From NCBI GenBank assembly GCA_028278675.1, contig JAQAJJ010000008.1:1-64000 (forward strand): DNA of 64,000 bases, given 5' to 3'. Below the pieces are notes generated by a model. The model made no database searches and was not told the origin of the DNA. It saw nothing but the letters and a program-made list of their open reading frames with translations. This document shows positions 1 through 64,000 of this stretch, in pieces. Numbering within the stretch: position 1 is the first letter of the stretch; every line of letters begins with the position of its first letter. Both the position numbers and the translations under genes were made by a program. Source of the DNA: Candidatus Azophilus lithoversatilis (GTDB lineage Bacteria > Pseudomonadota > Gammaproteobacteria > Pseudomonadales > Azotimanducaceae).

Positions 1-124
1 CACCGGCGTCGGTGGTCGCCGTGCCGACCACGAACAGGCCTTCAGTGGCCAAACGATCAGCGATGTGGGCGCCGATGCCCCTGGAGGCACCGGTGACAAG
101 AGCGACTTTCGGCTGTTCTGCCAT
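1..124 (-). CDS. fabG: 3-oxoacyl-ACP reductase FabG (N-terminal fragment)
   Basis: NADPH-dependent reduction of 3-oxoacyl-ACP in fatty-acid elongation, cytoplasmic. Only the first 41 codons are in the window; the gene runs off the left edge. The visible part opens with MAEQPKVALVTGASRGIG, the beta1 strand and the glycine-rich TGxxxGIG cofactor loop of classical SDR enzymes. The start ATG lies 6 bp after the fabD stop on the same strand, the usual fabD-fabG order, which is why FabG is preferred over another SDR. Confidence 0.85.
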   Translation of the reverse strand, partial: MAEQPKVALVTGASRGIGAHIADRLATEGLFVVGTATTDAG

Positions 125-130
125 GGCCCT

Positions 131-1060
131 TCAAGCAGCCGCTGCTTCCAATTGACCGGCGAAACCGTCCGACGTGCCCAAGGCGCCTGCCGCCAAGGAG
201 CGGTCGATGCGGCGCGTCAGACCGCTCAACACCTTGCCGGGACCGCATTCCACCAAGTGGCTGACGCCGCCTGCGGCCAGCCGCCGCACGCACTCGATCC
301 AACGCACGGGTTCGCTGAGTTGGGCGAGCAGCCGCGTTTCGATGCCCTCGACGGTGTCGGCAATCCCGGCGTCAACGTTATGCACCACCGGAATCTGCGG
401 CGGGTTGAGGCGCACCCGATTCAGGGCCTCGGCAAGTCGCTCCCGAGCGGGGTTCATCAGGGCGCAGTGGAAAGGGCCGCTCACGTCCAGCATCACCGCT
501 CGCTTTGCCCCCCGCTCGCGGCAGTTGGCGACCGCCTGCTCGACCGCCTGCGCAGTCCCGGCGATCACCGTTTGTCCGGGGGCGTTGTAGTTGGCCGGCG
601 ACACCAGTCCGTCGGCCGCGGCGCAAGCCGCGTCGATGGCCTCGTCGTCGAGGCCCAAAATCGCCGCCATGGCACCCTCGCCTCGAGGGACCGCCTCCTG
701 CATCAATTCTCCGCGTCGCCGCACGAGGCGCACGGCATCGGCGAACGCCAAAGCGCCCGCGCAGGTGAGGGCTGAGTACTCACCGAGACTATGACCCGCC
801 ATCAGGGCCGGTTGCGGCCCGCCCTCGGCAAGCCAGACGTCCCAGAGCGCCACGCTGGCGGTCAGCAGCGCCGGCTGGGTCACCGCGGTGGCAGCCAATT
901 CAGCATCCGGGCCCTCGCAGACGATGCGCCAGAGGTCGATGCCGATGGCCTCGCCGGCTTCCGCAAACCGCTCGCGTACCGTCGCGTGGACGGCAGCCGC
1001 GTCGCTGAGCATGCCGACGAATTGAGAACCTTGGCCGGGGAAAACGAAACCGAGGCTCAT
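131..1060 (-). CDS. fabD: Malonyl-CoA:ACP transacylase FabD
   Basis: Transfers malonyl from CoA to acyl carrier protein, supplying extender units for fatty-acid synthesis. The 309-residue protein has the family's usual length. It starts with the FPGQGSQ motif, has the nucleophile elbow GHSLGEYS with Ser91, and the catalytic His198 in GPFHC. It is followed by fabG after 6 bp and preceded by rpmF. In most Gammaproteobacteria plsX and fabH lie between rpmF and fabD; here only 63 bp separate them, so those two genes have been lost or moved. Confidence 0.95.
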   Translation of the reverse strand: MSLGFVFPGQGSQFVGMLSDAAAVHATVRERFAEAGEAIGIDLWRIVCEGPDAELAATAVTQPALLTASVALWDVWLAEGGPQPALMAGHSLGEYSALTCAGALAFADAVRLVRRRGELMQEAVPRGEGAMAAILGLDDEAIDAACAAADGLVSPANYNAPGQTVIAGTAQAVEQAVANCRERGAKRAVMLDVSGPFHCALMNPARERLAEALNRVRLNPPQIPVVHNVDAGIADTVEGIETRLLAQLSEPVRWIECVRRLAAGGVSHLVECGPGKVLSGLTRRIDRSLAAGALGTSDGFAGQLEAAAA

Positions 1061-1123
1061 CGGGCGCAGTGGACTGCGAAAAAGTTGTCTTTGCCGAATA
1101 AGCCCAGCGGCGCCGGCGGCCCG

Positions 1124-1318
1124 CTATTCGTCATCGTCCTCATAGTCGTCAAGATTGACGACCTGCCGACCCCGGTAGAACCCCTCCGCAGTCACTTGGT
1201 GGCGGAGATGGGTTTCGCCGCTGGTCGGATCGGTCGAGAGCGCGGGGGCCTTCAGCCGGTCATGGGATCGGCGCTTGCCCCGCCGGGCTCGGGATACCTT
1301 GTTTTGCTGAACAGCCAT
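1124..1318 (-). CDS. rpmF: 50S ribosomal protein L32
   Basis: Small basic ribosomal protein of the large subunit, 64 residues. The N-terminus [20 protein letters not shown] is the conserved L32 signature. The C-terminal part ends in an acidic DDYEDDDE tail, longer than in E. coli. The zinc-ribbon cysteines of some L32 types are absent, as in most Gammaproteobacteria. It lies downstream of yceD and upstream of fabD on the same strand, so it is probably co-transcribed with both. Confidence 0.95.
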
Positions 1319-1346
1319 CTGTCCCTCCTAGTTGTTGCCCGCTTTC

Positions 1347-1440
1347 CATGAAACAAACGGAGACCGCTTCATAGCTGGCCGGTCTCTTCTGCGGCATCAG
1401 CGCCGCGCCGGACTGCGGTGAGCCAACGGCTTCCATGCGC
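1347..1440 (+). repeat. R2 dispersed repeat, divergent copy at the yceD 3' end
   Basis: This stretch aligns along its whole length with the R2 units at 14539-14780 and 24408-24501. It shares the start CTTTCCATGAAACAAACGGA (other copies CTTCCATGGAACAAATGGA), an internal CTGGC-GGT block, TCAGCGCCGCGCCG, and a closing GGCTTCCATG. It covers the last codons and stop of yceD on the opposite strand, so the final residues of YceD (after WKPL) appear to be encoded by the repeat. Confidence 0.7.
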
Positions 1441-1972
1441 CAAGGGCCGCGAAGGGCTTCATCATTTCCGGTTCGACCTCAGCACTAGGTGCCGGAGTCA
1501 GCGTAGGCGGCGCTTGGGGGCAATCCGCCTTCGAGCAGGGTCGTTCCGGCAGCGCCAGGATCAACTCGTCCTCAACCAGCTCCACAATGCCCGCTTCGTC
1601 GCCATCGACGCAAAGCACATCGTGCGCCGCGCCCAAGCGGGTGGCCTCCGCCTCGCTGGCGGCAATGACCACCGAAAAGTCCGACTCCAAGCCGATGCGA
1701 ACTGGCTCCAAGCACCGGTGACACGCAACGGTCACGCCAGCGGCCAGCTCTCCGTCCATCAGCAGGAGGCCTTGTCCGTCAAAGCGGAATTGGAGCCGGA
1801 CCCGGATGGCCTCCGAGCAGTCGCACAAGGCGCTGAACCGCTTCAAGGCCAGCGCATCGACGGCGCGGCTGATTCGAGCCTTCCGCCCGGCCATTTCGGA
1901 CAATCGGAAGCGTTCCTGCAACTGGCTCAGCGCCCGCCTCCAACCCGGCGGATGGACATGGGCGCGCATCAT
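1397..1972 (-). CDS. yceD: YceD / DUF177 family protein (23S rRNA accumulation protein)
   Basis: Member of the DUF177 family linked to 23S rRNA accumulation and usually co-transcribed with rpmF. Seen here: a CxxC-type pair in VACHRCLEPV, the acidic VEDELILALP block characteristic of YceD, and a second cysteine cluster CSKADC. I chose the first of two adjacent ATGs at 1972 because the residues that follow (HPPGWRRALSQLQERF) fit the N-terminal helix of the family; the frame stays open further upstream without matching it. The C-terminus KPFAALGAWK would be the normal end, and the extra residues after it fall in an R2 repeat copy. rpmF follows 78 bp downstream. Confidence 0.85.
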   Translation of the reverse strand: MMRAHVHPPGWRRALSQLQERFRLSEMAGRKARISRAVDALALKRFSALCDCSEAIRVRLQFRFDGQGLLLMDGELAAGVTVACHRCLEPVRIGLESDFSVVIAASEAEATRLGAAHDVLCVDGDEAGIVELVEDELILALPERPCSKADCPQAPPTLTPAPSAEVEPEMMKPFAALGAWKPLAHRSPARR

Positions 1973-2008
1973 AGGTATCGGCGCGAAGCCTGTAAAGGTA
2001 TTCTTACC

Positions 2009-2096
2009 AGGCGATGCCGGAGACCAAGGAGAACGTGCGCGGCGCGCAAGTTGACTCACATGGCAACTCCTCCCGCGACCACGAGAACTAGACACC
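2009..2096 (+). repeat. R1 dispersed repeat, copy A (between yceD and yceF)
   Basis: It begins with an imperfect version of the GAGGCGATGCCTC hairpin head, then GAGACCAAGGAG, and carries the core GCGCAAGTTGACTC followed by GGCAACTCCTCCCGCGACC and a closing AACTAG. It aligns with copies at 4399, 14222, 20609, 35704 (reverse), 49648 and 62041 (reverse). It lies in the divergent yceD/yceF gap and ends 23 bp before the yceF ATG, pointing towards it. Confidence 0.75.
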
Positions 2097-2119
2097 CAGA
2101 CGAGATGCAGTCCCGCGCC

Positions 2120-2710
2120 ATGACCGAACTCATCCTCGCCTCCTGCTCGCGGTATCGCCGAGAACTGCTGGAACGCCTGGGCCTGCCGTTCGGGGTGCTG
2201 AACCCCGACATCGACGAAACTCCCCATCGCGACGAAACCGCAGAAGCGCTGGTGATCCGACTGGCCGCCGCCAAGGCAGCCAGGATCGCCGCGGTTCGCC
2301 CCGAAGCGATCATCATCGCCTCTGACCAAGTGGCAGTGGTGGACGATCCGCAGGGCAGTGCGATTCTCGGCAAGCCGGGGGGCCGCGCCGGGGCCATCGC
2401 CCAATTGGCTCGCCTGTCCGGGCGTCGGGCGCGTTTTCTCACCAGCCTTTGCGTGCGCGAGCCGAGCGGTGGCCAACAAATCGAAGCCGAGACCACCGAG
2501 GTCCTTTTCCGAACGCTGAGCCACCGGGAAATCGCCGGCTACGTGGACCGCGACAGGCCTTTCGACTGTGCGGGCTCTTTCCGCTCGGAGGGACTCGGCA
2601 TCGCCCTGTTCAAACGCATCGAAGGCAACGACCCCAACGCCCTGATCGGCTTGCCGCTGATCCGCCTATGCCACATGCTGCGCCGCGTCGGCTTGGATCC
2701 ATTGGGCTGA
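2120..2710 (+). CDS. yceF: Maf-type nucleotide pyrophosphatase YceF
   Basis: House-cleaning pyrophosphatase of the Maf family. By neighbourhood (next to yceD and rluC) and sequence it belongs to the YceF branch, which acts on 7-methyl-GTP. The 196-residue protein has the N-terminal LILASCSRYRRELLERLG substrate loop, DETP, the SDQVAV catalytic-aspartate motif, and the CAGSFRSEG and GLPL motifs of the C-terminal half. ATG at 2120 is chosen because it places LILAS at the usual position; in-frame ATGs at 2105 and 2060 would add residues encoded by the R1 repeat region. It is convergent with rluC. Confidence 0.9.
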   Translation: MTELILASCSRYRRELLERLGLPFGVLNPDIDETPHRDETAEALVIRLAAAKAARIAAVRPEAIIIASDQVAVVDDPQGSAILGKPGGRAGAIAQLARLSGRRARFLTSLCVREPSGGQQIEAETTEVLFRTLSHREIAGYVDRDRPFDCAGSFRSEGLGIALFKRIEGNDPNALIGLPLIRLCHMLRRVGLDPLG

Positions 2711-2810
2711 ATGACAGATTTCACCGAACCAAATAAAGACAATTGGTTAAAAGTGCTCTGTTGCTAAGTCCGACAGGCGGCTAGTGTGCCGTCAACCCAC
2801 TCATGTCTCT

Positions 2811-2885
2811 GTTTGATTCCGGCGGTTGGCGTAAGGGCTCCCCTTTCGGCTCAACGAGAATCAAACTGAGTCACTGCCAACCGCC
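2811..2885 (-). other. Interleaved inverted repeats with pseudoknot topology at the rluC 3' end
   Basis: Two perfect complementary pairs are interleaved rather than nested. GTTTGATTC (2811-2819) pairs with GAATCAAAC (2858-2866), and GGCGGTTGGC (2821-2830) pairs with GCCAACCGCC (2876-2885). The order a-b-a'-b' is that of an H-type pseudoknot. One arm of each lies in the last codons of rluC, the other in the 150-bp gap between the convergent yceF and rluC. It may act as a transcript end or a protective 3' structure; no T-run for a standard terminator is seen. Confidence 0.5.
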
Positions 2886-3823
2886 TCGCCCGACAGTCGC
2901 GTCCAGGACTCGGCGAACACCGGCGGCAACGGCGCCTCAAAGCGACGGTTGGCGCCGTCCCACTCGAAGCTGAGGCGCCCGGCGTGCAGGCACAAGCGGT
3001 TGACTTCGGCGACCTTCGAGCAGTGCTTTGAAGCGGTCGTCCCATATTTGTCCTCGCCCAGCACCGGATGGCCGCTCGAGGCCGCGTGAACGCGAATTTG
3101 ATGGGTGCGCCCGCTGTGCAGGCGGGCGCTCAGCCAAGAGGCCGCAGCGCATTCGCGCAACACATTGAACGTGGTTCGCGCTGGCTTGCCCTGCGCACTA
3201 ACGCGCACCCGGCGTTCGCCGGCGGCCGTCACGAAGCGGAGCAAAGGTCGTTCAACAACGGTCTGGCGACGCGGCCAGGGCCCGGACACAAGCAGTTCAT
3301 AGGACTTGCGCATCCGCCGTTCCCTCAGCAGCCGGTGCAGTTCCGAAAGCGCCGCACGGGACTTGGCGATCATCAGGCATCCGGATGTGTCCCGATCAAG
3401 TCGGTGCGCCAACTCAAGAAATCGCTCGCTGCGCCCAACGCGCAACGCTTCTATGAGGCCGAGTTGGATGCCGCTGCCGCCGTGCACGGCGAGGCCGGAC
3501 GGCTTGTCGATGACGAGCAGGCGCTCGTCCTCATAGAGAACGCGCCGATCAAGACCGGCAATCAAAGGCTGCCCAGGCACTGCCGGCGCGGACAGGTGCG
3601 CGGTCCGCACTGGCGGAATGCGGACGCTGTCGCCGGCTGCGAGCCGTTGGCGGGGGTCGGCCCGAGCGCCGTTCAGGCGCACTTCGCCCCGCCGCAGCAT
3701 GCGGTAAATGCGCACCTTTGGAACGCCCTTCAGCCGACGGATGAGAAAGTTGTCGATGCGCTGACCTGCGTCGTCACCGTCGATTTGGACATAGCGCACC
3801 GAATGGCTGACCGAAGCGTTCAT
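2861..3823 (-). CDS. rluC: 23S rRNA pseudouridine synthase RluC
   Basis: Makes pseudouridines in 23S rRNA (positions 955, 2504 and 2580 in E. coli). The 320-residue protein has an N-terminal S4 RNA-binding domain (QRIDNFL...RMLRRGEVRLNGAR), the VIDKPSGLAVHGGSG motif and the catalytic aspartate motif HRLDRDTSG. It lies divergent to rne as in E. coli. ATG at 3823 gives MNASVSHSVRYVQI, the expected N-terminus; an upstream ATG at 3904 would read through a perfect palindrome and is unlikely. The 3' end carries an interleaved inverted repeat. Confidence 0.92.
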   Translation of the reverse strand: MNASVSHSVRYVQIDGDDAGQRIDNFLIRRLKGVPKVRIYRMLRRGEVRLNGARADPRQRLAAGDSVRIPPVRTAHLSAPAVPGQPLIAGLDRRVLYEDERLLVIDKPSGLAVHGGSGIQLGLIEALRVGRSERFLELAHRLDRDTSGCLMIAKSRAALSELHRLLRERRMRKSYELLVSGPWPRRQTVVERPLLRFVTAAGERRVRVSAQGKPARTTFNVLRECAAASWLSARLHSGRTHQIRVHAASSGHPVLGEDKYGTTASKHCSKVAEVNRLCLHAGRLSFEWDGANRRFEAPLPPVFAESWTRLSGEAVGSDSV

Positions 3824-3855
3824 GACACCGAAGTCTGGCGCCAGCCAAACCCCAA

Positions 3856-3889
3856 GCGAACGCTCGGCCCCCAAGGGCCGAGCGTTCGC
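3856..3889. repeat. Perfect 15-bp palindrome with CCAA loop (REP-like)
   Basis: GCGAACGCTCGGCCC at 3856-3870 pairs perfectly with 3875-3889 around a CCAA loop. A related palindrome with the same GGCCCCCAAGGGCC core occurs at 29410-29439. The flank just upstream here (GCCAAACCCCAAGCG) is also similar to that of the other copy, so this is a dispersed repeat rather than a chance hairpin. It lies between the rluC start and the predicted rne promoter. Confidence 0.7.
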
Positions 3890-3891
3890 AT

Positions 3892-3920
3892 TTGCCGGGC
3901 CCAATCCTTGCTGCTATGAT
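3892..3920 (+). promoter_or_regulatory. Probable sigma-70 promoter of rne
   Basis: TTGCCG at 3892-3897 and TATGAT at 3915-3920 are separated by exactly 17 bp and read towards rne. Transcription would start near 3927, giving a leader of about 570 nt. Long rne leaders are known in E. coli, where the leader mediates autoregulation by RNase E. The promoter starts two bases after the palindrome at 3856-3889. Apart from this promoter and the R1 copy, 3824-4499 holds nothing recognisable. Confidence 0.5.
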
Positions 3921-4398
3921 GCGCGGCGACAAAAGACGGGCGATGAACGCAATGCGGCCCCGGACGCGGTGGACCAGGGCGCGGCAAGGACGAAGTTGAA
4001 TTCACTGACATCCACCAAATATCTGACTTGACCATTGAGCCAACGATAGACCCAACTAACTGACGATCAACGGATCAACAAACGCAAACACTGAATTGAA
4101 ACCAGCGCCTTGCGGTCAATGCAAGACCTGGAACGGAAAAACTCGGGTCGCGGCGCCAATTCGCCGCGGTCCCAAACGCGCGAAACGCAACGCCAGCCAG
4201 CAACGAGCAAAGCCGTTGGGCTTAGGGATGCCAACCAGCACTATTTGTTCCGACACGCCGCCGCCCCTGAGATGGGGTGCCGACAGTCCGCTGACCACTC
4301 CTCCTGCGCTCGCCTTCTGCTGAATCTCGGCCACTGAGGCCGAGGCTCCGTCAAAACGCCTCCGTTCCCGCCTAGCCGCTTCCGGCGCCTCAAGCCCA

Positions 4399-4492
4399 AC
4401 GAGGCGATGCCTCGGACCAACAACAAGATGGTCGCCAAGCGCAAAGGTTAACTCAAGTGGCAACCTTGTTCCCGCGATCAAGACAACTAGGA
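4399..4492 (+). repeat. R1 dispersed repeat, copy B (rne leader)
   Basis: It starts with the perfect hairpin head GAGGCGATGCCTC (4401-4413), continues GGACCAACAAC, and carries the core AAGCGCAAAGGTTAACTC with GGCAACCTTG, CCGCGATCAAG and ACAACTAG. It ends 7 bp before the rne ATG, so the rne ribosome-binding region (GGAAG) immediately follows the element and the repeat is part of the rne mRNA leader. Confidence 0.8.
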
Positions 4493-4499
4493 AGATGCT

Positions 4500-7001
4500 A
4501 TGAAGCGCATGCTTATCAACGCCACCCAACCCGAAGAGTTGCGGGTGGCTCTGGTCGATGGCCAGAAACTCTACGACCTCGACATCGAAAACCGCCGCCG
4601 GGAACGCAAGCAGGGCAATGTTTACAAAGCCAAGGTCATTCGCATTGAACCAAGCCTGGAGGCGGCCTTCGTCGACTTCGGCCCGGAAAAGCGCGGTTTT
4701 CTGCCCCTGAAGGACATCGCCCCGCAGAACTTGGATGCGTCAAAGTCCAGCGATGAAGGCGCCCGCAAGCAAATCCAGGACCTGATCAAGGAAGGGCAGC
4801 AACTCATCGTCCAAGTGGAGAAGGAGGAGCGCGGCACCAAGGGCGCTGCAGTCACCACCTTCGTCAGCATGGCGGGGCGTTACATGGTGCTGATGCCCAC
4901 CGACCCCCGGGCCGGTGGCGTCTCGCGACGGGTCTCCGTCAAGGATCGCGGCGAACTGCGTGAGACCTTGGCGCAACTCGACATCCCCTCCGGCATGGGC
5001 GTCATCATACGCACCGCCGGCGTCGGCCGAAGCGTTGAGGAACTGCAATGGGACCTCGATTACCTGCTGAATCTGTGGAAGGCCATTGTTGATGCCGGCG
5101 ACAAGGAAAACGCGCCGAAGCTGCTCTACGCCGAGAACAACCTCATCCTGCGCGCCATTCGGGACTATCTCGGCAAGGACATCGGCGAACTGACGATCGA
5201 CAACCAGGCCGCCTATGACGAAGCCTTGAGCTTCGTCGATCAGGTCATGCCGAACTACCGGCAGCGGGTGAAGTTCTACGACGAGGCCATCCCGCTCTTC
5301 ACTCGCTACCAAATCGAGAGCCAGATCGCCAGCGCCTTCAACCGCACGGTCAAGCTGCCCTCCGGAGGTTCAGTGGTCTTCGATCCCACCGAAGCGCTGA
5401 TGGCCATCGACATCAACTCGGCCCGAGCCACCAAGGGCGCGGATATCGAGGAGACGGCTCTGAACACCAACCTCGAAGCGGCGGAGGAAGTGGCGCGGCA
5501 GTTGCGCTTGCGCGATGTCGGCGGCTTGATCGTCATCGACTTCATCGACATGTCGAGCACCGAAAACCAAAAGACGGTCGAGAACACCATGCGCAACGCG
5601 CTGCAGCCCGACCGCGCCCGGGTGCAGATCGGCCGCATCTCCCAATTCGGCCTAATGCAGATGTCGCGCCAGCGGCTGCGCCCCTCCTTGGAGGAGCTGA
5701 CTACCGAAGTCTGCCCAAGGTGCAGTGGCCAAGGCCGCATACAGGACGTCAAGTCGCTGGCACTCGCCATACTGCGCATTGTCGAGGAGGAGTCCTTGAA
5801 GGAGCGCAGTTCCAAGATCCGGGCACTGGTGCCGCTGAACGTCGCCGCCTTCCTGCTCAATGAGAAGCGCACCGAGGTGGCTGACATCGAACGGCGCAGC
5901 CAAACCCACATCGTCATCGTCCCCAACGTCAACATGGAAACCCCGCAGTACGAAGTGCAGCGCATCCGCGACGACCACGAAGTGGACGACCTCGACGTGC
6001 CGAGCTACGAACTGACCGATTCGACCATCGCTTCGGCCGACGAGCCAATAGCCAGCGACGCTCCCAGCGCACGAGAGCAGCCGGCGGTGCGGGCGGTGCG
6101 CCCACCCGCGCCAACGGCGAAGGCACCTGAGCCGGAAAAGGCCGGCGACCGGAAAACCGGGCTGTTCAACAAACTGGTGTCCAGCCTGTTCTCGGATGGC
6201 GGCGCATCAGCCAGCAAGAACGCAGCCGAGGATCGGCGCGCATCAAAAGCCAAGCCAGCCCCCAAGCGCCAGGACCGAAGGCAGGCCAAGGACGGCGACG
6301 GCGACCGGAAAAAGGCTAAGGGCAGCGCCTCGAGGCGTGGCGGCAGAGGGGGCAGGGGCAGCGCCAAGGACGCCAAATCCAAAAGCGAGGATCGCCCAAG
6401 CGAACGCAAGGCGATGCGCAAGAACGGCGAACGGCAGCCTGGGCGACGCCGTCGCGAACAGAAAGCCGCCGATGGCGAGCCCCAAACCCGGCGGGCAGCG
6501 GGTGGCAGGAATGGCGATCACCAAGGCCAAGACCGCCAAAGGCAACGAAGTAAGGAAGAGGATCAATCCGTTGCTGCGCCTGCCGAGGAGAAGGCGGCTC
6601 GCGCCCCGGACGAGGAGGCGCTGGCCCAGAGCAAGCGGCGGCCGCGCCGAAACCGGAGCAAGGTCGCCGAGGAGGCCCGCCAAGGAGAAGGTGGCCAAAA
6701 GCGGCGCGAATCGGCCACCGACGAGGCTAGGGCAACTGCGCAAGCGGTGGCCGCGCCCAAGGCCGCACCGCCAGCGCCGGAACCGCCCCAACCTCCCGCG
6801 CAGCCACAGACTGCCGACACGAAAGCCGAGCAAAGACCAGCCGCCGACAAGGCGCCTGCGGCCAAGATGGCCAACCCTGCGCCGGCGAGCGACGCGGCTT
6901 CAAGTGATGCGGCACAAGCGCCCGCTCCATCCCGAGCATTGAATGATCCCCGGGTCATGCGCAGGCAACAACGGGAGGAAGCGCTGAAGACTTCCGGCTA
7001 G
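4500..7001 (+). CDS. rne: Ribonuclease E
   Basis: Endoribonuclease at the heart of mRNA decay and rRNA/tRNA maturation, acting at the inner membrane as degradosome scaffold. The 833-residue protein has the S1 domain near residues 35-125, the DNase I-like catalytic part with MAIDINS (about 300) and IVIDFIDM (about 346) supplying the metal-binding aspartates, and the Zn-link CPRCSGQG near 405. From about residue 520 it is a low-complexity Lys/Arg/Ala-rich tail with an RRGGRGGRG stretch, shorter than the E. coli tail (1061 residues in total there). The start [13 protein letters not shown] is canonical. Confidence 0.95.
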
Positions 7002-7013
7002 TGAGGCGGGAAG

Positions 7014-8036
7014 CTAGTCGGACAGGACGCTCGGCTCCAGCTCGAGATCAACGCCGAAGCGCTCGCGCACGGATCGCCGGACCTGCTCGCCGAGTGCGAG
7101 GAAGTCCGGCCCGCGCCCTTCACCGAAGTTGATCAACACCAGCGGCTGCCGATGCCAAACGCCTACTCGGTCCCATCGCTGCCCTTTCCATCCGCATCGG
7201 TCGATAAGCTGCGCCGCGGCCAGCTTCACCCCGCCCGCGACCGGGTGAGCCACCAGGCCGGGCTCGCTTCCCGCAAGGCGCTCAGCTTGGCCGGGGTCAA
7301 CAATCGGATTCTTGAAGAAGCTGCCCAGATTCCCCCAATGCCGGGGATCAGGCAGCTTGCGTCGGCGAATGCGGATGACCGCTTCGGCCACCTGCCGTGG
7401 TGTCGGCTTGGTCACGCCCTGCCGCTGCAACTCCAACTCGACATCGGGATAGTCAAGGCGCATCGCCAGGCGGCGGGCCAGCCGCAAAGTTAAGGAGAGC
7501 ACCGCGTAGCGGACGGGATCGGCCTTGAACAGGCTGTCCCGGTAGCCGAATCCACAGGCCTCCGCAGCCAAGGTCCGCACCCGGTTTTCGACCCGGTCAA
7601 ACACTCTCACCTCGACGATCCGCTCGGACAATTCAACGCCATAAGCGCCGATGTTCTGAACTGGCGCGGCACCGGCACTGCCCGGAATCAGCGCCAGGTT
7701 CTCCAAGCCGGCCCACCCCTGCCCGAGACTGTAGCGAACCACGCCATGCCAGCCCTCCCCGGCCGCAGCGGTCAGCAACGCCTCCCCGCCACGAGCGCGG
7801 AGTCTTAGGCCACGCCAAGCGGCAAGCACCACCGGCTGGTCCAGGCGTTCCGGCAAAACCACGTTGCTGCCCTGGCCCAGCACCATGGTTCGTTCGCCAC
7901 CATGCCGCAACGCTGCCACCAAGCCAGCTTCTGAACCGGCCACGCAAAGCCGATCAGCGACGCAGGGCACGCCGAGGGTGTTGGGCACCGGCCCCGGGGC
8001 AAAATACTGGGATGCGCAGGCCATAGCGTCATTCAT
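7014..8036 (-). CDS. murB: UDP-N-acetylenolpyruvoylglucosamine reductase MurB
   Basis: FAD- and NADPH-dependent reduction that completes UDP-MurNAc in peptidoglycan synthesis. The 340-residue protein is the long (type I, E. coli-like) form: N-terminal NTLGVPC, the FAD-binding VLGQGSNVVLPE, GSAGAAPVQNIGAYGVE, GYRDSLFK, and the LGSFFKNP motif with the catalytic serine. It is convergent with rne, with the stop codons 12 bp apart. In Pseudomonas murB follows kdsB; here about 1.7 kb containing a decayed gene and an SDR gene lies between kdsB and murB. Confidence 0.95.
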   Translation of the reverse strand: MNDAMACASQYFAPGPVPNTLGVPCVADRLCVAGSEAGLVAALRHGGERTMVLGQGSNVVLPERLDQPVVLAAWRGLRLRARGGEALLTAAAGEGWHGVVRYSLGQGWAGLENLALIPGSAGAAPVQNIGAYGVELSERIVEVRVFDRVENRVRTLAAEACGFGYRDSLFKADPVRYAVLSLTLRLARRLAMRLDYPDVELELQRQGVTKPTPRQVAEAVIRIRRRKLPDPRHWGNLGSFFKNPIVDPGQAERLAGSEPGLVAHPVAGGVKLAAAQLIDRCGWKGQRWDRVGVWHRQPLVLINFGEGRGPDFLALGEQVRRSVRERFGVDLELEPSVLSD

Positions 8037-8090
8037 GGTACGCCAGCCGCTGCACTGCCCGCCAACCCCCCCATCAAGAACGCACGACCG

Positions 8091-8222
8091 ATGCGGACAG
8101 CTAGGTTCACAAGGGATGATCCCGCAGCCAAGTTTGCCCGCGCCTTGCTGAACAGTCCGGCGGGTGCCTTGCAGGGCAACATTCGCCAGAACATTGTCCC
8201 GCTGCTTGACGCCATAGGGTGA
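8091..8222 (+). CDS. Short hypothetical ORF, 43 residues
   Basis: ATG at 8091 opens a 43-codon frame ending LLDAIG. Its stop overlaps a GTG of the next frame in the sequence GTGA. The translation is rich in Ala, Arg and Leu (for example AAKFARALLNSPAGALQGNI) and looks like a genuine protein segment, but I do not recognise it. It may be an upstream piece of the decayed methylase-like gene that follows, or a small gene of its own. No ribosome-binding site is evident. Confidence 0.25.
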   Translation: MRTARFTRDDPAAKFARALLNSPAGALQGNIRQNIVPLLDAIG

Positions 8223-8905
8223 ACAGCATCCTGTTCTACCGGACTACTGACGGCATCGCCGGCATCGATCTACCGCAGCCAGGCACTCTGATTGAGGTGA
8301 AACAAGTGGGCATGGCCCTTCCGGACAAGCCCGGAGGCCGGAATGAATCGCCCCAAGAACAACTGGGAGGGCACCTCCATGCCGACGGACTTTCCTCGCA
8401 GCTGCCGTTGGCGGCGGGGCGGGCCCGCACATTGGTGCTGCATCCGATCGCCGGCGATCCCATGCGCGGTGCCCGCGCCCGTCCGGGGCCGGCGGTCCTC
8501 GGCAACACCGGCTACTATTTTCTGGCAAGCTCAGCATAGGAAGCCACTCATTTGGTGGCGCTGCTCACGCTGCTCAATGGCCAGCCTTGGGCAAAGCGTT
8601 CGACCAAGCACGGGAGTCAGGGCGTTTTTTTCCGTGCATCCTCGGCGAAAAATCCCCATCCCGCGCTTCGACGCCAGCGACCCGCACCATCTGCGCCCAG
8701 CCGACGCCTGCATTCGAACGGAGCGCCTCATCGCCCGAGAGATTCGTCGTTGGAACGCGCCCCGCATCTGGCAGGCCGGCGCCTCCAAGCGACTGCGCAA
8801 CCTGCTCCCGGAAGCTGGCCTGGCCGCTGAATTGAACGACGCAGCGGCGGCGGTGCTGCCCCAGCACGCCGTTTTCCAGAGCCTTCGGCTTGGAGAGCGC
8901 GAGGG
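8219..8905 (+). pseudogene. Decayed DNA-methylase/restriction-enzyme-like C-terminal remnant
   Basis: Reading through three frames gives pieces that join in order: PAVLGNTGYYFLAS, then (new frame after a stop) EATHLVALLTLLNG, then LGKAFDQARESGRFF, then VHPRRKIPIPRFDASDPHH. The IPIPRFD-DP-H motif after a KAF-QARE helix resembles the C-terminal part of N-6 adenine DNA methylase/Eco57I-like proteins; this is a match from memory. One frame change falls in a run of seven T at about 8630. With several shifts, one stop and no N-terminal catalytic domain, this is a remnant. It lies between murB and an SDR gene. Confidence 0.5.
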
Positions 8906-8916
8906 AACCCCCTCGC
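8899..8916. repeat. Short GCGAGGG palindrome
   Basis: GCGAGGG at 8899-8905 pairs perfectly with CCCTCGC at 8910-8916 around AACC. Similar GAGGG...CCCTC palindromes occur at 24514-24530, 24594-24612 and 30157-30175, so this may be a small REP-like family. It lies between the decayed methylase-like gene and the SDR start. Confidence 0.45.
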
Positions 8917-8969
8917 GAACAAGGGAAGCTATGGGACAATGGGCCAATCGACCACCAACAGGAGATTCC

Positions 8970-9740
8970 ATGAATCCGAATGACAAGATCGCCGTCATCA
9001 CCGGCGGCGCCTCCGGGCTAGGACGGGCGACTGCCGAAACCCTGATCGAACAGGGTGCGAAAATCGCCATTTTTGACCTTAATGAATCGCTCGGCGCGCA
9101 GACCGCCGAAGCCCTCGGCGCAGGCACCCGTGCCTATCAGGTCAACGTGGCCGATGAGGGCTCGGTCAAGGCGGCGGTGGCGGCAACGATGGCCGACTTC
9201 GGCGCCATCCACATCAACGTCAACTGCGCCGGCATCGGTGCTGCGGCCAGAACGCTTGGCCGCGAGGAGCCGATGCCGCTCAAGTACTTCAACGGCATCG
9301 TTCAGGTCAATTTGATCGGGACGTTCAACACGCTGCGCCTATGCGCCTGGGAGATGCAAAAAAACGCCCCCGAAGGCGAGGACGGCGAGCGCGGCGTCGT
9401 CATCAACACCGCTTCGGTCGCCGCCTTCGACGGCCAAATCGGCCAAGCGGGCTATTCGGCCAGCAAGGCTGGCGTGGTGGGCATGACGCTGCCCATCGCC
9501 AGGGATCTGTCCCGCTCCGGCATCCGCGTGTGCACCATCGCGCCGGGCATTTTCGAGACGCCGATGATGGCCGGGGCGCCGGATCGAGTGCGGGATCCGC
9601 TGATCGAGATGGTTCAGTTCCCCAAACGTCTCGGCGACGCACCGGAATACGCCCTGCTGGCACGCCAAATCATCGAAAACCCCTACTTGAACGGCGAGAC
9701 CATTCGGCTGGACGCCGGCATCAGGATGGCGGCGAAATAG
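8970..9740 (+). CDS. SDR dehydrogenase, 3-hydroxyacyl-CoA dehydrogenase type II-like
   Basis: Short-chain dehydrogenase of 256 residues, probably NAD-dependent. It has TGGASGLGRAT (cofactor loop near residues 12-22), a DLN acidic motif after beta2 favouring NAD, NCAGIG, the catalytic Ser in NTASVAAFDGQ and YSASK, and GIFETPMM. The FDGQIGQAGYSASKAGV stretch is typical of 3-hydroxyacyl-CoA dehydrogenase type II (HSD10-like) enzymes acting in fatty acid or branched-chain oxidation. AGGAG lies 7 bp before the ATG. Its last 20 bp overlap the convergent kdsB. Confidence 0.85.
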   Translation: MNPNDKIAVITGGASGLGRATAETLIEQGAKIAIFDLNESLGAQTAEALGAGTRAYQVNVADEGSVKAAVAATMADFGAIHINVNCAGIGAAARTLGREEPMPLKYFNGIVQVNLIGTFNTLRLCAWEMQKNAPEGEDGERGVVINTASVAAFDGQIGQAGYSASKAGVVGMTLPIARDLSRSGIRVCTIAPGIFETPMMAGAPDRVRDPLIEMVQFPKRLGDAPEYALLARQIIENPYLNGETIRLDAGIRMAAK

Positions 9741-10488
9741 CGCCCAGCACCAGCCGGCGCACCCGCTCCAGATCAGCGGGCGTATCGACGCCGCCCGGCG
9801 AGGGGCGGCAGGCGTCGAGCACCCGGATGGACAAGCCGTGCTCCAGCGCCCGCAGCTGTTCCAACCGCTCAACGTCCTCCAAGGGGCTGGGCGGCAAGGA
9901 CACGAATCGGCGCAGCGCCCAAGTCCGATAGCCGTAGATGCCGATATGCCGCCGCCAGAGCCCGGAAGTCACGACCGGATAGCCGTCCCGGGCCCGGGGA
10001 ATGGGCGAGCGCGAGAAGTAAAGCGCAGCGCCCACTGCGTCGCGCACCACCTTGACCACATTGGGGTCGAGGAGATCATCATGGCTGGCGATGGGTTCGC
10101 ACAGCGTCGCCATTCCGGTATTGCCAGCCTCAGAAACTGCCGTCGCCAGTTGCGAGATGACGTCCGGCGCAATCAGGGGTTCGTCGCCCTGCAGATTGAT
10201 GACCACGGCGTCCTCCCCCCAATCCGCCCGTTGGCGGGCGACCTCCCAAACCCGATCGGTGCCCGAACCGTGGTTGGGATCGGTCATCACCGCATCGTGG
10301 CCAGCGGCAGCCACCGCCTCGACAACGCGCCTGTCATCAGTGGCGACGATCACCTCATCCGCACCGGCGAAGCGGGCCTGCTCCGCAACCCGCACGACCA
10401 TCGCCCGACCGGCAATCCGCAGCAGGGGCTTGCCCGGCAGCCGGGTGGAGCCGTAGCGGGCGGGGATAACCACCTTGAAGGCACTCAC
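9721..10488 (-). CDS. kdsB: 3-deoxy-manno-octulosonate cytidylyltransferase KdsB
   Basis: Activates KDO with CTP for lipopolysaccharide core assembly. The 255-residue protein starts VVIPARYGSTRLPGKPL and has ATDD, NLQGDEPL, PNVVKVV, ALYFSRSPIP and the IGIYGYR motif, all standard for KdsB. It overlaps the end of the msbA-lpxK ORF by 4 bp, indicating one operon (exbB-exbD-msbA/lpxK-kdsB). Its 3' end overlaps an SDR gene on the other strand by 20 bp. Confidence 0.95.
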   Translation of the reverse strand: MSAFKVVIPARYGSTRLPGKPLLRIAGRAMVVRVAEQARFAGADEVIVATDDRRVVEAVAAAGHDAVMTDPNHGSGTDRVWEVARQRADWGEDAVVINLQGDEPLIAPDVISQLATAVSEAGNTGMATLCEPIASHDDLLDPNVVKVVRDAVGAALYFSRSPIPRARDGYPVVTSGLWRRHIGIYGYRTWALRRFVSLPPSPLEDVERLEQLRALEHGLSIRVLDACRPSPGGVDTPADLERVRRLVLGAISPPS

Positions 10489-13313
10489 TTCAGGATGCCC
10501 TTCCGCGCCAAGATGGCGTCCAAGCGCTCCTCGCCGGAAGCGTCGATTTCAGCGGCGACCTGCAAACGCCAGCAATGCCCCAAGGGCACGGTCAGGCGGC
10601 TCAGCTTAACCGCATCCTTGTCGGTGCAAACCACCGGGGCACCGTCTTCATAGGCGATTTCCGAGCCGGAAAAGCGATGGTGGTCCGCGAACGCATGCAA
10701 CACGGCGCGCAGGCCCAACTCATCCAACAGGCGCGCGAAGCGGTCCGGGTTGCCGATGCCGGCCACCGCATGCACCCGTTCATGGCCAGCCGCAAAATCG
10801 ATCGGCGACAGGGTCTCTCCGGTGCCGAGATTGACGAAAGCGACCGGCCGCATCCGCATCAGGCTTGCCTGCGGCGCCGCGCCGCATGGGCGACCATTGC
10901 TCACCACCCAATCAACCTGCTTAAGCCGCTCGGCCGGTTCCCGCAGAGGTCCGGCCGGCAACAACCGGCCATTGCCCAAACCCCGGTGACCATCGACCAC
11001 GGCAATCTCCACATCCCGGGCCAAGGCATAGTGCTGCAGGCCGTCGTCGGCCACGACCACATCCACCTCGCCGGCCCTGAGCAGCGCTTGAACAGCCTTG
11101 ACCCGGTTCCGGCAAACTGCGACCGGGCAGCCGGTCCGGGCGGCAATCAACACCGGCTCGTCCCCGCAGCGCAGAGGATCAGCCCCTTGGCACGGCACCG
11201 CCAGCGGTCGGCGATTGCCCCTGCCGCCATGGCCTCGGGAGACCACCCCGGGGCGCAGGCCGCGCTGCTGCAGCCAGTGGACCAGCCAAATCACCAACGG
11301 CGTCTTACCCGTTCCCCCGACGGTGATGTTGCCCACCACAATCACTGGCACCGGCGCCCGCCAGGAGCCTGACCGGCCGGTCAAGGCAATGCCGCGGCGG
11401 CGCTCGGACACTCGCCGCCACAGCCAGGCGAATGGCACCAGCAGACCAGTCCACCAAGCGCCTTCGTACCAACCTTTCGTCAAAACCAAGGCGCCGCCGC
11501 CATCACCGCCCCGGCTTGTGGCTTGGAGCAACGCAACGGGTGCGGAAGGGCCGTCGCAACCGTTGTCGGCGCGGGCATCGTAGAGCTGCGCATACACCCC
11601 CCCCAAGGCCAGCAGGCTATTGTGGTCGCCCTGCTCAACGATGCGCCCATCATCCATGACGTAGATCAAGTCGGCGTTCTCCACGGTGGAAAGCCGGTGG
11701 GCAATGATGAGGGTCGTGCGTCCACGCATGGCCTCCTCCAGAGCGGCGTGGATGTGGCGCTCCGATTCGCTGTCGAGCGCTGACGTGGCCTCGTCAAGAA
11801 TCAGGATGGGCGCATTCTTCAGCAGTGCCCGGGCGATGGCGATTCGCTGCCGCTGGCCACCGGACAGCAACACGCCGTCGTCACCGACCAGGGTGTTCAT
11901 GCCCTTGGGCAAGGCGGTGATGAAGTCCTGGGCGTGGGCGCGGCGCACCGCGTCCTCCAGCGCCGCAGGGTCGGCGCCAGCCAAGGCGCCGTATGCGATG
12001 TTGGCGGCCACAGTGTCGTTGAACAGATTCACCTGCTGGGTAACCAACGCCATCTGCCGGCGCAGGCTGGCTTGGTCGTAGTCCTGGACGGCGCGGCCAT
12101 CAAGGCGCACTTCGCCGCTGTCCGCCTCGTAGAAGCGCGGGATCAGACTCGCAAGGGTCGATTTGCCGCTGCCCGAACGGCCCACCAAGGCCACCGTCTG
12201 GCCCGGCTCGACAATCAGGTCGATGTCTCTCAGAGCTGGCCCTTGGTCATCGCTGTAGGAGAAGTTGACGCCCCGAAACTCGATCCGCCCTTCGGCCCGG
12301 TCGATGGACAGCGTACCCTGATCCCGCTCCACCGGGGCGTCGAGCTGGGAAAAGACGTCCTCTGCGGCGGCCAAGCCCTTCTGCAGGCGGGCATTGACCT
12401 CGGTGAGCTTGCGAATGGGCCGCGCCAGCATTCCGGCCAAACCCAGAAAGACCACTAGGTCCCCGGTGGACAGCCCATGTGTCACGTCAGGCCGCGCCAG
12501 CGTCGCGATCAACAGCGCCACAGCGGCGACCACTAGGATTTGCACGATTTGGGTGCTGGCCGCTTTGGTGACGACCATTTTGAGATTGCGGCGGCGGTTG
12601 GCGCGACTGGCCCGGTCGAAGCGCCGCCGCTCGTTGTCTGCGCCGCCGAAGATGCGCACCACCCGGTAGCTCGCGATGGCTTCCGAGGCGACGTGGGTGA
12701 CATCCCCCATGGCGTTCTGAATGCGTCTGGCGATGCTGCGGAAACGGCGGCTGGCATAGAGCACGACGACGGCGACCACCGGCACCGCGGCAATGAAGAT
12801 CAGTGTCAACGCCCAGTTGAGGTAGAGCATGCAGCCTAGAAAGACGGCCACCTTGCCGCCGTCCTGGATGATCGACTTCAGCGCATCGGTGCCGGTATCG
12901 CGCAATTGCGCCACGTTGAAGGTGATCCGCGACACCAAGCGTCCTTGGCTGCTGCCATCGAAGTAGCGGCTCGGCATGTGCAGCAGTTGCTCGAAGAGCG
13001 CCATGCGCAAGTTGTGGACCACGGTGAAGGAGACTTGGGAGAGCAGCATCTCGCCGACCACCTCGCCCAAGCCGCGCACCGCCGCGGCGCCCAGCATGGC
13101 CAGTGGAATGAAGAAGGCGGCGCGGGCGGCACCCGCATCCCAATCATCGACCAAGGCGCCGAAGAGGTTGACGAAGTAGGCCTCGGCGCCGCTGCCCACC
13201 AAGAAGCCCAGTACCGCCACGGTGAAAAGCGCCCAATAGGGGCGCACATAGCCGAGCAGGCGCTTGTAGGTGGTCCAGTCCGTCGGTCCCCGGTCCGCCA
13301 CACCGGCACTCAT
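10485..13313 (-). CDS. msbA-lpxK: Lipid A exporter MsbA fused to tetraacyldisaccharide 4'-kinase LpxK
   Basis: One 942-codon frame covers two lipid A enzymes. Residues 1 to about 580 are MsbA: six-helix ABC exporter domain, then Walker A GRSGSGKST (about 378), signature LSGGQRQR (about 481), Walker B ILILDEATSALD (about 500) and IIAHRLST. After a linker of about 30 residues, LpxK starts near KGWYEGAWW (about 609): WRAPVPVIVVGNITVGGTGKTP with its P-loop, SRGHGGR, DDGLQH, and family-length C-terminus. No stop occurs between the parts and there is no in-frame ATG or GTG at the LpxK start, only TTG codons. It overlaps exbD and kdsB by 4 bp each. If real, flipping and 4'-phosphorylation of the lipid A precursor sit on one polypeptide. 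Confidence 0.88.
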   Translation of the reverse strand: MSAGVADRGPTDWTTYKRLLGYVRPYWALFTVAVLGFLVGSGAEAYFVNLFGALVDDWDAGAARAAFFIPLAMLGAAAVRGLGEVVGEMLLSQVSFTVVHNLRMALFEQLLHMPSRYFDGSSQGRLVSRITFNVAQLRDTGTDALKSIIQDGGKVAVFLGCMLYLNWALTLIFIAAVPVVAVVVLYASRRFRSIARRIQNAMGDVTHVASEAIASYRVVRIFGGADNERRRFDRASRANRRRNLKMVVTKAASTQIVQILVVAAVALLIATLARPDVTHGLSTGDLVVFLGLAGMLARPIRKLTEVNARLQKGLAAAEDVFSQLDAPVERDQGTLSIDRAEGRIEFRGVNFSYSDDQGPALRDIDLIVEPGQTVALVGRSGSGKSTLASLIPRFYEADSGEVRLDGRAVQDYDQASLRRQMALVTQQVNLFNDTVAANIAYGALAGADPAALEDAVRRAHAQDFITALPKGMNTLVGDDGVLLSGGQRQRIAIARALLKNAPILILDEATSALDSESERHIHAALEEAMRGRTTLIIAHRLSTVENADLIYVMDDGRIVEQGDHNSLLALGGVYAQLYDARADNGCDGPSAPVALLQATSRGGDGGGALVLTKGWYEGAWWTGLLVPFAWLWRRVSERRRGIALTGRSGSWRAPVPVIVVGNITVGGTGKTPLVIWLVHWLQQRGLRPGVVSRGHGGRGNRRPLAVPCQGADPLRCGDEPVLIAARTGCPVAVCRNRVKAVQALLRAGEVDVVVADDGLQHYALARDVEIAVVDGHRGLGNGRLLPAGPLREPAERLKQVDWVVSNGRPCGAAPQASLMRMRPVAFVNLGTGETLSPIDFAAGHERVHAVAGIGNPDRFARLLDELGLRAVLHAFADHHRFSGSEIAYEDGAPVVCTDKDAVKLSRLTVPLGHCWRLQVAAEIDASGEERLDAILARKGILK

Positions 13314-13774
13314 GGGCCATCCTGACCGGTTGCGGGCGGCAGCGCCCCGGGCGTCTGCGCCGGCACCTCGGCGTCCGGGGCCGAGCGCGTGAGAATGCTG
13401 ATCCGCGTCAGGCCGGATTGGCTGGCCGCATCCATGGCGCCGACCACTGCCTGGTGAGGGGCAAGCGCATCCGCGGCGATGACGGCGCGGGGCGCCGCGT
13501 CTTCACCGCGGGCTGAAGCCAGAGCCCGCACCAGCGCGGATCCAGCAGCAGCGGGACGACCATTGACCGCGTAGCCGCCGTCGCGATGCACGGTGATGGT
13601 CACGGGATCCGCTGTCGCCAGCCAGCCCGCCCGCGCTTCGGGCAGGTCGATCTGCAGCTCGCTGCGGCGGATGAAGGTGGTGGAAACCATGAAGAAGATG
13701 AGCAGCAGAAACACGATGTCGATCAGCGGCGCCAGCTCGACGGTCGCCGCCATGCGCCCTCGGCGACGGTTCAT
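13310..13774 (-). CDS. exbD: Biopolymer transport protein ExbD/TolR
   Basis: Inner-membrane partner of ExbB that couples the proton gradient to TonB-type outer-membrane transport. 154 residues: short basic N-terminus, one membrane helix LAPLIDIVFLLLIFFMVSTT with the essential aspartate, then a periplasmic domain (LQIDLPEA...). The tail after about 125 is Pro/Ala-rich. It overlaps exbB and msbA-lpxK by 4 bp each. Its position before msbA/lpxK matches the Pseudomonas comEC-exbB-exbD-lpxK order. Confidence 0.9.
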   Translation of the reverse strand: MNRRRGRMAATVELAPLIDIVFLLLIFFMVSTTFIRRSELQIDLPEARAGWLATADPVTITVHRDGGYAVNGRPAAAGSALVRALASARGEDAAPRAVIAADALAPHQAVVGAMDAASQSGLTRISILTRSAPDAEVPAQTPGALPPATGQDGP

Positions 13775-14499
13775 GATTCGCCCAACTGCCCTGACGCAGA
13801 CAGCGGGACGTCGTTGTGCGCGGCCTCCACCAGATGCGCCGCTTGCCGCTCCAGCTCCACCACCAAGTCCTCGACCCGGCGCAGAAAGAAGCGGTGCAGC
13901 ATGAGCGAAGGTATGGCCACGGTCAGGCCGGCCGCAGTGGTGATGAGCGCTTCGGAAATGCCGCCGGCCAAAGTCTCGGGACGCCCGGCGCCATCGAGCA
14001 TCAGGGCGGAAAACACTTGGATCATGCCGACCACCGTGCCGAGCAGCCCCAGCAACGGGGCTATCGAAGCGATGATGCCCAATGACGTCAGATAGCGCTC
14101 AAGATCATGGCTGACCGCAGCGATGACTTCGGCCATGGCTTCCTTCATCAGGCTGCGGCCGCGCCGTGCATTGGCGATTCCCGCCGCCAGCACTTGGCCC
14201 AGAGGGCTGACCAGGCTAGGTCTCGAATCGACGGATGGGCGGCCGCCGGGCACAAAAGTGGATTCACTTGGAGATCTTTTTCCGCGATCGAGAACGCTGC
14301 TGGCCGGCAATTCACCGGGCCCAGCCGTCTCAGCCAAACCCTCCCCCGTCCATCGCCGGACGTCGATGAGCAAGTCTTCGGGAATCACTCGGGATCTTTG
14401 CAGGGTCCAGCCCCGCTCGATGCCGATCGCCAGGGCGGCGATGCTGCACAGCACAATGGGCACCATGAGCCAGCCGCCGGATTGCATGACGCCCAACAT
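13771..14499 (-). CDS. exbB: MotA/TolQ/ExbB proton channel protein carrying a repeat-derived insert
   Basis: Proton-channel subunit for TonB-dependent transport. 242 residues: first membrane helix near 10-28, later helices LGIIASIAPLLGLLGTVVGM and ALITTAAGLTVAIPSLMLH, the conserved ExbB signatures. Between the first helix and the PLGQVLAAGI helix, residues about 65-92 are encoded by an R1 repeat copy on the opposite strand, producing a Ser/Arg/Pro-rich insert that normal ExbB proteins do not have. The frame stays open, so the gene may still work. First gene of the exbB-exbD-msbA/lpxK-kdsB operon. Confidence 0.88.
   Translation of the reverse strand: MLGVMQSGGWLMVPIVLCSIAALAIGIERGWTLQRSRVIPEDLLIDVRRWTGEGLAETAGPGELPASSVLDRGKRSPSESTFVPGGRPSVDSRPSLVSPLGQVLAAGIANARRGRSLMKEAMAEVIAAVSHDLERYLTSLGIIASIAPLLGLLGTVVGMIQVFSALMLDGAGRPETLAGGISEALITTAAGLTVAIPSLMLHRFFLRRVEDLVVELERQAAHLVEAAHNDVPLSASGQLGES
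14222..14305 (+). repeat. R1 dispersed repeat, copy D, inside exbB
   Basis: It shares CGACGGATGGGCGG-CGCCGGGCACAAAAG with the flank and core of other R1 copies (compare CGAGTGGCCGGTCGCCGGGC at copy E), followed by GATTCACTTGG and CCGCGATCGAGAAC. It lies antisense within the exbB frame without breaking it. This is the only copy inside a conserved protein-coding gene. Confidence 0.7.
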
Positions 14500-14538
14500 C
14501 GACTCCGCTCCGCCAGGCGCCTTAGGGCGCCGCCCAAC

Positions 14539-14789
14539 CTTCCATGGAACAAATGGAGACGGCCCACCGGCTGGCGGGTTGTTCCTTCGATGTCAGCGGC
14601 GTGCCGCTCTGGGGCAAGCTAAGGGCTTCCATGGAACAAATGGAGATTCCTTCGGCGTCGGCGGCGTGCCGTTCTGGGGCAAGCTAAGGGCTTCCATGGA
14701 ACAAATGGAGACAGCCCACCAGCTGGCGGGTTGTTCCCTCGACGTCAGCGGCGCACCGCACTGGGGCGAGTTGAAGGCCCCTAGGGGCA
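14539..14789 (+). repeat. R2 repeat, tandem array of three units
   Basis: Three head-to-tail units start at 14539, 14626 and 14691, each with CTTCCATGGAACAAATGGAG. The first and third are about 88 bp and share GGCTGGCGGGTTGTTCC (CAGCTGG in the third), a GTCAGCGGCG block and CTGGGGC. The second lacks about 22 bp in the middle. The array fills the gap between galU and exbB and reaches the galU stop. It contains in-frame ATGs, but I see no convincing coding gene in it. Confidence 0.85.
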
Positions 14790-14791
14790 GA

Positions 14792-15616
14792 TCAGTCCCG
14801 CTCATGAAGGGCGTGGCAATGGTTGGTGGCTTCCACAAAGCCTTCAATGGAGCCGCAATCAAAGCGCCTGCCATCGAATTTGTAGCCGATGACGGCGCCC
14901 TGCTGCGCTTGGGTGAGCAGGGCATCGGTGATCTGCACCTCGTCGTTGCGACCCGCTTCCGTGGCCTCAAGAATGTCAAAGATGTCCGGCGTCAGGATGT
15001 AGCGGCCAATGATGGCCAGATTGCTCGGCGCGTTGCCCGACGACGGTTTTTCGACCATGTCGGTCACGCGGAAGATGCGCTCGGTAATGGCTTCGCCGGC
15101 GATCACGCCGTATTTGCCGATGTCCTCCTCGGCCACTTCATCGATGGCGACGATGCTGCATCGGAACTGCTTGAACACAGCGACCATCTGCGCCAGCACT
15201 CCATGCCCCTCACCTAGGCAAAGGTCGTCGGCAAGAACCACCCCGAAGGGCTCATCACCAATCAGGGTCCGCCCGCTTCGAATCGCATGACCCAAGCCGC
15301 GCATGGTGACCTGCCGGCTGTAGGAGAAGGTGCAGCGCTCGATGAGTTCGCGGATGCCGGAAAGCAGCACCTCCTTGCCGGTGCCCTGAATCTGGTGCTC
15401 CAGCTCATAGTTTAGGTCAAAGTGGTCTTCGATCGCCCGCTTGCCGCGACCGGTCACGAAGCCGATGTCGGTTAGGCCCGCCTCCAGCGCCTCCTCCACC
15501 CCATACTGCACCAAGGGCTTGTTGAGGATGGGCAGCATTTCCTTGGGCATCGACTTGGTGGCAGGCAGAAAGCGGGTGCCGTAGCCCGCCACCGGAAACA
15601 GGCACTTCTTGATCAT
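14792..15616 (-). CDS. galU: UTP--glucose-1-phosphate uridylyltransferase GalU
   Basis: Makes UDP-glucose from UTP and glucose-1-phosphate for envelope and exopolysaccharide sugars. 274 residues with LFPVAGYGTRFLPATKSMPKE (nucleotide loop and catalytic Arg/Lys), KPLVQYGVEEA, GRGKRAIEDHFD, VVLADDLC and the EKPSS motif. It lies downstream of clpB on the same strand. In related genomes galU is not normally found between comEC and exbB, so its place here reflects rearrangement. Confidence 0.95.
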   Translation of the reverse strand: MIKKCLFPVAGYGTRFLPATKSMPKEMLPILNKPLVQYGVEEALEAGLTDIGFVTGRGKRAIEDHFDLNYELEHQIQGTGKEVLLSGIRELIERCTFSYSRQVTMRGLGHAIRSGRTLIGDEPFGVVLADDLCLGEGHGVLAQMVAVFKQFRCSIVAIDEVAEEDIGKYGVIAGEAITERIFRVTDMVEKPSSGNAPSNLAIIGRYILTPDIFDILEATEAGRNDEVQITDALLTQAQQGAVIGYKFDGRRFDCGSIEGFVEATNHCHALHERD

Positions 15617-15691
15617 GATCCGATCTCACTCTTCACAAGGGCCAACTCATTCTTTGCGATGGAGCGGATGTTAGACGATCAAGGAAGGACG

Positions 15692-15733
15692 CGCATCGCC
15701 TAAGGCGATGCGTTCGAGTTGCTGCGCAACTCG
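15692..15733. repeat. Two adjacent hairpins between clpB and galU
   Basis: CGCATCGCC at 15692-15700 pairs with GGCGATGCG at 15704-15712, and CGAGTTGC at 15715-15722 pairs with GCAACTCG at 15726-15733. Both stems are perfect with three-base loops. Either could end the clpB transcript, but no T-run follows on that strand, so factor-independent termination is doubtful. The first stem resembles the GAGGCGATGCCTC head of R1. Confidence 0.5.
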
Positions 15734-15747
15734 GCGCCGGCGACACC

Positions 15748-18342
<2,595 letters not shown>

Positions 18343-18439
18343 GATTGCTGCTCCTTGTACGGGTTGCATTCATCCTTGACCGGAGGCTCGCGCAAGCCTC
18401 CTGCCAACAAACCCTACAATGCGTCCAGACTGGCGCATT

Positions 18440-20602
18440 TCAATGGTTGTCCAAAGCGTTCTCAGGCGCTCGATTCACCCACCAAGCCCAACCGGCGTTG
18501 CGTTCCCGGCGATGGGCAACCACTCGTGCCGGCGTCGCCGAGGACCACTGCAGGGCCCCTTCGATGCCGGTCATCCACACTGGGGAACCCAATAGCCGGT
18601 AGCGCCGCACCACCTGTGGATTGGGGTGGCCGTAGGCGTTGCGCCAGCCGGCGCTGATGAAGACCAAGCGCGGATTGACGGCCTCGACAAAGCGCTTGGA
18701 CGAGGAGCTGCCACTGCCGTGATGAGGCGCAAACAGCAGGGTGGCGGGGGCCAGTCCACCGGCCACTAAAGTCGCCTCCACCCGGCGCGAGATGTCGCCC
18801 GTCAACAGAGCGCGCTGCTCCCCAACGCTGACCTGAAGAACGCAGGAGGCATCGTTGCCGCCTCGCGCGTAGCCTGCAGGTGGATGCAGCACCTCAAAGG
18901 CCACCCCGTCCCAAGTCCAGCGCTCGCCCCGTCGGCACGGCTCGGCATTCAGGTCGGCCACATCGCCCCAGACGGAGGCTGCGGGCGCTCCGCGCAGCAC
19001 GGCGGCGGCACCCCCGGCATGATCAAGATCGCCGTGGCTGACGATCAGACGGTCCAAGCTCCGTTTTCCCGTGGCGGCGATTGCCGGCAGCACTACCGCT
19101 TCTCCCAAGTCAAAGCCAGAGGGGAAACGGGGCCCCGCATCGAAAAGCAGGCGGTGGTTGCGCGTGTCGATCAGCGTCGCGCTGCCCTGCCCCACGTCCA
19201 GCGCCAGAATTTCAAATTGCCCCGGCGCGGGCCGGTCTTGAAAAACCATCAGCCCGGCGGCCCACAGCGGCAGGCAGGCAAGCCGCAGGCGCCAATTCGG
19301 GGCCGCCAAGGCGCAGGCGAGCGCCGCCAACGCGGCAAGACCCTGCCCAAGCGGTACCGGAACCGAGTGGGATTGGCCCTCCCCAAGCGTCTCAAGGCCG
19401 CTCAGCAAGGCCGACACTGACAGATCCGCCAGCATCCAGCAGAACGCGTCGAATGGCGCTCCCGCCAAGGTGGAGACCAGCGAGAACATCACCAAGGGCA
19501 CCGCCACCAGCGATATCCAAGGCACCGCAATCAAGTTGGCGAGGCCAGCCGCGGGCGCGACTTCGCCCACCACCGCTGCGGTCATCACGGTCATCGCCAA
19601 AACCATGAGCGCCTGCGCCCACATCAGGCCGGCTGCCCAGCCGAGCGCTGGCACGCGGTTGGCGAATCCGGCAACAAGCACGGCAACGGCGCCGAAGGAG
19701 AGCCAAAAACCCTGGGTGAGCACGGCACCTGGATCCACGCAGACCACCATCACCGCGGCAAGCGCCAGCCAACTCGCCACCGGTACCCGGCGGCCGCCGG
19801 CGAAGGCCAAGGCGGCAAATCCGCTCATCACTCCGGCCCGAAACGCCGGCGGCTCCGCCCCGCAGAGCCAAACAAAACCGATCATCCCAGTCACGGAGAA
19901 CGCCGCGGCGATCCAACCGGCCGGCAGCCAGACCAGTCCACCCGGCGCCAAGCGCGCGGCAGCAGCACCGACGGCATAGCCCAGCAAGGCCACCAATCCG
20001 ACGTGCAGCCCGGAAACGACCAGCAGATGCACCGTGCCCGTGCGCCGCAGCAGCGCCCAGTCGGCATCGGTCAAGGCGCTGCCATCGCCGGTCGCCAAAG
20101 CCCGCAGATGGGCACCGCGGCGACGGTCGGCCAGCCGTTCGGCAACCGCTTCGCGAACGCGCTGGCGCAGATCGAATGCGGACGGCAGCAGGCGCTCGCC
20201 GGAGCGGATGTAGCCCACGCCATCGATGCCTTCGCCGAACAGCCAGCGCTCATAGTCGAAACCGCCAGGATTCTGGTAGCCCCAAGGCGCCCGTACCTTG
20301 GCTTCCACCCGCCAGACCTCCCCGGCCTGGACCGGCGGCGGGAAATACCAATTCAGGCGCAGTTGGCGACCGCTCAGGTCCACGCACTCAGGTTTGAGGT
20401 CGCGGCGCACCGCCACTTGAAGGCGCAGTCGATCTTGCGCCGGAGAGGACGCCGCTTCCAATATCGCCACGGTCAGTTTGCGCGGTGCCTCCGCAGCGCA
20501 ATGGGGCACCCGGGCGGACAGGCCCGAACGCGCCATCCCCAGCAGGGACGACGCGGCGAGGCCGACCAGCAGCAACCACATCAGGCATCGGATAGCAGGC
20601 AT
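18440..20602 (-). CDS. comEC: ComEC/Rec2 DNA uptake channel
   Basis: Inner-membrane channel for single-stranded DNA during natural transformation. 720 residues: N-terminal membrane helices and soluble DUF4131-like part, the competence domain with GDGSALTDADWALLRRTGT and HLLVVSGLHVGLVA, about ten membrane helices, then a C-terminal metallo-beta-lactamase-like domain with LIDTRNHRLLFDAGP and VSHGDLDHAGGA (about 518). Full length suggests competence potential. It is divergent from a DUF2062 gene, as in other Gammaproteobacteria; an R1 copy fills the gap. Confidence 0.93.
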   Translation of the reverse strand: MPAIRCLMWLLLVGLAASSLLGMARSGLSARVPHCAAEAPRKLTVAILEAASSPAQDRLRLQVAVRRDLKPECVDLSGRQLRLNWYFPPPVQAGEVWRVEAKVRAPWGYQNPGGFDYERWLFGEGIDGVGYIRSGERLLPSAFDLRQRVREAVAERLADRRRGAHLRALATGDGSALTDADWALLRRTGTVHLLVVSGLHVGLVALLGYAVGAAAARLAPGGLVWLPAGWIAAAFSVTGMIGFVWLCGAEPPAFRAGVMSGFAALAFAGGRRVPVASWLALAAVMVVCVDPGAVLTQGFWLSFGAVAVLVAGFANRVPALGWAAGLMWAQALMVLAMTVMTAAVVGEVAPAAGLANLIAVPWISLVAVPLVMFSLVSTLAGAPFDAFCWMLADLSVSALLSGLETLGEGQSHSVPVPLGQGLAALAALACALAAPNWRLRLACLPLWAAGLMVFQDRPAPGQFEILALDVGQGSATLIDTRNHRLLFDAGPRFPSGFDLGEAVVLPAIAATGKRSLDRLIVSHGDLDHAGGAAAVLRGAPAASVWGDVADLNAEPCRRGERWTWDGVAFEVLHPPAGYARGGNDASCVLQVSVGEQRALLTGDISRRVEATLVAGGLAPATLLFAPHHGSGSSSSKRFVEAVNPRLVFISAGWRNAYGHPNPQVVRRYRLLGSPVWMTGIEGALQWSSATPARVVAHRRERNAGWAWWVNRAPENALDNH

Positions 20603-20608
20603 AATCTA

Positions 20609-20720
20609 ACGAGGCGATGCCTCAAGCCGACGAGTGGGTGCGCCACCCCAGGGGCGGCGCAGGTGCTGGGCACAAAAGCTGACTCATGTGACAACCTAAT
20701 CCCGAGATCAAGACACCCAG
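20609..20720 (+). repeat. R1 dispersed repeat, copy C (between comEC and DUF2062 gene)
   Basis: It starts with the perfect hairpin head GAGGCGATGCCTC (20611-20623), continues CAAGCCGACGAGTGG, and has the core GGCACAAAAGCTGACTCATG followed by GACAACCTAATCCCGAGATC. It spans nearly the whole divergent gap, starting 6 bp before the comEC start codon on the other strand and ending 2 bp before the ATG at 20723. The promoter signals of both genes, if local, must lie within or across this repeat. Confidence 0.8.
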
Positions 20721-20722
20721 TT

Positions 20723-21337
20723 ATGCCAAAAGAAGTCCTGCGCCGGTATCTGCCGGATGCCGACAAGATTCGTGCGAATCCCGCCCTCAAGCCCTTGGGA
20801 TTGCTCCTACAAAACACCGAAATTTGGCGCCTGAACCGGCGTGCGGCGGCGGGTGCCACCTTCATTGGCCTGTTTTGCGCCTTTTTGCCAATCCCCTTTC
20901 AGATGCTGGCGGCCGGCGCCTTGGTCGTCGCCTTCCGCTGCAACCTGCCCATCGCCATTGCCTTGGTGTGGATCTCAAACCCACTCACCATAGCGCCGAT
21001 CTTCTACTTCACTTATCGCCTTGGCGCTTGGCTGCTCGACATGCGCATCGAGGTGGAGACCATCGAAATCAGCTTCAGCTGGATCTTCACCAACCTGACC
21101 CGCATCGGCTATCCGCTCATTTTCGGCAGCCTCCTATGCGGCTGGATCGCAGGCGTGACCGGTTTCGTGCTGGCCCGAGTGCTCTGGCGGCTGCACATCA
21201 TTCAACGCTGGCGACAGCGGCGCAGCCGCCGGATTCGGACTAAGGATGCAAACCCTCAACCGGGTTCTGCTGCGCGGCGCGGCGCGCCGGAATCCAAGCC
21301 GACAGCAGGCACAGCAGCCAGGAAAGGCCACCGATGA
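20723..21337 (+). CDS. DUF2062 membrane protein
   Basis: 204-residue inner-membrane protein of the DUF2062 family, function unknown; in Pseudomonas and relatives the gene neighbours comEC and lolCDE. It has two clear hydrophobic hairpins: GATFIGLFCAFLPIPFQML...LVVAF with IAIALVWISNPLTIAPIFYF, and LIFGSLLCGWIAGVTGFVLA. ISNPLT is the family hallmark. ATG at 20723 directly follows R1 copy C, with no clear ribosome-binding site. The last 32 codons overlap the 3' end of lolE on the other strand; the basic, low-complexity tail there probably arose by loss of an earlier stop. Confidence 0.85.
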   Translation: MPKEVLRRYLPDADKIRANPALKPLGLLLQNTEIWRLNRRAAAGATFIGLFCAFLPIPFQMLAAGALVVAFRCNLPIAIALVWISNPLTIAPIFYFTYRLGAWLLDMRIEVETIEISFSWIFTNLTRIGYPLIFGSLLCGWIAGVTGFVLARVLWRLHIIQRWRQRRSRRIRTKDANPQPGSAARRGAPESKPTAGTAARKGHR

Positions 21338-22451
21338 GGGCCAGATCGGCAGGCAGCACCCGCGACGGCACGGTTGCAAAATAGGAACCTTCCAACAGCC
21401 GCAGTCCGAGCCAGGATTCAAGCTCGGCAAAGATTGGCCCGATGCGGCTGGCGGTGGCGACGCCTAAAATCAGGCCCGAAGCAATGCCCGCGGTGGCCAC
21501 CAGCACACCCTGCAGCAGGAACACGCGCCGGACCAGGGCGCCGGTGGCCCCTAGGGTGCGCAGCACGGCGATGTCCGCCCGCTTGCCGTCGATCACCATG
21601 GTTTGGCTGGAGACGATGTTGAATCCGGCCACCGCGACGATCAGCAGCAGAATGAGGAACATCAGCGCCTTTTCGATGCGCACCGCGAGAAACAGCTCGC
21701 CGTAGCTCTGCATCCAGGTTTCGATTCCCGCCGCGACCCCTGCGCCACCCTCCGCATCGGCAACCCTGGCGGCGAACTCGTCCGCCGCCAAGGGATCGTC
21801 AAGCACGACCCGGATTCGGTCAGCGCCCAGGCGCTCCCGTTCCACGCCATCAAAGGCGGCGCGGGACACGATCACCAACCCGTAGTCGAATTCCGCACCG
21901 ACCTCGAACAGCCCCTCAAGCCGAAATGCCTTGAAGCGCGGCTGCACCCTGCCCTCTTCGGCGTCGGGGAGCGCCAGCCGCAAGGCGTCGCCGTCCACCA
22001 AACCCAGGCGGCGGGCCAGAGGCCGACCCATCACCAAGCCGGTAGGCGGGGCCAGCGCCTCGCCCAAACTCCTGCCCAGCATATGGGCGTCGATGGTGGT
22101 CAACAGCGCCGCATCGGCGGTGTCTATCCCGTACAGTGTCACCGGGGCCACGCCCCCTGCGCCGACCACCATGCCGGACGCCTCAAAAAAGGGGTAGGCG
22201 GCGGCAACGCCCGGCAGCTGCGCAACGGCTTCGGCGCCCATGCCTTCGGACCGGGGCACCAGGACGTGGGGGACGGTGCCGAGAATGCGGCTGCGCAACT
22301 CGGCATCGAAGCCGTTCATGACGCTGACCACCACGGTCAGTACCAAGACGCCCACGCCAAGGCCCGCCAACGTCATCCAGTTGATCAGGCGCGCATAGCG
22401 GTTGCCGCCCCGCCACAGATGGCACAGGGCAATCCACAGCGCCAGCCTCAC
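21240..22451 (-). CDS. lolE: Lipoprotein-releasing ABC transporter permease (LolE-like)
   Basis: Membrane subunit of the LolCDE complex that hands lipoproteins to LolA. 403 residues: first helix WMTLAGLGVGVLVLTVVVSV followed by MNGFDAELRSRILGTVPH, a large periplasmic domain, then three C-terminal helices (FLILLLIVAVAGFNIVSSQ, VLVATAGIASGLILGVA, LALIGGLSWLLCLLSAW). The SRILG-VPH wording fits LolE better than LolC, and it is the third gene of the operon. It overlaps lolD by 4 bp and a convergent DUF2062 gene by 98 bp. Confidence 0.85.
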   Translation of the reverse strand: MRLALWIALCHLWRGGNRYARLINWMTLAGLGVGVLVLTVVVSVMNGFDAELRSRILGTVPHVLVPRSEGMGAEAVAQLPGVAAAYPFFEASGMVVGAGGVAPVTLYGIDTADAALLTTIDAHMLGRSLGEALAPPTGLVMGRPLARRLGLVDGDALRLALPDAEEGRVQPRFKAFRLEGLFEVGAEFDYGLVIVSRAAFDGVERERLGADRIRVVLDDPLAADEFAARVADAEGGAGVAAGIETWMQSYGELFLAVRIEKALMFLILLLIVAVAGFNIVSSQTMVIDGKRADIAVLRTLGATGALVRRVFLLQGVLVATAGIASGLILGVATASRIGPIFAELESWLGLRLLEGSYFATVPSRVLPADLALIGGLSWLLCLLSAWIPARRAAQQNPVEGLHP

Positions 22452-23137
22452 GCCAAGGCGTCCAAAGCGCCGCCGTCCAGCAGCAGCGCCCGGTCCATGC
22501 CGTCGGTCGCCTCCTCATCGTGGGTCACCACCACGAGGGCAACGCCAAAGTCCTCGCTCAAAGCGCGCATCAAGTCAAACACTTGGCGCGCATTGTCTCG
22601 GTCGAGATTGCCGGTGGGCTCATCGGCCAAAAGCACGTCTGGATGGCCAACCAAGGCCCGGGCCACCGCCACGCGCTGCCTTTCACCCCCGGACAGCGCA
22701 CTCGGACGATGGTTCATGCGGTTTTTCAAGCCCACAGCCTCCAACAGCACCGCCGCCTGCGCCTCAGCCTGCCGGCGAGAGGCGCCGCCCAAGCGCAGCG
22801 GCATCTGGACGTTCTCCAAAGCCGAAAACTCCGGCAGCAGATGATGGAGCTGATAGACGAATCCAACGTGGCGATTGCGCATTCGAGCCCGCTCACCCAC
22901 CGATGCGGCGCTGATGGCAGCCCCACAAAGCTGCACTTGTCCGGCATCCAAGTCATCCAGCCCGGCCAGAATGTGCAACAAGGTGCTCTTGCCCGATCCC
23001 GAACGCCCCACGATGGCGCATCGCTCGCCCCGCCGCACTTCCAAGCTCAAGCCACGCAGCACCTCGATGCGCTCGCTGCCCTGCTTGAAGGACTTATGCA
23101 GGCCAGTGGCCAGGAGCACCGGCTCACTCATGAGCAA
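22448..23137 (-). CDS. lolD: Lipoprotein-releasing ABC transporter ATPase LolD
   Basis: Cytoplasmic ATPase of LolCDE. 229 residues with Walker A VGRSGSGKSTLLH, the Q-loop YQLHHLLPEFSALENV, signature LSGGERQRVAVARAL, Walker B VLLADEPTGNLD and the VVTHDEE switch. The YQ-HHLLPEF-ALENV wording is characteristic of LolD. It overlaps lolE by 4 bp and the upstream permease gene by 14 bp, so all three are translated as one operon. Confidence 0.95.
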   Translation of the reverse strand: MLMSEPVLLATGLHKSFKQGSERIEVLRGLSLEVRRGERCAIVGRSGSGKSTLLHILAGLDDLDAGQVQLCGAAISAASVGERARMRNRHVGFVYQLHHLLPEFSALENVQMPLRLGGASRRQAEAQAAVLLEAVGLKNRMNHRPSALSGGERQRVAVARALVGHPDVLLADEPTGNLDRDNARQVFDLMRALSEDFGVALVVVTHDEEATDGMDRALLLDGGALDALA

Positions 23138-24416
23138 GCACCCGGCTGGGCAGCAGGCGCGCGGCGCGCCAAGCCGGATAAAGGGTGCAGGCCGCGCACA
23201 AGACGAAGGACACCACCGCGATGCGGACGAGGTCCGCTGGCCAGATGTCCACCGGCAGGTAGCTAATGAAGTACTGGCTCATCAAGTCGAGGTTCAAGCC
23301 GTCATTGATCCAAGCAAAGACGGCGGGCAGTCCCGCCGCCGCCGCAGCACCGCAGGCAATGCCGAGAAGGATGCCCAAGGCGCCAACCACGGCGCCCAGC
23401 ACCACGAAACAGCCGATCAGCGGCGCACTGGCAGCGCCCATGGTCTTGAGTATCGCGATGTCCGCCCCACGCTGCTCCACCGTCATGACCAGGGTGGAAA
23501 CCAAGTTGAATGCAGCCACGCCCACGAGAAAGGCGAGCAGTACGAATAGGGTCGCCTTCTGCGCGCCGATCGCCCGATGCAGGTTGCCGTGGGAGTGCTG
23601 CCAAGTGCGGGCAAAGAAGCGGTCCTCGCCCAAGCGCCGCACCGCTAGGGCGGCGAGCGCGTGGGCGGCGTCGAGATCGGCTAGGCGCAGTTGATAGCCA
23701 TGCACCTTGCCGCCCAATCGAAACAGCCGTTGGGCGTCCGCCAAGTGGATGAAAGCCGCCCGGGCATCCAGTTCGGAGCCGGAGCGCAGCAAAGCCACCA
23801 CTCGGAAGCGCTTCTGCCGGGGCAGCATTCCCGCCAGCGTCAGGGAACCCAAGGGCAGCATCAACCGCACCGGATCGCCGATACCGACGCCCAAGCGCGA
23901 AGCCAAGCGCGAGCCGAGGATCACGCCGAAACCGCTGGGTCGCATGGCGTCAAGCGCCGTTGGTCCATCCTCGCCAAGAAACGCCTCGATGCCGGACACT
24001 TGCCGATAGTCCTCCGGCTCAACGCCGGTCAACAGCACACCTTGCACTTCGTCGCTGGCAACCGCCAGGCCCGACCCCTGAACGATTGGCGCGGCACCCA
24101 ACACGCCGGGCGTGGCGACTAGATTCGACGTCTCCAAGGCACTCGGAACGAACGGCTGATCGCCCCAGAGCCCCGCATGGGGCAGGACGCCAAAGACGCG
24201 CTCGCGCAACTCCCGCTCGAAGCCGTTGATCACCGACAGCACCACCACCAGCACGGCGACGCTGAGCGCCAAACCGGCCACCGCCACCCAGCCGATCAAC
24301 GCACCGGAACCACGGCGCGCAAAGGCATAGCGCAGACCGAGCTCGACAGCGAGCCTGGCATTTGCTTTCCACAAGACCGGGCGCGGGGGTACTCCACCCT
24401 TGGATGGCGGCTCCAT
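23124..24416 (-). CDS. lolC: Lipoprotein-releasing ABC transporter permease (LolC-like), start uncertain
   Basis: First gene of lolC-lolD-lolE; same architecture as its partner with ELGLRYAFARR, helix WVAVAGLALSVAVLVVVLSV, NGFERELRERVFGVLPH and three C-terminal helices. The start is unclear: the conserved part begins at about 24374 (a TTG, LWKANARLAVELGLRY), while the nearest upstream ATG, 24416, lies inside an R2 repeat copy and adds 14 residues. No ribosome-binding site is clear at either. The repeat may have replaced the original start region. Confidence 0.85.
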   Translation of the reverse strand: MEPPSKGGVPPRPVLWKANARLAVELGLRYAFARRGSGALIGWVAVAGLALSVAVLVVVLSVINGFERELRERVFGVLPHAGLWGDQPFVPSALETSNLVATPGVLGAAPIVQGSGLAVASDEVQGVLLTGVEPEDYRQVSGIEAFLGEDGPTALDAMRPSGFGVILGSRLASRLGVGIGDPVRLMLPLGSLTLAGMLPRQKRFRVVALLRSGSELDARAAFIHLADAQRLFRLGGKVHGYQLRLADLDAAHALAALAVRRLGEDRFFARTWQHSHGNLHRAIGAQKATLFVLLAFLVGVAAFNLVSTLVMTVEQRGADIAILKTMGAASAPLIGCFVVLGAVVGALGILLGIACGAAAAAGLPAVFAWINDGLNLDLMSQYFISYLPVDIWPADLVRIAVVSFVLCAACTLYPAWRAARLLPSRVLAHE

Positions 24417-24501
24417 GGAACAAATGGAGACAGCCCAGCGGCTGGCGGGTTGTTCCTTCGGCGTCGGCGGCGTGCGGTTCTGGGGCAAGCTAAGGGCTTC
24501 C
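24408..24501 (+). repeat. R2 dispersed repeat, single copy at the lolC 5' end
   Basis: It carries CTCCATGGAACAAATGGAGA, AGCCCAGCGGCTGGCGGG, a GTCGGCGGCGTGCGG block and CTGGGGCAAGCTAAGGG, over 85% identical by eye to the units at 14539-14780. It overlaps the 5' end of the lolC frame on the opposite strand and is followed directly by a pair of GAGGGCG palindromes. Confidence 0.8.
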
Positions 24502-24510
24502 ACGAATCAG

Positions 24511-24612
24511 GACGAGGGCGGGACGCCCTCCCGGTTCGCGTTTAAGTTTCGCGGGCGCCAAACTCCGTTGGAATCGAGCATAGCTGCTTGGCTCGAGGGC
24601 GTCCCGCCCTCG
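24511..24612. repeat. Inverted pair of GAGGGCG palindromes (REPIN-like)
   Basis: GAGGGCG-GGA-CGCCCTC at 24514-24530 and CGAGGGCG-TCC-CGCCCTCG at 24594-24612 are two palindromes in opposite orientation about 63 bp apart, so the whole unit can fold as one long hairpin, the arrangement of REPIN doublets. It fills the lolC-apbE gap of about 220 bp, in which I see no gene. Confidence 0.6.
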
Positions 24613-24633
24613 CAATGCTGCGCAGCAAGACGC

Positions 24634-25671
24634 TCATGGTTCGAGAAACTGACTCATCGATTCAGTATAACGGCGCTCGAAGCCACTTTCGCTGCGCACC
24701 AGCAACAGGGCGGCGGTGCCGTCGCGGCGCGCAAAGTTCCAACCTTCATCGGGGCCGAGCACTTGGATGGCCGTCGCCAAGCCGTCCGCCCCAGCAGCGC
24801 TCGCCGCCACCACAGTCACCGAGGCCAAGGGATGGCTGACGGGCGCACCGGTGCGGGGATCAATGATGTGGCTCAAGCGCCGCCCGTCCAGCAAGCGGAA
24901 ATTCCGATAGTCGCCCGAAGTGGCCGCCGACTGACCGGAGAGCCGAAGAACCCACTGCGGCATACCGCCATCGGGCGGCTCCACGCCGATGCGCCACGGC
25001 CCGCCCTGGGGGCCTTGGCCAAGGGTGCGCACTTCGCCGCCGATATCGACCAAGTAGCTGCGGCAGCCCAAGGCGTCAAGGCGCTCGGCTACCCCATCAA
25101 CCCCATGCCCCTTGCCGATGGCGGAGAAATCAAGGGACAACCCTGCAATCCGTCTGCGCAGCGCCGGTGGATCAAGCCGAACCTCAAGCTTCTGCCAACC
25201 GACCTGTCCCATGGTTGCGGCGACAGCCTCAGCACTGGGCGCGGACCCATTCACAGGCGCATCGGGACCAAACCCCCAAAGCCGCACCAAGGGCGCAACG
25301 GTCAGGTCAAACGCACCCCCGGAGTGGCGCGAGAGCGCCAAGGCATCGACCGCGAGCGCCGCGACCGGTGCGGAGACCGGGAACCAGTCCTCCGTTGCGC
25401 TGGCATTGAATCGCGCCACCTCGGAGTCGGACCGCCAAGTGGAAAGTTGCGCATCCACGCGCTTAAGTTCCTGAACGACGACCGCCTCCACGTCGCCCGC
25501 GCACCCCGCATAGGTCAACGCCAACCCGGTGCCCATCGCCTCGCCGCGATAGTGCCGGTAACCCGGCGACTGGCCACAGCCAGCCAGCGCCGCCAAGACC
25601 AAGAGCGCCGCGGCGACGGCAACAGCGCATTGCACATGATGGCCGCGAAGCGTTGTGACAAAATGCCGCAC
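24634..25671 (-). CDS. apbE: FAD:protein FMN transferase ApbE (lipoprotein)
   Basis: Periplasmic enzyme that attaches FMN to target flavoproteins such as NqrB/C or RnfD/G. 345 residues: signal peptide with lipobox LAALAGC near residue 30, the MGTGLALTYAG start of the mature domain, SEVARFNA, DLTVAPLVRLWGFG, LDFSAIGKGHGVD and the SYLVDIGGEVRTLG motif, then DPRTGAP and metal-binding ATAIQVLGPDEG. No target flavoprotein genes are nearby. It lies upstream of the lolCDE operon on the same strand, separated by repeats. Confidence 0.93.
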   Translation of the reverse strand: MRHFVTTLRGHHVQCAVAVAAALLVLAALAGCGQSPGYRHYRGEAMGTGLALTYAGCAGDVEAVVVQELKRVDAQLSTWRSDSEVARFNASATEDWFPVSAPVAALAVDALALSRHSGGAFDLTVAPLVRLWGFGPDAPVNGSAPSAEAVAATMGQVGWQKLEVRLDPPALRRRIAGLSLDFSAIGKGHGVDGVAERLDALGCRSYLVDIGGEVRTLGQGPQGGPWRIGVEPPDGGMPQWVLRLSGQSAATSGDYRNFRLLDGRRLSHIIDPRTGAPVSHPLASVTVVAASAAGADGLATAIQVLGPDEGWNFARRDGTAALLLVRSESGFERRYTESMSQFLEP

Positions 25672-25709
25672 TCAACCAGTCACTCATTCATTTCAGCGAG
25701 AGAGGATCC

Positions 25710-26480
25710 ATGCCCGAATACTGCACCATCGACAAATCCGACCATATCATGACCGTCACCTTGAACCGACCCGACCGGTTGAATGCGCTACACCCGCCGG
25801 CCAACGTCGAACTCGGCGAAGTCTTCGACGACTTCGCCGCCGATGACGACATGTGGGTGGCCATCATCACCGGCGCGGGACGCGGCTTCTCCGCTGGCAA
25901 CGACCTGCGCTATCAAGCCGAGGGCGGCGAGCGGCTGCCGATGCCCAGAGGCTTCGCCGGCCTGACCTCCCGCTTCGACCTGCTAAAGCCCGTGATCGCC
26001 GCCGTCAACGGCGTCTCCATGGGCGGCGGCTTTGAGATTGCACTGGCCTGCGACCTGATCATCGCCTCCGAAAAGGCCCTGTTCGCGCTGCCCGAGCCCA
26101 AGGTCGGCCTGGCCGCTCTGGCCGGTGGCCTCAACCGCCTGCCCCGGCAGATCGGCTCCAAGCGGGCGCTGGGCATGATTCTCACCGGTCGCCACGTGGG
26201 TGCCGAAGAAGGCAAGGAACTCGGCTTCGTCAACGCCGTAGTGCCCCATGAGCAACTCATGGAGGAAGCTCGGGATTGGGCCAACCAAATCTGCCAATGC
26301 GCTCCGCTATCGATCCGGGCGAGCAAGGATGTCGTGTACCGCAGCTTAAGCACTGCTTCCCTGGAAGAGTCCATCCGCGCCTCCTACGAATCGGTGAAGG
26401 CGATGGCCAAGAGCGAGGACTTCATCGAGGGGCCGAAGGCCTTCGCCGAAAAGCGCCCACCGAACTGGCAGGGACGCTAA
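25710..26480 (+). CDS. Enoyl-CoA hydratase/isomerase family protein
   Basis: Crotonase-fold enzyme of 256 residues, probably hydrating an enoyl-CoA. It has the N-terminal [13 protein letters not shown], the CoA-binding oxyanion-hole motif [17 protein letters not shown] (near 45-62), a second one in [17 protein letters not shown], and a glutamate in LPEPKVGL at the usual catalytic region. The RGFSAGND wording and [14 protein letters not shown] resemble enzymes of the EchA subgroup. It stands alone: apbE is divergent and cysNC is convergent with a 4-bp overlap. Confidence 0.88.
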
Positions 26481-28366
26481 ACCTCCAGCACCCCGATACC
26501 GCGCAGGTGGTCGAGAATGGTTTCGGCGTTCTGTTCGGCGTTCATGGCCACGGTGTCGAGAACCAATTCGGCGCGGACCGGCGGTTGGTACTCGGCGTCG
26601 ATGCCGGTGAAGTTCTCGATTTCGCCGGCCCTCGCCTTCTGGTAGAGGCCCTTGGGGTCGCGCGCCTCGCACACGTCCAATGGCGTACTGACAAATACCT
26701 CGATGAACTCGCCCTCCTCAAGCAGTTCCCGCACCATGCGGCGTTCGGAGCGGTAGGGGGAGATGAAGGCGGCGATGGTGATAAACCCGGCATCCACCAT
26801 GAGCTTGGCTGTTTCACCAATGCGGCGCACGTTCTCCACCCGATCCGCCTCGGTAAAGCCAAGGTCCCGGGTCAGCCCATGGCGCACGTTGTCGCCATCC
26901 AAGATATAGGTGTGACGGTGCAGGTCGTGCAGTCGGGCCTCGAGCAGGTTGGCGATGGTCGATTTGCCGGAGCCGGATAGGCCGGTCAGCCAGATCACGC
27001 AGGGCCGCTGATGCTTGAGCGCCGCCCGGTGCGCCTTGTCGATGGTCAGCGCCTGCCAGGCCACGTTGTCCGCCCGGCGCAGGGAGAAGTCGAGGGTGCC
27101 CACCCCCACGGTGGCGTTGGAGCGCCGGTCCATGAGGATGAAGCCGCCCATTGGCGCACTGTCCTGAAACGGGTCGAAGGCAAGGCGTTCGCTCAAGCTG
27201 ATGTTGGCCACACCCACCTCGTTCAAGGTGAGCTTTTTTGCCGCCTGGGTTTCCAAGGTATTGATGTTGACGGCGTGCTTGAGCTCGGTCACCACGCAAT
27301 CCAGCGTCCGGGTCGCGCTCTTCAGGCGGTACTGCCGGCCCGGAATAAGGTCGTCCTCGCTCATCCACAGCAAATGCACGGCAAGCTGGTCGGACAACTG
27401 CACAGGATGCGCCCTGTGGCAGAGCACGTCACCACGGCTGACGTCGATCTCATCCGCCAGGGCCAGGGTGACCGCCTGCCCAGTTTCGGCGCAGTCCAAG
27501 TCGCCGTCGTAGGTGACAATGCGTGTCACGCGGGAGCGCACGCCTGAGGGCAAGGCCACCACGTCGTCCCCCGGCCGCACGGTGCCTCCCGCGACCGTGC
27601 CGGTGAAGCCCCGGAAGTCCAGGTTGGGCCGGTTGACCCACTGCACGGGCAGGCGAAAGGCGCCATGACCACCGCTGGGCTCAACCACCACCTCCTCGAG
27701 AAACGGCAGCAACGCTGGCCCCTGATGCCAGGGCATGGCAGCGCTGGGTCCGGTGACGTTGTCGCCCTTCCAAGCCGAGATGGGCAGGGCGGTGACTGCA
27801 ATGTCGCCCAAATCGGCAGCGAATGCCCGGTACTCGGCTTCGATGGCGCTAAACACGGCTTGGTCGTAACCCACCAGATCCATCTTGTTGACCGCCAGCA
27901 CGAAGCGACGGATGCCAAACAGCGAGGCGATGGCGCTGTGTCGCCGGGTCTGGGTGAGCACGCCCTTGCGGGCATCGACCAGGATGACGGCCAGCTCCGA
28001 GTGCGACGCGCCGCTGGCCATGTTGCGCGTGTACTGTTCGTGGCCGGGGGTGTCAGCCACCACAAACTTGCGCTTCGCCGTCGCGAAGTAGCGGTAGGCC
28101 ACATCGATGGTGATGCCCTGCTCGCGCTCCGCCGCCAAGCCGTCCACCAGCAAGGCGAAGTCGAGTTCCGACCCTTGGGTGCTGTGACGCTTGCTGTCCG
28201 CCTCGAGGGCCACGAGTTGGTCGTCGAAAATCAATTGGGCGTCGAACAGCAGCCGGCCGATGAGGGTGCTCTTGCCGTCATCCACGCTGCCGCAAGTCAG
28301 GAAGCGCAGGGTGGTCATGGCCGCCTGTTGCTGCAGATAGGCCTCAATGTCCGCCGGCTCGGCCAT
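26477..28366 (-). CDS. cysNC: Bifunctional sulfate adenylyltransferase GTPase / APS kinase CysNC
   Basis: The GTPase subunit of ATP sulfurylase (CysN) fused to APS kinase (CysC), giving PAPS from sulfate. 629 residues: P-loop [12 protein letters not shown] (about 26), DTPGHEQY (about 105), NKMD (about 159), elongation-factor-like beta barrels, then a second P-loop [12 protein letters not shown] (about 454) and the kinase motifs DGDNVRHGL and [10 protein letters not shown]. It overlaps cysD by one base, so the sulfurylase subunits are made in order. The fused form is common in Pseudomonas-like bacteria. Confidence 0.95.
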
Positions 28367-29268
28367 CAGAAATAGCCCTCCCGCTTCTTCTTCTCCATCG
28401 ACGCCGCCTCATCGTGGTCGATCAGGCGGCCTTGGCGCTCCGAGGTTCGCGCATTGAGCATCTCCCGAATGACGCCCGGCACGTCCGCGGCATCGGATTC
28501 GACGGCACCGGTCAGCGGATAGCAGCCCAAGGTGCGAAAGCGCACCTTCATCGGCCGCGGCCGCTCCCCTTCGGCCAGGGGCAAGCGCTCATCATCGACC
28601 ATGATGAGCTGGCCGTCCCGTTCGACGATGGGCCGCCGGGCGGCGAAGTAGAGCGGCACGACCGGAATGGCCTCTTGATGGATGTATTGCCAAACATCGA
28701 GCTCGGTCCAGTTGGACAGGGGGAAGACCCGCATGCTCTCGCCGTCACGCACCCGCCCGTTGTAGAGGTCCCAAAGTTCCGGGCGCTGGTTCTTGGGATC
28801 CCACCGATGCTGGGCGTTGCGGAAGGAGAAGATCCGCTCCTTGGCCCGGGATTTCTCTTCGTCCCGGCGGGCGCCGCCGAAGGCCGCGTCGAACCGGTGG
28901 GCATCGAGGGCCTGCTTGAGCGCTTGGGTCTTCATCACGTCGGTGTGGACGCCGGCGCCGTGGCTGATGGGCCCAATGCCCCCCGCGATGCCTTCCTCGT
29001 TGCGATGGACGATCAACTCCAGACCCAGTTCTCGGGCGCGCTGGTCACGGAAGGCGATCATCTCGCGAAACTTCCAGCCAGTGTCCACATGCAGCAGCGG
29101 AAAGGGCGGCGGCGACGGATGAAACGCCTTGAGCGCCAAGTGCAGCATGACCGAGGAATCCTTGCCGATGGAGTAGAGCATCACCGGGCGGGCTGCCTCG
29201 GCGGCGACCTCACGCATGATGTGGATGCTCTCGGCCTCCAGCCGTTCGAGATGAGTCAACTGCCCCAC
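28366..29268 (-). CDS. cysD: Sulfate adenylyltransferase subunit 2 CysD
   Basis: Catalytic subunit of ATP sulfurylase, PP-loop family. 300 residues with [19 protein letters not shown] (the PP-loop), [28 protein letters not shown] and the C-terminal EKKKREGYF typical of CysD. It is the first gene of cysD-cysNC. The phosphoadenylyl reductase gene cysH is not in this window, so the use of PAPS (reduction or sulfation) cannot be told. Confidence 0.95.
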
Positions 29269-29404
29269 GGGTTGGATTCCGATGTGCGTACCCGCGCATT
29301 ACAACCAACGGCAGCGGCGAAAACAACAGGCGCGTTGTCCGGATGCATAAACATATTCGAGTCTTTCACGCTCAACTGGCGCGGAGTTTGGCGATAGCGA
29401 AACT

Positions 29405-29445
29405 CCAAACGCACCTTGGCCCCCAAGGGCCGAGGTGCGCGTTGG
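29405..29445. repeat. REP-like palindrome with GGCCCCCAAGGGCC core
   Basis: CGCACCTTGGCCC at 29410-29422 pairs with 29427-29439 around CCAA with one T:G pair. The core and flanks match the palindrome at 3856-3889, with shared TGGCG...AAACTCCAA-type sequence upstream. It lies between cysD and the divergent membrane gene. Confidence 0.65.
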
Positions 29446-29471
29446 CAATTGGATATGCCTGTTTGTACACT
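29446..29471 (+). promoter_or_regulatory. Possible sigma-70 promoter for the spermidine-synthase-like pair
   Basis: TTGGCA, an 18-bp spacer and TACACT lie just after the palindrome and read towards the membrane gene. Together with the rne case this places a promoter-like sequence immediately downstream of both GGCCCCCAAGGGCC palindromes. This is by eye only. Confidence 0.35.
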
Positions 29472-29501
29472 ACCCAACCCCACCTAGTCCGAGTCGCCTG
29501 C

Positions 29502-30092
29502 TTGTCCGCAATCATCTACGGCCTTGCCTTCGTCGTCGGCTTCGGCATCATGTCCCTGGAGCTGCTCGGCGGCCGGGTGCTTGCCCCCTACTTCGGCAGC
29601 AGCATTCACGTTTGGGGCAGCATCATCACGGTGTTCATGGCAAGCCTCGCCTTGGGCTACCTTGCCGGCGGCAGATGGTCACTGCGCTCACCGTCCCTGG
29701 CCAAGTTCGCCGGACTGCTGCTTGCCGGCGCGGCCCTGCTGTACCCCTTGGTCTACTTCAGCGAATCGGCCATGGACTGGATCTTCCATGCCATCGAAGA
29801 CCCACGCTACGGTTCCTTGGCTGCCTCGATGCTGCTGTTCGTGCTGCCCACCGCGATGCTCGGCATGATATCGCCCTACTCCGTGCGCCTGCTGGTGCGC
29901 ACCACCGAAGAGTCCGGCAACATCGCCGGCCGCCTGTATTTCGTGTCCACCACCGGCAGCGCCCTCGGCACCCTGGGCACCAGCTTCTATTTCGTGCTGT
30001 GGTGGGAGATCAACACCATTGTGACCTTACTGACCGCGACCTTGGTGCTGGCTGGCACGACCGCATTGGTCGTCGCGAAGATGCGCCCATGA
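29502..30092 (+). CDS. Spermidine-synthase-like protein, membrane part
   Basis: Integral membrane protein corresponding to the N-terminal half of the fused MFS/spermidine synthase proteins found in many bacteria. It has SAIIYGLAFVVGFGIMSLELLGGRVLAPYFGSS, GSIITVFMASLALGYLAGG and more helices through VLWWEINTIVTLLTATLVLAG. The start is uncertain: a TTG at 29502 begins just before the first conserved helix, whereas an ATG at 29343 would read through a palindrome. Its stop overlaps the ATG of the next gene (ATGA), so the two halves are probably translated together. Confidence 0.75.
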   Translation: MSAIIYGLAFVVGFGIMSLELLGGRVLAPYFGSSIHVWGSIITVFMASLALGYLAGGRWSLRSPSLAKFAGLLLAGAALLYPLVYFSESAMDWIFHAIEDPRYGSLAASMLLFVLPTAMLGMISPYSVRLLVRTTEESGNIAGRLYFVSTTGSALGTLGTSFYFVLWWEINTIVTLLTATLVLAGTTALVVAKMRP

Positions 30093-31078
30093 TGGCGCTT
30101 GACGACGCTCCGACGAGGGCCATTGCGCATGGAAGCGCCTGCCGTTCCCACAGGAGCGAGGGCGCGACACCCTCGTGCCGAAGGATCCAGCGCAAGAGGT
30201 CTCTCGTTGCGGCGCTGGCGGGCGTGATGCTGCTCGCTCCCCTGGCCTCAGCAGAGGTCGTGCATCGGGAGCGCTCACTTTACCAGACGATTTTGGTGGT
30301 CAAGCAGGGCCGAACCCTGTGCCTGCAATTCAGCCTGAGGCGGGCGCAACGCAACCAGTCCTGCCTTGATGAGCGCCGCCCGCAACGGATGGTCCTGGCC
30401 TACACCCGGATGATGATGGCGGCGCTGCTGTTCGGTCCCGCGCCGCAGAGGATCCTGGTGGTCGGCCTCGGCGGCGGCACCTTGCCGATGGCCTTGGCGG
30501 CGATCTATCCCGAGGCCCAGCTCGACGCGGTGGAGATCGACCCGGCGGTGGTCGAGGTGGCGAAGCGCCACTTCGGGTTTGCCGAAAGCGGGCGTCTGAA
30601 AGTCCATGTCGAGGACGCCCGGGTGTTCACCCGGCGGGCGGTGGCGACCGGCCGCACCTATGATCTCATCATGCTCGACGCCTTCGGTGCCGACTACATT
30701 CCCGAACACCTGATGACCCGTGAATACCTAAGCGACACCCGCGCGCTGCTGACCGACAATGGTGCTCTGGCCGCCAACACCTTTGCCGTCAGCCAGCTCT
30801 ATGACCACGAATCCGCAACCTATTTCGACGTGTTCGGCACCTTCTTCAACCTCAAGCTGCCCAGCAGCGGCAACCGCGTCATTCTGGCCACCAAAGGAGC
30901 GCTGCCAAGCCTGATGACCCTCAGCGCACGGGCTGCGGAGTTGGCTAAGTCCCTGGACCCCTACGACATCAAGATCCGCGACTATCCCCGGCGCCTGAAG
31001 AGCGACATCGACTGGGCCGCGGATGCAAGAGCGCTGACGGATCAGTACGCACCGGCCAACCTGCTGCAGGCGCAGTAG
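30089..31078 (+). CDS. Spermidine-synthase-like methyltransferase-fold protein
   Basis: 329 residues. It has the Rossmann motif ILVVGLGGGTLPMALAAIYP, VEIDPAVVEVAKRHFGF, VEDARVF and YDLIMLDAFGADYIPEHL, the polyamine-synthase-like fold. Its substrate is unknown; family members of this split type are not proven aminopropyl transferases. The first 35 residues are unusual: a GAGGG-CCCTC palindrome (30157-30175) is read in frame, followed by RKRSLVAALAGVMLLAPLASAEV, which looks like a signal peptide whose own start codon has been lost. Coupled to the upstream membrane gene by ATGA. Confidence 0.8.
   Translation: MMALDDAPTRAIAHGSACRSHRSEGATPSCRRIQRKRSLVAALAGVMLLAPLASAEVVHRERSLYQTILVVKQGRTLCLQFSLRRAQRNQSCLDERRPQRMVLAYTRMMMAALLFGPAPQRILVVGLGGGTLPMALAAIYPEAQLDAVEIDPAVVEVAKRHFGFAESGRLKVHVEDARVFTRRAVATGRTYDLIMLDAFGADYIPEHLMTREYLSDTRALLTDNGALAANTFAVSQLYDHESATYFDVFGTFFNLKLPSSGNRVILATKGALPSLMTLSARAAELAKSLDPYDIKIRDYPRRLKSDIDWAADARALTDQYAPANLLQAQ
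30157..30175. repeat. GAGGG palindrome inside the N-terminus of a coding gene
   Basis: CGAGGG at 30157-30162 pairs with CCCTCG at 30170-30175. It belongs by eye with the palindromes at 8899, 24514 and 24594. It is translated in frame ahead of a signal-peptide-like segment. Confidence 0.4.
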
Positions 31079-31189
31079 GCGGCATGGGCCTCGTTGAGAG
31101 GCTCCCCGGATCAGATTCGAACTGAACTCCCAATCAGCCCCACCGACTTCCAAAGCGCCGGGCGCCGCAACCGTTCGGAGTTGCATTCG

Positions 31190-31236
31190 ATCAGCTAATA
31201 GTTAGTATGTTAATTATTAGTATCGAAATTAATTCA
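31190..31236 (+). promoter_or_regulatory. AT-rich promoter/operator region of the MarR-hpaB pair
   Basis: An AT-rich island in a GC-rich genome, with CTAATAGTTAG (palindromic) and repeated TTAGTAT/ATTAGTAT words before the ATG of the MarR gene. MarR proteins usually repress their own operon through such palindromes. The repeats do not match the 26-bp palindromes of the island beyond 37 kb. Confidence 0.4.
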
Positions 31237-31713
31237 ATGAAAACCTTTGAACAGTCCCTGCCCATGATGATGCACCGCGCCCTCAATGCGGTGATGCCCG
31301 GATTTCGCCGAATTTTCACGCGCTTCGGCGTCACCGAGCGGCAGTGGCGGGTGCTTCGCCTGCTGTGGGAAGCGGACGGCAAGCCGTTGCTGGCTTTGGC
31401 GGAGGCCACCTTGATACCCGCCCCCAGCCTGGTCGGCGTCATCGACCGGCTACAAGCCAGGGGCTTGGTTGAGCGGCGGCGCTCGGGTCAGGACCGGCGG
31501 GTGGTCCAGATCTGGCTGACGGAGGCCGGATTCGACCTCAAGGCGGCAGTGACGCCCCTGGTGGACGAGGCCTACACCGCCTTTGAGGGCTTGATCAGTA
31601 CCGAGGAGTGGCGGGCCCTCGCCAGCACACTGGGGAAGATCGCCGACCGGGCTCGGCCGGACCGGACCGCCGTTGACGGCGCGGCGCGAACACGGGCGGG
31701 AGAATACCCATGA
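31237..31713 (+). CDS. MarR-family regulator (HpaR-like)
   Basis: Winged-helix regulator of 158 residues from the ATG at 31237 (an ATG at 31207 is also in frame). It has TERQWRVLRLLWE, the recognition-helix region AEATLIPAPSLVGVIDRLQARGLVER and the wing RRSGQDRRVVQIWLTEAG. The sequence MKTFEQSLPMMMHRALNAVMP and the neighbourhood resemble HpaR, repressor of 4-hydroxyphenylacetate genes. It overlaps the monooxygenase gene by 4 bp, so the two form an operon and it probably represses both in response to an aromatic ligand. Confidence 0.85.
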   Translation: MKTFEQSLPMMMHRALNAVMPGFRRIFTRFGVTERQWRVLRLLWEADGKPLLALAEATLIPAPSLVGVIDRLQARGLVERRRSGQDRRVVQIWLTEAGFDLKAAVTPLVDEAYTAFEGLISTEEWRALASTLGKIADRARPDRTAVDGAARTRAGEYP

Positions 31714-33167
31714 CGGTAAGGACCGGCAGCGAATACCTCGCTTCCCTGCGTGACGACAGGGAAGTCTGGATGCAGGGCGAGCGCATCCAGGATGTCACAG
31801 AGGCGCAGGGGCTCGCACGCGGCGCCCATGCCTTGGCGTCGTTCATCGACAAGCAGCATGAGGAAGCCCATCGCAACCTGCTTACCTACGAGGAGGACGG
31901 CGAGCGCCACCCCATCTCCTTTCTCATGCCCCGCACCGCCGACGACGTGCGCCGCCGGGGTGCCGCCTTCCACGAATGGGCCCGCTGGTCAAACGGGATG
32001 TTCGGGCGCACACCGGACTACAAGAACGCTTCGGTCATGGCTTTCGCCGGCGCCGCCGATTTCCTGAACGAAGGCAGCGTGGAGGTCACCAACGCGATCG
32101 ATTTCGCCGCCAACATGCGCAACTACTATCAAATGGCCCGCCACGCCGACCTCGCCCTCACCCACACCTTGGTCAACCCGCAGTTCAACGCCGAGCGCGT
32201 CAGGCAGGGCCTGTCCAGCCCGGAAGTGGCCCTGCAAGCGGTGCGTGAAACCGACGCCGGGGTGATCGTCACCGGCGCTCGGCTGCTGGCCACGTTGGGG
32301 CCGCTCGCAAACGACATCGAGGTCTTTCCCTCCACGCTGCTCAAGGCCGCCGAGGCCAACATCCCGTTCGCGCTCGCCTTCACCATTCCCATCGCCACGC
32401 CGGGCATCCGCCTAATCTGCCGGGACACCTATGACGGCGGCAAGTCGGCATTCGACGCGCCGCTGGCGTCGCGCTTTGAGGAAATGGATGCGGTGGTGAT
32501 CTTCGACAACGTGCTCGTGCCTTGGGAGCGGCTATTCATGTACCGCGACCCACTGCTGTGCAACCGCGCCTTCGCCGAAACCAACGCCGTGGTTCACATG
32601 ATGCACCAAGTGGCCTGCGGCAAGCTGGCCAAGGCGGAATTCATCGTCGGCCTGCTGTGCGCCATGGCCCAAGCCTCCGGCAAGGACAAGGACATGAACG
32701 TGAAGGGACAGATCGCCGAGGCCATGTGGGTCGCCGAGACCGTGCGGGCGCTGCTGTTCGCCGCCGAACAGCAGCCGGAGCGCGACCGTTGGGGACTCTG
32801 GATTCCCCAACGCCGCCCGTTGGACACCTCGCGCAACCTGTTTCCGCGGCTGTATCCCAAGTTGGTCGAGACCGTTCAGCTGCTTGGCTCAAGCTCGCTG
32901 ATGGCCACCCCCTGCGAAGCGGATTTCGGCGGCGCCATCGCCGACGACGTCAACCGCTACTTTGAACTCACCAACCTAGGCGCCAAGGATCGGGTGGCCT
33001 TGTTCCGCCTTGCCCACGACGTGGCCGTCTCCGGGTTCGGCAGCCGCCAGGTGCTCTATGAGCGCTTCTTTTTCGGCCCGCAGAACATCATGGCGTCCAT
33101 CTACTACGACCTCTATGACAAGGACGAAATGATGGATCGGGTCACCACGCTGCTGAATCAAGCTTGA
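31710..33167 (+). CDS. 4-hydroxyphenylacetate 3-monooxygenase-type oxygenase (HpaB family)
   Basis: FADH2-using monooxygenase large subunit, 485 residues, usual length. It begins MTVRTGSEYLASLRDDREVWMQGERI and has FLMPRTADDVRRRG, the flavin-site segment with ALTHTLVNPQFNAERV, MDAVVIFDNVLVPWERLFMY, and the C-terminal ERFFFGPQ. It should hydroxylate a phenolic substrate ortho to its hydroxyl. The partner flavin reductase HpaC is not in the window, nor are ring-cleavage genes, so the real substrate is open. Confidence 0.9.
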   Translation: MTVRTGSEYLASLRDDREVWMQGERIQDVTEAQGLARGAHALASFIDKQHEEAHRNLLTYEEDGERHPISFLMPRTADDVRRRGAAFHEWARWSNGMFGRTPDYKNASVMAFAGAADFLNEGSVEVTNAIDFAANMRNYYQMARHADLALTHTLVNPQFNAERVRQGLSSPEVALQAVRETDAGVIVTGARLLATLGPLANDIEVFPSTLLKAAEANIPFALAFTIPIATPGIRLICRDTYDGGKSAFDAPLASRFEEMDAVVIFDNVLVPWERLFMYRDPLLCNRAFAETNAVVHMMHQVACGKLAKAEFIVGLLCAMAQASGKDKDMNVKGQIAEAMWVAETVRALLFAAEQQPERDRWGLWIPQRRPLDTSRNLFPRLYPKLVETVQLLGSSSLMATPCEADFGGAIADDVNRYFELTNLGAKDRVALFRLAHDVAVSGFGSRQVLYERFFFGPQNIMASIYYDLYDKDEMMDRVTTLLNQA

Positions 33168-33245
33168 GGGCCGCGCCAGCCGGCCTCGCTGCTGCGCAAG
33201 ACCGGAACTGGACTCGGTGAGACGGCCGCAAAACCACCTGCGAAA

Positions 33246-33322
33246 TGGCGCCCCGGGAAGGATTCGAACCTTCAACCTACCCCTTAGGAGGGGGCCGCGC
33301 TATCCAGTTGTGCCACCGGGGC
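33246..33322 (-). tRNA. tRNA-Arg (anticodon CCU)
   Basis: On the minus strand: acceptor GCCCCGG pairing with CCGGGGC, D-arm GCACAACTGGATAGCGC, anticodon arm GCCCC-CTCCTAA-GGGGT with anticodon CCT, T-arm GAAGG-TTCGAAT-CCTTC, discriminator G and an encoded CCA. 77 nt including CCA. The D-stem has one A-C mismatch (12-23). No integrase gene or att-like duplication is seen beside it. Confidence 0.95.
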
Positions 33323-33406
33323 CTGCGCTTGGGAGGGGGATTCCGTCGTCAACTCTCGGCGTGCCGTTGGTGCGCTGCGGCGCACTGAATCCGCATGCGG
33401 ACGCCG

Positions 33407-33979
33407 TCAGGGCGGACTGCCGCCACGCCTCAGCTTGTGCAACTGGTAGCCGGGCGGGGGCTCGCTGACCGGGCGCTTGTGCTGCTCGCTCAACAGATGC
33501 ACGTCCGCTTCGGATAGCGGTGGCAGTTCCTCAAGGCCGGCCAAGTCGTCGTAAGGGTCGAAGCGCTCCCAATCCCCAAATCCATCGCCGTCGCCAGCGT
33601 CCGCGAGAAGCGCAAGGTCATCCGCCGAATCCAAAGCGCCGGCGTTGGGCGGCGCCTCTCCCCCGTCGCCGGCCAGCAGCCAAGCATCCGAATGGCCGTT
33701 GCCGCGGGCTTCAGCCAGCATCGCTGCCGCTTGGCTGCGCACCGCGAAGGGGCCGAGCAGCAGCCGATGCCAACGGCCACCGGACGTGTCAAAAGCCCTC
33801 ACCTGCAACCGTTCCAGGACGTCCGTACGCGGCTCTTGCCTGGCTGCCTCCGCGTTGCCGGGGTTTTGGTAGCTGCCCAGCACAATCCAAAACTGCGACT
33901 CGGCAGCGGATGCCGTCAAGGCTGGCGCCAGCCCAAGGCAACAGGTCAATATCCGGGTTGCAAACCTCATGGCCGTCAT
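33407..33979 (-). CDS. Secreted SPOR-like domain protein
   Basis: About 190 residues with a signal peptide (MTAMRFATRILTCCLGLAPAL...ASA). After it, FWIVLGSYQNPGNAEAARQE, then WHRLLLGPFAVRSQAAAMLAEA fit the two halves of a SPOR peptidoglycan-binding fold. The C-terminal third is acidic (DSADDLALLADAGDGDG) and ends in a Pro/basic tail. Alternative starts at 34000 and 33970 are in frame. SPOR proteins bind denuded septal glycan; the role here is unknown. Confidence 0.7.
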   Translation of the reverse strand: MTAMRFATRILTCCLGLAPALTASAAESQFWIVLGSYQNPGNAEAARQEPRTDVLERLQVRAFDTSGGRWHRLLLGPFAVRSQAAAMLAEARGNGHSDAWLLAGDGGEAPPNAGALDSADDLALLADAGDGDGFGDWERFDPYDDLAGLEELPPLSEADVHLLSEQHKRPVSEPPPGYQLHKLRRGGSPP

Positions 33980-34029
33980 TTTAGCAGCATTGAGGGACAT
34001 GGCCCGTTAGAAACGCATCAAGTCAGAAA

Positions 34030-34335
34030 TCAGCGCCAGGCTGCACCGCCCACCCAAGTGCCTGCAGCGGGACGCAAGGCTTGGAACTGCACGTCACGAT
34101 ACAAGCCCACCTGATGGTAAGGGTCGTTGAAGAGCAAGGATTCGGCGGCTGCCCGATCGTCGGTGTGGTAGATGAAGCAACTGCCCGTGTAAGCGCCTTG
34201 TGACTGGGAGGCCAGTGGCCCAGCGACCGCAATCTGGTCCATGATGGTATCGACATAGGCAAGATGGCTCGCAAGGTGCCGCTGGCGCAAGGCCTCGGAA
34301 TCGGCAATGTCGCGGCAGATTACCAGCCAAGCCAT
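34030..34335 (-). CDS. YciI-like (YCII domain) protein
   Basis: 101-residue protein starting MAWLVICRDIADSEALRQRH and containing HLAYVDTIMDQIAVAGPL and AESLLFNDPYHQVGLY, the pattern of YCII-domain proteins with the conserved His and the FNDPY-like loop. Small dimeric ferredoxin-fold proteins; biochemical role mostly unknown. A separate transcription unit divergent from the exported VOC protein gene. Confidence 0.85.
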   Translation of the reverse strand: MAWLVICRDIADSEALRQRHLASHLAYVDTIMDQIAVAGPLASQSQGAYTGSCFIYHTDDRAAAESLLFNDPYHQVGLYRDVQFQALRPAAGTWVGGAAWR

Positions 34336-34525
34336 TGGAACCTCAAAGTGATGTGGACGTCTGCCTCAGGATCCATTCCAAATGGTGCGCCAACCAAAGC
34401 CGGCCGCGCACCGGATCCGCACACTGCAGAAATTTAATCACAATTCGCGGTACGCTACATACACAGCTTTCGCAACCAGCCAATTGGGCCACTGCAAGCA
34501 GCTGAATCGGATTGAAGGAGACCAC

Positions 34526-35641
34526 ATGCGCAAGATGATCCCATTGCTTTCGGCGTTTTTGCTCGCTGGCTGGCAAAGCGGTGTTGCTGATCCGCCGGAC
34601 ACCGGCATCAGCGGTGTGTACGAAGTCATGGTCGGGGTGGCTGATGCCGAGCCGGCGCTGGAGTACTTCGAGCAGTTTGGCTTTACGGCGGTCGCCTCGG
34701 CCGAGCTGACAGCAGCGCAAGCGGCGCAGAGATACGGCGTCAACTCAGCGCTTCGATCCTGGCGGCTGCAAAACGGCGCCGTGGATGCCCACGGCCTGTT
34801 GCGGCTCTTGGAATGGGCGAATCCCTCGGGCCCCGGGGTTGGTCTTGCACCGCCGCAGACCGTCGGCACACGGATGGCGGTGATGCGCACTCGGGACATA
34901 TTCCGGCTGGCTGATGTGTTTATCGACTTGCGCGACGGCGCCGGAGAGCCTTGGTTGCTCGCCGGTCCGGTCTATGACGACCTTTACAACGCCACGGAGG
35001 GCGTGCCGAGCATCCTCAACCGCCGTGTCGGTGTGCGGGAAATGGCCGTCTATGGCCACTGGTTCAATCATGTGTTCTTTCAACGCTACGGCTACACCAT
35101 TCCCGGCTATGGCGTGATTGGCGAGCACGCTCCGCTGGGCACCAGCGAGTTCACTCATCATGACTTCGTGGTGGCCGGGGACTTAGCCGAAGTCACCGCC
35201 TACTACGAAACCGTTTTTGGCCTTGTCCCGGAAAACGACCCAGTCATAGACGGTGCTTGGCAGGCCGGTCCGCAAGCGATATTTCAGATGACGCCTGGGC
35301 GCTCGCATTGGTACCGCGGCTTTGTCTCCCCCAACGACGTGAGCGGCAAGCTCAAGTTCTTCTCCTTGGAGGGGCTGCATACGGCGGATGATCGCTCCGC
35401 ACGGCAACGTCCAGGAGAACTCGGCATCACACTCCATTCCCTGTGGACTCCGCGCCTTGGACAAGTCCATCGCTTGGCCGAGGCGGCGGGGCTCAGCCCA
35501 AGTGCGCCGCTAAGCAATGAATTCGATGAACCGAGCTTCCTGCTGCGCGGGCCTGACGGCGCAAGCTGGCAGATCATCGAGCGCGAGCAATCGCGCTGGA
35601 AGCCGGTCACTCGGTTTCAACTCGTGGATGAGGAAAATTGA
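34526..35641 (+). CDS. Exported VOC (glyoxalase-fold) protein
   Basis: 371 residues with GAAGGAG 5 bp before the ATG. The N-terminal hydrophobic segment MIPLLSAFLLAG is followed by W where lipoproteins carry the lipobox cysteine, so it is probably cleaved by signal peptidase I or has lost lipidation. Two VOC-like repeats follow: YEVMVGVADAEPALEYFEQFGF, and HHDFVVAGDLAEVTAYYETVFGLV in the second half. No metal site is obvious. Function unknown; it may bind a small ligand in the periplasm. Confidence 0.75.
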   Translation: MRKMIPLLSAFLLAGWQSGVADPPDTGISGVYEVMVGVADAEPALEYFEQFGFTAVASAELTAAQAAQRYGVNSALRSWRLQNGAVDAHGLLRLLEWANPSGPGVGLAPPQTVGTRMAVMRTRDIFRLADVFIDLRDGAGEPWLLAGPVYDDLYNATEGVPSILNRRVGVREMAVYGHWFNHVFFQRYGYTIPGYGVIGEHAPLGTSEFTHHDFVVAGDLAEVTAYYETVFGLVPENDPVIDGAWQAGPQAIFQMTPGRSHWYRGFVSPNDVSGKLKFFSLEGLHTADDRSARQRPGELGITLHSLWTPRLGQVHRLAEAAGLSPSAPLSNEFDEPSFLLRGPDGASWQIIEREQSRWKPVTRFQLVDEEN

Positions 35642-35703
35642 CGAGCAGGAATTCGTTTCGCCGCATTTGGATGATTTCCTCCCTAGTGGTCCATTGATAG
35701 GAC

Positions 35704-35781
35704 ACTAGTTTCCTTGATCGCGGGTCAAGGTTGCCACATGAGTCAACTTTTGCGCCCGGCGACCGGCCACTCGTTGGTCTG
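35704..35781 (-). repeat. R1 dispersed repeat, copy E
   Basis: Reverse-strand copy with GACCAACGAGTGG, then CGCCGGGCGCAAAAGTTGAC, TCATGTGGCAACCTTGACCC, the GATCAAGG arm and a closing ACTAGTGTCC. CCTTGA and TCAAGG form a small hairpin. This is one of the best-preserved copies. It lies 63 bp beyond the end of the exported VOC gene. Confidence 0.8.
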
Positions 35782-36129
35782 ATCTTCCTTCCCATCCGTC
35801 CTTGGACTCCCCCGAAGGACGGCGTCTCGGCATCAGGACCAAGGAGCGCTTGGACACGGATCTTGGTTTGACCGAATTGCCGGATGCCCACTGCACTCTA
35901 GGTCGGGCGATGGTGCGCACCTTGGGCGGATGCCGCCCCACTGGGTCAAGTCACACGCGGCAATCACGGTGGGAGCACTCCCTCCACCGTCAGGTCGCCA
36001 CCGCCTGAACCGCCCCCTCCCCAAAGCGCCAACCTGGATTCCGTCGTTCCTCACCATGCCATAGGGAACCCCGAAGCAATCACTAACAACGGCAACGCAT
36101 CCGCAACGCGAACAACGACGACCGCACCG

Positions 36130-36510
36130 CCACGAACGGCTGCACAAACCGCCTACCGCTGCCCCAACGTCGAACCCAGCCACTTGGGGACCGAAGCAGT
36201 CGGCTTGGTCGCCTCCCGCGCACCGGCGATGGCGCGCAGCGTGGCTGGCGGACGCTTGGCATCGACAGCGACAGCGATCAGCCTGGCAAACGGCATCGCT
36301 CGCCGCGCTCCCCACGAAGAGGCATTCGAGATCGCGCCGGGGCGTATAATCGCAATCGCCAAGCGCTGGCACAGTCGCGTTGGCCACCCTGCACCAAGAA
36401 CGGCACTGCCAAGCCGACCGGTCGGGTGGCGGGCATCCTATCAGGCGGCAACCTGGACGCTGAAGTGTTCCGCGCCACGCTCGCCGACGAGGCGCCTCCC
36501 TGCTTCGCTA
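36130..36510 (+). pseudogene. Decayed threonine dehydratase/serine racemase-like remnant
   Basis: Conceptual translation gives AQTAYRCPNVE, then AVGLVASRAPAMARSVAGGR, then LANGIARRAPHEEAFEI and, after a frame change, GRVAGILSGGNLDAEVFRATL. These match, in order, the second half of PLP-dependent threonine dehydratase-type enzymes (P-VEVIGVE, the ADGIAVRRP block and the SGGN-D motif). The N-terminal lysine domain is not found upstream. Identification is by motif memory. 35782-36129 holds nothing I can recognise. Confidence 0.5.
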
Positions 36511-36564
36511 CGGTCACGGACTCAGCGTCGGAGATGCCGTCCCCACACCCCCCGCGGCGGGGAT

Positions 36565-37011
36565 TCAGGAGCTCCGCGTCTCCTTGATGCAGGTCCTGCG
36601 GATCAACTCGTCATCGACGAACCAATGCCAAGTCCGCGCCCGGCGGTCGTTGCCCCGGTTGATCTGGATCATCTCGTACAGGTAGCTGTCCGGCATGTCC
36701 TTGCGCGACCAGTTGAGCACGATGGTGCGTTCATCGACCTCCCAGGCGGAGCCGACAATTCGCTCGTTGTCCCACCAGATGCGCCCATCCCGATAGACGG
36801 CTGGGAATTCGATCTGCTCACGCTTGCCGTCCGGCCATGTGTAGGTATTGGTCTGAAAATAGTCGAACGGGCCCGACGAAGGAAAGGTGCAGGCCAAGTG
36901 GGAGGCATGACGGTCCTGAACCACGCCAGCCGGATCGATGTGGACGTACTCGCCCAACCACTGGCCTTCGTGGCGGGCCAGCACGGGCATGCCGGATCGA
37001 ATGTCGCTCAT
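36565..37011 (-). CDS. DUF3598-like protein
   Basis: 148 residues, probably a calycin-type beta barrel. It contains HEGQWLGEYVHIDPAGVVQDRH, FQTNTYTWPDGKREQIEFPA, a DNERIVGSAWEVDERTIVLNW segment and DSYLYEMIQI. I relate it to the DUF3598 family, whose members accompany catabolic genes. It starts 88 bp from operator 1, divergent to the TonB receptor, so both are likely controlled by the same site. Confidence 0.65.
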   Translation of the reverse strand: MSDIRSGMPVLARHEGQWLGEYVHIDPAGVVQDRHASHLACTFPSSGPFDYFQTNTYTWPDGKREQIEFPAVYRDGRIWWDNERIVGSAWEVDERTIVLNWSRKDMPDSYLYEMIQINRGNDRRARTWHWFVDDELIRRTCIKETRSS

Positions 37012-37098
37012 GGTTCCTCCTTAATAATCATGGCCTTATCGACGTCGCTCGGGAATCGCGGGGCTTTAGCTTGCCCCGGATCGACTTTGCTTGCAATT

Positions 37099-37124
37099 TG
37101 TACTAATGATGTATCATTATATCA
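37099..37124. promoter_or_regulatory. Operator 1: palindrome between DUF3598 gene and TonB receptor
   Basis: TAATGAT-GT-ATCATTA (37104-37119) is a perfect 7-bp palindrome; extended, it aligns with the other four 26-bp sites. The right half TATCATTATATCA is close to that of site 4. It lies in the 240-bp divergent gap. Confidence 0.65.
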
Positions 37125-37251
37125 ATAGGGGCGCTTTGTTGACACGCTTAGCTCATGCCGCAGCGCATCCGGCGTTGGGCGAGCCCGCAGCGCGGTGCCT
37201 CAACTAGGTTTCAGGAAAATCCGAAGTGGAGTCCAATCAAGGAGTTACGCC

Positions 37252-39690
37252 ATGACGTTTAGCAGATTGCGTTCACCATCCCTCCGCCTTGCGGCGCTTA
37301 CTGTGCTGATTCCTTGCACGGCAGCGGCCCAAGGCACATCCGAAGCCGCTAGCGCCAGCGGTCCCATCGAGGAGATCCTCGTCACTGCGCGCAAGCGCAC
37401 CGAGACGCTGCAGGACACGCCGGTGGCGGTTACTGCCGTCACCGCCGATCAAATTCAGGACTTTGGCATCCAGAGCTTGGCCGACATCTCGAAGATGACC
37501 AGTGGGCTGCTGTTCGACTCCGAATTCATCCGGGGTGCCAACCGTCCGGTGATTCGTGGCCAAGCCAACATCCTCGGCGCATCCGGGGTCTCCTACTTCA
37601 TCGATGGGGTTTACATCTCCGGATCCATCGACGACTACGACCTTGGCGACGTGGAACGCATCGAGATCGTCAAGGGGCCGCAAAGCGCACTGTACGGCCG
37701 CAACACCTACGCCGGTGCCATCAACTTGGTGACCCGCTCACCGGCGGATGAGATGCGCGCGGCCGTCATGGCTGAGGTGGCCGGTGACGAGGAGTTTCTC
37801 GTGCGAGCCTCGATATCGGGGCCGATCAGCGACACCCTGGCCGGCGGGCTAACCCTGCGGCACTACGAAATGGGTGGCCACGTGACAAATGAGTTCGACG
37901 GCAAGGACATCGGCGAGCAGCAGTCGCGGTCAATTTCCGGCATGCTGGAGTTCACGCCGAACGAACTCCTGTGAATTAGCACCCGCGCCTACTATTCAGA
38001 TCGCGAAGATGGGCAGCCCGCCATTTTTCTCAGCAGGCGTGACGACAACAACTGCTTCCAGGACAACGGTGGGTTCTACGGTGGCGCAAACCGATACTAC
38101 TGCGGGACGATAAAGCCCGGCGACGTCAACATCGACTGGCCCGTCCAAGCACCCGGTGCCGGTTTCAACGAGGACCGGCTGCAGCTAAGCCTCAAGCTGG
38201 ACTATCAATTGAACGACAACTGGGCCTTGACCTATATCGGTGGCTACGAGGATCGCGACTACGACGAACTGTACGACGGCGACTATTCCCCAACCTCCTT
38301 CCATGCGACTCCCTTGACGCCCAGCGGCTTCCCGTTGGGCGGGCCCGTTTGGGGTTGGGTCGGTTTCATGGTTGACTTCACCGTCGACACTGTTCAATCC
38401 ACCCGTGACGTCTCCCACGAACTGCAACTCTCCTTCGATTATGATCGCGTGAGCGGCATGTTTGGCGTGTATTCACTGAACTCAGACTTCTCCACCCGTG
38501 ACGACCGCGAATTGACCGACGCCCAGCGAGCGCTCGGCGTGGCCAATCAGGGCGCCGTCGGGCAAGCCATATGCGACGCAAATCCGCCGTGTATCGTCGT
38601 GGTGCCCCTGTTCGACCCAAACATCCCGGTATCTCGAAACTCGCGCTCACTCGACATCGAGAACATGGCCGCCTTTGCGATGGTGTCCTTCGATCTGACC
38701 GACCAAGTCGGGCTTACCCTGGAGGGGCGCTATCAAGATGAGGACATCGACACCAAGCTGGTTGCGCAGAGCTTGGGGTCGCCCCCAACAGACTTCACTC
38801 GGGCGTCCGAAAGTTTCGATGGCTTTCTGCCGCGGGTAACCTTGGACTGGCGGCCGACGGAGGACCACCTGCTCTACCTGACCTACGCCGAAGGCACCAA
38901 GCCCGGCGGCTTCAACGGTGCCACCGCCATCCAAGCGGGCCAGCCCACATTTGGTGAGGAGGACGCAACCAGCATCGAGTTGGGCCTGAAGAGTGTATTG
39001 GCCGATGGCCGCCTGCTCGCCAATTTGGCCCTATTCTTCAATGAAGTTGAGGGCTACCAACTCACGCAAAATGTCCAGTTCGGGGCAAGAGCCGACTCGG
39101 CAATCGTCAACGCCGGCGATGCGGACATCACCGGCATTGAGGCGGAATTGGCCTTCGCCCCGACCGACGAGGTGACCCTGCGGTTAAACTACGCGTGGAC
39201 CGACGCAGAATTCACGGAAGGGTTCGATCAGAATGAAGGTGCGCTGCTCGACTACGCCGACGACTCGCTCGCCAACTGCTCGACCGGCGACCAGTTTCCC
39301 GATGTGCCCAGATGCCAGTCGCTGTTCGGCTCCATCGACGGCAAGCAAATCCCACGCACGTCGGAACACCAAGCCTTCGCGGACGTCGAGTACCGGCGAC
39401 CTTTGAACGGGGGCTGGGAGTGGTACGGCGGCATCAGCTACATATTTGAGTCCAGCAAGTTCGCCCAAGTCCACAATCTGGCCGAAACCGGAGATGTCTC
39501 GATGATCAACGCCCGCTTGGGGCTGGTGAACGACCGCTATTCGATTCGGGTCTTTGGACGCAACCTGACCGGTGAGGAAAGCGGCTACGCCGTGCTCCGC
39601 TACTTGGAGGCAGCCACCTATGGCCGGGCTTTCGCGGTTGCCCCCCGCCGAGACACCTACTTCGGCCTGAGCCTGACGATGGAGCTCTAG
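37252..39690 (+). pseudogene. TonB-dependent outer-membrane receptor interrupted by one in-frame TGA
   Basis: Outer-membrane receptor for an unknown substrate. Signal peptide (FSRLRSPSLRLAALTVLIPC...), TonB-box region IEEILVTARKRTETLQDTPV, plug domain with VERIEIVKGPQSALYGRNTYAGAINL, then a beta barrel ending FGLSLTMEL. A single TGA at 37972-37974 interrupts it; the frame then continues unbroken to 39690 with normal receptor sequence (STRAYYSDREDGQPA). CGA (Arg) to TGA is the simplest explanation. CAAGGAG precedes the ATG. Operator 1 lies upstream. It may be inactive, read through, or a sequencing error. Confidence 0.85.
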
Positions 39691-39711
39691 CCACCACGGC
39701 TTGGGGACACA

Positions 39712-41160
39712 GTGCCGCCAATGCATAAGCCGATCCCAAGTGGCGGTGAAGTGGATCTCAAACGTCGGCAAGCCGTAAAGGCGCTCGGCCTGTCGGCGCT
39801 CGGCGGCGGATTGGGTTTCGGTGCTTCCCGAGCCGCGCTCCCCGGTCCCGACGTGCTGGTGCTCGGCGCGGGACTGGCGGGACTAGCCGCCGCCCGCCAA
39901 CTCGCCGCCGCCGGTGCGCTGCCATTGGTGCTTGAGGCCCGGGAGCGGCCAGGCGGGCGGACCTTCACGCGCTTCGATCTGCCTGATCGCGCCGAGTTTG
40001 GGGCCGTGGAAATCGGCGACTCCTACGCCAGAATTCATGCGTTGGCCGGGGTGTGCGGCTTGGAGATCGCGCCCATGAAAGGCAGTCGGCCAACCGGACT
40101 GACACTGCACGTCAACGGGCAAACGCTGGCTGCCGACGACTGGCCAGAATCACCCGCCAACCCATTGGCCGGCACCGAACGCCAAGTCCTGCCGAACCGC
40201 CTAGAAGCGCACTACCTCGCGTCTGACATTCCGCTCCCACGAGCCGCTGACTGGGACCTCCCAACAATGCGGTCCGATGATCGCTCCATCACCGCTGAAC
40301 TGCGCGCACGGGGGGCATCCGAAGAGTCTCTGAGGCTGGTCAACGTCGCTGGCAACCACAATCACAGCGATGCGATGAGCGTTCTTCGTTGGTGGCGCAG
40401 CGCGCTACTTTTCAGCCAAGAAACCGGCGTTGGACGTCTCGTTGCCGGCACCGGCGCACTGGCGCGCTGCATGGCCGCCGAACTCGGCAGCGCGGTGCGC
40501 TACGGCAGCGTCGTGACGGCCATTTCCAGCGAAAACGGCTTCGCCAAAGTGCGGCTCACGAATGGCGCCGAATTCCGCGCTCCCCGCTGCATTTGCACCC
40601 TACCCCTGCCCGCGCTGCGCAAGGTGCGACTTAAGCTACCGTTGGACGCGACTCTGCGCCGCGTGATTTCCGAGGCAGCCTACACGCAGGTCACGGTGGC
40701 GTTGTTCGACGCCGATCCTTTTTGGGAGGAGGACGGGCTGGCCACGGCAATGTGGACGGATTCACCACTTGAGCGGCTATTTCCCAGAACGCATGCCGAA
40801 ACCGGCGAGTGCATTGGTTTCAAGGCTTTCGTCAACGGTGCCGGCGCGGCGGCGTTGGACGATCTGGACGAAGCCACTTTTAAGGACCTGGCTTTGGCCA
40901 CATTTGCGAAGATCCGGCCGAGCTCGGCCGGTCGGGTGCGCTATCTCGCGCGGCACTCCTGGGGCGCGGACCCATTTGCCGGCGGCGCATACGCCGCTTG
41001 GCCCCCGGGTCAAGTGGCGCAATGGCGCGCCGCAGTGCGGAGGCCAGCCGGACCGATCCACTTCGCCGGCGAACACACCGCCGCCGCTCCGGGCCTGGAG
41101 GGCGCGATTAGATCCGGCGAAGACGCAGCAGAGGCCCTATTGCAAGCAGCTGCGTCTTGA
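39712..41160 (+). CDS. Tat-exported flavin monoamine oxidase-like protein
   Basis: FAD-dependent amine oxidase family, 482 residues. The N-terminus has a twin-arginine pattern KRRQAVKALGLSALGGG. Then DVLVLGAGLAGLAAARQLA with the dinucleotide-binding motif, EARERPGGRTFT, and near the C-terminus YAAWPPGQ and HFAGEHTAAAPGLEGAIRSGEDAA, all typical. It likely oxidises an amine or similar group in the periplasm. It starts at a GTG (39712) or at the ATG at 39721, 21 bp or 30 bp after the TonB receptor, so the two are probably one operon. Confidence 0.85.
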   Translation: MPPMHKPIPSGGEVDLKRRQAVKALGLSALGGGLGFGASRAALPGPDVLVLGAGLAGLAAARQLAAAGALPLVLEARERPGGRTFTRFDLPDRAEFGAVEIGDSYARIHALAGVCGLEIAPMKGSRPTGLTLHVNGQTLAADDWPESPANPLAGTERQVLPNRLEAHYLASDIPLPRAADWDLPTMRSDDRSITAELRARGASEESLRLVNVAGNHNHSDAMSVLRWWRSALLFSQETGVGRLVAGTGALARCMAAELGSAVRYGSVVTAISSENGFAKVRLTNGAEFRAPRCICTLPLPALRKVRLKLPLDATLRRVISEAAYTQVTVALFDADPFWEEDGLATAMWTDSPLERLFPRTHAETGECIGFKAFVNGAGAAALDDLDEATFKDLALATFAKIRPSSAGRVRYLARHSWGADPFAGGAYAAWPPGQVAQWRAAVRRPAGPIHFAGEHTAAAPGLEGAIRSGEDAAEALLQAAAS

Positions 41161-41195
41161 GCCAACAATCCTTTTTCGATGGAGGCGCCAACGCC

Positions 41196-42095
41196 ATGAC
41201 ACGTCTTATCCTCAATCTCTGCGCGGCAGCCTTTGCCTTGGCCCTGCCCCAATTTGCCGCAGCCCAAGCCCTCGATCCGAACGACCCGCTGGACGCCTTG
41301 CAGATGTCGCGCAAGATCATGTGTTCAACGGTGGACGGTGAATCGGCGACCTTCTGGTGGGAGGGGCAGGCCTATTCGCGAAGGCAGGGCGAGCGCGACC
41401 GCCATCTGTTCGACGTGGAGGGCATGAACACCCGCGCCTGCGTGTCGGACACCCATCCAGAGCGCGGCTCTGGATTCCGGTTGGTCTCCCGGGAACTCCT
41501 GATCTACCGAGATCCTGCCACTGGGGAGGCGCTCGCCACTTGGGACAACCCCTGGACCGGCGATACCGTCGAGGTGCTGCATGTCGCCAACGACCCGGTG
41601 AACTTCGCGATGTATGAGAAGGATCGAAACGGCGAGCCCATGCGCTGGTCTGGCCAGGTTGAAGAGGATCTATGGCGGCAGACCAATACCGTCCCGTTGT
41701 TCTATCCGAACCCGTTAGGCGGCGCCTTCCAAGCGGAGGTGGGCGGTACCTACCATGCCACCGAGATGTTCAACTTTTTCGGCCAAACCCAGCAACTGCT
41801 CGACCGCGAGGCGACCTCGGTCGCGAGCCACGTTGGCTGGGCGCGCCTGTCCGACTGGTTGCCCTGGATGAAGATGGGTGGCCGCGATGGCGTGATCTAC
41901 ATGCACACCTCGGGTCTGCGACTATCGTCCTGGGATGGTCTTCCCGACAGCATGAAGGAAGAGATTTCTGCGCACTATCCGATCTACCGGGAGCCTCCGC
42001 CCTTGGACGACGACCGCCGCAACGTCACGAGCTGGATGTACTATCAGCGGGTGCGGGAGGGAACCGAAAAGGCGCCCGAGCGCGACGGCTTCTAA
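41196..42095 (+). CDS. Secreted DUF1838 family protein
   Basis: 299 residues with a signal peptide (LILNLCAAAFALALPQFAAAQA). It contains LDALQMSRKIMCSTVDG, DVEGMNTRACVSD, the TGEALATWDNPWTG motif and PLFYPNPLGG, the pattern of DUF1838 proteins, found mostly in catabolic clusters of Proteobacteria and of unknown function. TGGAGG lies 10 bp before the ATG. It follows the amine oxidase gene by 35 bp, likely the same operon. Confidence 0.8.
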   Translation: MTRLILNLCAAAFALALPQFAAAQALDPNDPLDALQMSRKIMCSTVDGESATFWWEGQAYSRRQGERDRHLFDVEGMNTRACVSDTHPERGSGFRLVSRELLIYRDPATGEALATWDNPWTGDTVEVLHVANDPVNFAMYEKDRNGEPMRWSGQVEEDLWRQTNTVPLFYPNPLGGAFQAEVGGTYHATEMFNFFGQTQQLLDREATSVASHVGWARLSDWLPWMKMGGRDGVIYMHTSGLRLSSWDGLPDSMKEEISAHYPIYREPPPLDDDRRNVTSWMYYQRVREGTEKAPERDGF

Positions 42096-42113
42096 GACTG
42101 GGCCAAGCTGCGG

Positions 42114-42911
42114 TCAATCGACCTCCACCCGGGTCAAGCCCGCCTGAATCCAGCGCAGATTGATGCCAATGCGCTCGGCGCCAGGCGCGGCCCAAGCGTA
42201 GCTGAGGGTTTCGCCGGTCGCTGCTTCCACGACGCCGAGCTTGAGCACCGCCGTCGGGGTGTCCTGGTAGGTGAGCCGGGCAAGTTCGATGGCGTAGCCG
42301 GTCGGCTGATCGCCATCGAGGATCGGCAACATGAAGCCTTCGTCATGCCAGTCCGCCTCGCGCACGAAAACGTAGTCGTCCGGCGCGGCGTCGGGATCCA
42401 AGCGGTTGCGCCGCAGCGCGATCCAGCCTCGATAGTGGCCCACCCGCCGGGCCCGCTCCTCCTCACCCGTGGGCCAGACCGCCGTCAGCCATTCCCCATC
42501 GACGCCCATCCGGGTCGGCAATCCGGCGCAGCCACGCTCCGATGCCTCACCCTCGAAGCCAGTGGCCGTCGTTTTCCATAAATAGCCGCAACGCGATGCG
42601 CCCGAGACCTCTGCGACCAGGCTTTGGCCATCTGCCGCGAAGGCGAATGTCCATTGCGGCGCGTCAGGCGCGGTTTGGCCCCGCCCAATCGACAGATCGA
42701 GACCGGCATCGCCGTCCCTGCGGAAGTGCCAGTGCCGGCGAACACTCTCCGCAGCGCCGTCCTGACCTTGCTGCCAGACCTGCTCATGGTTGTTGTACTC
42801 GCCGACGAGCAGCGACTGCAGCCTATCGCTGCCGGCCAGGCAGGGCGCGCAGGCCAACGCCAAGCCGCACGACAAGAGGCGCCGGCGCACTGCCTCAGGC
42901 CGCTTGGCCAC
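42114..42911 (-). CDS. Secreted protein of unknown function
   Basis: 265 residues with a signal peptide (RRRLLSCGLALACAPCLAG). It has GEYNNHEQVWQQGQ, RRHWHFRRDGD, SRCGYLWKTTATGFEG, ALRRNRLDPDAAPDDYVFVREADWHD-like blocks. It shows a distant resemblance to CpeT-like (DUF1001) proteins in the GEYNNHEQ start and GC-like cysteine pairs, but I do not assign it. It overlaps the upstream deacetylase-like gene by 17 bp and ends the minus-strand operon. Confidence 0.6.
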   Translation of the reverse strand: MAKRPEAVRRRLLSCGLALACAPCLAGSDRLQSLLVGEYNNHEQVWQQGQDGAAESVRRHWHFRRDGDAGLDLSIGRGQTAPDAPQWTFAFAADGQSLVAEVSGASRCGYLWKTTATGFEGEASERGCAGLPTRMGVDGEWLTAVWPTGEEERARRVGHYRGWIALRRNRLDPDAAPDDYVFVREADWHDEGFMLPILDGDQPTGYAIELARLTYQDTPTAVLKLGVVEAATGETLSYAWAAPGAERIGINLRWIQAGLTRVEVD

Positions 42912-43824
42912 GCCACGCCGCCACGACTTCCGAAGCGGAGGCCGACCAAATGGACGCGCAGCCCGCCAAGTGCGCCAGCACCGACTCGAAGGCCGCGATG
43001 CGGTGCGGCTGCCCCATGAGCCAAGGATGCACCGACAGGCTCAGCAAGCGCCCGTGGCCAGTCTCGGCCGCTTCGGCAGCCAGAAAGTCGCAGGCGTCGA
43101 TGATCTGCGCTGCATACTCCCACTCGGAGTGCAGGTTGGCGCCGATCAGAAACTGATCATCCAGCTCCAAGGACAGCGGCAGGGCAACCAGCTCGCCAGC
43201 GTTGGTGTGGAAGGCGTAGGGCAGTTCGTCATTGATCCAGTCGCCCATGTAGCGCACACCCTCCGCCGCCAGCAAGTCCGGGGTGTGGCGGCTCTGGGAG
43301 CGCGCCGGGCTCACCCAGCCTTCGACCGCTTGGCCGGTGCATTCACGCAGGGTCGCCAAGGACTTGCGAACGATGGCCCGCTCCTCGTCCACCGCGAGTT
43401 CGCCATGGTGCAGGGTATCCATGTGCCACGAACTGGCAAGGATTTCGTCGCCGCGCTGGACCAGCCGGTCGAGCAGGCGCGGGCAATGTTCGACAAGCGC
43501 TGCGTTCACGGTGAAGGTCGGCTGGATGTCGAAGGCGTCCAACGCCTCCAGGCAGCGGACGACCCCCACCCGGTTGCCGTAATCCCGCAGCGTGAAGTGC
43601 CGCAAATCCGGATAAGGCGTGGTCATCCCGCCGGGCGGCGCAAACGGCTTGCCGCGCTGGTCGAGCGGGAAGAACTGCACCGCCACGTTCACCCACAGGG
43701 CAACGCCGGCCCCACCAGGCCAGGCGACCGGGGGACGGCTGCTGAGCATCGAGAAATCGTATCGCTGGTGGTCCATGCCGCGGCGGCGGTGCGGATACCT
43801 GAGATGGTCGGCGTCAAGCGTCAC
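42895..43824 (-). CDS. Polysaccharide deacetylase-fold hydrolase 1 (PuuE-like)
   Basis: 309 residues from the GTG at 43824, which overlaps the previous stop by 11 bp and has GGGGAG 5 bp upstream. A NodB/PuuE-type fold: RDYGNRVGVVRCLEALDAFDIQ-like start of the barrel, FTVNAALVEHCP, ILASSWHMDTLHHGELAVDEE, ALPLSLELDDQF and a C-terminal SLSVHPWLMGQPHR. Relatives include the allantoinase PuuE and cyclic imide hydrolases, not only sugar deacetylases. It forms an operon with a second such gene and a cysteine hydrolase. Confidence 0.8.
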   Translation of the reverse strand: MTLDADHLRYPHRRRGMDHQRYDFSMLSSRPPVAWPGGAGVALWVNVAVQFFPLDQRGKPFAPPGGMTTPYPDLRHFTLRDYGNRVGVVRCLEALDAFDIQPTFTVNAALVEHCPRLLDRLVQRGDEILASSWHMDTLHHGELAVDEERAIVRKSLATLRECTGQAVEGWVSPARSQSRHTPDLLAAEGVRYMGDWINDELPYAFHTNAGELVALPLSLELDDQFLIGANLHSEWEYAAQIIDACDFLAAEAAETGHGRLLSLSVHPWLMGQPHRIAAFESVLAHLAGCASIWSASASEVVAAWRGQAA

Positions 43825-44776
43825 GGCTGCTCCCCGGCGCGGGGTCGGTAGCGGCCTCTTCCGACCCGCCACCCTTACCGCCGGACCGCGCCAAGTCAAG
43901 ATCGTAGTAGTGTTCCAGGTAGTGCTCGGCGATCTCCCGGCCCGTTGCCAACCACACGCCGTCGTGCCCGACGACGTAGGCGAGCGCCTCCTCGAAGGCG
44001 CGCAACCGATGGGGATGGGCGACTTGGTAAGGGTGCAGCGGCACGCACATCACCGTGCCCCCCGCCTCCGCCTCGCGATGGAGCCGATCAAAGGCCTGCT
44101 TGATCATCTCGCCGTAGCGTCTCGGCTCGACCCGGTTGACGACGTAGGCGATGGTGTCGTTGAGTTCAAGGGAGTAAGGCACGGATACGAACCGCTTCGC
44201 CGAGCGCACCCGAACCGGCGTCGGCTGGTCGTCATGGAAGAGGTCGCAAGTGTAGATGCCGCCGGCCTCCGCGAACAGGTCCAGAGTGCTTTCGGTGTGC
44301 GTCAGGGCTGGCGCCAGGTAACCGGCGCAGCGTTCCCCCGTGTGGCGGAAGATGGCCTCCATGGCGTCTTCGATCATCGACCGCTCCTGGGCCTCGTCCA
44401 TGCCGTAGGCATAGCGGGTGTTGTAGATGCCGTGGCTGAAGAACTCCCAACCGCGCTCCACGCCAAGTTCGATGATCTCCGGATGGTGGTCGCAGACCGC
44501 AGCCGACAGGCTGACCGAACCGCGCACGCCATACTTGTCGAGCAGCGCCATCATGCGCCCAAGGCCCACCCGATTGCCGTAGTCGCGCGTCGCATACCCC
44601 TGCACGTCCGGCGCCGGTCGCGGCCACGCGCGGCGGGACGGGTTCACCGGCGGATCGAGCTCGTAGAATTCGATGTTCGGGGCCACCCAAAAAGCCAGCT
44701 TGGCGCCGCCGGGCCAGCGAATGGGCAAGCGCTCATCCCAGGCGCGGTAGCGGTAGAGCTCAAGATCCTCGCGCAC
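43814..44776 (-). CDS. Polysaccharide deacetylase-fold hydrolase 2 (PuuE-like)
   Basis: 320 residues. A GTG at 44776 is taken as start, with GGGGGG about 8 bp before it and 16 bp after the upstream stop; the frame is open further up without matching the family. It has YATRDYGNRVGLGRMMALLD, SVSLSAAVCDHHPEII, FFSHGIYNTRYAYGMDE, VPYSLELNDT and CVPLHPYQVAHPHRLRAFE, matching the PuuE-like subgroup. Sequence similarity to hydrolase 1 next door suggests tandem duplication followed by divergence. Confidence 0.8.
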   Translation of the reverse strand: MREDLELYRYRAWDERLPIRWPGGAKLAFWVAPNIEFYELDPPVNPSRRAWPRPAPDVQGYATRDYGNRVGLGRMMALLDKYGVRGSVSLSAAVCDHHPEIIELGVERGWEFFSHGIYNTRYAYGMDEAQERSMIEDAMEAIFRHTGERCAGYLAPALTHTESTLDLFAEAGGIYTCDLFHDDQPTPVRVRSAKRFVSVPYSLELNDTIAYVVNRVEPRRYGEMIKQAFDRLHREAEAGGTVMCVPLHPYQVAHPHRLRAFEEALAYVVGHDGVWLATGREIAEHYLEHYYDLDLARSGGKGGGSEEAATDPAPGSSRDA

Positions 44777-44792
44777 CTCCCGACCCCCCGGA

Positions 44793-45506
44793 TTAGAACG
44801 GCGCACCGCGCGCTTCGCGAATCGGCGGACAGCCACGATGATTGGCCAGCCACGCCTCCACGGTGGCGAACGGCTCGACGTCGCCATACTTCAGCATGAT
44901 GTCGCAGAGATTGCTGAAGTGGGGAATCTCGTGCTTGTCGGCCACGCACTCCTCGGGCACGACGGTGCGGTAGCCGTGGGACAGGGATGCCACCGCCGAG
45001 GCCCGCACGCAGCCGGACGTGCTGCCGCCAGTGAGGATCAGCGTATCGACCTTGTGCCAGACGAGCAGCGACGGGATGGGGCTGTCGTGAAACACGCTCG
45101 CCATGCGCTTGTTGACGATGGCGTCGCGGCTGCGGTCGATGGCGAGACGCGGGTCGAGCTGGGCGCGCTCAGTGTTCTCCTTGATGTTCTGCAGCGAATC
45201 CTCGGTGTTTGTTCGGGTGCCCCATACTCCGGCGTCATCGCCGTTCTCCATGTAGGCGACGTAGGTCCAGATCACAGGCATGTTCCGGCTGCGGGCCAGT
45301 TCGGCAAGACGGTTGATGTAGGCAATCTGGTTTGGATCCGTGCGGTAGGCCGTCGTGAAGCGATCCACGTCGGTGTAGGCGCGCTGCAGATCGATGTTGA
45401 TCAGCGCCGCCTTTTCACCAAACCCGAACCGAGCCCGGCGGGGGTTGGACTTGACCTGCGCCCAATACCGCCTCGGCGTCAGCTCAGACTTCTGCATGTC
45501 CGGCAT
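44793..45506 (-). CDS. Isochorismatase-family cysteine hydrolase
   Basis: 237 residues with the full catalytic triad of the family: Asp in LINIDLQRAYT (about 39), Lys in VNKRMASVFHDS, and the nucleophile Cys in LTGGSTSGCVRASA. Closest in pattern to N-carbamoylsarcosine amidohydrolase/ureidoacrylate-type amidases, which release ammonia from carbamoyl or amide groups. It is first gene of the minus-strand operon with two PuuE-like genes, next to operator 2. The combination fits hydrolysis of an amide or ureide produced by ring opening. Confidence 0.85.
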   Translation of the reverse strand: MPDMQKSELTPRRYWAQVKSNPRRARFGFGEKAALINIDLQRAYTDVDRFTTAYRTDPNQIAYINRLAELARSRNMPVIWTYVAYMENGDDAGVWGTRTNTEDSLQNIKENTERAQLDPRLAIDRSRDAIVNKRMASVFHDSPIPSLLVWHKVDTLILTGGSTSGCVRASAVASLSHGYRTVVPEECVADKHEIPHFSNLCDIMLKYGDVEPFATVEAWLANHRGCPPIREARGAPF

Positions 45507-45530
45507 GGGCCAAACCCTCGCGACAAGATT

Positions 45531-45556
45531 ACATCCATTGTCATATCATTAGGTCA
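45531..45556. promoter_or_regulatory. Operator 2: between cysteine hydrolase and FAD oxidase genes
   Basis: The right half TATCATTAGGTCA (45544-45556) is the exact reverse complement of the left half of site 3 (TGACCTAATGATA). The left half ACATCCATTGTCA is degenerate. It lies 25 bp upstream of the hydrolase start, in the 154-bp divergent gap. Confidence 0.6.
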
Positions 45557-45660
45557 CCATTCAGTCAATGGCGCTGTGCCCGATGGCGGTCCCGGGGGCG
45601 CTCCGGCAACCGCCCCAAAAACCGCTGGGCAGCCACGCCTGACCCGCAGGAGTCCATGTG

Positions 45661-47232
45661 ATGAGCGACATCCCATTCGACCTGTCCCCACTGGTTGCAA
45701 GCATCGGGGCCGAGCGCCTGCTGCTCGACGACGCTTCCCGGACGCTGTACGGCCAGGATGTGTCCGGGGATGCGCAACCCTTAAGCGCGGTGGTCCGTCC
45801 CGCCGGCATCGACGATCTGGTCGCCACGGTGCGCTTCGCCGCCGATCATGACTTCGTGGTTGCGCCGAGAGGCGGCGGGCTGTCCTACAGCGGGGGCTAC
45901 CTCTGCCGCCGCGAGCGCAGCATTTGCCTGGACATGGCCGCCATGGGCGAGGTTCTTGAGATCAACACCGACGACATGTACGTCCGGGTGCAGGCTGGCT
46001 GCACCTGGAAGGCGCTGCATGAAGCGCTCCAACCCCGCGGCGTGCGAACGCCGTTCTGGGGCACCCTCTCCGGCATCGGCGCCACGGTCGGCGGCTCCCT
46101 GTCGCAGAACGCGCTGTTCTGGGGCAGCGGGCGGCACGGTTGCGCCGCCGACTCCGTGGTGGGCTTCGAAATCGTGCTGGCCGACGGCCGCGTGCTGCGC
46201 ACGGGCGCCGGCGCGCGCACCGGGACGCCCCCCTTCTTCCGTCACTACGGCCCGGACCTCACGGGGCTGTTCACCTGCGACAATGGAGCGCTGGGCATCA
46301 AGGCGACGGCGACTCTGAAGCTCCTGCCAATCGGTGAGGGCCGCGACGGCGTCAGCATGACCTTCGCCGACCACGCGGCGATGTTCGCAGCCATGTCCGA
46401 AGTTTCCCGGCAGCGCCTGGCCGAATCCTGCTTCGGCTTTGATCCGACCCTGCAGGCGCAGCGCATGAAGCGCGAGTCCCTGGCGCGGGATCTAAAGACC
46501 TTGGGCCAAGCCGTCGCCGCCCAGAACAGCATGTTGGATGCGGTGAAGACCGGTGCCCGCATTGCCGTCGCCGGCCGTCGATTCCTTCCGGATGCCCATT
46601 ACTCCGCCCACTTCATGGTTGAGGAACGCACCGCGGCAGCGGCGCAGGACGCCGCCGATCGCATCAGGCGCATCGGCCGCGATGCGGGCGGCAACCCGGT
46701 GGAGAACACGATTCCCACGGTCACCCGCGCCCATCCCTTCGGTCCGCTCAACTCGATGATCGGGCCTTCGGGAGAGCGCTGGCTACCCGTGCACGGCCTG
46801 CTGCCGCACTCCCGCGCCGCAGCCGCCTACGAGGCCATCTTGGACCTGTTCGAACGCAACGCGGCGATCCTCGAAACCCACAACATCGTGCATGGCGCAC
46901 TGTTCACCTACGCGGACACGGACTGCTTCGTGATCGAACCGGTCTTCTACTGGCCCGACGGGCTGAACGCGCTGCACCGGCACAGCGTGGAGGCGTCCGT
47001 GCTCCGGCACAGCAACGCCTTTCCCGACAATCCGGCGGCGCGAGCGGAAGTGATGCGCCTGCGCCGCGAGGTGGTTGACACCTTGGCGTCCTGTGGCGCG
47101 GTGCATTTGCAGATCGGTCGCCTGTACCCCTTCGCCCGAGATCTCGCCAACGCCCCGTTGACGGTGCTGCGCGAGATCAAGCGCCACCTCGACCCCGAGG
47201 GGCGCATGAACCCCGGCGCACTCGGGCTGTGA
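45661..47232 (+). CDS. FAD-binding oxidoreductase (VAO/GlcD type)
   Basis: 523 residues. N-terminal FAD-binding PCMH domain with AVVRPAGIDDLVATVRFAADHD, VVAPRGGGLSYSGGY and GATVGGSLSQNALFWGSGRHG; C-terminal part ends HLQIGRLYPFARDLANAP and LDPEGRMNPGALGL, typical of glycolate/alkyl-DHAP-synthase-like oxidases. It likely oxidises a hydroxy acid or alcohol. CAGGAG lies 8 bp before ATG 45661. Its stop overlaps the GTG start of the next gene (GTGA), so they are translationally coupled. Confidence 0.87.
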   Translation: MSDIPFDLSPLVASIGAERLLLDDASRTLYGQDVSGDAQPLSAVVRPAGIDDLVATVRFAADHDFVVAPRGGGLSYSGGYLCRRERSICLDMAAMGEVLEINTDDMYVRVQAGCTWKALHEALQPRGVRTPFWGTLSGIGATVGGSLSQNALFWGSGRHGCAADSVVGFEIVLADGRVLRTGAGARTGTPPFFRHYGPDLTGLFTCDNGALGIKATATLKLLPIGEGRDGVSMTFADHAAMFAAMSEVSRQRLAESCFGFDPTLQAQRMKRESLARDLKTLGQAVAAQNSMLDAVKTGARIAVAGRRFLPDAHYSAHFMVEERTAAAAQDAADRIRRIGRDAGGNPVENTIPTVTRAHPFGPLNSMIGPSGERWLPVHGLLPHSRAAAAYEAILDLFERNAAILETHNIVHGALFTYADTDCFVIEPVFYWPDGLNALHRHSVEASVLRHSNAFPDNPAARAEVMRLRREVVDTLASCGAVHLQIGRLYPFARDLANAPLTVLREIKRHLDPEGRMNPGALGL

Positions 47233-48734
47233 ACCAATCCGCGCCCAACGACGCGGCGGCGGTCGAACTGCCGCCCGTTCAAGTGCCAAGCATCCGGCGG
47301 TCGAGCGCGCGAGTGCGCGTGGATGGCACCGAAATCGATCTGCACTACCGCGTGGCCGGTTCCGGTCCGCCGCTGTTCGCGCTGCACCCCTCCCCGCTTG
47401 ACTCCGCCTTCATGGCACCGCTCATGGGCAGGCTGGCGGACCGGGCCACCGTTATTGCGCCGGATACGCCAGGCTTCGGAGACTCAGATGCCTTGCCCGG
47501 CCCGATCGGCGACCTCAGCTCTTGCGTGCGGGCAATGGCAGCGCTGCGCAAGGCCTTGGGACTGGATCGGGCGGGGGTGTACGGCTCCGCCACCGGGGCG
47601 CAGATTGCGGTCGAGTGGGCCAAGGTGGAACCCAAAGCGCTTAGCGGCATCATGCTTGACAATGCCGCCGCCTTCGATGACGCCGAACGGCAGCGCATCA
47701 TGTCGGGTTATCTGCCTGACGTGACGCCGAGCGCCGAGGGCAGCCACTTGGCGCGCGCTTGGCTGGCAGCTCACGACGGGACAATGTTCTTTCCTTGGCA
47801 AACGCCTTCAACGGAGAACCGCATCGCCCGGGAGCTTGGGCCTGCGGCCGCCATGCAGGCGACCGCGCGCGGCTATTTGCGGGCGGGTCCCGGCTACGCG
47901 TCGATCTATCGCGCCGCCTTTCGCAACGAGCGGGTGGAGCGCTTGGCGTCGGTAGCCATACCGTTGGTGATACTGCGCTGGCAAGGCAGCATTCTGGCAC
48001 GCTGGACGGGGCGCCTCGACGCCCGGGCTTGGGGGGACAACGTGACCATGGCTCGTTGCGGGCCTTCGCTGGAAGACCGATGGACCTGCTTGGAACGGCA
48101 TCTGGAACGCATCCTGCCAAGGGAATCGGCGCGGGCCGCAAACCTGTGCCTGGACAGCGGACGCCTGTGCCATGTGGACTCAAGTTTCGGGCAAATTCGC
48201 TACCGGCGCCCTGCCGATGCACAGCCGACGCGCCTGCTGATACCACAACCCGGCGCTACAGGGACCTCATTGGCCAGCGGCGCTGGCCATCCCGCCTCGG
48301 TAGTGGTCGATCTGCCGGGACACGGGGGTTCGGCGCTGCCAGAGTCACTGTCGTTCGACCACTGTGTGGAGACAGTGCGCCGCGTGGCCGCCACCTTGGG
48401 CGCGACGATCCAGTCGGTCAGCGGCGCAGGGGCATCGGACGCTCTGGCGCGGGCGGTGGCGGCCACCGATTCAGAACTGGCCCACGCTGCGGCCGGTCCG
48501 GCGGACTTCCAGGGTGCGCCGCCGGATTTGACGCCGGAGCACTCCGGCGCTCACTTGTTTCGCGCTTGGCACTGGTTGCGGGAGCAGTTTCTGGCGCGCG
48601 ACGAGGCGCCCCCGGAACCCGTCCGCCTGACCAAAATGCTGATCGACCTGGTGGATGCCCGCGCCGCGCATCGTGCAGTGCAGGAAACGCTCGATGCCCA
48701 GTCGATGCCCAACCACCGCGCCGATGGGTCATAG
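47229..48734 (+). CDS. Tandem alpha/beta-hydrolase-fold protein with altered nucleophile elbow
   Basis: 501 residues from GTG at 47229. The first half is an alpha/beta hydrolase: FALHPSPLDSAFMAPL, VIAPDTPGFGDSDALPG, then VYGSATGAQIAVEWA. In this elbow (G-S-A-T-G) the nucleophile position is Ala, not Ser. The second half repeats the fold in weaker form: ASVVVDLPGHGGSALPE and VSGAGASDALARAVA, again without the standard G-x-S-x-G. It may be a non-hydrolytic family member or use another residue. Coupled to the FAD oxidase. Confidence 0.75.
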   Translation: MNQSAPNDAAAVELPPVQVPSIRRSSARVRVDGTEIDLHYRVAGSGPPLFALHPSPLDSAFMAPLMGRLADRATVIAPDTPGFGDSDALPGPIGDLSSCVRAMAALRKALGLDRAGVYGSATGAQIAVEWAKVEPKALSGIMLDNAAAFDDAERQRIMSGYLPDVTPSAEGSHLARAWLAAHDGTMFFPWQTPSTENRIARELGPAAAMQATARGYLRAGPGYASIYRAAFRNERVERLASVAIPLVILRWQGSILARWTGRLDARAWGDNVTMARCGPSLEDRWTCLERHLERILPRESARAANLCLDSGRLCHVDSSFGQIRYRRPADAQPTRLLIPQPGATGTSLASGAGHPASVVVDLPGHGGSALPESLSFDHCVETVRRVAATLGATIQSVSGAGASDALARAVAATDSELAHAAAGPADFQGAPPDLTPEHSGAHLFRAWHWLREQFLARDEAPPEPVRLTKMLIDLVDARAAHRAVQETLDAQSMPNHRADGS

Positions 48735-48863
48735 TGCGGCCGTTGGGAAACTTCCGATCAAGTCCTGCAAGCCCACCCGGGGCGGGGCGAGCGCCGACAA
48801 GAACGCTACTGGCGGGATCGGGTGCCGGAGTTTAGGATTGGCGGCGTCAGGCGGAGGACGATC

Positions 48864-49646
48864 ATGGAAGACTTTGGGCAGCTTTTCACGCCGATGGAAC
48901 TCGGCTCCCTGCGCGCGGACAGCCCGATCCCGCTGTATCACCAACTCCATCAATTCCTCAGACAGCGCATCCTGAGCGGCGAACTGGGTTTCGGCGCCAA
49001 ACTCCCCGGTGAAGCGCAACTCGCCGAAGGCTTTGGCGTCTCCCGAGTAACCGCCAAACGTGCCATGGATCTACTGGTGGCCAATGAACTCATCCAGCGC
49101 AAGCGCGGCCGCGGCAGCCATGTGGTGTTCCAAGCTCCGGCGTCCGACGTCGAAGCGCCGCTGGTCGGCATGCTGGAAAAGCTGGCGCAGATGTCTCGCA
49201 GCACCCAGGTGCGCGTGCTGCACATCGACCGGCGTTCGGCGCCCACGAAGCTGATCGAGGACCTAGAGATCCCAGCGGACGAACCTGTGCACTACGTGGT
49301 GCGGGTGCGCTTCCGGGAGGACCAAACGCCCTTCGCCTACTACGAGAGCTGGACTCGCGGGATCGAGCACGGCTACGACGCGCAGGCCATCGAACATCGG
49401 CTGCGGTTCGACATCATGGCCGAGAACGGCCACCAGATCGCCCGCATCGAGCAGCACTTGAGCGCCGCCGCGGCGGCGGCGCCGGTCGCGGAACAACTGC
49501 GCCTATTGCCCGGCGACCCTGTTCTGACGCTGGTGCGCTACTCCTTCGACACCCAGGGAGATCTTGTGGACCTGTTGCACTGCCAATACCACACCGGCCA
49601 CTTCCACTACCGCATGAACCTCAGCATGGAGGACTATACGCGCTAA
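48864..49646 (+). CDS. GntR-family regulator (HutC subfamily)
   Basis: 260 residues: N-terminal winged helix PLYHQLHQFLRQRILSGELGFGAKLPGE, SRVTAKRAMDLLVANELIQR, KRGRGSHV, then a UTRA ligand-binding domain (HYVVRVRFREDQTPFAYYESW...). GGAGG lies 6 bp before the ATG at 48864. It is the only local regulator within the 37-64 kb island and so the first candidate to bind the five palindromes, although none lies at its own promoter and HutC-type sites usually look different. The ligand is probably an island intermediate. Confidence 0.9.
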   Translation: MEDFGQLFTPMELGSLRADSPIPLYHQLHQFLRQRILSGELGFGAKLPGEAQLAEGFGVSRVTAKRAMDLLVANELIQRKRGRGSHVVFQAPASDVEAPLVGMLEKLAQMSRSTQVRVLHIDRRSAPTKLIEDLEIPADEPVHYVVRVRFREDQTPFAYYESWTRGIEHGYDAQAIEHRLRFDIMAENGHQIARIEQHLSAAAAAAPVAEQLRLLPGDPVLTLVRYSFDTQGDLVDLLHCQYHTGHFHYRMNLSMEDYTR

Positions 49647-49647
49647 C

Positions 49648-49722
49648 GAGGCAATGCCTCAGACTGACGCACGGCGCTGAGCGCAAGAGTTGACTCAGGA
49701 GACGAGCTCCGCCGACGATTAG
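49648..49722 (+). repeat. R1 dispersed repeat, copy F
   Basis: It starts directly after the GntR stop with the hairpin GAGGCAATGCCTC (49648-49660), then AGACTGACGCACGG and the core GAGCGCAAGAGTTGACTC. The 3' part is diverged. It fills the gap between the convergent GntR and nitrilase-like genes and may serve both transcript ends. Confidence 0.65.
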
Positions 49723-50759
49723 CGCAGGATGCCGCGTTCCAAAAGATTCGCGATCGCCTCGCTCTGGACCGACACGAAGTGGCTTGGCGATGGTGTGCGC
49801 ACCTGGCCGTCATCATCCAGCAAGCTGTTGGCCGGATACACTGGGTTGTCGCGGTACAGGTCGCCAAACAGCGCCAAGCGCTGCCGCGAGAAGAGGTTGA
49901 ACATGCCGGGCCGGCGGCGGTAGGCGCGCAAGGCGGCGAGACTGACTTCGCCGTTCGCCGCCATGGACTCTCCAGCAGCGGCCTCGACCAGCACCCGGCC
50001 CGCGTAATCGACGATCTGCGAGGCGCCGTCCACCGACGCGTTGGGCAGGTCGATGCCGCCCACTCCCGCGGTGTTGGCGGACACGACATAGACATGGTTC
50101 TCGTAGGCCCGAGCCCGCTTGGCCGCATTCTTCGGTGTCAGGGCCGGGCTGGCGACTTCCGAGGACGAGTGGCAGAGCACTTCAGCGCCTCTCAGCGCCA
50201 GCGCCCGGCTGATCTCAGGGAATAGAATCTCCTCGGAAGCGACCGCGGCGAGATTGCCTAGCGCCGTGTCGGCCACCGGAAAGAGACTGCGCTCGCCGTA
50301 GATGTCCAGGTAACGGTCGAGAACGTCGTAGGGGGTCGGCCCAAACTGCGAGATGAGGCGCCGGTAGCGGAGCACGACGTCGCCCGACTCATCGACGATG
50401 AAGCTGGTCTGGAAGTAAAGGTCGGGGAAGTGGCTGTCCGTCTCATAGAGGTTGCCCGCCAGGAACAGGCCGTTCGCCGAAGCGATGGCGCCGATGCGCT
50501 CGTACTCCGGCCCGTCAACGGCCACGCAGCCCCGGGCTCGCCAAGCTGCTGCGGTCTCGCCCATGGGGTAGCCGGTCAGGAAATATTCCGGCAGCACCAC
50601 GAGTCTGAGATGGGGGCCGATGAAGGCCTTGCTTGCCGCCACCTGGGCAGCGACGCGCTCCAAGGAGGCATTGATTTGCTGGCGGCACGAGGCCACATCG
50701 GCGCACTGGGCAGTGGCCTGCACCTTGATCTGCAGCGCAAGCGCACCGTAGCTGGTCAT
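49719..50759 (-). CDS. Nitrilase-superfamily protein lacking the catalytic Cys and Lys
   Basis: 346 residues of the carbon-nitrogen hydrolase fold. The catalytic Glu is present in LVVLPEYFLTGYP. At the Lys position the sequence reads RYRRL (Arg). At the Cys position, where relatives read ICYD-xx-FPE, it reads VASEEILFPE, so Cys is replaced by Ser. The rest (RALALRGAEVLCHSSSEV, ARAYENHVYVVSAN) fits the fold well. It may be a Ser-variant amidase or a non-catalytic protein. It lies downstream of the HMG-CoA-lyase-like gene on the same strand. Confidence 0.8.
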   Translation of the reverse strand: MTSYGALALQIKVQATAQCADVASCRQQINASLERVAAQVAASKAFIGPHLRLVVLPEYFLTGYPMGETAAAWRARGCVAVDGPEYERIGAIASANGLFLAGNLYETDSHFPDLYFQTSFIVDESGDVVLRYRRLISQFGPTPYDVLDRYLDIYGERSLFPVADTALGNLAAVASEEILFPEISRALALRGAEVLCHSSSEVASPALTPKNAAKRARAYENHVYVVSANTAGVGGIDLPNASVDGASQIVDYAGRVLVEAAAGESMAANGEVSLAALRAYRRRPGMFNLFSRQRLALFGDLYRDNPVYPANSLLDDDGQVRTPSPSHFVSVQSEAIANLLERGILR

Positions 50760-50835
50760 CGCAGCCCTCCTAGGTCAGCGTCCGCGCGCCAGTCTACGCC
50801 AGCGCGGCTTGGTTTGCCGCGATCCGCCGCGCCAG

Positions 50836-51804
50836 TCACGGTTCCGGGCCGTCCGCGTAGGCAAATCCCTTGGGCAGGCCGGCCTCGGCGACGAAGCCGT
50901 ACAGGGTCTCGCCGGGAAGCACCGCCTGCACCTGCGCCCGCACCGCGAGGAGCCGGTCGATGTCGATGCCCGTGCGCAGTCCCATCGCCTCGAGCAGGAA
51001 CACGAGGTCTTCGGTGACGATATTGCCGCTCGCGCCCGGCGCAAAGGGGCAGCCGCCGAGACCGCCCAGGGAGCTGTCGATCGTGGTGATCCCCACTTCA
51101 AGGGCGGCCATGACATTGGCGAGCCCCTGACCCCGGGTGTTGTGCAGGTGGATGCCGGTCAGCCGTTCGCGCCCCACCGCAGCCCGAATGCGCGTCGTCA
51201 AGCGTCGGACCTGGTTCGGGTTGCCATACCCCGTGGTATCGGAGAGCCCGACCTCATCAACGCCGAGGGCGATGGCCCGCTCCGCCATCGCGACGACGCG
51301 ATCCTCAGGCACAGGCCCTTCCAAGGTGCAGCCAAACGCGGTGGACAGCGAGACTTCGAGGGAAGGACGCGCCGCCGCCGGTTGCGCCAAGACCGCCGCC
51401 ACGACCGCGGCAACCTCGTCGAACATCTGCGCGTGCGACTTCCTCACGTTGGCTAGGCTGTGGGTTTCACTGACCGACAGCGGCATTGAAATGTGGTGCG
51501 CACCGTCCGCAAGCGCGGCCTGCGCGCCGCGCAGGTTCGGCACTAGGACCGCGACGCTCAATCCCGGCAGGGTCCTGGCGAAACGGACCAGTTCAGCGGT
51601 GTCAGCAAGTTGCGGCAACAGGCGGGACGGCACGAAGGAACCCACCTCGATCTCCGGCACCCCGGCCGCCGCCTCGGCGGCGATCCAAGCCTTCTTGGCT
51701 TCAGTGGACATGATCGAGGCTATGTTCTGCAGGCCGTCGCGCGGTCCGACCTCGCTTACGGTCACGTCCACGGCCGCACGAACGCAACCTCTTTCCGCCG
51801 CCAT
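50836..51804 (-). CDS. Hydroxymethylglutaryl-CoA lyase-like enzyme
   Basis: 322 residues, TIM-barrel of the HMGL family that cleaves a branched hydroxyacyl-CoA to acetyl-CoA and a ketoacid. It begins VTVSEVGPRDGLQN (metal and catalytic residues), has SFVPSRLLPQLAD, GLSDTTGYGNP, GIHLHNTRGQGLAN with the metal-binding histidines, and the catalytic-loop Cys in GGLGGCPFAPGASGN. All key residues are present. It starts 21 bp from operator 3 and is divergent to the CoA transferase, suggesting CoA-ester chemistry in one pathway. Confidence 0.88.
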   Translation of the reverse strand: MAAERGCVRAAVDVTVSEVGPRDGLQNIASIMSTEAKKAWIAAEAAAGVPEIEVGSFVPSRLLPQLADTAELVRFARTLPGLSVAVLVPNLRGAQAALADGAHHISMPLSVSETHSLANVRKSHAQMFDEVAAVVAAVLAQPAAARPSLEVSLSTAFGCTLEGPVPEDRVVAMAERAIALGVDEVGLSDTTGYGNPNQVRRLTTRIRAAVGRERLTGIHLHNTRGQGLANVMAALEVGITTIDSSLGGLGGCPFAPGASGNIVTEDLVFLLEAMGLRTGIDIDRLLAVRAQVQAVLPGETLYGFVAEAGLPKGFAYADGPEP

Positions 51805-51825
51805 TCCGAATCCTCGTTTCCTAAA

Positions 51826-51851
51826 TGACCTAATGATATATCATAGAGACA
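51826..51851. promoter_or_regulatory. Operator 3: between HMG-CoA-lyase-like and CoA-transferase genes
   Basis: Left half TGACCTAATGATA (51826-51838), right half TATCATAGAGACA (51839-51851). The halves are complementary at 10 of 13 positions. It lies in the 50-bp divergent gap, 3 bp before the first possible start of the CoA transferase. Confidence 0.7.
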
Positions 51852-51854
51852 ATT

Positions 51855-53138
51855 TTGCGGCAGACGAGCCCTTCCGTGACAGCGACCGCTTCCCTCACCA
51901 CCGGTCAGCCGGCCAGTGATCCACAGGACCCGGAAAAACGGCCCGAGGAACAAGCACGGCCCCTCGACGGGCTGCGCGTCGTCGAGTTCTCGCACATGGT
52001 GATGGGGCCCGCGACCGGGGTGATTCTCGCGGACCTCGGCGCCGATGTGCTCAAGGTCGAACCGCCCGGCGGCGACAACACCCGACGGCTCAAGGCTTCG
52101 GGAGGCGGCTATTTCGCCATGTACAACCGCAACAAGCGCAGTCTGTGCGCCGATCTAAGGAATCCGAGGGCGAAAGCGTTGGTGCACGCAATACTGGCCG
52201 ACGCCGATGTCCTGCTCGAGAACTTCCGCCCCGGCGCAATGGACAAGCTCGGTTTCGGTTACGAGGCGCTCAGCGCGGCCAACCCTCGCCTCGTATATTG
52301 CAGCCTCAAGGGCTTCCTGCCGGGCCCCTACGGCGAGCGAGTGGCCCTCGACGAAGTCACGCAGATGATGGGCGGGCTCGCCTACATGACCGGCCTGCCC
52401 GGCAAGCCAATGCGCGCCGGTTCATCCATCGTGGACATAACCGGGGGCATGTTCGGCGCCATCGCCGTGCTGGCCGCGTTGCAGGAGCGCGGCCGCACCG
52501 GTTGCGGCCAACGCGTCACCAGCGCACTGTTCGAGACCACGGCGTTCATCGTCGGCCAGCATATGGCCCAGCATGCCGTCCTCGGGGAGGAACCCCAGCC
52601 CATGTCGGTCCGGCGCTCCGCGTGGGGGGTCTATGACCTGTTCGACTGCGCCGACGGACAGCTCTTCGTGGCGGTGGTGAGCGATACCCAATGGCGGCAG
52701 TTCTGTGCCGATTTCGGCCTCGACGATCTGGCCACCGATGCGACGCTTGCCGAAAACGCCGGCAGGGTCAAACAGCGCGAGCGCTTCATGCCTGCCTTGC
52801 GCCAACTGTTTGCGGGCCTGGACCGACGCAAGGCCGCAGCCAAGCTGGCGCGCGCCGGCCTGCCTTTCGCAGAGATCAACAAGCCGTCCGACCTGTTCGA
52901 AGACCCGCACCTGGCTCTTGCGGGGCTGGTGGACGTCCGCCTCGCCGACGGCGCGCGCAAAGGCGCCCAGGCGCGCTTGCCGAAGCTCCCCGTGGAGATG
53001 GACGGACGCCGGTTCGAACTGCGCCGCCACCTGCCGCGCATTGGCGAGCACACCCGGGAGGCGGCGCTGGACAGCGGCCGCAGCGAAGACGAAATCGAAG
53101 CACTGATCGCTGCCGGCGTCCTTTTCGAGAGCCAGTGA
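51855..53138 (+). CDS. CaiB/BaiF (class III) CoA transferase
   Basis: About 420-427 residues. Family motifs: PLDGLRVVEFSHMVMGPATGVILADLGADVLKVE, NRNKRSL, LLENFRPGAMDKLGFGYE and the catalytic-Asp region SSIVDITGGMFGAIAVLAAL. It moves CoA between an acyl-CoA and a free acid, so it probably activates the island's substrate acid. Start is TTG 51855 or GTG 51876; neither has a clear ribosome site, and the first 35 residues are not conserved-looking. First gene of a plus-strand operon running to the MFS gene. Confidence 0.9.
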   Translation: MRQTSPSVTATASLTTGQPASDPQDPEKRPEEQARPLDGLRVVEFSHMVMGPATGVILADLGADVLKVEPPGGDNTRRLKASGGGYFAMYNRNKRSLCADLRNPRAKALVHAILADADVLLENFRPGAMDKLGFGYEALSAANPRLVYCSLKGFLPGPYGERVALDEVTQMMGGLAYMTGLPGKPMRAGSSIVDITGGMFGAIAVLAALQERGRTGCGQRVTSALFETTAFIVGQHMAQHAVLGEEPQPMSVRRSAWGVYDLFDCADGQLFVAVVSDTQWRQFCADFGLDDLATDATLAENAGRVKQRERFMPALRQLFAGLDRRKAAAKLARAGLPFAEINKPSDLFEDPHLALAGLVDVRLADGARKGAQARLPKLPVEMDGRRFELRRHLPRIGEHTREAALDSGRSEDEIEALIAAGVLFESQ

Positions 53139-53166
53139 GCGAGGACGGGAGAACCTGGAGGGGACG

Positions 53167-53463
53167 ATGGCCGCCTATCTCATAGTGACCGCCCAGATTC
53201 GGGACCGCGCTCGCTTTCTGGCCGACTATGCGCCAGCCGCGGCCGCACTCACGGAGCGGTTCGGCGGGCAATACCTGCTGCGCGCCCCCGGTGCCGAGGT
53301 GCTTGAAGGCGACCACCCGGGCGGTTCGGTGGTCGTCTCCAAGTGGCCTGACAAGGCCAGCGCCCTGGCTTTCTGGCAATCTGCGGAGTACGCCGAGGCC
53401 AGGCGACTGCGGGAGGGCGTCGCCGACTGTCAGGTGGTGGTTGTCGAGGAGCCGCCGGCATGA
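53167..53463 (+). CDS. DUF1330 family protein
   Basis: 98-residue ferredoxin-like-fold protein: AAYLIVTAQIRDRARFLADYAP, GGQYLLRAPGAEVLEGD, VVVSKWPDKASALAFWQSAEY. This is the DUF1330 pattern, a small dimeric fold related to ABM/YCII domains; function unknown. GGAGG precedes the ATG. It overlaps the next gene by 4 bp. Confidence 0.85.
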   Translation: MAAYLIVTAQIRDRARFLADYAPAAAALTERFGGQYLLRAPGAEVLEGDHPGGSVVVSKWPDKASALAFWQSAEYAEARRLREGVADCQVVVVEEPPA

Positions 53464-54035
53464 GCGGCTTGCCGCCGGAAGCGCCCGCGCTGATCAAGCG
53501 AACGACCCTGATCGTGCGCGACACGGCAGTAAGCCGACGCTGGTACGAGCAAGTGCTGGGCATGCGGGTTTGGCTGGATACCGAGTTTGTGCTGAGCGGC
53601 GAGGGACTGGCCGCGGGCGCCAAGGGGGACCGCACCCATTTGGTCATCATGCGCGGCGAGCACGATAGGATCGGCATGATCGGCCTGCTGCAATGGCTCG
53701 ATCCGCCTTGGCCCGCACCGCCGGTTCCCACCGAGGTCGCCTACGGCGTACCCGTGTTTGTGGTCGAGTGCGCCAACGCCGAGCAGGTGGCCGCAAAGGC
53801 CACGCAACTCGGAACCCGCGTCCACTGTCCGCCGCGGGTCTGGTCCACCCGGGGCGCGCGGGGGGAGCTGCGCCACTTCATCGGCACATCGGTGTTCGAC
53901 CCGGACGGCCACTTCTACGAATGCAACCAGGTTACCGCCATCGAAGACCCCAGCCCGCCCCAAAACGACGCGCCGCCGGTGCCGGAGGAACAACCAACCC
54001 AGCGCGCGGCAGTCTCCACTTATTCCGCAAAATAG
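53460..54035 (+). CDS. VOC-family (glyoxalase/dioxygenase-fold) protein 1
   Basis: 191 residues with IKRTTLIVRDTAVSRRWYEQVLGMRV at the N-terminus and a second half ending TSVFDPDGHFYECNQV, where the final Glu is a common VOC metal ligand. A pair of VOC modules is present. Overlaps DUF1330 by 4 bp and is followed 14 bp later by a second VOC gene. It may isomerise or cleave an island intermediate. Confidence 0.8.
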   Translation: MSGLPPEAPALIKRTTLIVRDTAVSRRWYEQVLGMRVWLDTEFVLSGEGLAAGAKGDRTHLVIMRGEHDRIGMIGLLQWLDPPWPAPPVPTEVAYGVPVFVVECANAEQVAAKATQLGTRVHCPPRVWSTRGARGELRHFIGTSVFDPDGHFYECNQVTAIEDPSPPQNDAPPVPEEQPTQRAAVSTYSAK

Positions 54036-54049
54036 CCGGAGGATTCCCC

Positions 54050-54490
54050 ATGACATTGCGATTTCAGCGCGCCAATTTCCTTGTGTCGAGCATCGAGCGG
54101 GCGCTGCCGTTCTACCAGGATGTACTCGGCTTCAGCTTGGCGTTCGTCAAGGAGCCGAGGGAAACCAGCTATTCGCATCAGGTTTTCGGACTGGACACCG
54201 ACCGGCCGATCGGATTCGCGACGCTGAGCGCGCCGACCCAGGAACGCGTAATGGCGCTGACCGAAGTTCCAGGATTGGCCGCCCAGAAAGCGCCGCGGCG
54301 AAGCACCATCGTCATTGAGGTGGAGGATGTCGATGGCGTGATCGCCCGCGCCAAGACGCACGGCTTTAAAGTGTTTCCCGAAGAGCGCCTGCTGACGCAC
54401 GATGGCCGGGTCGGCCGGGAAGTGGGCCTGCTCGACGGCGACGGCAACCTGACGGTCATTTACCACATCGACCAGCCAGCTCCCCGATGA
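54050..54490 (+). CDS. VOC-family protein 2
   Basis: 146 residues: FQRANFLVSSIERALPFYQDVLGF, a middle SHQVFGLDTDRPIGFATLSAP, and a C-terminal EVGLLDGDGNLTVIYHID. Single glyoxalase-type protein made of two short modules. CCGGAGG lies 7 bp before the ATG. Overlaps the MFS gene by 4 bp. Confidence 0.8.
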   Translation: MTLRFQRANFLVSSIERALPFYQDVLGFSLAFVKEPRETSYSHQVFGLDTDRPIGFATLSAPTQERVMALTEVPGLAAQKAPRRSTIVIEVEDVDGVIARAKTHGFKVFPEERLLTHDGRVGREVGLLDGDGNLTVIYHIDQPAPR

Positions 54491-55836
54491 GCGTGGCCGT
54501 GGAAACCGGCGATGCCCTGCCCGCGGCTGGAGCCGCTGCGGTGGAATATCCGAGTGCGGGGCGAGCCTGGTACATGGTTTGCCTGCTGACCATTGCCTAT
54601 GTCGTGTCCTTCGTGGACCGCAGCATCCTGGGCTTGCTGATCGACCCCATCAAGGCCGACCTTGGGCTCTCGGACTTCGAGATCGGCCTGCTTCTGGGGC
54701 CGGCGTTCGCCATCTTCTACGCCACCATGGGACTGCCCCTCGGCTATCTAGCGGACCGCGGCCGCCGCACTTGGATCGTGGCCGCCGGCATCACGCTGTG
54801 GTCCGCCGCCACCGCCCTGTCCGGACTGGCGCGCAACTTTGGGCAACTGTTCATCGCCAGAATGGCGGTCGGCGTTGGGGAAGCCACCTTGAGTCCCTGC
54901 GCGATGTCCCTGATTTCGGATTCCTATCCCGAGAAACGACGCGGCAAGCCGATCGCGTTCTACTCCAGCGCCATCTCCCTGGGCAGCGGACTGGCGGCCC
55001 TGCTCGGCGCGGCCGTGCTCGCCTGGGTGGGGACGGACAACAAAGTGGATTGGCCCTTGGTCGGACCCCTGGCCGGCTGGCAGACGGCATTTCTGATCGT
55101 CGGACTGCCCGGTGTGGTGCTTGGAGCGCTATTCCTTCTTGTGCGCGAGCCGCGGCGCATCGGCGTCGGCGCCAGCGGCCACCTGGGACACATGTTCATC
55201 CACATCGGACGCCATGGCGCGGTCTTCGCCTGCTTCCTGTCGGTCTTCTGCGTCATGACCACGATTGCCTACAGTCATGGCTGGCTGGCGGTCACTTTCG
55301 CCCGCACCTATGGTTGGCCGGTCGAGGACTATGCCTTGGCCAACGGCATTGCGCTGCTGCTGGTCGGCCCGATTTCGGTCAACCTCGCCGGCGCGCTGTC
55401 CGACCGCTTCACCAGCCGCGGCCACCGGGACGCTCCGATGCGCATCGCCCTCGGCGGGTTGGCCGTCGCGGTGCCGACCTGCGTTATCGGTCCGCTGTTG
55501 GACAACGCCTGGACTGCGTTCGGCCTGCTGACGCTGGGCAACGCGGGGATGGCATTCATCACCGCCACCTCCGTCACCGCCCTGCTGCCGATCACGCCAG
55601 CAAGGATCCGCGCCCAAGTGGTCGCCTTCTACTACATGGCGATCAGCTTGGCGGGGCTAATTCTTGGCCCCACCTTGGTGGGCGCCCTGAACGATCTGGT
55701 TTTCGGCGCGCAAGGGGTCCGCTACAGCGTGGCGCTGCTGCCGCTGGTGTTCGGCGGACCCGTCCTCGCCCTGGCACCGATCACCCTGCGGCTCTACCGC
55801 CGCGCGTTGGAACAGGACATTGGGGAGTCGGGTTAG
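54487..55836 (+). CDS. MFS transporter, spinster-like
   Basis: 449 residues, twelve predicted membrane helices. First helix WYMVCLLTIAYVVSFVDRSI, then the MFS signature GLPLGYLADRGRRTWIVAAG, GVGEATLSPCAMSLISD and a symmetric second half. The SFVDR-ILGLL-PIK-DLG-SD-EIGLL wording is typical of spinster-like carriers common in catabolic clusters. Probably the inner-membrane importer of the substrate or an exporter of a by-product. Last gene of the CaiB operon; convergent with leuD by 4 bp. Confidence 0.9.
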   Translation: MSVAVETGDALPAAGAAAVEYPSAGRAWYMVCLLTIAYVVSFVDRSILGLLIDPIKADLGLSDFEIGLLLGPAFAIFYATMGLPLGYLADRGRRTWIVAAGITLWSAATALSGLARNFGQLFIARMAVGVGEATLSPCAMSLISDSYPEKRRGKPIAFYSSAISLGSGLAALLGAAVLAWVGTDNKVDWPLVGPLAGWQTAFLIVGLPGVVLGALFLLVREPRRIGVGASGHLGHMFIHIGRHGAVFACFLSVFCVMTTIAYSHGWLAVTFARTYGWPVEDYALANGIALLLVGPISVNLAGALSDRFTSRGHRDAPMRIALGGLAVAVPTCVIGPLLDNAWTAFGLLTLGNAGMAFITATSVTALLPITPARIRAQVVAFYYMAISLAGLILGPTLVGALNDLVFGAQGVRYSVALLPLVFGGPVLALAPITLRLYRRALEQDIGESG

Positions 55837-56462
55837 GGGGACTGCTTGAGGCGCACCCAAGGCTGCGCGACAAAGCGCTCTTGCTCAAACGCATCGATTT
55901 CCGCGGCGCGCCGGTCCGTCAGGGCAATGTCATCCAACCCGCGCAAAAGGCGCCTGCGCTGCCCTTGCGGCACGGCGAACGGGATCTGCGCGCCTGCGCC
56001 CTCGATCTTTGAGGCGCGAAGGTTGACGGTCACTCGGTTGCGCTGAGGGTCTCGATCGGACCAAGCCGCCAGCGCACGGATTTCGGAACCCGGCGCCTCG
56101 GCGGGCAATAGGCCGTTGGCCACGCAGTTCTTCTGGAAAATGGGGCTGAAGCCCGGCGCAACGATGACGCGAATGCCGAACTCGGCAAGCGCCCAGACCG
56201 CGAATTCCCTGGACGAGCCGCAGCCGAAGTTGGGGCCGCCGAGCAAAATGCTGGTGCCGGTCCGCTCCGGGCGATTCAGGATGAAATCCGGATTGGGTAT
56301 GCGCCGCTTGGGATCGAGGTATCGCCAATTGGCAAACAGGCCAGCGGCCAGACCCGAACGCGAGACCCGCCGCATCTCCCGCGACGGCATGATGGCGTCT
56401 GTGTCGATGTTGGCCTGCAGCAGCGGCGCCGCAACACCCCTATGGACTTCAAAGGCTTCCAC
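55833..56462 (-). CDS. LeuD-like hydratase small subunit
   Basis: 209 residues from GTG 56462. It has ANIDTDAIMPSREM, LLGGPNFGCGSSREFAVWAL, FQKNCVANGLLP and ends in a TDRRAAEIDAFE segment, the small (swivel) subunit of isopropylmalate isomerase-type enzymes. In this setting it may serve a catabolic hydratase (malate, citramalate or dimethylmalate type) rather than leucine synthesis, since no leuA or leuB is near. It follows leuC by 9 bp. Confidence 0.85.
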   Translation of the reverse strand: MEAFEVHRGVAAPLLQANIDTDAIMPSREMRRVSRSGLAAGLFANWRYLDPKRRIPNPDFILNRPERTGTSILLGGPNFGCGSSREFAVWALAEFGIRVIVAPGFSPIFQKNCVANGLLPAEAPGSEIRALAAWSDRDPQRNRVTVNLRASKIEGAGAQIPFAVPQGQRRRLLRGLDDIALTDRRAAEIDAFEQERFVAQPWVRLKQSP

Positions 56463-56471
56463 GGATGCAAT

Positions 56472-57839
56472 CTACACCGTGCCGGGCGATGCGATGCGGC
56501 CGAGGATCGCGGAGGCGGCCACAACCGCCGGGCTGGCCAAATGCGACCGAACGCCCGGTCCCTGCCGGCCCTCGAAGTTTCTGTTGGTGGTGGTGATGAC
56601 CCGCTCGCCGGTCCCGAAAGACTCCCCGCCGGCAAAAAAACACATCGAGCAGCCAGGCTCGCGCCACTCGAACCCGGCTGCCTCGAATACCCGATCGAGG
56701 CCCTCGGCCTCAGCCAGGCGTTTCACGCGCTTCGATCCCGGAACGCAGATCGCAGTCAGCCCGGACGCCACGCGGCGCCCCTTGAGCACCTGAGCGGCCG
56801 CGCGCAGGTCACTGATGCGGGCGTTGGTGCAGGATCCGATGAATGCCGCGTCAATGGGCTTCGACGCCAAGGGCGTCCCGGACTCCAGCCCCATGTAGTC
56901 AAGCGCTTGACGGGCGGCCGCATCCTTCGGCGGCGGAATTGGGTCGCCAACCCCCACACATTGCTCTGGCGAGGTGCCCCAAGTGACCTGCGGCGACACT
57001 CGGGCGGCGTCAAGACCGATGTCACGGTCGAAACAGGCCCCTGGGTCGCTGCGCAGCGCGCGCCAACATGGGAGCGGCGATTCCTTCGGTGCCAAGGGCG
57101 CTGCCGCGACATAGCCGAACACAGCCTCATCCGGGGCCACCACCGCGGTGGCCGCCCCGAACTCCGCGGCCATGTTGCACAGCGTCATGCGTTGCTCGAC
57201 ATCCATGGCGTCGATTCCTTCGCCCTGAAACTCGATGGCGGTCCCGCGGCCACCACCCGCTCCCTGGGTGCTTATCAAGGTTAGCGCAAGGTCCTTGGCG
57301 GTAGCGTGCCCACGCAGTTGCCCCGCGATGCTCACTCGCATTGTCGCCGGCCTCATCGCGCGCAGCGTGGAGGTCGCCAGCGCATGCTCGAGTTCGCTCG
57401 TGCCGATCCCAAAGGCCAAGACACCCAAGGCACCCAAGGTGCAGGTGTGGGAGTCGGGGCAGACGAGGCTCAAACCCGGCAACGCAATGCCTTGCTCCGC
57501 ACTCACCAAGTGGCAGATGCCCTGATCGTCGTCATCGACGTCGAACATGCGCAGACCGAGCGACGCGGCGCCGTGGCGCAGCGCAACGATGAAGTCCCTT
57601 CCGCCCGGCACTCGGGTATCGTCGCTGCGCCCGGGCAGCGTGTCCACGACATGGTCCACGACGCAGAAGGCGTGCTCGGGGCGACGCACGGAACGGCGGC
57701 GGCGGGCTAGGGAGTCGAGCGCAACGGCACCCGTACGCTCGTGCATAACCACACGATCAACGTACAGCAAGCTGCTGCCGTCGTCGTCTGTTTCTATGCA
57801 GTGGCTGTCCCACAGCTTGTCGAAGAGGGTTGCGGACAC
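56472..57839 (-). CDS. LeuC-like hydratase large subunit (aconitase family)
   Basis: 455 residues from GTG 57839. Iron-sulfur cluster cysteines are in IGSCTNARISDL and GCSMCFFAGGE; other motifs are LYVDRVVMHE, VCPDSHTCTLGALGVLAFGIGTSE and GGESFGTGERVITTTNRNFEGRQG. Same chemistry as isopropylmalate isomerase: dehydration-hydration of a hydroxy diacid. Operator 4 lies 14-39 bp upstream of its start in a 33-bp gap shared with the aldehyde dehydrogenase, supporting a catabolic rather than biosynthetic role. Confidence 0.87.
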   Translation of the reverse strand: MSATLFDKLWDSHCIETDDDGSSLLYVDRVVMHERTGAVALDSLARRRRSVRRPEHAFCVVDHVVDTLPGRSDDTRVPGGRDFIVALRHGAASLGLRMFDVDDDDQGICHLVSAEQGIALPGLSLVCPDSHTCTLGALGVLAFGIGTSELEHALATSTLRAMRPATMRVSIAGQLRGHATAKDLALTLISTQGAGGGRGTAIEFQGEGIDAMDVEQRMTLCNMAAEFGAATAVVAPDEAVFGYVAAAPLAPKESPLPCWRALRSDPGACFDRDIGLDAARVSPQVTWGTSPEQCVGVGDPIPPPKDAAARQALDYMGLESGTPLASKPIDAAFIGSCTNARISDLRAAAQVLKGRRVASGLTAICVPGSKRVKRLAEAEGLDRVFEAAGFEWREPGCSMCFFAGGESFGTGERVITTTNRNFEGRQGPGVRSHLASPAVVAASAILGRIASPGTV

Positions 57840-57852
57840 CGGCGCATCGGGT

Positions 57853-57878
57853 AGATATAATGACCTATCATTATGACT
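57853..57878. promoter_or_regulatory. Operator 4: overlaps the aldehyde dehydrogenase start codon
   Basis: ATAATGA-CCTA-TCATTAT (57857-57874) is a perfect 7-bp palindrome; the right half TATCATTATGACT aligns with the other sites. It includes a TATAAT (57856-57861) and the ATG at 57873. The whole divergent gap is 33 bp, so a bound protein would cover the promoter and start of both genes. Confidence 0.65.
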
Positions 57879-59303
57879 AATTTTCTGGTCGCAGCGAACC
57901 CCCGCGGTGGTCCCGGCTACCGATTCCCGGCTGCCGCCCCGGCCGATGTGGGCGAAGCGGCCCAGCGGCTGCGCACGGCCCAGCCGGATTGGGCGGCGCT
58001 GGCGGTCGAAGAGCGCCTCGCCTTACTGGGGCAGTGGTGTGAGGCGCTGCGCGCAATCGGGCCAGATTTGGTCGCGGCGCTTACGGAGGACACTGGCAGG
58101 GCATTGCTCTCCCAAGCGGAATTGGACGGGGCGCTGCGCCGCATCGAGCACTGGCGTCGCAAGTCCCCGGCCCTGCTGTCAACACCCTCCCAAGGGGTGT
58201 CGGAATCCGCGCCGAGCGTTCACTATGAGCATCGCCGCGATCCTCTGGGCCTCGTTGCGGTGATCTCGCCATGGAACTTTCCTTTGCTCCTCACGCTGAT
58301 CGACGCCGTGCCTGCGCTGACGGCCGGCTGCGCCGTGCTGGCCAAGCCAAGCGAGCACACGCCGCGGTTCGTCGCGCCGCTCATGGAGTCCGTTGGCTCG
58401 GTGCCGGCACTTGCTTCCGTTTTCCAATGCTCGCTGGGCGGGCCGGAGGCTGGCGCTGCCGCCGTGAACTGCGCCGACGCGGTTTGCTTCACCGGGAGCG
58501 TTGCCACGGGACGCAAGGTTGGTGCGCTCGCCGGCGAACGCCTGATCCCGGCGTTTCTGGAACTCGGCGGCAAGGACCCCCTCATAGTGCTCGCCGATGC
58601 TGACGTCGAAGACGCGGCGCGCATCGCCCTGCGGGGTTCGGTGATCGCCACCGGCCAGGCCTGTCAGTCCATCGAGCGCGTGTACGTTCATCAGTCGCTG
58701 TACGACTCATTTGTCGCAAAGTTGGTCGCAACCGCCAGCGCGGTGACCCTGAACACGGAGCGTGTGGACCGGGGCCATCTCGGGCCATTCATCGATCCAC
58801 GCCAAGCCCAGCTCGTGGAGGCCCAGCTGGAGGACGCTCAGGTCAACGGCGCCAGCCTGCTCTGCGGCGGCTTGGTGAGGCGCAATGGAGGCGCATGGTG
58901 CGCGCCAGTCGTGTTGACCGGGGTACGCCACGAAATGAGGCTCTACCGCGAGGAGACCTTCGGGCCGGTTCTGCCGGTGATGCCGTTTGCCGATGACGAC
59001 GAGGCGGTCGATCTGGCCAACGACTCCGAGTTCGGGCTGTCCGCCGCGGTGCTCGGCGAACGGGCTCACGCCCTGTCCGTCGCCGCCCGACTGCGCGCCG
59101 GCGCCGTCAGCATCAACGATGCCGGCCTGACGTCCCAGGTGGGCGACGTGGAAAAGGACTCCTACGGCGCCTCGGGTGTCGGTAAATCGCGCATGGGATC
59201 CAGCGGCTTGCTGCGCTTTCTGCGCCGACAGGCGTTGTTGGTGCAAACCGCGCCCGCCGCCTCGCTTGATGCGTTCAAGGAAGTGGAGCGGCAAACGGCT
59301 TAG
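57873..59303 (+). CDS. NAD(P)-dependent aldehyde dehydrogenase
   Basis: 476 residues. Family motifs: VAVISPWNFPLLLTLIDAVPALTAGCAVLAKPSEHTP-type block (AVISPWNFPLL), FTGSVATGRKVGA, the general base ELGGKDPLIV, the nucleophile Cys in GQACQSIERVYVH, and EETFGPVLPVMPF. Oxidises an aldehyde to an acid. The ATG lies inside operator 4 and only about 12 bp after a TATAAT box, so the mRNA is nearly leaderless. Convergent with the reductase gene, overlapping 4 bp. Confidence 0.93.
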   Translation: MTNFLVAANPRGGPGYRFPAAAPADVGEAAQRLRTAQPDWAALAVEERLALLGQWCEALRAIGPDLVAALTEDTGRALLSQAELDGALRRIEHWRRKSPALLSTPSQGVSESAPSVHYEHRRDPLGLVAVISPWNFPLLLTLIDAVPALTAGCAVLAKPSEHTPRFVAPLMESVGSVPALASVFQCSLGGPEAGAAAVNCADAVCFTGSVATGRKVGALAGERLIPAFLELGGKDPLIVLADADVEDAARIALRGSVIATGQACQSIERVYVHQSLYDSFVAKLVATASAVTLNTERVDRGHLGPFIDPRQAQLVEAQLEDAQVNGASLLCGGLVRRNGGAWCAPVVLTGVRHEMRLYREETFGPVLPVMPFADDDEAVDLANDSEFGLSAAVLGERAHALSVAARLRAGAVSINDAGLTSQVGDVEKDSYGASGVGKSRMGSSGLLRFLRRQALLVQTAPAASLDAFKEVERQTA

Positions 59304-60334
59304 GAAGCTTGAAGGCCGCCGCTTGGCGCTTCGCAACTCGGGACGCTTCCCATGCGCACCACCGTCTTGCCGAAAGTTTGGCCGGCCATCAGGCGGCAAA
59401 ACGCCGTCGGCGCCGATTGCAGCCCGTGAAAGACAGCTTCCCGATAGGCTAGGCTGCCCTCGCGAATGCGGCCACTCAACTCCTCCTCCATGCTCTCGCG
59501 CAGATCCTCGTGGTCATAGACCACCAAACCCCGCATCGTCGCCCGGGCTCGTATGACCAAGCCGGGATTGGGACCTGGCGGCACCTCAGTTTGGTTGTAC
59601 TGCTCCATCAGCCCACAGAGCGCCACCCGGGCATTGAGGGCCAGACGTTCCATCACCGCCTGCAGGACCGCGCCGCCGACATTGTCGAAGTACATGTCAA
59701 TGCCGTCGGGGCAGTGCGCGTCGAGCCCCTCACCGAGCGGCGCATGGCGGTCGATGCAGCCATCAAAGCCGGCCGCTTTGCGGAGCCAATCCCCTTTTTC
59801 CGCGCTGCCAACAATGCCGATGACCCGGGCGCCCGCGGCTTTGCACAACTGGCCCACCGTCGCACCCACCGGACCGGCGGCCGCCGACACCACCAAGGTT
59901 TGTCCGGACGCGGGTTTAAGGATGCGCTGCACCCCGGCGTAAGCCGTCAAGCCCGGCATACCGAGCACACCGAGGGCGAGCGACGGCGGATCCAAGCCCT
60001 CGGCAATGGGCACCAGCGCTTGTTCGGGCAGACGAACCCGCGCTTGCCAAGGACCGAAGGCCCGCGCCAGGGTTCCGGTGGGGCCCGCAGCTGAATTCTC
60101 GACGGTGCGCACGATCAGTTCGCTCTCCATCGGCTCTCCCGGAGCGATGGCGCCAGTGACGTGCCTGCCGCTCAGACGGCCCCGCAAATAGGGATCAATC
60201 GACAGGTAGAGAACCTCGGCCGCCACCCCGAATTCGGACGCCGGCGCGGGGCGCAGGGCAAAATCTTCCGGCACGGGGTTGCCTTCGGGACACCGGGCCA
60301 CGATCACGCAAGGGTTTGACTGGGCCTCGGTCAT
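59300..60334 (-). CDS. Zinc-independent MDR-family NADP oxidoreductase
   Basis: 344 residues. Medium-chain reductase of the CurA/leukotriene B4 12-hydroxydehydrogenase type: VLYLSIDPYLRGRLSG, GVLGMPGLTAYAGV, TLVVSAAAGPVGATVGQLCKAAGARVIGI-type cofactor motif, FDNVGG, GLMEQYN and GLVVYDH. It probably reduces an activated C=C double bond with NADPH. No zinc-ligand cysteine cluster. It starts 102 bp from the end of the small coiled-coil gene and may be co-transcribed with it. Confidence 0.9.
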   Translation of the reverse strand: MTEAQSNPCVIVARCPEGNPVPEDFALRPAPASEFGVAAEVLYLSIDPYLRGRLSGRHVTGAIAPGEPMESELIVRTVENSAAGPTGTLARAFGPWQARVRLPEQALVPIAEGLDPPSLALGVLGMPGLTAYAGVQRILKPASGQTLVVSAAAGPVGATVGQLCKAAGARVIGIVGSAEKGDWLRKAAGFDGCIDRHAPLGEGLDAHCPDGIDMYFDNVGGAVLQAVMERLALNARVALCGLMEQYNQTEVPPGPNPGLVIRARATMRGLVVYDHEDLRESMEEELSGRIREGSLAYREAVFHGLQSAPTAFCRLMAGQTFGKTVVRMGSVPSCEAPSGGLQAS

Positions 60335-60436
60335 GCATCCTCCAAGTGTTGGCAGAGCGTGCCGGCGCGCAACGGCGTCACATCGGGTGACCTTCGGGCT
60401 TCGCCGATCCAGTCAGGAGCTCACCGGACGTCTTGG

Positions 60437-60814
60437 TCATTCCCTGAGCATCCAAGCGCCAGCTTCCGACGACGTAGGCTCATCGTTGCGCTCTTGCGCC
60501 TCCGCCTGCTGCTGCAGAATGCGCAGAATGCGCGCCAAGTATTCCTGATGCCAGCGGCCACGCGCTTCCGCGTGGGCTGGGCTGGGCACGAACGTTTCGA
60601 TCTCCTCCCGAGTCAGGGCGCCCCGAGTCTCGAGCAACTCCTCAATCGTATCCAAACGTTGCCGCAGCACGGCGAGTTCCCCGGCAATCGCCATCGCAAT
60701 CGACAGCACTCGCTCCACGTCCGGATCCTCAAGGAAGTAGGGCCGTTTGCCGCGGGCCTTGGCACCCGCCAGTCGAACGACGTCCAGCGGCGCTTGCTTG
60801 TCATCTTCGCTCAA
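60437..60814 (-). CDS. Small coiled-coil protein of unknown function
   Basis: 125 residues: KRPYFLEDPDVERVLSIAM, then a predicted coiled coil LAVLRQRLDTIEELLETRG, LTREEIETFV, and a second helix WHQEYLARILRILQQQAEAQ. I recall similar uncharacterised proteins in catabolic clusters of Alpha- and Gammaproteobacteria, with no function assigned. It overlaps the methyltransferase gene by 4 bp, so both are made together; it may be an accessory subunit. Confidence 0.7.
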   Translation of the reverse strand: MSEDDKQAPLDVVRLAGAKARGKRPYFLEDPDVERVLSIAMAIAGELAVLRQRLDTIEELLETRGALTREEIETFVPSPAHAEARGRWHQEYLARILRILQQQAEAQERNDEPTSSEAGAWMLRE

Positions 60815-62040
60815 GGTGCGTCATACCCCTGTGCCGGAACTTCCGCGCCGGTGATGCGCCAGGCCGGCTTGCGTCCGTAGTCCTCGACCTTCTCGGTGGC
60901 GGCATCCCGAAACCCCTCCCCGTCGGCGATCGCATGCACGCCCTCGTGAATCAACCGGCTCCGGTCGAAGCCGGCCTCCACCATGAGTTGGTCCAAGTCG
61001 ATCTCGTGCAGCTTGGTCCAGAAAGGTTCGTTGTTGTTGAAAGCGTCCCAATCCCGCAGCGCCTGTTCGAGCAGCGGCATGGAAGCGTCATAGCGGGGCT
61101 GTTCGACATGAGTCACGAGCCCGCCCGGAGCGATCAGGCGGCGGCTCTCGGCCATGATGCGCTTCAGTGCCGCCAAGGAGGTCTCATGCAGAAACATGAT
61201 GCTGCCGACCCAGTCGAAGCAGCCGTCCTCGAAGGCCGACAGGTCGGCGGCGTCAGCCTGCACGAAAGTCACGTTGTCGACGCCCAGGCTCGCCGCCCGG
61301 GCAGCACCGTAGCGCAGCATGGGCGCAGCCACATCCACCGCCGTCACTTGGGCATCGGGATAGGCGGCCGCGATGGGCAGCACGTTGTGCCCTAGGCCGC
61401 AGCCGAGATCGAGAATGCGGCGCGGCGCGAAATCGGGGCGAAGTTTCTTGAGGAACGCGACCATCCCGCGGCCACCGCCGTCCGCCAGACGGCCGAGCAG
61501 TCCACCCGTGGTGACGAATAGCCCGGAGTCGTAGTTGGCCGCGGCGCTCACGTCCTGGTCCAGCCGCTCGGTGTAGTAGCTACCCGGCATGCAGTGGTGG
61601 TCCACGGCGGTCAGGTAGCGCGGCGGCGAAAGCGTCGGATCCAGCCGCAGGCGCCGTTGATCGGCCAATCCCGCGCTCCGGTCGATCAGTTCACGCAACT
61701 GCCCCAGCACAACGGAAAGGCCGGACTGCTGCCGCATCTCCATGGCGTTGCGGCGCAGGGCGCTCCAGATGCGGTAGAAGGCATGGCCTTCCAGCGCCCG
61801 CCGCACCTCGTGCCGGTCTGCGGGCGCACGGCCATGCCGCTGCCGAAAGGAAGGTTCGATTTCGCTTCGGTAGGCCACCGCAATGCCCGGCAGCACCTGG
61901 GCCGCCAGATGCCGGTTCAGGTGCGCCAGAAAATTGTAGCGCTCCGCCTGGTCGTGTGTCGTGTTCGGCAGCAGCGCATGCCGACCCACCGTTCGGTAGT
62001 CCGGGGGGCCGTCATAGTCCATCGTACTGGTCGCTTGCAT
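60811..62040 (-). CDS. SAM-dependent methyltransferase-domain protein
   Basis: 409 residues. The N-terminal 200 residues are a helical extension (HDQAERYNFLAHLNRHLAAQ...) of unknown fold; the C-terminal half has ILDLGCGLGHNVLPIAAAYP (SAM-binding), TAVDVAAPMLRYGAARA, VQADAADLSAFEDGCFDWV and FLHETSLAALKRIMAESRRLI. A class I methyltransferase; the substrate is unknown. ATG at 62040 directly follows R1 copy G, which brings GATCAGGAGG in ribosome-site position. Operator 5 lies about 135 bp upstream. Confidence 0.85.
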   Translation of the reverse strand: MQATSTMDYDGPPDYRTVGRHALLPNTTHDQAERYNFLAHLNRHLAAQVLPGIAVAYRSEIEPSFRQRHGRAPADRHEVRRALEGHAFYRIWSALRRNAMEMRQQSGLSVVLGQLRELIDRSAGLADQRRLRLDPTLSPPRYLTAVDHHCMPGSYYTERLDQDVSAAANYDSGLFVTTGGLLGRLADGGGRGMVAFLKKLRPDFAPRRILDLGCGLGHNVLPIAAAYPDAQVTAVDVAAPMLRYGAARAASLGVDNVTFVQADAADLSAFEDGCFDWVGSIMFLHETSLAALKRIMAESRRLIAPGGLVTHVEQPRYDASMPLLEQALRDWDAFNNNEPFWTKLHEIDLDQLMVEAGFDRSRLIHEGVHAIADGEGFRDAATEKVEDYGRKPAWRITGAEVPAQGYDAP

Positions 62041-62101
62041 GCTTCCTAGGCCTCCTGATCGCAGGACAAGGTTGTCATAAGGGTCAACTTTTGCGCCGAA
62101 C
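62041..62101 (-). repeat. R1 dispersed repeat, copy G (5' leader of the methyltransferase gene)
   Basis: Reverse-strand copy: CGGCGCAAAAGTTGACCC, TTATGACAACCTTGTCCTGC, GATCAGGAGGCCTAGG. It abuts the methyltransferase ATG. The 3' end of the element (GATCAGGAGG here, GATCAAGACA in other copies) has changed into a good ribosome-binding sequence 10 bp before the start. Confidence 0.75.
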
Positions 62102-62174
62102 AACCGCCGAATCGCGCAGCAACTCCATCGCGCCGCCCCAAGGCAGTGCGCTGACGCTTGCCGACCTCCACAAA

Positions 62175-62200
62175 TGACGTATTATCATATCAATATGTCA
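62175..62200. promoter_or_regulatory. Operator 5: between methyltransferase and hydrolase 3 genes
   Basis: Left half TGACGTATTATCA (62175-62187), right half TATCAATATGTCA (62188-62200). The halves match as an inverted repeat at 10 of 13 positions and align base for base with site 3. It lies in the 237-bp divergent gap. Confidence 0.7.
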
Positions 62201-62277
62201 ATTGAAATTGCAGGGAAGCGATTCGTCCCCCCCCACCGGGCGGTTGCCTAGTTTCGCATTATGCGGGAAGCGGTCCA

Positions 62278-63198
62278 TTGAAGTTCGACGCGGCGGCTCG
62301 TCCACCCGACGGCTTCGCGTGGCCGAACGGCGCCCGCTTGGCCCTGTCCATCGTGGTGAACGTCGAGGAAGGCGCGGAGATGAAGGTGCGGGACGGCGAC
62401 TCACGGCCCGAGCCGGTGGACGAGCTGGGTGCCGTTCCGAAACGGCCGATGCGCGTGCATGCCAACGAATCCAACTACCGCTACGGCATAGACTTCGGCG
62501 CCCCAAGGGTGTTTGGGTTGCTTGAGGACCAGGGGATTTCAGTAACCGCGACGGCTGCTGCCTTGGCCTTGGAACGGGCCCCTGTTCTTGCGGCGCACAT
62601 CAGGGAGAAAGGCCACGAGGCCGCTTGCCACGGCTACCGCTGGGTGTTCCAGCACGGCATGTCGGAAAGCGAGGAACGCGATTTCATTCGCAGCGCCCGG
62701 TCCAGCATAGAGGCCAGCGTCGGAGTCGCACCGGTGGGCTGGCTCTCGCGGCTGCTGCATACGGACCGCACCCGCCGGCTGCTTGCCGAGGAAGGCTTCG
62801 TTTACCATATGGACGACTACTCCGGCGACCTGCCGTTCTGGGACAGCGTCGAGTGCGCCGACGGGCGGACGCGCCCCATCCTGGTGCTGCCCTACGCGCT
62901 GGATTCCAACGACATGAAGCTGTGGACGTCGCCCTCATTCAGCCCCGCCGACTGGGCGCGCTATGCCATCGACAGCTTCGATTGGCTGCTTGAGGAAGCC
63001 GCGGCGGAAGGTCCCCGGATGATGTCCTTGGGCCTGCATCTGCGCATCATTGGACGTCCAGGCCGGATCGGGGCGCTCAAGCGGGTGCTCGATCATGTCG
63101 GCGGTCGGGACGACGTGTGGGTGGCCACGCGCCGGGACATCGCAGCCGCCTATGCCGCGGCGGTGCCGCCGCCAACCGCCTCATTAACCAGTGCTTAA
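62278..63198 (+). CDS. Polysaccharide deacetylase-fold hydrolase 3 (PuuE/cyclic-imide-hydrolase-like)
   Basis: 306 residues, starting at TTG 62278 (KFDAAARPPDGFAWPNGARL). It has LALSIVVNVEEGAE, ANESNYRYGIDFGAPRVFGLLED, EAACHGYRWVFQHGMSESEERDFI, a VGWLSRLLHTDRTRRLLAEEGF block, MDDYSGDLPFW and VLPYALDSNDMKLW. This is the PuuE-like subgroup, which includes allantoinase and cyclic imide hydrolase. Third such gene in the island, and a different branch from the pair at 42.9-44.8 kb. It is followed 12 bp later by an acyl-CoA dehydrogenase gene. Confidence 0.85.
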   Translation: MKFDAAARPPDGFAWPNGARLALSIVVNVEEGAEMKVRDGDSRPEPVDELGAVPKRPMRVHANESNYRYGIDFGAPRVFGLLEDQGISVTATAAALALERAPVLAAHIREKGHEAACHGYRWVFQHGMSESEERDFIRSARSSIEASVGVAPVGWLSRLLHTDRTRRLLAEEGFVYHMDDYSGDLPFWDSVECADGRTRPILVLPYALDSNDMKLWTSPSFSPADWARYAIDSFDWLLEEAAAEGPRMMSLGLHLRIIGRPGRIGALKRVLDHVGGRDDVWVATRRDIAAAYAAAVPPPTASLTSA

Positions 63199-63210
63199 GG
63201 GAGCGCCACC

Positions 63211-64000
63211 ATGAGCCAGAACCAAAGCCCGACGCCGGCGCTCCGCCAGGATGGCGGCTACACCCATCAGGATGAGCGCGCCATGCTCGACGTGATTGAG
63301 CGTTGGGTGGAGCGCGAAGTGAAACCCCATGTCATGCGGATGGAGCGCGACGACATCTATCCGCACGCGCTCGTGGAGCAGATGAAGGAGTTCGGCCTGT
63401 TCGGGGCGACCATTTCGGAGCACCACGGCGGGCTCGGACTGCCAGCCGCCACCTACGCGCGGATCGTCTCCTTGATTTCGGAACAATGGATGTCGCTCAC
63501 GGGCATCTTCAACTCCCACCTGATGATGGCAACGATCGTCGAAAAGTACGGGACTGAGGCGCAGCGGGAATACTGGCTGCCGAAGTTCGTCACCGGGGAG
63601 ATTCGCGGCGGGCTGGCGCTTACCGAACCGGACGCCGGCACCGACCTGCAGGGCATCCGCACCCGAGCCGTTGCCTGCGAGGACGGCGGCTACCGCATCG
63701 ATGGCACCAAGACTTGGATCAGCAACGGCATCGAAGGCGGCGCGGTGGCATTGCTGGTCAAAACCGACCCGGACGCCTCGCCGCCACGCCGGGGCATGTC
63801 CATGTTCATCGCGCCAAAGGCCGATCCGGACAGCGGGCGGCCCCACCCCGGATTCCGCACGGGACGGAAGCTGGAAAAGCTCGGCTACCACGGCATCGAC
63901 TCCGCCGAGCTGATCTTCGAGGACTACCGGCTGGATGCCGAGCGACACTTGGTTGGGGGCGAGCCGGGCAAGGGCTTCTACATGGCCGTGGGGGGGCTCG
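63211..64000 (+). CDS. Acyl-CoA dehydrogenase (N-terminal part, runs off the window)
   Basis: 263 codons are visible, open to the right edge. The start is MSQNQSPTPALRQDGGYTHQ with AAGGGAG 9 bp upstream. The N-terminal helical domain (VIERWVEREVKPHVMRMERDD, FGLFGATISEHHGGLGL) is followed by LALTEPDAGTDLQGIRT and GTKTWISNGIEGG, the FAD and substrate region. The catalytic Glu near residue 370 is beyond the window. It oxidises an acyl-CoA to the enoyl-CoA and fits with the island's CoA transferase and hydratase. Confidence 0.92.
   Translation, partial: MSQNQSPTPALRQDGGYTHQDERAMLDVIERWVEREVKPHVMRMERDDIYPHALVEQMKEFGLFGATISEHHGGLGLPAATYARIVSLISEQWMSLTGIFNSHLMMATIVEKYGTEAQREYWLPKFVTGEIRGGLALTEPDAGTDLQGIRTRAVACEDGGYRIDGTKTWISNGIEGGAVALLVKTDPDASPPRRGMSMFIAPKADPDSGRPHPGFRTGRKLEKLGYHGIDSAELIFEDYRLDAERHLVGGEPGKGFYMAVGGL

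Follow-up and report, generated by a model that had tools for sequence, protein, structure and literature searches.

The exbB gene of Candidatus Azophilus lithoversatilis carries a copy of a dispersed repeat of roughly 90 bp, here called R1. The repeat forms a large family in this genome, its site in exbB is empty in close relatives, the gain amounts to exactly 90 bases and leaves the frame open, and the core of ExbB is under purifying selection. It is very probable, taking the explanation as a whole, that R1 is a small non-autonomous mobile repeat, one copy of which jumped into exbB, where it is read in frame and tolerated.

Results

The insert in ExbB

The gene lies in a 64,000-nucleotide stretch of contig JAQAJJ010000008.1, which was analyzed as a whole (the window). 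Its product belongs to the ExbB/TolQ/MotA proton channel family, as judged from the MotA_ExbB domain (PF01618, E 2.2e-31) together with an adjoining exbD gene. The four nearest relatives compared are referred to as G002, G004, G007, and G008. The relevant features are as follows.

13310-13774, minus strand: exbD, next gene of the operon, its start overlapping the exbB stop (open reading frame; Pfam ExbD, PF02472, E 8e-27)
13771-14499, minus strand: exbB, 242 amino acids, in-frame insert at residues 68-97 (translation and orthologues)
14207-14300, plus strand: R1 copy in exbB, antisense to the gene, 94-column span of the R1 model (cmsearch and consensus identity)
14210-14299, plus strand: net insertion of 90 bp, probably an 87-bp core and one CTG (empty sites in G002, G004, G007, and G008)
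14207-14209, plus strand: left CTG, putative 3-bp target duplication (sequence; relatives have CTGC or CTGT once)
14297-14299, plus strand: right CTG, putative 3-bp target duplication (sequence)

The initial annotation had placed an R1 copy at 14222-14305. Its presence was confirmed independently by a model of the family built without it, which recovered 14208-14296 (plus strand, model positions 2-90 of 94, 48.7 bits, E 3.5e-14), whereas the coordinates had to be corrected to 14207-14300. Over this span the copy matches the R1 consensus at 65 of 94 positions and is thus diverged; among 59 indel-free copies outside genes the median identity is 84 per cent, and a single copy is lower. Even as a plain DNA query against its own genome it finds relatives (best non-self E 2.8e-6). 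In the predicted translation, the ExbB frame crosses the copy antisense to the element without a stop, as had been described. The insert is likewise in frame, but it comprises 30 codons (residues 68-97, net 90 bp) rather than about 28 residues.

When we aligned ExbB with the proteins of G002, G004, G007, and G008, these covered residues 1-67 and 98-242 with nothing between (the ends in G004 and G007 differ by some residues). The corresponding DNA alignments show a gap of exactly 90 bases, or 30 codons, in all four, and 7/7 other ExbB proteins in our alignment (A2) lack the insert. Repeat-free orthologues carrying the same residues were looked for in 58 genomes, 57 of which have an ExbB match, and none was seen; in every genome other than the own one, the best match begins no earlier than residue 88, and those of close relatives skip 68-97. 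The proposal that a dispersed element is now part of the ExbB reading frame therefore holds, with four nearest relatives free of the insert, both sides of the gene otherwise intact, and the core under purifying selection. The accompanying term "non-coding" was half right, in that the R1 consensus is open in two of six frames. At the joint, relatives read GGRCTGC or GGGCTGT, and the window reads GGGCTG, the element, and CTGCTGG. Judged from these letters, the gain probably consists of an 87-base core plus a duplicated CTG, another split being possible.

The dN/dS ratio of residues 98-242 is 0.11-0.15 between the own genome and the four relatives and 0.12-0.21 among those four, which shows purifying selection on the ExbB core. 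These values weigh against the alternative that exbB was disabled recently, or is misassembled, and is a pseudogene on its way out. The assembly is a 104-contig draft, in which such repeats can lead to errors. However, the frame is open over 242 codons, both flanks match the same gene in the four relatives with no other defect, and the exact 90 bases recur in five other genes, making this alternative highly improbable.

Known ExbB topology places the stretch of the insert in the cytoplasm, and the inserted residues are probably located there. A structure prediction, built on 8 sequences and given little weight at a mean pLDDT of 45.8, shows the insert as coil (pLDDT about 26-30) between helices 41-53 and 99-111. 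The same loop region, shortly after the insert place, contains small tandem expansions of LMDR units in the ExbB proteins of two more distant relatives (L071:3001-3636 and L072:3001-3630).

Several other features of the neighborhood were recorded. An MsbA-like ABC transporter and LpxK form one open reading frame of 942 amino acids (window 10485-13313, minus strand); likewise, a 950-codon frame in G007 (L067) stays open as far as the locus extends. Another repeat family, of ∼98 bases and starting TCCATGGAACAAATGGAGA, occurs at window 14541-14790, 24412-24509, and 1345-1442, with a cluster of three copies directly upstream of exbB and further ones elsewhere. In the region 14792-20602 of the window, a GalU-like nucleotidyltransferase, identified by an NTP_transferase Pfam match, and ClpB are located between exbB and a ComEC-like gene; the ClpB and ComEC-like names were assigned by reading only.

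The R1 family

A seed search with the window copy at 35690-35800 (minus strand) against the DNA of the own genome returned 41 matches. We aligned 20 near-full copies (A1), leaving out the exbB copy, and derived a sequence-only covariance model, which finds 153 matches at E <= 0.01 in the own genome (3,767,021 bases, 104 contigs). Seven copies are located in the window, namely the one in exbB and the following.

35705-35782, minus strand: R1 copy, E 5.2e-25
4397-4490, plus strand: R1 copy, E 1.1e-20
20606-20719, plus strand: R1 copy with ∼20 bases of extra hairpin sequence, E 8.8e-18
2005-2091, plus strand: R1 copy, E 6.9e-12
62048-62114, minus strand: partial R1 copy, E 2.7e-11
49643-49720, plus strand: partial R1 copy, E 3.6e-11

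The copy at 20606-20719 represents a longer form, also seen at loci L100, L017, and L025, that is extended near model position 35 by ∼20 bases or more, including a GC-rich hairpin (GCGCGCCGCCTTGGCGGCGC). Of 99 near-full copies outside genes, 13 have a net gain of 18-23 bases.

Using the same model with stricter filters, by which weak copies may be missed, we searched 58 genomes and detected R1 in eight. All of these are among the nine genomes of the own genus (G003 has none), compared with 0/49 from other genera. As far as searched, R1 would be restricted to one genus of uncultured gammaproteobacteria. The close relatives include the metagenome-assembled genomes Gammaproteobacteria bacterium isolate RHO2_bin_33 and Pseudomonadales bacterium isolate p16x65bins.14, and some of these close relatives presumably derive from sponge metagenomes. 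An exact 24-base core of R1 had 0 matches in viral contigs and none in plasmids, and a literature search returned no report of the family.

R1 shows little sign of a conserved structure. Seven foldings gave z values from -1.91 to +0.32 with no palindrome or stable hairpin beyond a 5-bp stem, and RNAalifold found 0 pairs with two-sided changes. At the gathering score, Rfam 15 reported only a tRNA in the window, and four R1 loci searched at E <= 1 gave one chance-like match. R1 as a structured RNA was rejected, since none of these analyses gave anything convincing. No terminal inverted repeats are visible, as the ends of the consensus (A1) are not inverted repeats of each other. An attC-like origin was dropped because the ends do not fit. 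A search for a transposase or parent element with Y1_Tnp (PF01797) gave 0 matches in the own genome (G000), although the control was positive in 5/14 genomes, and a RAYT/REP origin was accordingly rejected.

Copies inside other genes

The surroundings of most R1 copies were fetched, yielding 151 distinct copies. In a first pass, a codon-usage score trained on long open reading frames of the R1 loci (frame-call accuracy 0.73 on 150-base pieces) placed 13 copies in frames with coding-like flanks on both sides. A second, gene-calling pass over the 151 copies assigned 15 to the inside of a called gene, 71 to intergenic regions, and 1 to an edge, with a gene-end overlap of less than half in 50 and more than half in 14. 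Spanning copies were then read and scanned with Pfam. On the basis of sequence, nine copies in eight genes of the own genome were accepted as probably translated.

ExbB, window 14207-14300: antisense frame
Sulfotransferase (Sulfotransfer_3), L109: antisense frame
Cytochrome P450, L125: sense frame
Hydrolase like haloalkane dehalogenase, L131: sense frame, no empty site obtained
CsiV, L111: two copies, sense frame
TauD, L075: sense frame, intergenic in the second pass
DinG-like helicase, L004: sense frame, far end may be frameshifted
PurD, L117: sense frame, found only in the second pass

A search with PurD gave a single match in the own genome, so that a single-copy housekeeping gene bears an R1 insert. 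The inserted residues fall in the C-domain, at a point where the solved structure of glycinamide ribonucleotide synthetase, 1gso, continues almost without interruption. In the DinG-like gene (L004:402-2582), the character of the sequence changes after ILFSGTLSP; a frameshift is possible, and the gene may be decaying. A first reading by which CsiV copy 1 was shared with G002 and G008 was ruled out by protein alignment.

Other candidates were set aside. Those from the 13 copies of the first pass are located upstream of the Maf (window 2004-2091) and ThuA (L116) domains, at the PBP2-RodA junction (L155), in the C-terminal tail of a CBS protein (L180), or where no gene was identified (L086). Of the 15 from the second pass, the first four of these were again set aside, together with L114 and L166 (upstream of malate synthase and TolB domains) and L151. 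At L155:4623-7841 (own genome C70:13822-17040), PBP2 and RodA share one open frame of 1073 codons and are joined by ∼175 extra bases containing part of an R1 copy. The two are separate matches in all 8 other members of the genus. RodA keeps its own ATG, and a fusion protein is only a possibility.

In the relatives, we examined 26 R1 copies, a part of the matches from the 58-genome search. Four are located in spanning frames with coding-like flanks; two of these were accepted, and two (L185 and L205) were dropped. The accepted copies are borne by a Uma2 protein in G002 (L203) and a biotin carboxylase in G004 (L192). In the alignment of the latter with its best solved relative, 2dzd, the query advances from 225 to 258 over a stretch that takes 2dzd from residue 199 to 202.

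Most copies (136/151) do not lie inside a called gene, even though the caller marks 87 per cent of the loci as coding. This distribution would suit an R1 whose main role is regulation or termination between genes, its in-gene copies being accidents without wider meaning. The lack of a stable conserved fold described above argues against such a role, and the purging of harmful insertions would give the same intergenic bias. We consider this reading possible but doubtful.

Insert length, target site, and reading frames

All six genes compared with relatives at base level gain exactly 90 bases. The net insert is 90 in 4/4 relatives for ExbB, P450, TauD, and PurD, in 3/3 for the sulfotransferase, and in 4/4 genomes for CsiV copy 2. 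Protein searches agree, with gaps from 412 to 441 (P450), 438-439 to 469 (sulfotransferase), and 371-373 to 401-405 (PurD). Among seven sites aligned outside the accepted genes, there were one clean joint (L090) and six ragged ones, which gave no clean 90. At the intergenic copy L090, the empty site of the relatives reads CCTAG, CCTAA, or CCTGG.

The target reads YTN, mostly YTNG, in ExbB, P450, the sulfotransferase, TauD, PurD, and L090, and the trinucleotides at the two ends are CTG and CTG in ExbB and CTA and CTA in PurD, TauD, P450, and L090. Across the family, however, left and right trinucleotides are equal in 24/63 copies, hardly above the 19.1 expected by chance, so the argument for a duplication rests mainly on the empty sites. 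Because end equality is near chance and CsiV copy 2 lacks the motif, a 3-bp target duplication is weakly supported.

Of the six frames of the R1 consensus, only sense frame 0 and antisense frame 2 are free of stops. ExbB and the sulfotransferase use antisense frame 2, and the remaining seven accepted copies use sense frame 0; this agreement is no extra evidence, because any copy that is still translated should show it. With a gain of 90 bases, divisible by three, and one open frame in each orientation of the consensus, about one in three insertions into genes would be translatable. Copies outside genes are not unusually open, the antisense frame being open in 24/34, 26/41, and 19/23 near-full copies of three score bands. 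A net indel of zero was found for 9/9 in-gene copies versus 59/99 other near-full copies, a modest contrast (p about 0.03 for multiples of three) that is mild evidence for a maintained frame in the in-gene copies.

The insert might instead stay untranslated, either cut out of the RNA in the manner of an intron or passed over by the ribosome as a bypassing element. That it is short and occurs in conserved genes would fit, and nothing more. ExbB carries it antisense, whereas PurD carries it in the sense orientation, and removal is unneeded because its length is divisible by three and its frame is open. This notion is almost certainly wrong.

Selection on the inserted peptide

We asked how changes are distributed in and beside the insert. 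In the nine in-gene copies, 35/125 changed codons are synonymous; the sense frame of 52 non-genic copies gives 132/593 (p 0.20), and change shows no enrichment at third positions (p 0.85). Because both measures are unremarkable, the R1 peptide would seem to be tolerated and not selected. The ExbB copy by itself has 10/21 synonymous changed codons versus 169/618 in the 52 non-genic copies in the same frame, an excess seen in one of nine copies looked at and given no correction. ExbB residues 1-67 differ by 22-25 nonsynonymous changes between the own genome and G002, G007, and G008. Between relatives at similar dS the counts are 10 (G002-G007) and 8 (G007-G008), G002 and G008 being near identical. 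The resulting excess of ∼2.5 times could reflect either relaxed constraint or adjustment beside the insert.

Both the excess in residues 1-67 and the synonymous share of the ExbB copy are what would be expected if the inserted peptide had been co-opted, so that it serves ExbB, for example in assembly or partner binding, with neighboring residues adapted to it. The nine copies taken together, however, give no such signal, and the insert is common to no ExbB orthologue. We therefore regard co-option as quite improbable.

Discussion

A sequence of events can be proposed for R1 as a tolerated mobile repeat. R1 probably moved by transposition, and each clean insertion would add 90 bases, made up of an 87-bp core and a 3-bp duplication of a YTN(G)-like target. 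Most insertions into genes were presumably lost, and few copies, those that fell in a tolerant loop and kept an open frame, would have persisted. The insertion in exbB would have taken place after this lineage split from the four nearest relatives compared. Read antisense, this copy would encode 30 residues in the stretch that separates the first transmembrane helix from the conserved core. ExbB with the insert is probably still working, the peptide being presumably translated and tolerated.

A further-reaching idea is that R1 is selfish DNA shaped for survival in genes, with its multiple-of-three length and translatability in both orientations, and has in this way spread into core proteins (PurD, ExbB, and biotin carboxylase) of a genus far from the Rickettsiales, where peptide insertion would be a standing source of protein change. 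We think this rather unlikely.

Several known systems invite comparison. REP sequences are short dispersed repeats with a 5′ hairpin. R1 resembles them as a short dispersed repeat with a 5′ hairpin, yet its genome gave no match to Y1_Tnp. ERIC elements are enterobacterial and longer than R1. By description, R1 is similar to them in having intragenic copies with open frames, which a passage of a review mentions for ERIC elements (PMC10969869). A likeness also exists to the miniature elements of Coxiella burnetii, QMITE1 (300-400 bp) and QMITE2 (150-190 bp), for which an excerpted account gives occasional in-frame overlap with open reading frames (PMC5896051). R1 shares with them a probably non-autonomous nature, many copies, putative short direct repeats at the ends, and this occasional overlap, but it lacks terminal inverted repeats and is smaller than either.

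Of the known systems, R1 works most like the Rickettsia palindromic elements. According to a passage of the same review, these are short dispersed repeats of about 150 bp, some copies of which occur in frame in unrelated genes and are translated as a recognizable peptide, and the same process is deemed conceivable in other prokaryotes (PMC10969869). R1 is similarly dispersed in many copies (153 matches, 151 distinct) and, as far as its sequence tells, would place a common peptide in unrelated genes. In contrast to the Rickettsia elements, known here by description rather than by sequence, R1 is shorter (94-bp model), is found in both orientations and mostly outside genes, belongs to a gammaproteobacterial genus, and has no palindrome beyond a 5-bp stem. 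Because it failed the palindrome test, R1 is not classed with them.

Protein-embedded mobile repeats are best known from Rickettsia, and R1 would be a second, unrelated-looking case in a gammaproteobacterial genus. Here, each event can be assigned to one lineage and measured to the base, thanks to the empty sites of close relatives. R1 makes testable how single-copy enzymes tolerate such inserts and whether the inserts ever become useful.
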